Below are positions 1 to 14,645 of a stretch of 14,645 bases of DNA, in pieces. The translations under genes were made by a program, and so were the position numbers. The first letter of the stretch is position 1. Each line of letters begins with the position of its first letter. This DNA is from an uncultured Oscillospiraceae bacterium (lineage in GTDB: Bacteria; Bacillota; Clostridia; Oscillospirales; Oscillospiraceae), in contig CAKUKL010000013.1 in assembly GCA_934662925.1 (NCBI GenBank), forward strand, positions 1 through 14,645, written 5' to 3'. The notes beneath the pieces are model-generated. The model did not search any database. It was not told the DNA's origin and saw only the letters and a list, made by a program, of their open reading frames with translations.

Positions 1-414
1 CAGCAGGCCCACCTGGACTACGTTCAGGGCCGTTTCTCGGTTGGGCTCGCCACTGTCGCCCGGCTGGTCTGGGGCGTGTCCGACTCCTGCGCGTACAGCT
101 ACGCCGCAAAGCGGGGACTCAGCTACCAGAGCTTCCGCGGCAGCCACAACGCCGAGGGCTTCGCCGGGCTGAAGAGCTGGAGCGGCCTGTACGGCGAGGC
201 GGAAGCGCCCGAGGAAGAGCCGGAGGAGACCGACGAAATCCCCGCCGCAGAGGAGCCCACGGAAGCCGCCGCGGAGTCCGTACTGGCCCGGATGCTGTGC
301 TCCGGCACGGTACTGCGGCTGAGCGGGACCCCGGAGGAGCTGACCCGGGCCATCGCGGAAGCCCTCGCCGGGCGGGACGCGGAGCTGGAGATTTCCTTCT
401 GCTTCAGAAACTGA
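1..414 (+). CDS. Hypothetical phage protein, 5' end outside window
   Basis: The frame is open from the first base and ends at TGA 412-414, so 137 C-terminal residues are visible. An in-frame GTG lies at 76 but has no clear ribosome binding site, so the gene probably starts upstream of the window. The visible N-terminal part (ARLVWGVSDSCAYSYAAKRG) is helix-like and could be part of an HTH, but this is weak. It is followed by an acidic low-complexity linker rich in E, P and A (about residues 80-105) and a small C-terminal domain containing SGTPEELTRAIAEAL. I do not recognise the family. The next gene starts 14 bases downstream, so it is probably the first visible cistron of the operon. Confidence 0.6.
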   Translation, partial: QQAHLDYVQGRFSVGLATVARLVWGVSDSCAYSYAAKRGLSYQSFRGSHNAEGFAGLKSWSGLYGEAEAPEEEPEETDEIPAAEEPTEAAAESVLARMLCSGTVLRLSGTPEELTRAIAEALAGRDAELEISFCFRN

Positions 415-428
415 GGAGGTAACTGTAA

Positions 429-830
429 ATGAACACCAAGTATCTGACCCGCAAAGTGACCATTGACCGGGCCGGGCTGTCCCGGCTGTTTGCCCGCATC
501 ACGTCTCAGGGCGCCGCAGACGCCGCCGAGGCGGGCGGCAAGAAGGCCATGTACGCGATGATGGACATGCTCATCCACAGCATGACGGCCACCGAGATGG
601 CGAATGCGCTGTTCGGTGATGAGGAGAAGGCCCGAGCCATCAGTGGCGGACGGTATGCCCTGGCCGCGCTGAGCGCGATCCGCAGCATGTCCGAGCCGCC
701 GGAGTCCTTCCCCGCGGACGACGCCCGCTCCGCCAGCGAGTCCATGGCCTACGCGGCCATGCGCCTGCTGACCGACGCCGCCGACGAGCTGTTCGGCGCA
801 GACAAGGATGAGGTGGACGACGATGAATGA
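429..830 (+). CDS. Hypothetical phage protein
   Basis: The product is 133 aa. ATG 429 follows a strong GAGGAGG about ten bases upstream. The protein looks wholly helical and soluble, rich in Ala and Met, with a very acidic tail (KDEVDDDE). There is no signal peptide or membrane segment and no motif I can name. Its stop codon overlaps the start of the next gene, which suggests translational coupling. The third-position G/C preference supports this frame over the opposite-strand shadows. The position upstream of the DUF2800/DUF2815 pair suggests an early accessory protein, but no function can be assigned. Confidence 0.7.
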   Translation: MNTKYLTRKVTIDRAGLSRLFARITSQGAADAAEAGGKKAMYAMMDMLIHSMTATEMANALFGDEEKARAISGGRYALAALSAIRSMSEPPESFPADDARSASESMAYAAMRLLTDAADELFGADKDEVDDDE

Positions 831-1305
831 ACAGGAGTTCCTGACGTTCGCCCGGCAGGAGATGGCCCGCCTCGCACGGGAGATGTCCGGCGAGGACCCT
901 GCATCCGACCGCTACACGAAGCTGATGACCCAGATGAGCAATCTGGTCTGGCTGGTCCGGGACGTCCCCGGTGAACATACCGCTCCGGCTGGCGTGGAGA
1001 ACGCGGTCGTCTATGAGCCGATGTTCGACGAGCCGAAGCAGGAGACCGGGACTTGGGAGCCCGGCGGCGGGGAAGCCGTCAAGGAAGAGCCTGCCCCCGT
1101 TGAGGAAGAGCCCGCCCCCGTTGAGGAAGAGCCCGCGGTTGACCGGGTGGCCCTCCGCGCGGCCCTCGCCGAGGCAAAGAGCAAGGGCGTGAACCTCTCC
1201 GAGCTGCTCCGCCAGTTCGGCGTCCGCAAGTATTCCGACGTGCCCGACGACAAACTGGCCGAGCTGGACCGGCTGCGCCGGGAGGCCGTGGAGGCCCTGG
1301 GCTGA
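823..1305 (+). CDS. Phage protein with acidic EP-repeat linker and C-terminal helical domain
   Basis: I chose ATG 823 (MNEQEFL) over the in-frame ATG at 808 because a GGATGAGG-like ribosome binding site sits about nine bases upstream of 823. The product is 160 aa. Residues about 1-50 form a helical N-terminal domain. Residues about 85-106 are an EEEPAPV repeat linker. The C-terminal ~50 residues (AALAEAKSKGVNLSELL, then a short Gly-Val-Arg turn and SDVPDDKLAEL) form a small domain that I associate with short phage proteins often misannotated as rRNA biogenesis protein Rrp5-like. It resembles the SAP-like tails of recombination proteins, but that is only a suggestion. Its stop (TGATG) overlaps the start of the DUF2800 nuclease, so the two are likely coupled. 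Confidence 0.7.
   Translation: MNEQEFLTFARQEMARLAREMSGEDPASDRYTKLMTQMSNLVWLVRDVPGEHTAPAGVENAVVYEPMFDEPKQETGTWEPGGGEAVKEEPAPVEEEPAPVEEEPAVDRVALRAALAEAKSKGVNLSELLRQFGVRKYSDVPDDKLAELDRLRREAVEALG
1081..1140 (+). repeat. In-frame 21-base tandem repeat (EEEPAPV)
   Basis: There are nearly three copies of a 21-base unit encoding EEEPAPV: 1081-1101 (first copy diverged, with KEEPAPV), 1102-1122 (exact) and 1123-1140 (partial, ending EEEPAV). The repeat forms the acidic linker of the surrounding protein. Because the unit is a multiple of three, copy-number change by slippage would alter linker length without breaking the frame. Confidence 0.85.
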
Positions 1306-2495
1306 TGCCTGGATTACACGCCGTCCTGTCTGCGTCCAGCTCGAAGCGGTGGCTGTCCTGCCCGCCCTCTGCCCGGCTGGAGGAAAAGCTGAAGGGAATC
1401 TTCGGCGAGAAGTCCTCCCCTTACGCCGCGGCCGGGACACAGGCCCACGCCGCCGCGGAGCTGAAACTGAGACACAGTCTGGGCGAGCTGAACGACTTCA
1501 ACTACAACGCCCAGCGGGAACAGCTGGGCCTGATGGAGCGCAGTTATGAGATCGCGGTGGACACCTACTGCGACGAGGTGCTGTCCCGCTACTACACGGC
1601 GCAGAAGATCGACCCCGGCGCAGTGCTGCTGCTGGAGCAGCGGCTGGACTTCTCGCCCTGGGTCCCGAGCGGGTTCGGCACCGGCGACGCGGTGATCATC
1701 TCGGACAAGACTCTGGAGGTCATGGACGCCAAGTTCGGGTCCGGGGTGCGCATCGTCGCCATAGGCAACACACAAGCCCGGCTGTACGGCCTCGGGGCCA
1801 TCAATGTTTTCGGGCTCCTCTATGACTTCACCCACGTGCGGAACACCATCATCCAGCCCCGGGTAAACGAGGACCCGGTGACGGAGGAGACCCTGACCCG
1901 GGAGGAGCTGGAGACGTGGGGCGAGAGCATCCGCCCGACGGCGGAGCTGGCGTGGAAGGGGCTGGGCGAGTACAAGCCCGGCGACCACTGCAAATTCTGC
2001 GCCGCCCGCGCCCTGTGCGCCGCACGGGCCGCAGAAGCCATGCGGGGCTTCACCCACGGCTTCGCCACGCCGGGGCTCATCGACGACGCGGACATCCCCG
2101 GCATTCTGGAGGTGGCCGACGTCGCGGAGAGCTGGATCCGTGACGTCCGGGCCTACGCCCGGAATCAGGCGCTCCGGGGGCAAAAGTGGGCTGGATTCAA
2201 ATTAGTCCGGGGGCGCAAGGGCAACCGGGCCTGGAAAGACGAGGAGGCCGTCCGGGAGCAGCTCATCCGGGCGGGATACACCGAGGAGCAGTACGCGGTC
2301 CACAAGCTGCGGCCCCCCGGCGAGATCGAGAAGGAGCTGGGCAAGCAGGCATTCAGCGCCCTCGTAGCAAAGTACGTCACGCAGACCGAAGGGGCGCTGA
2401 ATCTGGTGCCTGAGAGCGACAAGAGGATAGAGTTCGCCGCAGCAGACGCGGACTTTTCCGACCTGGTAAATGACAACCCTACATCTGAAACCTGA
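1305..2495 (+). CDS. DUF2800 family Cas4/RecB-like PD-(D/E)XK nuclease with probable Fe-S cluster
   Basis: The product is 396 aa and matches the phage DUF2800 family in its N-terminal SASSSKRWLSCPPSARLEE. The RecB-nuclease motifs are visible in order. They are GTQAHAAAE (His48, Glu52), Asp128 in GTGDAV, the DAK at 141-143 as the (D/E)XK core, and Q157-A-R-L-Y161 as the QxxxY motif. Cys19 in the Cys-Pro motif plus Cys229, Cys232 and Cys238 form the 1+3 cysteine pattern that holds a 4Fe-4S cluster in Cas4 and AddB nucleases. The expected activity is exonuclease or end processing of phage DNA. It sits directly before the DUF2815 ssDNA-binding protein, as is usual in Clostridia phages, so a role in recombination or replication is likely. 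The start codon overlaps the previous stop. Confidence 0.88.
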   Translation: MPGLHAVLSASSSKRWLSCPPSARLEEKLKGIFGEKSSPYAAAGTQAHAAAELKLRHSLGELNDFNYNAQREQLGLMERSYEIAVDTYCDEVLSRYYTAQKIDPGAVLLLEQRLDFSPWVPSGFGTGDAVIISDKTLEVMDAKFGSGVRIVAIGNTQARLYGLGAINVFGLLYDFTHVRNTIIQPRVNEDPVTEETLTREELETWGESIRPTAELAWKGLGEYKPGDHCKFCAARALCAARAAEAMRGFTHGFATPGLIDDADIPGILEVADVAESWIRDVRAYARNQALRGQKWAGFKLVRGRKGNRAWKDEEAVREQLIRAGYTEEQYAVHKLRPPGEIEKELGKQAFSALVAKYVTQTEGALNLVPESDKRIEFAAADADFSDLVNDNPTSET

Positions 2496-2509
2496 AGGAG
2501 AAATGCAAA

Positions 2510-3070
2510 ATGGCAAACTACAACAAGAAGATCAGTGACACCTGCGTTCGTCTGGGCGAAGTCCGCTTTTCCTACGCCCACGTGTTCGAGCCCCGCCAGA
2601 GCGACAACGGCGGTGAACCCAAGTACAGCGTGTGCATCCTGATCCCCAAGACCGACAAGGCCACGGTGGAGCTGGTGCGGGAGGCCGTGGCCGCCGCCGA
2701 GGAGAAGGGCAAGACCACGAAGTGGGGCGGCAAGCTCCCCGCCAAGCGCGGCAATCCCCTCCGCGACGGCGACGAGGAGGAGAAGGGCCCCGAGTATGAG
2801 GGGATGTACTTCCTCAACGCCTCCAGCAAGCAGAAGCCCGGCGTCCGCGTTCTGGAGGGCGGCAAGGTGGTGGAGGCCCTGGACACCGAGGACTTCTACT
2901 CCGGCTGCTGGGGCGCGGTGACGGTGAACTTCTTCCCCTACGACTCCTCCGGCAATAAGGGCGTGGGCGCGGGCCTGAACAACCTCATCAAGACCCGGGA
3001 CGACGAGCGCCTGGCCGGCGGCGCCACCGCGGAGCAGGACTTCGCGGACCTGGGGGATGAATTGGACTAA
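2510..3070 (+). CDS. DUF2815 family phage ssDNA-binding-type protein
   Basis: The product is 186 aa. ATG 2510 follows AAGGAG (2495-2500) with nine bases of spacing. A nearby ATG at 2503 is out of frame. Family-typical segments are RFSYAHVFEPR, KYSVCILIPKTD, a WGGKLP/NPLRDGDEE stretch, YFLNASSKQKPGV, and FYSGCWGAVTVNFFPYDS-NKGVGAGLNN. These are the hallmarks of DUF2815, an OB-fold family considered a phage single-stranded DNA-binding protein. The tail is acidic (DFADLGDELD), like the protein-interaction tails of SSBs. It is paired with the DUF2800 nuclease upstream and probably coats the ssDNA made by it and by the replication fork. Confidence 0.88.
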   Translation: MANYNKKISDTCVRLGEVRFSYAHVFEPRQSDNGGEPKYSVCILIPKTDKATVELVREAVAAAEEKGKTTKWGGKLPAKRGNPLRDGDEEEKGPEYEGMYFLNASSKQKPGVRVLEGGKVVEALDTEDFYSGCWGAVTVNFFPYDSSGNKGVGAGLNNLIKTRDDERLAGGATAEQDFADLGDELD

Positions 3071-3101
3071 AGACACGGGCGGCAGCGCCTGAAAACGAAA
3101 C

Positions 3102-3127
3102 AGGGCCCCCGCGGGAGCGGGGGCCCT
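3102..3127 (+). terminator. Perfect 11-bp GC hairpin between ssDNA-binding gene and thyX (weak terminator or RNA-processing site)
   Basis: A perfect 11-base-pair stem (3102-3112 with 3117-3127) closes a GGGA loop, the strongest hairpin in the window. The downstream bases are ATCTGCC, not a U-tract, so efficient intrinsic termination is doubtful. It lies in the longest intergenic gap (80 bases), 11 bases upstream of the thyX ribosome binding site. Partial termination, mRNA 3'-end protection of the upstream genes, or anti-terminator control are all possible. Confidence 0.5.
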
Positions 3128-3150
3128 ATCTGCCAAAAGGAGGTACATAC

Positions 3151-3780
3151 ATGAAGATCATCAACGCATCCGTAGAGATACTGACCCCTCTGGTCGGGGA
3201 CGCCGTCCTGCGCCACATCGAGCAATGCGGGCGGGTCTGCTACAAGTCCGAACACCGGATCACAGAGGGCAGCGCGGAGAAGTTTGTCCGGAACATCATC
3301 AGGCGGGGCCACGAGGCCGTGCTGGAGCACTTCGACATCACGGTGCGGTTCATCTGCGACCGGGGCGTAAGCCACGAGATCGTCCGGCACCGGATGGCCA
3401 GCTACTGTCAGGAGAGCACCCGCTACTGCAACTATTCCAAGGAGGGCTTCGGCGGCGAGATCACGGTCATTGCCCCGTGTTACCTTTCGGAGAATACCGA
3501 CGGCTGGATGCTGTGGGAAGAGGGATGCCTCGCCGCTGAAACGGCGTATTTCAATCTACTGGACTACGGTTGCACCCCGCAGGAGGCCCGGGCCGTGCTC
3601 CCCAACAGCCTCAAGACCGAGGTTGTCATGACAGCCAACCTGCGGGAGTGGCGTCACTTCCTTCGTCTGCGCACCGACCCCGCGGCCCACGTCCAGATGC
3701 GCGAGGTGGCCGGGCAGCTGCTCGACCAGCTCCGGGCACAGGTCCCCGTGGTGTTTGACGACATCGGAGCACGGGCATGA
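3151..3780 (+). CDS. thyX: Flavin-dependent thymidylate synthase ThyX
   Basis: The product is 209 aa, slightly short for the family. The ThyX signature is at residues 79-92 (RHRMASYCQESTRY), a fit to RHRxxSxxxxSxRY. Here Tyr-Cys-Gln replaces the more usual Tyr/Phe-Asn-x before the Glu. The C-terminal MTANLREWRHFLRLR with the following QMREVA matches the substrate/FAD-binding region. The enzyme makes dTMP from dUMP using methylenetetrahydrofolate and reduced FAD. It gives the phage its own thymidylate supply, independent of host ThyA. The ribosome binding site is AAAAGGAGG. The stop overlaps the polymerase start (ATGA at 3777-3780), coupling precursor supply to DNA synthesis. Confidence 0.95.
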   Translation: MKIINASVEILTPLVGDAVLRHIEQCGRVCYKSEHRITEGSAEKFVRNIIRRGHEAVLEHFDITVRFICDRGVSHEIVRHRMASYCQESTRYCNYSKEGFGGEITVIAPCYLSENTDGWMLWEEGCLAAETAYFNLLDYGCTPQEARAVLPNSLKTEVVMTANLREWRHFLRLRTDPAAHVQMREVAGQLLDQLRAQVPVVFDDIGARA

Positions 3781-6674
3781 GAGACCTGACACTGGACATT
3801 GAGACCTACTCCAGCGAGGACCTGGGCGAGACGGGGGTCCACCGGTACGCCGAGGCGCCGGATTTCGAGATCCAGCTGCTGAGCTACTGCTTCGACGACG
3901 GGGAGGTCCGGACGGTGGATCTGGCGATGGGCGACGAGCTGCCGGACGAGCTGCGCGCCGCCCTCACGGACCCCGGGGTGCGCAAGTGGGCCCACAACGC
4001 CGCCTTCGAGCGGACGTGCCTTGCCGCGTGGCTGGGGGTGCCCATGCCCGCGGAGCAGTGGTGGGACGACATGGTGCTTTGCGCGGTGTGCGGTCTGCCC
4101 ATGAGTCTGGGTGAGGCGGGCGCGGCCCTCGGGATGCCGGAGGACAAGGCGAAGGACCGAGCAGGCAAGGCCCTCGTCCGGTGGTTCTCCCAGCCCTACA
4201 AGGCCACGAAGAAGCGGCCCGGGGGACGGCATATGCCCGCGGACTATCCGGAGAAGTGGGAGCAGTACCGGGAGTACAACCGGCAGGACGTGGTGGCCGA
4301 GCGGGCCATCCACAATATGCTCCGCCGGTGGATACCGGGAAAGACGGAGCACCGGGCCTGGGTCGTGGACCAGGGGATCAACGACCGGGGCATCCGGGTG
4401 GACCTTGACCTTGCCCGGAACGCCGTGGCCTTCGACGCACGGTACAAGGCCCAGCTCACGGAGCAGGCCATCGCGGTATCCGGGCTGGAGAACCCCAACA
4501 GCGTGACGCAGATCAAGGCGTGGCTGCTGGAACAGGAGGGCCTGGCGGTACCCAGTCTGAACAAGAAGGTGGTGGCCGACGTGGTGGCACAGCTCCAGAC
4601 GGACCGGGCCCGGCAGTTCATGGACATCCGGAAGGAGCTGTCCAAGAGCTCCACGGCGAAGTACAGCGCCATGGTGCGCTCCGTCTGCGCGGACGAGCAC
4701 GTCCGGGGTTGCTTCCAGTTCTGCGGCGCAGGACGGACCGGGCGCTGGGCCGGACGGCGGGTACAGCTCCAGAACCTCGCCAAGAATAAGATGGAGGACA
4801 TCGGCACCTGCCGGGAGCTGGTGCGGACCGGGGACTACGAGACACTGGAGCTGCTGTACGGCAACGTGACCGGGTGCCTGTCCGAGCTGGTGCGCACGGC
4901 CCTCATCCCCGAGGAGGGGCACCGGTTCATCGTGTGCGACTACTCCGCCATCGAGGCCCGGGTACTGGCGTGGATCAGCGGCGAGGAGTGGGCGCTGGAG
5001 GAGTTCCGGGGTGCGGGCCAGATCTACGAGGCCACCGGGGCCATGATGTTCCACGTGCCCAAGGAGACCATCGCCAAGGGCGGCTGCAACCACGACAAGC
5101 GGCAGGCGGCCAAGACGGCTGTGCTGGCCTGCGTGGCCGAGGGCCAGCTTGTGCTCACCGACCGGGGGCCCGTCCCCGTCGAGTCCGTGAACATTGACGA
5201 CCTTCTGTGGGACGGGGCCGAATGGGTCCGCCACGAGGGAGTGGCTTTCCAGGGCATACGGGACACGGTGCTGGTGAATGGCGTGGAGCTCACGGACGAC
5301 CACAAGATACTGACTGAGAAAGGGATGATGGCCTGTGGCAATGCTGCGGGACTTAACTGGGCAGACGTTCGGCTACCTGACGGTCCTGGGACCCGGTGCG
5401 GTGCACACGAGCCCCTGCGGGCGGGCATCGCGGAAGTGGCGCTGCCTGTGCGTATGCGGAAATGTGAAAGAGATCCAGGCGGATCACCTGATCCGAACGA
5501 AGAAGCCGACCAAGTCTTGCGGATGTATGTCCCGGGCGCTGGACGCGGCGGGTCACACGAAGCACGGGATGACGGACTCGAAGCTGTACAGCATCTGGAA
5601 CCAGATGCGGCAGCGGTGCGCCAACCCGAAGGACAAGAGCTGGGCTCGCTACGGTGGGCGGGGCATCCGCGTATGCGACAGGTGGCAGACAAGTTTTCAG
5701 AACTTCTTAGACGACATGGGCCCCACATGGAAGCCCGGTCTCCAGATCGAACGTCTGGACAACTCAGCGGGGTACTCCCCGGAAAACTGCATCTGGGCCA
5801 CACGGTCTCAGCAGGGGCGGAACAAGCGGAACAATATCCGGGTATCGACGCCCCTGGGGGATATGACGCTGGCAGAACTGGCCGAACGGGTCGGACTCAA
5901 ATACGGGACGCTGCAATCCAGGTACTACCGGAAAAAGCCATTGTTGTCCGCAGAGGAAGAAGAGCGGTTAAGACATACGACCTGATCAATGCCGGTCCCC
6001 GGCACCGATTCTGTCTGGTGGACCATGAGTCCGGCGCTCTGCGGTGCGTATCAAATTGCGGCTACGGCGGGGGCGTGAACGCCCTGAAGGCCTTCGGCGC
6101 GGACAAGATGGGCATGACCGAGGAGGACATGGTGGAGACCGTGGACCTCTGGCGGGCGGCCAACAAGGGCGCCTGCAAGCTGTGGCGGGAGCTGGAGCGG
6201 GCCGCCATCCGCAGCGTGGTGCATGGCGGGACGGCGCTGTCCCGGACCGGGAACATCCGGTTCGACTTCGAGCAGGGCATCCTCTGGATGACGCTGCCCT
6301 CCGGACGGCGGATCGCCTACTTCGGGGTCCGGTACGGGGACAGCAGGTGGGGCGGAGGCCGCCGGGCGCTCAGCTACATGGGCATCGACCAGGACAAGCA
6401 CAAGTGGTCCCGGCTGGAGACATGGGGCGGGAAGCTCACGGAGAATCTGGTCCAGGCGACGGCGCGGGACTGCCTGCGGGACGCGATGCAGGCCCTCACC
6501 GACGCGGGGTTCCAGATCCGCGCCCACATCCACGACGAGGTGGTGATCTCCGAGCCCCGGGACGGGCGGACACTGGATGAGGTATCCGCCATCATGGGCC
6601 GGGCGCTCCCGTGGGCCCCTGGGCTGCCCCTTCGGGGCGACGGCTACTACTGCGACTACTACATCAAGGACTGA
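3777..6674 (+). CDS. polA: Family-A DNA polymerase with 3'-5' exonuclease domain, interrupted by an intein in motif B
   Basis: The precursor is 965 aa. Removing residues 452-760 leaves a 656-aa polymerase, the usual size for this phage family. The DnaQ-like exonuclease shows D7-I-E9 (Exo I), HNAAFE at 73-78 (Exo II) and Y167xxxD171 (Exo III). The polymerase motifs are A, DYSAIEAR at 388-395, and C, HDE at 919-921. Motif B is split: Arg442 and Lys446 lie before the intein, and Cys761-Gly-Tyr763-Gly after it. Joining them restores the R-x3-K-x7-YG spacing of E. coli Pol I (R754, K758, Y766), so splicing appears essential for activity. The F762-equivalent position is Leu450. Start ATG overlaps the thyX stop. 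It is the likely replicative polymerase of the phage. The frame stays open through a second gene at 5335-5985. Confidence 0.95.
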   Translation: MRDLTLDIETYSSEDLGETGVHRYAEAPDFEIQLLSYCFDDGEVRTVDLAMGDELPDELRAALTDPGVRKWAHNAAFERTCLAAWLGVPMPAEQWWDDMVLCAVCGLPMSLGEAGAALGMPEDKAKDRAGKALVRWFSQPYKATKKRPGGRHMPADYPEKWEQYREYNRQDVVAERAIHNMLRRWIPGKTEHRAWVVDQGINDRGIRVDLDLARNAVAFDARYKAQLTEQAIAVSGLENPNSVTQIKAWLLEQEGLAVPSLNKKVVADVVAQLQTDRARQFMDIRKELSKSSTAKYSAMVRSVCADEHVRGCFQFCGAGRTGRWAGRRVQLQNLAKNKMEDIGTCRELVRTGDYETLELLYGNVTGCLSELVRTALIPEEGHRFIVCDYSAIEARVLAWISGEEWALEEFRGAGQIYEATGAMMFHVPKETIAKGGCNHDKRQAAKTAVLACVAEGQLVLTDRGPVPVESVNIDDLLWDGAEWVRHEGVAFQGIRDTVLVNGVELTDDHKILTEKGMMACGNAAGLNWADVRLPDGPGTRCGAHEPLRAGIAEVALPVRMRKCERDPGGSPDPNEEADQVLRMYVPGAGRGGSHEARDDGLEAVQHLEPDAAAVRQPEGQELGSLRWAGHPRMRQVADKFSELLRRHGPHMEARSPDRTSGQLSGVLPGKLHLGHTVSAGAEQAEQYPGIDAPGGYDAGRTGRTGRTQIRDAAIQVLPEKAIVVRRGRRAVKTYDLINAGPRHRFCLVDHESGALRCVSNCGYGGGVNALKAFGADKMGMTEEDMVETVDLWRAANKGACKLWRELERAAIRSVVHGGTALSRTGNIRFDFEQGILWMTLPSGRRIAYFGVRYGDSRWGGGRRALSYMGIDQDKHKWSRLETWGGKLTENLVQATARDCLRDAMQALTDAGFQIRAHIHDEVVISEPRDGRTLDEVSAIMGRALPWAPGLPLRGDGYYCDYYIKD
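5319..5324 (+). promoter_or_regulatory. Putative internal ribosome binding site for the nested endonuclease gene
   Basis: AAAGGG lies ten bases upstream of GTG 5335 and 16 bases upstream of the in-frame ATG 5341. It is embedded in the block B codons for Lys515-Gly516. It favours GTG 5335 as the start. The match is moderate compared with the AAGGAGG sites elsewhere in the window. Confidence 0.45.
5335..5985 (+). CDS. Homing-endonuclease-like protein nested in the intein in the +1 frame
   Basis: The product is 216 aa from GTG 5335 (or 214 from ATG 5341). An in-frame TGA at 5326 limits any upstream extension. It belongs to a familiar phage family of free-standing HNH/AP2-type homing endonucleases. 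It has an N-terminal LTGQTFGYLTVLG. A zinc-ribbon-like W35-x-C37-x-C39-x-C41-G pairs with S61-C-G-C64. The core carries KLYSIWNQMRQRC, YGGRGIRVC (106-114), ERLDN (139-143) and YSPENCIWAT (147-156). A C-terminal NUMOD1-like HTH covers about residues 178-200. By hand count about 78% of its codons end in G or C, so this is a genuine coding frame. It lies wholly within the polymerase gene, frame +1, beginning just after intein block B and ending in block F. Independent translation is inferred, and the exact nuclease fold class is uncertain. Confidence 0.88.
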   Translation: MAMLRDLTGQTFGYLTVLGPGAVHTSPCGRASRKWRCLCVCGNVKEIQADHLIRTKKPTKSCGCMSRALDAAGHTKHGMTDSKLYSIWNQMRQRCANPKDKSWARYGGRGIRVCDRWQTSFQNFLDDMGPTWKPGLQIERLDNSAGYSPENCIWATRSQQGRNKRNNIRVSTPLGDMTLAELAERVGLKYGTLQSRYYRKKPLLSAEEEERLRHTT

Positions 6675-6686
6675 AGGAGACCGAAC

Positions 6687-7283
6687 ATGACACGACAAAG
6701 ACGAAAACACCGCCGGACGGCGGCATTACAGGTCCTCGCCCTCGCCGGAGGGGTCGTGGCCCTCGCGGGGGCGGCGCTGCTGCTGGGCTACCAGCTGGGG
6801 AGCCGCGCCGAGGCGGCGGAGCCGGTGGCCGCGCAGCTAACCATTCGGGGGGAGCTGCCCGGCCTCCCCCGGGGCGCGGAGCTCTACTGCCCGACCCGGG
6901 AGGCGGAGCCCTGGTACGCCCTCACCGCGGATGAGCGGGACCTGGTGGAGCGGGTGGTGGCCGCGGAGAGCGGGAACCAGACGCTGGAGGGGCAGATGGC
7001 CGTGGCCCAGTGCATCCTGAACACGGCGGAGGCCATGGAGCTCCGGCCGGATACCGTGGTGCTGGCCCCCAACCAGTACGCGGACCCCGCGGTCCGGGGG
7101 CAGGTGACGGACAGCGTCCGGGAGGCGGTCCGCCGGGTATTTGACAACGGGGAGCGCGTGACGGAGGAGCCCATCCGGTTCTTCTACGCGCCCCGGTACA
7201 GCGCGGGCCGCTGGCACGAGTCCGCGCTGGAGTACGTGATCACCATCGGGGGGCACAAATTCTTCAAGCTCCCCGGGGCGTGA
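6687..7283 (+). CDS. Membrane-anchored SleB-type cell wall hydrolase
   Basis: The product is 198 aa. The ribosome binding site is GAAGGAG before ATG 6687. The N-terminus is very basic (MTRQRRKHRR), followed by one hydrophobic segment at about 13-35, fitting a membrane anchor with the catalytic domain outside. Residues about 82-196 match the Hydrolase_2/SleB family: VERVVAAESGNQTLEGQMAVAQ with probable catalytic Glu94, then PNQYADP, IRFFYAP, WHES and a terminal EYVITIGGHKFF. Family members are peptidoglycan lytic transglycosylases of spore cortex lysis. It sits 12 bases after the polymerase stop, unlike a normal endolysin next to a holin in the late region. An early cell-surface role, or a moron gene expressed in the lysogen, is possible. 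Confidence 0.88.
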   Translation: MTRQRRKHRRTAALQVLALAGGVVALAGAALLLGYQLGSRAEAAEPVAAQLTIRGELPGLPRGAELYCPTREAEPWYALTADERDLVERVVAAESGNQTLEGQMAVAQCILNTAEAMELRPDTVVLAPNQYADPAVRGQVTDSVREAVRRVFDNGERVTEEPIRFFYAPRYSAGRWHESALEYVITIGGHKFFKLPGA

Positions 7284-7310
7284 CAAGGCACAGCAGGCAA
7301 AGGAGGACAT

Positions 7311-8600
7311 ATGAAACTACTGATAGGGGGGAGCCCCTGCACTCACTGGAGTATCGCACAGACCAAGAACCGCGAGACTGAGGCCAGCGGCATCGGCTGG
7401 GAGCTGTTCCTGAATTACCGCATCGCCCGGGACAAGTACCAGCCGGACTATTTCTTGTACGAGAACAACAAGTCCATGTCGCCCGCCATCCGGGCGCAGA
7501 TCACGGCGGAGCTGGGCGTGGAACCCGTGCTTATCAACTCCGCGCTGGTGAGTGCGCAGAACCGCCAGCGGCTTTACTGGGCCGGGAAGCGGAACCCCGA
7601 TGGTACATACAGCCAGGTGCCGGTCGAACAGCCGGAGGACCGGGGTATCCTGCTTCGGGATATTTTGGAGACTGCGACAGGCGAAAAAGGGTACGCCATT
7701 AAGCCGCTGACTGAAAAAGAGATGGAGTACATGGTGCGCGAGACCAAGGACGGGCGCAATCATTTCGACTTCGATTATTTTCACGACGCCACCAAGGACA
7801 AGAGCGCCTGCGTGACGGCAAACACGCATAAGGGCGTTCCCTATAACGTGCTGGCAGAGCCGGTACCTGTAAATGTGACTACCGATGGGAAATCACGTTG
7901 TCTGCGTGCCTCCTACTACAAGGACGGCATCCGCAATATGGTGGGAAATACCGTGGACCTAAAAACCTGTGTGGCCGTGCCTGTGCGCATCGGAACCATC
8001 GAGAACGACGCAAAGAACCCGGAGCATGACAGCCAGCAATACCGCGTTTATTCACCGGACGGAAAGAGTGTGACGCTCTGCGGAAACGGCGGAGGGCTGG
8101 GAGCAAAAACCGGCCTGTATGCTGCGCCGGTCGGCGGCCCGGGTGGGAGAGTGTGCCCCGTATACGAAGTCCGCGACGGCTTTATCACCATCAAAGGCAA
8201 GCAATACCCAATCAAGCTGAGGGACGGCTGCTATATCATCCGCAAGCTGACGGTCCGCGAGTGTATGCGCCTCCAAACGGTGCCGGAGACCTATGTTTTC
8301 CCAGTGAGCGACACACAGGCATACAAGATGCTGGGCAACGGCTGGACCGTGGACGTGATCGCGCACATCATGAGCCACTTTGAAGGGCTGACGGAGGAGC
8401 CGGTGGAAGTGCTTTCCATGTACGACGGTATGAGCTGCGGCCATATCGCGCTGGACAAGCTGGGCGTGGCGATCGCCGCCTACTATGCAACCGAAATCGA
8501 CAAATACGCCGTGCAGACCACGCAGGCGAACTTCCCTGATGTGGTGCAGCTCGGAGACGCCTTTCAGGTCCGGGAGCCGGACTGGGAGTGCCTGTTATAA
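7311..8600 (+). CDS. Circularly permuted DNA cytosine-C5 methyltransferase
   Basis: The product is 429 aa with a strong AAAGGAGG ribosome binding site. C5-methyltransferase motifs are all present but in permuted order. Motif IV is GGSPCTHWS, with catalytic Cys10 at the very start. It is followed by VI (YENNKS, Glu51) and VIII (QNRQRLYW, 83-90). A large target-recognition region spans about 140-300. Motif IX is RKLTVRECMRLQTVP, and X is LGNGWTVDVIAHIM (341-354). The SAM-binding motif I (LSMYDGMSCG, about 368-377) and motif II (EIDKYA at 395) come last, ending near motif III. It transfers methyl from SAM to cytosine, probably protecting phage DNA from host restriction. No restriction endonuclease is adjacent. 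Codons are visibly richer in A/T than those of polA, suggesting separate acquisition. Confidence 0.9.
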   Translation: MKLLIGGSPCTHWSIAQTKNRETEASGIGWELFLNYRIARDKYQPDYFLYENNKSMSPAIRAQITAELGVEPVLINSALVSAQNRQRLYWAGKRNPDGTYSQVPVEQPEDRGILLRDILETATGEKGYAIKPLTEKEMEYMVRETKDGRNHFDFDYFHDATKDKSACVTANTHKGVPYNVLAEPVPVNVTTDGKSRCLRASYYKDGIRNMVGNTVDLKTCVAVPVRIGTIENDAKNPEHDSQQYRVYSPDGKSVTLCGNGGGLGAKTGLYAAPVGGPGGRVCPVYEVRDGFITIKGKQYPIKLRDGCYIIRKLTVRECMRLQTVPETYVFPVSDTQAYKMLGNGWTVDVIAHIMSHFEGLTEEPVEVLSMYDGMSCGHIALDKLGVAIAAYYATEIDKYAVQTTQANFPDVVQLGDAFQVREPDWECLL

Positions 8601-8613
8601 GGAGGAAAACGAC

Positions 8614-8823
8614 ATGACAAGGCAGGACGCTGAGATCGTGCTGGCCTTCGCCGAGTGTGACATGAACGCCAATGAGGTGGCTCGCCGGAAGTTCATGCAC
8701 CGGAACACGGTGATCTACCATCTGGACAAGGTGAAGCGGGAGACCGGGTTGGACGCCCAGCACTTCTATGACCTGATCAAACTGGTAGATCTGGCAAAGG
8801 AGGAACAGAAAAATGAACAGTGA
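8614..8823 (+). CDS. Small PucR C-terminal-like HTH protein
   Basis: The product is 69 aa. ATG 8614 follows AAGGAGG. The segment AECDMNANEVARRKFMHRNT plus VIYHLDKVKRETGLDA resembles the C-terminal HTH of PucR/CdaR-type regulators, where a first helix, the N/R-N-T turn and a YHLxK helix contact DNA. The sensor part of those regulators is absent, so it is a stand-alone DNA-binding domain. It may be a phage transcription regulator or a DNA-binding partner of the adjacent methyltransferase. The next gene starts within its last codons. Confidence 0.8.
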   Translation: MTRQDAEIVLAFAECDMNANEVARRKFMHRNTVIYHLDKVKRETGLDAQHFYDLIKLVDLAKEEQKNEQ

Positions 8824-9031
8824 AACCCGTTATTTCCGTGCCACAGGCAAGGTGTATCTGGACCGGGACGACGTGATTGCGTGGCTGAATACGTATCGGG
8901 ACGAGGACAAGGAGTTGGATGATGACTACCAGCCGACCGATGTCGAATGGCTGGCCTGCGCTATGGTGATGTCTGATCGCGGCATGATCTGCTGGAGTGA
9001 GATTAACCTGGCCCCGGATAAGAGGGGGTGA
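8813..9031 (+). CDS. Small hypothetical phage protein
   Basis: The product is 72 aa. ATG 8813 has AAAGGAGG upstream and overlaps the end of the HTH gene by 11 bases. The protein is acidic and soluble, with a short strand-like start (RYFRATGKVYLDRDDV) and a central acidic DEDKELDDDY. I do not recognise the family. The coding frame is supported by the ribosome binding site, the tight overlap with both neighbours and the third-position pattern. Confidence 0.7.
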   Translation: MNSETRYFRATGKVYLDRDDVIAWLNTYRDEDKELDDDYQPTDVEWLACAMVMSDRGMICWSEINLAPDKRG

Positions 9032-9036
9032 AGATA

Positions 9037-9366
9037 ATGAGTCTTGACATCAGGATTAAAGAACGCAAAGAAATTCGCTGCCCGGACTGCGGCAGGGTCG
9101 TTGGCTACCGGGACCTGAACTGTACGGCCAGCGCTGGATCGGACTGGTATGAAATTCTGGGGGAGATCGGCTACTATGTTCCTTACGAACATCGCACCAA
9201 AGAAAACGACTGGTACGGCAAGGATATGGTCCTCGACGACGAACAGGCGAGGCGGCTCGCGGCCTACGCGGTTGAGAAGCGGGTATACAACTATGACAAG
9301 GTCAAAATCGCTGCGGCAAAGGCGCTCATGCACGGCAACAAGGTTGTTGTCAACGCGGACTGGTGA
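9037..9366 (+). CDS. Small phage protein with zinc-ribbon-like CPDC motif
   Basis: I chose ATG 9037 (109 aa) because GAGGGGG sits at the right distance upstream. An in-frame GTG at 9028 would lie inside that site. It has a CPDCGRVVG motif at about 15-23, half of a zinc ribbon, with a third Cys at 27 but no obvious fourth ligand. The middle (YEILGEIGYYVPYEHR) and the end (KVKIAAAKALMHGNKVVVNADW) look like a compact alpha/beta domain. No function can be assigned. It is one of a series of small early proteins after the methyltransferase. Confidence 0.7.
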   Translation: MSLDIRIKERKEIRCPDCGRVVGYRDLNCTASAGSDWYEILGEIGYYVPYEHRTKENDWYGKDMVLDDEQARRLAAYAVEKRVYNYDKVKIAAAKALMHGNKVVVNADW

Positions 9367-9372
9367 GGTGAG

Positions 9373-9729
9373 ATGATGGCTGAATATATCGAGCGGGAAG
9401 CGGCGATTGATGCCGTCACCGACGTTTTCTATAATACCCCAGACATATGCCTGTCGGGGGACAAATTTGAAGTGAGCTTGCGGCGCATCCGCGCTGCCGA
9501 CGTGGCCCCGGTGGTCCGCGGGCATTGGGTGATCAAGCGCAAGATCAGGGGCGGGTTCCGGGTCCGGGAGGGCGTTGATGAGCACGGAGTGCGGCACCGC
9601 ATCACAGTGGACGAACGATACGAGTCGCCGGACCCTTACTGTTCGGAGTGTGGGAAGTTGAACGAAAGCGTCTGGCTCAGCTACTGCCCAAACTGTGGGG
9701 CAGAGATGGACAAGGACGGCACAGAATGA
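9373..9729 (+). CDS. Small phage zinc-ribbon protein
   Basis: The product is 118 aa. It starts at ATG 9373 (or the next codon, ATG 9376) after GGTGAG. EYIEREAAIDAV, then IRAADVAPVVRGHW, then a C-terminal CSECG and CPNCGAEMD pair form the layout common in a small zinc-ribbon protein family of Clostridia phages and prophages. The two CxxC knuckles should bind one zinc ion. Its role is unknown. It overlaps the next gene by ATGA (9726-9729). Confidence 0.8.
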   Translation: MMAEYIEREAAIDAVTDVFYNTPDICLSGDKFEVSLRRIRAADVAPVVRGHWVIKRKIRGGFRVREGVDEHGVRHRITVDERYESPDPYCSECGKLNESVWLSYCPNCGAEMDKDGTE

Positions 9730-9872
9730 GCTGGTACTACAACGCGGCGGGGCAGCGCTACGAGCTGCCCGAGGGGCCACTGGAGCCGCCGGACTGCTGG
9801 GTCCGGCAATATGACGAAAACGGGGATTCTGACCCCGAGGAAGAGGAGTTTGAGCAAAATGACGAAAGCTGA
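9726..9872 (+). CDS. Very small acidic hypothetical protein
   Basis: The product is 48 aa. ATG 9726 overlaps the previous stop, and the gene overlaps the next start by 14 bases. It begins MSWYYNAAGQRYELP and has a strongly acidic tail (DPEEEEFEQNDES). There is no recognisable family. It is supported by the stop-start overlap and by filling the gap between two well-supported genes, but the ribosome binding site is poor. Confidence 0.55.
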   Translation: MSWYYNAAGQRYELPEGPLEPPDCWVRQYDENGDSDPEEEEFEQNDES

Positions 9873-10227
9873 GATCATTAAGGCGCTGCGCGCCACCGAG
9901 AGCCGGAGCAAGCGGGAGCTGCTGGACGCCGCCGCGGACCTCATCGAGGAGCAGCTGGTCCCGACCAAGGGGACCCGGCCGGAGCCCAGCCATGAGAATG
10001 ACCCCGTGAACCACCCGAGCCACTACACGGACGGGAAGATCGAGGTCATCGACTTCATCGAGGACAAGGGGCTGGGGTTCCACCTGGGCAACACAGTGAA
10101 ATATGTGGCAAGGGCCGGAAAGAAGGACCTGGACAAGGCAGTGCAGGACCTGGAGAAGGCCCGGTGGTATCTGAACCGGGAGATCAGCCGCCGGAAGGCG
10201 GAGGAGGGAGCCCATGACGGAGACTGA
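9859..10227 (+). CDS. DUF3310 family protein (T7 gp1.7-like)
   Basis: The product is 122 aa. I chose ATG 9859 because GAGGAG lies ten bases upstream. An N-terminal helix (EIIKALRATESRSKRELL) and a charged linker precede the DUF3310 core: VNHPSHYTDGKIEVIDFIE, then FHLGNTVKYVARAGKK, then DLEKARWYLNREI. This family is widespread in phages and includes T7 gp1.7, reported as a nucleotide kinase. A role in phage nucleotide metabolism would fit with ThyX in the same operon, but only the family match is seen here. It overlaps the next gene by 14 bases. Confidence 0.88.
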   Translation: MTKAEIIKALRATESRSKRELLDAAADLIEEQLVPTKGTRPEPSHENDPVNHPSHYTDGKIEVIDFIEDKGLGFHLGNTVKYVARAGKKDLDKAVQDLEKARWYLNREISRRKAEEGAHDGD

Positions 10228-10687
10228 GCGCCGGGCGGACCCGGTGCGGGAGTTCCTGCGCTCCGGGCTGGAGGCCCGGCTGGAGGTGCGGCGGCACCAG
10301 CGGCGCACCGAGGAGCTGGAGAGCCGCTGCACCCGGCTGGTGGCCCAGATGACGGGGATGCCCGCCGGGGGCGGCTCCGGACTGGAGGCCACGTGGGCGG
10401 CCCTCGCAGATGAGCGGCGGGAGGAGCAGCGCCTCGTGCAGGAGGAGCTGGACCAGTATCACGCGGTGGAACGGTTCATCGCCCGGCTGGGGGACCCTGT
10501 GTGCCGGACGGTGCTGCGGCTGCGGTATCTGGAGGGGCTGAGCTGGATCCAGCTCCAGAAGCGGCTCTACCAGGACGGACTGTACTACTCCGAGCGGCAG
10601 ATCTTCCGCCTCCACGGGGCGGCGCTTCAGGAGGCCCGGGAACTCTGGCCGAAAGAACCGGCTGAGGCAGAGGGGGTGGTCGAATGA
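10214..10687 (+). CDS. Sigma-region-4/ArpU-like phage transcriptional regulator
   Basis: The product is 157 aa from ATG 10214. Residues about 15-85 are coiled, charged helices. The C-terminal VLRLRYLEGLSWIQLQKRL, then YYSERQIFRLHGAALQEAREL, is a sigma-70 region 4-type helix-turn-helix, as in the DUF1492/ArpU-like proteins of Gram-positive phages. Such proteins typically switch on later phage genes or muramidase export. Here it lies in mid-operon, immediately before the SNF2 helicase, with an ATGA overlap. Confidence 0.78.
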   Translation: MTETERRADPVREFLRSGLEARLEVRRHQRRTEELESRCTRLVAQMTGMPAGGGSGLEATWAALADERREEQRLVQEELDQYHAVERFIARLGDPVCRTVLRLRYLEGLSWIQLQKRLYQDGLYYSERQIFRLHGAALQEARELWPKEPAEAEGVVE

Positions 10688-12081
10688 GGTTCGTTCCGAA
10701 AACGTATCAGCAGTATTGCATTGACAGGCTGCTGGCCCCGCCTGAACCGGAGAGCGCGGGGCTGCTGCTGGACATGGGCCTTGGGAAAACGTCGGTGACG
10801 CTGACGGCGGCGGACAACCTGATCTGGGACGAGTTCGCCGTGGACAAGGCCCTCGTCATCGCCCCGCTGCGGGTGGCGGAGGACACATGGACCACGGAGA
10901 CGGCCAAGTGGGACCACCTGCGGCGGCTGCGGGTGTCCCCGGTACTGGGGGACCGGAAGCACCGCCTCGCCGGGCTGGCCGCCCCCGCGGATCTGTACGT
11001 CATCAACCGGGAAAACGTGGAGTGGCTGTGCGACCCGAAGGAGTCCGGCATGAGGACCTGGCCCTTCGACCTGGTCATCATCGACGAGCTGTCCAGCTTC
11101 AAGAACCACCAGGCCAAGCGCTGGCGGGCCCTGAAGCGCCGGATGCCCGTGGGGACCCCGGTATGGGGCCTCACGGGCACAGTGGCTCCCCGGGGGTACA
11201 TCGACCTGTGGGCCCAGATCTACCTGCTGGACCGGGGGCAGAGGCTGGGGCCCACCATCGGCGCGTACCGGGAGCGCTACTTCACCCCTGGAGCCCGGAA
11301 GGGCCACATCGTCTACGAGTGGCGGCTGAAAGTTGGGGCCCGGGAGCGGATCGACAGCGCCCTTGGGGACCTGTGCCTGTCCATGCGCAAGGAGGATTAT
11401 CTGGACCTGCCCCCGGTGACGTTCAACCGGGTGGCGGTGCGGATGGACCGGAAGGAGCGGGCCCTGTACGACGCTCTGAAGCGGGACAAGGTGCTCACCA
11501 TGCTGGACGGGCAGGACCTGGACAGCGCCGTGGTGGGCGCGACAGCGGCGGCCCTGTCCGGGAAGCTGCTCCAGATGGCGGGAGGCGCGGTGTACGATGA
11601 GGACGGGGGCGTGGTGGAGATACACAGGCGGAAGCTGGACGCCCTCGCCGAGCTGGAGGAGGCCGCACAGGGCCAGCCGCTGCTGGTATTCTACGCCTAC
11701 AAGCACGAGGCCGACCGCATTCAGGCGAAGTTCCCCCGGGCCGTCCGCCTCGACGCCCATGCGGACACGGTGGACACCATCGCCCGGTGGAACGCCGGGG
11801 AGATCCCCATGCTGCTGTGCCACCCGGCGAGTGCGGGGCACGGACTGAACCTTCAGACCGGGGGGCACATCGTGATCTGGTACGGGCTGCCCTGGTCGCT
11901 GGAGCTGTACCAGCAGGCCAACGCCCGGCTGCACCGGATGGGCCAGACGGACCCGGTGGTGGTCCACCACATCGTCTGCGAGGACACGCTGGACGACAAG
12001 GTGCTGTCCGTGCTGGGGCAGCGCGGCGCGGAGCAGGACCGGCTCATTGCAGCACTCAAAGCATACATCAAGGAGGAATGA
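10684..12081 (+). CDS. Phage SNF2-family DNA helicase/translocase
   Basis: The product is 465 aa. It has Walker A DMGLGKT (30-36), a Walker B-type DELS box (134-137), motif III GLTGTVAP, and motif VI QQANARLHRMGQ (410-421). The Q-motif-like YQQYCIDRLL is at the N-terminus. It is compact, with no accessory domains, as expected for the SNF2 helicases of phage replication modules. It probably translocates on dsDNA to strip proteins or assist replication or recombination. The start overlaps the previous stop. The next gene begins two bases past its stop. Confidence 0.93.
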   Translation: MRFVPKTYQQYCIDRLLAPPEPESAGLLLDMGLGKTSVTLTAADNLIWDEFAVDKALVIAPLRVAEDTWTTETAKWDHLRRLRVSPVLGDRKHRLAGLAAPADLYVINRENVEWLCDPKESGMRTWPFDLVIIDELSSFKNHQAKRWRALKRRMPVGTPVWGLTGTVAPRGYIDLWAQIYLLDRGQRLGPTIGAYRERYFTPGARKGHIVYEWRLKVGARERIDSALGDLCLSMRKEDYLDLPPVTFNRVAVRMDRKERALYDALKRDKVLTMLDGQDLDSAVVGATAAALSGKLLQMAGGAVYDEDGGVVEIHRRKLDALAELEEAAQGQPLLVFYAYKHEADRIQAKFPRAVRLDAHADTVDTIARWNAGEIPMLLCHPASAGHGLNLQTGGHIVIWYGLPWSLELYQQANARLHRMGQTDPVVVHHIVCEDTLDDKVLSVLGQRGAEQDRLIAALKAYIKEE

Positions 12082-12083
12082 CC

Positions 12084-12329
12084 ATGACAAAGCCATGCAA
12101 GCTGGGCGGAGCGTCCAGAGATAGTTATGTCGGGTTCTGCTGGCTCCATAAGCGGCCCCTCACGGCACGGCAGCTGAGGTGCCGGAAGTGCCTGGCCAAG
12201 GGCTGCGGGGCACTGGAGCGCCGGGAACACCCCTACTGGGAGGAGCGGGAGGGCCGGAAGGCCGCCCGCCGGGCGAGGCAGGACGAGCGCCGGGCCTTCC
12301 TCGCCGGTCTGGGAGGTGCGTGGAAATGA
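12084..12329 (+). CDS. Small Cys-rich basic phage protein
   Basis: I chose ATG 12084 (81 aa) because AAGGAGG ends seven bases before it. The in-frame ATG 12078 would leave one base. Cys5, Cys19, His22, Cys33, Cys36 and Cys41 could form a zinc-binding site. The C-terminal half is a basic helix (EGRKAARRARQDERRAF). I associate this HPYWEERE-containing small protein with SNF2 helicase genes in Clostridia phages. Nucleic-acid binding is plausible but not shown. Its stop overlaps the next start. Confidence 0.75.
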   Translation: MTKPCKLGGASRDSYVGFCWLHKRPLTARQLRCRKCLAKGCGALERREHPYWEEREGRKAARRARQDERRAFLAGLGGAWK

Positions 12330-12496
12330 TGCTTGTGCGGAAGATACAGGTCCTCGGTCAGACGGAGTTCGTGCCCCGGGGCTACGACGAGCAGCGGAAA
12401 TGGCTGCTTGACCGGATCGAGGAGGCGCTGGGCCCCGATGTGCGGGAGCTGGCGGACGAGATGATCCCGGGTCAGGACTGGGGGTACGGTCTATGA
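12326..12496 (+). CDS. Small hypothetical protein
   Basis: The product is 56 aa from ATG 12326. GGGAGG lies nine bases upstream, and the start overlaps the previous stop (ATGA). The sequence (VLGQTEFVPRGYDEQRKWLL, then helices) has no motif I recognise. The ATGA overlap with the following primase-helicase gene suggests translational coupling. Confidence 0.65.
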   Translation: MMLVRKIQVLGQTEFVPRGYDEQRKWLLDRIEEALGPDVRELADEMIPGQDWGYGL

Positions 12497-14645
12497 AAAT
12501 CGCGACAGCGGGGTCCGTCACCAGCAAGCGGTGGCGGACCACGGACATCACCTGGTCGGACCTGCTGGACCGGCTGCGCACACCCCTCCGCACCGGGGAG
12601 AGCTTCGCCGAATACCGGCGAATGAACCGGGAGGAGCAGGGGCGGCAGAAGGGCGCGGCAGGCGGTTTCGTGGGCGGAGCCCTGTCCGGCGGACGCCGGA
12701 TCGCGGGTGCGGTATACGAGCGCTGGCTCATCACCCTCGACGCCGATGAGGCGGGGCCGGACGACTGGGACTGCGCCGCGGCCCTGTGCGACTGGGCCAT
12801 GTGCGCCTACACCACCCACAGCCACAGCCCGGAGCACCCCCGGCTGCGCTGGGTGATCCCCCTGCGCCGGGCCGTGACCCGGGAGGAGTACGAGCCCCTC
12901 TGCCGCAAGGCGGCGGAGCTGCTGGGCGTCATGGAGACCCTCGACGCCAGCACGTACCAGGCGGAGCGGCTCATGTACTGGCCCACGGCGGCCAGTGACG
13001 GGGAGTACGTCTGCCGGGAGCAGGACGGGGCCCTCCTGGACCCGGACGCGCTGCTGGCCCTGTACGGGCCTGATGGAGCGTGGAAGGACGTCAGCCTCTG
13101 GCCCATGGCGGACCGGGAGCGGGAAATCGTCCGGCGGGAGGCCCGGCACCAGGCCGACCCGGAGGGCAAGCCGGGGATCGTGGGGATGTTCTGCCGGGCC
13201 TACGACGTGCCCGCGGCCATCGACGCCTTCCTCCCCGACGTGTACGAGGAGGCGGGGCCGGGGCGCTATACCTACGCCCAGGGCACCACCAGCGCAGGCG
13301 CGGTGCTGTACGGCGACGGGCGGTGGCTGTACTCCAACCACGCCTCAGACCCGGCGTGGGGCCAGTTGTGCAACGCCTTTGACCTGGTCCGCATCCACAA
13401 GTTCGGCCCCCGGGACGAGGGCGCGGAGCAGGACCGGGACGGCGACGGCACGAAGCTGCCCAGCTACCAGGCCATGTGCCGGTGGGCTGCGGAGCTGCCG
13501 GAGGTCAAGCGGGAGCTGGCCGCCCGGGCCATGGAGCGGGCCGAGGAGGACTTCGCAGATCTGCGCACGGAGCCGGGGAGCGGCGCGGGGGAGCAGGAAG
13601 GCGGCGGCGCGGAGCGTGACGGAGACGGGGACATGGGCTGGGTGGACCAGCTCAAGACCAACCACAAGACCGGCGAGGCGGACCCCAGTATCAACAACGC
13701 CGAGATCATCCTGCGCAATGACCCCAACCTCCGGGGCGCGGTGGCCTACAACCAGTTCCTCGCCCGGCCCGTGCTGCGGCGGGACGTGCCGTGGCGACGC
13801 CGGGGAAGCGTCCGGGACACCCGCAACGGGGAGCCCTGGGTGGACGCGGACGACGCGGGGCTCCGGTCCTACCTGGAGCGGGTATGGCAGCTCCGCGGCC
13901 GTCAGGCCATCGCCGACGCCTGGTCCATCATCTGCGACGAGAACGCATTCCACCCCATCCGCAACTACCTGGACGCGCTGGAGTGGGACGGCACGGAGCG
14001 GCTGGACACCATGCTGATCCGCCACCTGCGGGCCGCGGACAGCGAGTACGTCCGCGCCGCTACCCGGAAGTGGATGTGCGCCGCCGTGGCCCGGGTGTAC
14101 GAGCCGGGACGGAAGTTCGACCAGATGCTGGTCCTCGTGGGGCCCCAGGGCGTGGGCAAGTCAAGGCTGGCCAAAGCTATCAGCCGGGGCTGGTTCACCG
14201 ACTCCCTCACCACCATGAACGGCAAGGAGGCCTATGAAGGGCTGCGCGGGGCGTGGATCGTGGAGCTGGCCGAGCTGGCCGCGGCACGGCGGAGTGAGAC
14301 GGAGACCATCAAGAACTTCGTGTCCAAGCAGGTGGACAGCTACCGCCCGGCCTACGGCCGGCACACCATGGACTACCCGCGGCAATGCGTGTTCTACGGC
14401 ACCACCAACGACCCCAGCTTTTTGAAGGACCGCACCGGCAACCGCCGGTTCTGGCCCGTGCAGGTGGCGGGCCTCGACCGGGGACGGCTCACCGGACTGG
14501 AGGACGAGGTGGACCAGCTGTGGGCAGAGGCGGTGGTGCGCTATCGCGCAGGGGAGTCCCTGTGGATGGACACGGATGAGCTTCAGGACATGGCCGCCGA
14601 GGCGGCGGAGCTGTACACCGTGGACGACGAGCTGGTGGGCTACAT
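12493..14645 (+). CDS. AEP-like primase fused to VapE-type superfamily 3 helicase, 3' end outside window
   Basis: At least 717 residues are visible. The frame is open to the window edge. The N-terminal part has an archaeo-eukaryotic primase pattern: a DxD (D83, D85 in ITLDADEA), then THSHS at 108-112 for motif II, then RWVIPLRR and STYQAERLMYWP. A charged linker rich in Gly, Glu and Asp (about residues 360-380) separates it from the virulence-associated E helicase domain. That domain has Walker A GPQGVGKS (550-557), Walker B-like WIVELAELA (588-596) and a TGNRRFWP arginine-finger region (648-655). It should prime and unwind at the phage origin, taking the place of DnaG and DnaB. The start overlaps the previous stop. 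Confidence 0.9.
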   Translation, partial: MKIATAGSVTSKRWRTTDITWSDLLDRLRTPLRTGESFAEYRRMNREEQGRQKGAAGGFVGGALSGGRRIAGAVYERWLITLDADEAGPDDWDCAAALCDWAMCAYTTHSHSPEHPRLRWVIPLRRAVTREEYEPLCRKAAELLGVMETLDASTYQAERLMYWPTAASDGEYVCREQDGALLDPDALLALYGPDGAWKDVSLWPMADREREIVRREARHQADPEGKPGIVGMFCRAYDVPAAIDAFLPDVYEEAGPGRYTYAQGTTSAGAVLYGDGRWLYSNHASDPAWGQLCNAFDLVRIHKFGPRDEGAEQDRDGDGTKLPSYQAMCRWAAELPEVKRELAARAMERAEEDFADLRTEPGSGAGEQEGGGAERDGDGDMGWVDQLKTNHKTGEADPSINNAEIILRNDPNLRGAVAYNQFLARPVLRRDVPWRRRGSVRDTRNGEPWVDADDAGLRSYLERVWQLRGRQAIADAWSIICDENAFHPIRNYLDALEWDGTERLDTMLIRHLRAADSEYVRAATRKWMCAAVARVYEPGRKFDQMLVLVGPQGVGKSRLAKAISRGWFTDSLTTMNGKEAYEGLRGAWIVELAELAAARRSETETIKNFVSKQVDSYRPAYGRHTMDYPRQCVFYGTTNDPSFLKDRTGNRRFWPVQVAGLDRGRLTGLEDEVDQLWAEAVVRYRAGESLWMDTDELQDMAAEAAELYTVDDELVGY

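Follow-up and report, generated by a model that had tools for sequence, protein, structure and literature searches.

Canonical homing inteins carry their endonuclease as an in-frame domain between blocks B and F, and textbook homing inteins spread because the splicing domain and the endonuclease are one polypeptide. Fractured genes, reportedly described by Dassa and colleagues in 2009, are said to consist of split inteins whose halves flank a free-standing endonuclease gene. The polymerase insertion analysed here resembles canonical homing inteins in its splicing domain, in the position of the endonuclease between blocks B and F and in its presumed mobility, and differs in that the endonuclease was in frame in 0 of the 125 inteins of this kind. 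With fractured genes it shares an endonuclease that is encoded apart from the polypeptide of the intein, whereas the host gene is split there and the precursor frame is continuous here.

An HNH gene lying "out of frame" has been described for a brucellaphage terminase intein (PMC4422536, Virol J 2015). The likeness, in its authors' words, is that an essential phage gene harbours, in a different frame, an HNH gene associated with an intein; compared by description, the passages concerned amount to a few sentences on one phage group and hold no analysis of splicing blocks, frames or stop avoidance (PMC4422536). It is the one mention of an out-of-frame intein HNH gene that we found in print. We found no published account of the layout as a class, and a preprint on non-canonical architecture cited in PMC11855218 may overlap with ours. 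The initial annotation knew of no described case.

The ShiLan domain and the Pacc40 insertion are described as open insertions in phage genes with an out-of-frame HNH gene (PMC11855218, Genes 2025). They have in common with the present locus the open insertion, the out-of-frame gene, the GTG start and a disjunct distribution; according to the passages on them the authors recognise neither an intein nor an intron there, whereas the insertion described below has intein splicing blocks and a predicted intein fold (PMC11855218). The nested gene is itself a member of phrog_374, as are free-standing HNH endonuclease genes, which differ in not keeping a second frame open.

Layout of the polymerase locus

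The features of the locus are listed in Table 1, with positions referring to the window, that is, the whole 14,645-nt stretch of DNA that was analysed. The dual-frame layout noted in the initial annotation was confirmed: a homing endonuclease gene (HEG) with its own start and stop lies in the +1 frame of a polymerase gene that stays open throughout.

Table 1. Polymerase gene, intein and nested endonuclease gene in the window.
Feature	Position	Strand	Remarks
PolA ORF	3777-6674	+	0 internal stops; frame open through intein
N-extein, family A DNA polymerase	3777..5129	+	Pfam DNA_pol_A 4e-18; phrog_17 8e-122; C-terminal ...KTAVLA, which we take to be the motif B (O-helix) region
Intein, 309 aa	5130..6056	+	C1...N309, then Cys +1; houses nested HEG; predicted model resembles solved inteins
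N-terminal splicing block	5130..5334	+	presumably blocks A and B, with TxxH at residues 55-58; invariant columns of alignments A1 and A5 (in A5, row L083 is 8 residues short); pLDDT block means 93-98, residues 1-80
Shine-Dalgarno-like GAGAAAGGG	5316..5324	+	10 nt 5' of GTG, inside splicing-domain codons; weak
TGA in HEG frame	5326..5328	+	9 nt before GTG start
HNH-type HEG, 216 aa	5335..5985	+	+1 to polymerase; GTG start, TGA stop
Shadow of HEG in polymerase frame (intein linker)	5335..5985	+	open; mostly predicted disordered
C-terminal splicing blocks F and G	5946..6056	+	strand from residue 273; D284, F294, penultimate Ser308, N309
HEG stop TGA	5983..5985	+	within codons L285-I286 of intein block F; D284 immediately before
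C-extein of DNA polymerase	6057..6674	+	starts CGYGGG; phrog_10285 6e-84 from residue 761

The intein hallmarks C1, T55-H58, N309 and C+1 are all present. The description of the splicing blocks as intact needs correcting for block G, which is not fully canonical, having Ser308 in place of the penultimate His. An intein (Hint) fold is predicted with confidence at residues 1-80 and 271-309, and a structure search with the intein model placed solved inteins at ranks 1-26, although the best E was 7e-4 and only rank 1 fell below 0.001. On these features the insertion would be an intein capable of splicing. Residues 91-116, 124-178 and 199-261 have pLDDT below 50, and the shadow, as proposed, looks like nothing beyond a linker, with predicted disorder and low conservation. 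At the insertion point, the intein-less relative L060 reads TLACGYQG.

The HEG product matches phrog_374 "HNH endonuclease" (1e-69), and its model has a mean pLDDT of 90; it gave no match to the HNH families of Pfam, and a Foldseek search with the model gave none at E 0.001. The gene is of full length and has all 23 columns that are invariant across 40 nested HEGs. Its 17 codons ending in T are never followed by one beginning AA, AG or GA, as had been counted, and 49 codons (rather than 48) begin in this way. By permutation of synonymous codons the probability of finding no stop in the intein frame is 0.01, with 3.1 stops expected, close to the earlier estimate of about 0.015. The ribosome binding site, earlier called moderate, proved to be weak, its duplex energy of -4.4 kcal/mol lying at the 28th percentile of same-phase positions. 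The window by itself makes a suggestive case for dual coding; it is the relatives that make the case firm.

Occurrence of the layout among relatives

A search for the same layout found out-of-frame HNH genes nested in 125 homologous inteins among the loci examined (of the confirmed intein relatives, at least 517 in number, the best 80 were examined), 89 in +1 and 36 in +2. A colonisation specific to this locus, as first supposed, is thus unsupported, and the +2 class rules out +1 as the sole possible frame. The 125 inteins come from 230 loci with a HEG match and are those with an adjoining intein N block. In every one of them the HEG is out of frame within an open frame, and an in-frame endonuclease was found in none of the 125. 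In 124 of these the intein frame passes through the HEG without a stop and keeps the phase of the N block; the exception, L159, might be taken for an in-frame fusion of intein and endonuclease but is a frameshift, and is the only one of the 125 with a broken frame. Sequencing error or a pair of frameshifts can be dismissed, since 98 separate clusters, formed at 90% DNA identity, show the layout. Among the 105 HEG loci that lack an intein block, 103 are free-standing and two (L046 and L186) are nested in an open frame that does not belong to an intein.

The loci with the two-in-one layout are nearly all from phages. Their host genes are mostly PolA, and also helicases; by eye those of L080 and L146 are terminase-like, but with no match to a PHROG or Pfam profile they are left unassigned. 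In deposited records some of these regions are labelled simply as polymerase, others as a nested HNH gene or as an intron, a variety that the overprinted layout explains. In some relatives (L002, L072, L089, L140, L154 and L236) the HEG has been lost or shortened.

Cys1 and TxxH are found in 122 of 122 nested inteins, and a terminal Asn followed by Cys or Ser in 122 of 123, as placed by a profile that required N before C, S or T; L178, which ends AN-C, was left unplaced. The penultimate residue of the 122 inteins with a placed end is His in 117 and Ser in five, namely the intein of the window, its near relatives L075, L076 and L078, and L151. The penultimate His is therefore common and not universal, even within this family.

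Start sites, stop avoidance and constraint

A start codon is present in 87 of 88 nested HEGs in +1 and in 36 of 36 in +2. The median anti-Shine-Dalgarno energy is -6.6 (+1) and -7.6 (+2), compared to -3.7 at equally many random same-phase positions. These start sites, evident in the sequences, bear on the possibility that the endonuclease is made with no start of its own, by programmed ribosomal frameshifting out of the polymerase frame into a fusion of N-extein, intein N block and HEG. The frames would permit this, and upstream of the conserved start the HEG frame has no stop for 117 nt in the streptococcal/Gardnerella group and for 57-279 nt among the +2 loci listed. In the window, however, it is closed by the TGA at 5326, and in many of the +1 loci listed a stop precedes the start by 18 or 39 nt, which leaves little room for a shift. 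Given also that start codons are near-universal and accompanied by Shine-Dalgarno-like sites, and that +1 and +2 layouts both occur, we regard frameshifting as unlikely.

The intein frame is kept open well beyond expectation. On synonymous permutation, 112 nested HEGs have not one stop in the intein frame where about 628 would be expected, comprising 0 against 509 in +1 (80 of the 89 genes) and 0 against 119 in +2 (32 of the 36). In free-standing HEGs the numbers of stops in the two corresponding frames are 629 (678 expected) and 321 (295 expected) in one control set (n = 48 of 51), and 534 (607 expected) and 289 (278 expected) in the other (n = 50 of 52). These controls rule out chance as the cause of openness, which is maintained, as the initial annotation had suggested. 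That no unavoidable stop occurs in 36 of 36 nested +2 HEGs was discarded as a test in its own right, since an open frame already entails it; of such counts, those in free-standing HEGs alone are informative. Every intein-frame stop of the +1 form can be removed silently by changing NNT to NNC, and this frame is therefore easy to keep open.

Inside the HEG, the substitutions seen across 140 pairs are most frequent at HEG position 3, and within the splicing block at intein position 3; identity is 0.65 in the HEG, 0.62 in the splicing block and 0.40 in the shadow. The amino-acid constraint changes frame at the HEG, whose product is conserved, the shadow much less so.

The HEG could alternatively be a dead passenger or a chance ORF, its second frame open owing to high GC. 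The window is indeed GC-rich and its own P only 0.01, and the lost and shortened HEGs listed above would suit a passenger. Nested HEGs of 36-47% GC nevertheless also have 0 intein-frame stops (the two full genes of lowest GC are not significant alone, L178 with P 0.065 and L227 with P 0.13). The frame-specific conservation of amino acids in relatives and the intact gene of the window, with its full set of invariant columns, also count against a passenger, and we give this explanation a small chance, below that of frameshifting.

Proposed mechanism and spread

We consider it very likely that the locus represents a mobile intein lodged in a family A DNA polymerase of a phage, and that the intein's homing endonuclease is a separate gene overprinted on the linker in +1 and not a domain of the intein. 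The interpretation given in the initial annotation is partly supported as a whole. An insertion like ShiLan, in which the shadow stays in the polymerase with no protein splicing, would bring an out-of-frame HNH gene of the same kind, and L046 looks like such a case; as described, ShiLan elements lack splicing domains (PMC11855218). The window has conserved splicing blocks and a predicted intein fold, and its insertion point lies directly before a YG of the polymerase, which makes a ShiLan-like insertion very improbable. We take this YG to be that of motif B. A group I or II intron with an HNH ORF, spliced as RNA, is the least probable reading: HNH ORFs are common in phage introns and the record of Sodalis phage SO-1 is annotated "contains type I self-splicing intron", but there were 0 Rfam matches up to E 1 in 4900-6300 and 0 intron matches at the Rfam gathering score in 15 sources including L065 (SO-1) and the window, and the universal Cys1 and TxxH, the solved-intein fold and the open frame point to a protein element.

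In an intein with an overprinted endonuclease gene, translation of the whole polymerase frame would give a precursor, in which the two splicing blocks would fold together with the shadow peptide looped out as a disordered linker, and self-excision of the intein would restore the polymerase. A second initiation on the same mRNA, at a GTG or ATG just behind block B and guided by a Shine-Dalgarno-like site inside splicing-domain codons, would produce a free HNH endonuclease. This enzyme would cut intein-less polymerase alleles during mixed infections, and recombination would copy intein and endonuclease together into the cut alleles. In one frame selection would preserve the protein sequence of the endonuclease, in the other mainly the absence of stops.

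More generally, the loci probably represent a large unrecognised class of phage inteins with an overprinted and separately translated homing gene, in +1 and +2 forms that each occur in polymerases and helicases. Codons of the catalytic splicing blocks contain the start of the endonuclease (in +2) or its stop and tail (in both), and splicing and homing would thus be coupled by DNA and uncoupled in translation. The silent removal of stops would apply to +1, while openness of the +2 form would probably restrict the endonuclease in some of its amino-acid choices. Splicing and homing would then reside in common DNA and in separate proteins: production of the endonuclease could precede splicing, its own start site could determine its dose, and linker DNA could not be shed by the intein without loss of the endonuclease gene. 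With more than 100 natural examples in two frames, and free-standing controls, this overlapping-gene system makes the rules for keeping a second frame open directly measurable.

In the HEG tree the +2 genes group together as a single branch (support 87, short of the starred level), which fits few captures followed by joint spread, the trees being poorly resolved. The splicing-domain tree, with 100 columns, 5 frame changes and 48 open branches among its 103 inner ones, says little about how many captures there were. The HEG of the window could be a later capture. It has its highest identity to the free-standing L023 (53% over 124 columns), and by tree path its nearest relatives are the nested L075 and L076; a scan with this gene gave 50 loci, of which 49 are free-standing, one is nested outside an intein and none is nested in an intein. 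Among phage records, 345 hold most of the Jerseyvirus N-extein query and 163 most of the intein. In the one pair tested, SO-1 and Sp4, the inteins are 82% identical in DNA, compared to 65% and 63% for the exteins, and judged by these identities the pair is a case of horizontal spread of the intein.

The homing endonuclease gene of the window

The window is a phage-type segment with a GC content of 66%, and encodes DUF2800, an ssDNA-binding protein, ThyX, PolA, a cell wall hydrolase, a C5-methyltransferase, an SNF2-type helicase and a VapE-like protein. The PolA intein is inserted just before YG of motif B, and a related polymerase (L060) is uninterrupted at this site. The HNH-type homing endonuclease gene (HEG) nested in the intein is a member of phrog_374, HNH endonuclease (1e-69).

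Coordinates of features in the window and in other collected loci
Feature	Sequence	Position	Strand	Remarks
PolA	window	3777-6674	+	965 aa, no internal stops
Intein in PolA	window	5130-6056	+	309 aa
HEG	window	5335-5985	+	216 aa, +1 frame, GTG start, TGA stop
C5-methyltransferase	window	7311-8597		
SNF2-type helicase	window	10684-12078		phrog_62, no intein
Locus with broken intein frame	L159	2837-3670		stop upstream
HEG of the same family	L046	3914-4711		+1, within a 1438-aa open frame without intein block
In-frame intein-like insertion	L063	4974-5900 (approximate)		about 300 aa
Putative HNH gene gp37	L065 (Sodalis phage SO-1)	4104-4706		free-standing, directly 3' of polymerase

The initial annotation counted 17 T-ending codons in this gene, none followed by AA, AG or GA, and our recount agrees. 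When synonymous codons were permuted within the gene, 3.1 intein-frame stops were expected, and zero stops occurred in 1% of 400 permutations; judged from this locus alone, non-chance openness is suggested but not decisively so. The ribosome binding site, earlier called moderate, proved weak (-4.4, 28th percentile, 10 nt from the GTG). The TGA begins four bases after the first base of the D284 codon.

Relatives in two reading frames

A tblastn search of 50,697 phage records aligned the polymerase of Gardnerella phage AB1 with the entire window polymerase including the intein, and 96% of the intein aligned with polymerases of Caulobacter, APSE and Shewanella phages. The HEG, too, has its best matches within DNA polymerases of these three phage groups. 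In the APSE-1 record the nested gene appears as P46 in P45, in that of Sodalis phage SO-1 as an intron ORF; the latter phage also has a second putative HNH gene, gp37. Reading of frames showed that Gardnerella, streptococcal, Caulobacter, APSE and Shewanella phages have the HEG in +1; Dhillonvirus, Jerseyvirus, EBPR, Pseudomonas and Vibrio phages have it in +2.

Scans of viral contigs used as queries the window HEG (50 loci: 49 free, one nested outside an intein, none in inteins), the polymerase (5 loci) and a single +2 HEG (1 locus); a GTDB scan gave 1 locus. The scan by +2 HEG alignment (best 80 of 576) yielded 27 in inteins, 52 free and one nested outside an intein. These HEG scans have no bias to open frames or to +1. 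The scan by intein alignment gave 80/80 in +1 (best 80 of 517), but its hits were ranked by how well they fit the window intein, read in the intein's own frame, and it is thus biased to open frames and +1.

A HEG match was present in 148 of the 155 sources (L001-L154 and the window). The exceptions were the HEG-less L003 and L073 and the polymerases L060-L064. An intein N-terminal splicing block (N block) occurs in 96 of the 148, with 88 HEGs in +1 and eight in +2, and in all 96 the frame of the N block is open across the HEG; 51 more are free-standing and one (L046) is nested without an intein. A further 82 loci (L155-L236) comprise 29 with an N block (28 in +2, one in +1), 52 free-standing and one nested without an N block (L186). 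With the window's own, the proposed search for inteins of this layout thus gave 125, forming 98 clusters at 90% DNA identity (69 in +1, 29 in +2).

Homologues with a broken frame and relatives with an in-frame endonuclease had been named as possible refutations. The broken case among the 125 is L159, where the N block shares the frame of the HEG and the intein frame is interrupted, which we read as a frameshift or sequence error; a true in-frame fusion of HEG and intein was found in none of the 125.

The exteins of the first 96 nested loci fall into 72 that cluster with the window PolA, 19 in a second cluster (of which L105 is phrog_62, DNA helicase) and five single ones. Among the later 29, profiles identify L179 as a polymerase and L181 as a helicase, each with a +2 HEG; profile comparison assigned no host gene to L080 and L146.

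Maintenance of the open intein frame

Under synonymous permutation, which omitted 13 nested loci with a HEG-frame stop within the match, the +1 HEGs (80 of 89) have 0 intein-frame stops vs 509 expected, and 928 vs 862 in the unused frame. The +2 HEGs (32 of 36) have 0 vs 119, and 511 vs 487 in the unused frame. In free HEGs the counts are close to expectation, or deviate slightly, downwards in one frame and upwards in the other. The claim that openness of the polymerase frame is maintained is therefore borne out.

The two layouts constrain the HEG protein differently. In +1, an intein-frame stop requires NNT followed by AA, AG or GA; NNT to NNC is always silent, and therefore any protein sequence is compatible with an open frame (unavoidable stops: 0 in 230 HEGs). 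In +2, Met followed by an A-starting codon forces a stop, and nested +2 HEGs lack this pair because their intein frame is open. Among free HEGs, the pair is missing from 41% of the 51 that came from the window HEG search and from records, and from 29% of the 52 from the +2 search (best 80 of 576), indicating that most proteins of the family, in their present sequence, are incompatible with the +2 layout.

Substitutions were compared in 140 of 786 possible pairs, taking up to three pairs per locus and requiring 20 or more substitutions in each. Within the HEG they fall at HEG positions 1/2/3 as 27/23/50% (+1) and 29/22/49% (+2), and within the N block at intein positions as 27/22/51% (+1) and 31/23/46% (+2). 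Protein identity averages 0.65 in the HEG, 0.62 in the N block and 0.40 in the intein-frame peptide encoded across the HEG. These values indicate that the constraint on this peptide is for openness, and much less for any given sequence. On the sequence evidence, the window gene is a real, maintained overprinted homing gene in an intein, one of many.

A start codon lies 5' of the conserved HEG part in 87/88 +1 and 36/36 +2 loci (L159 included). At the best-paired start, the median anti-SD duplex is -6.6 (+1) and -7.6 (+2) kcal/mol, compared with -3.7 for an equal number of random positions in the same phase; free-standing HEGs have -6.5. The +1 start is at intein residue 68, 69 or 74 in 70/87, just behind block B. 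The +2 start is at residue 31 or 33 in 31/36, before block B, which is therefore read twice. In 77/85 (+1) and 33/34 (+2) the stop falls on the Asp codon of block F or behind it, so that the HEG tail overlaps block F.

Spread, published cases and further observations

Coverage of 80% or more is reached in 345 phage records for a 600-base Jerseyvirus N-extein query and, counted separately, in 163 for the intein. In one pair, SO-1 and Sp4, the inteins are 82% identical in DNA and the exteins 65% and 63%. Related inteins at the window's site lack a HEG in L003 and L073 and hold a HEG remnant in L002. In the HEG tree the +2 genes form one branch (support 87, not starred), and +1 requires four changes; the splicing-domain tree requires five frame changes and is mostly unresolved.

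The initial annotation knew of no described case. The layout is stated for brucellaphages in PMC4422536, and is thus not wholly unmentioned; hidden HNH genes within non-intein insertions are described in PMC11855218, echoed in PMC12613952. The portions available of PMC8579659 (APSE) and PMC5050341 (mycobacteriophage inteins) do not contain the arrangement, nor does that of PMC8425127 (Jerseyvirus), although homing endonucleases and inteins are mentioned there. Our literature search, largely of open-access journal papers, gave no description of the arrangement as a class. A specialist would find new how widespread the layout is, its occurrence in two frames and the double coding within splicing blocks.

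The L046 open frame is DarB/polyprotein-like with an InPase domain, and we regard it as a ShiLan-like case. The HEG of L186 has no intein around it; the +1 frame of 427 aa in which it lies (GC 0.72) may be open by chance. L140 and L236, one of them in an Arsenophonus genome, have nested +1 inteins that are nearly identical; the HEG is short, the open frame spans just 382 aa, and the polymerase looks broken. The open polymerase frames of L076, L123 and L129 each include an additional, upstream N block, and these polymerases seem to carry two inteins. The different insertion in L063 (CLTGDHEVLTPAGWV ... VWITGN) lies upstream in a related polymerase and has no nested HEG of this family.

In the window itself, the family of the SNF2-type helicase bears nested-HEG inteins in other phages. 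The C5-methyltransferase has the PC-loop motif (GGSPC) at its start and motif I (SMYDGMSCGHIAL ... ATEIDKYA) at its end, and matches Pfam DNA_methylase in two stretches; it looks circularly permuted.
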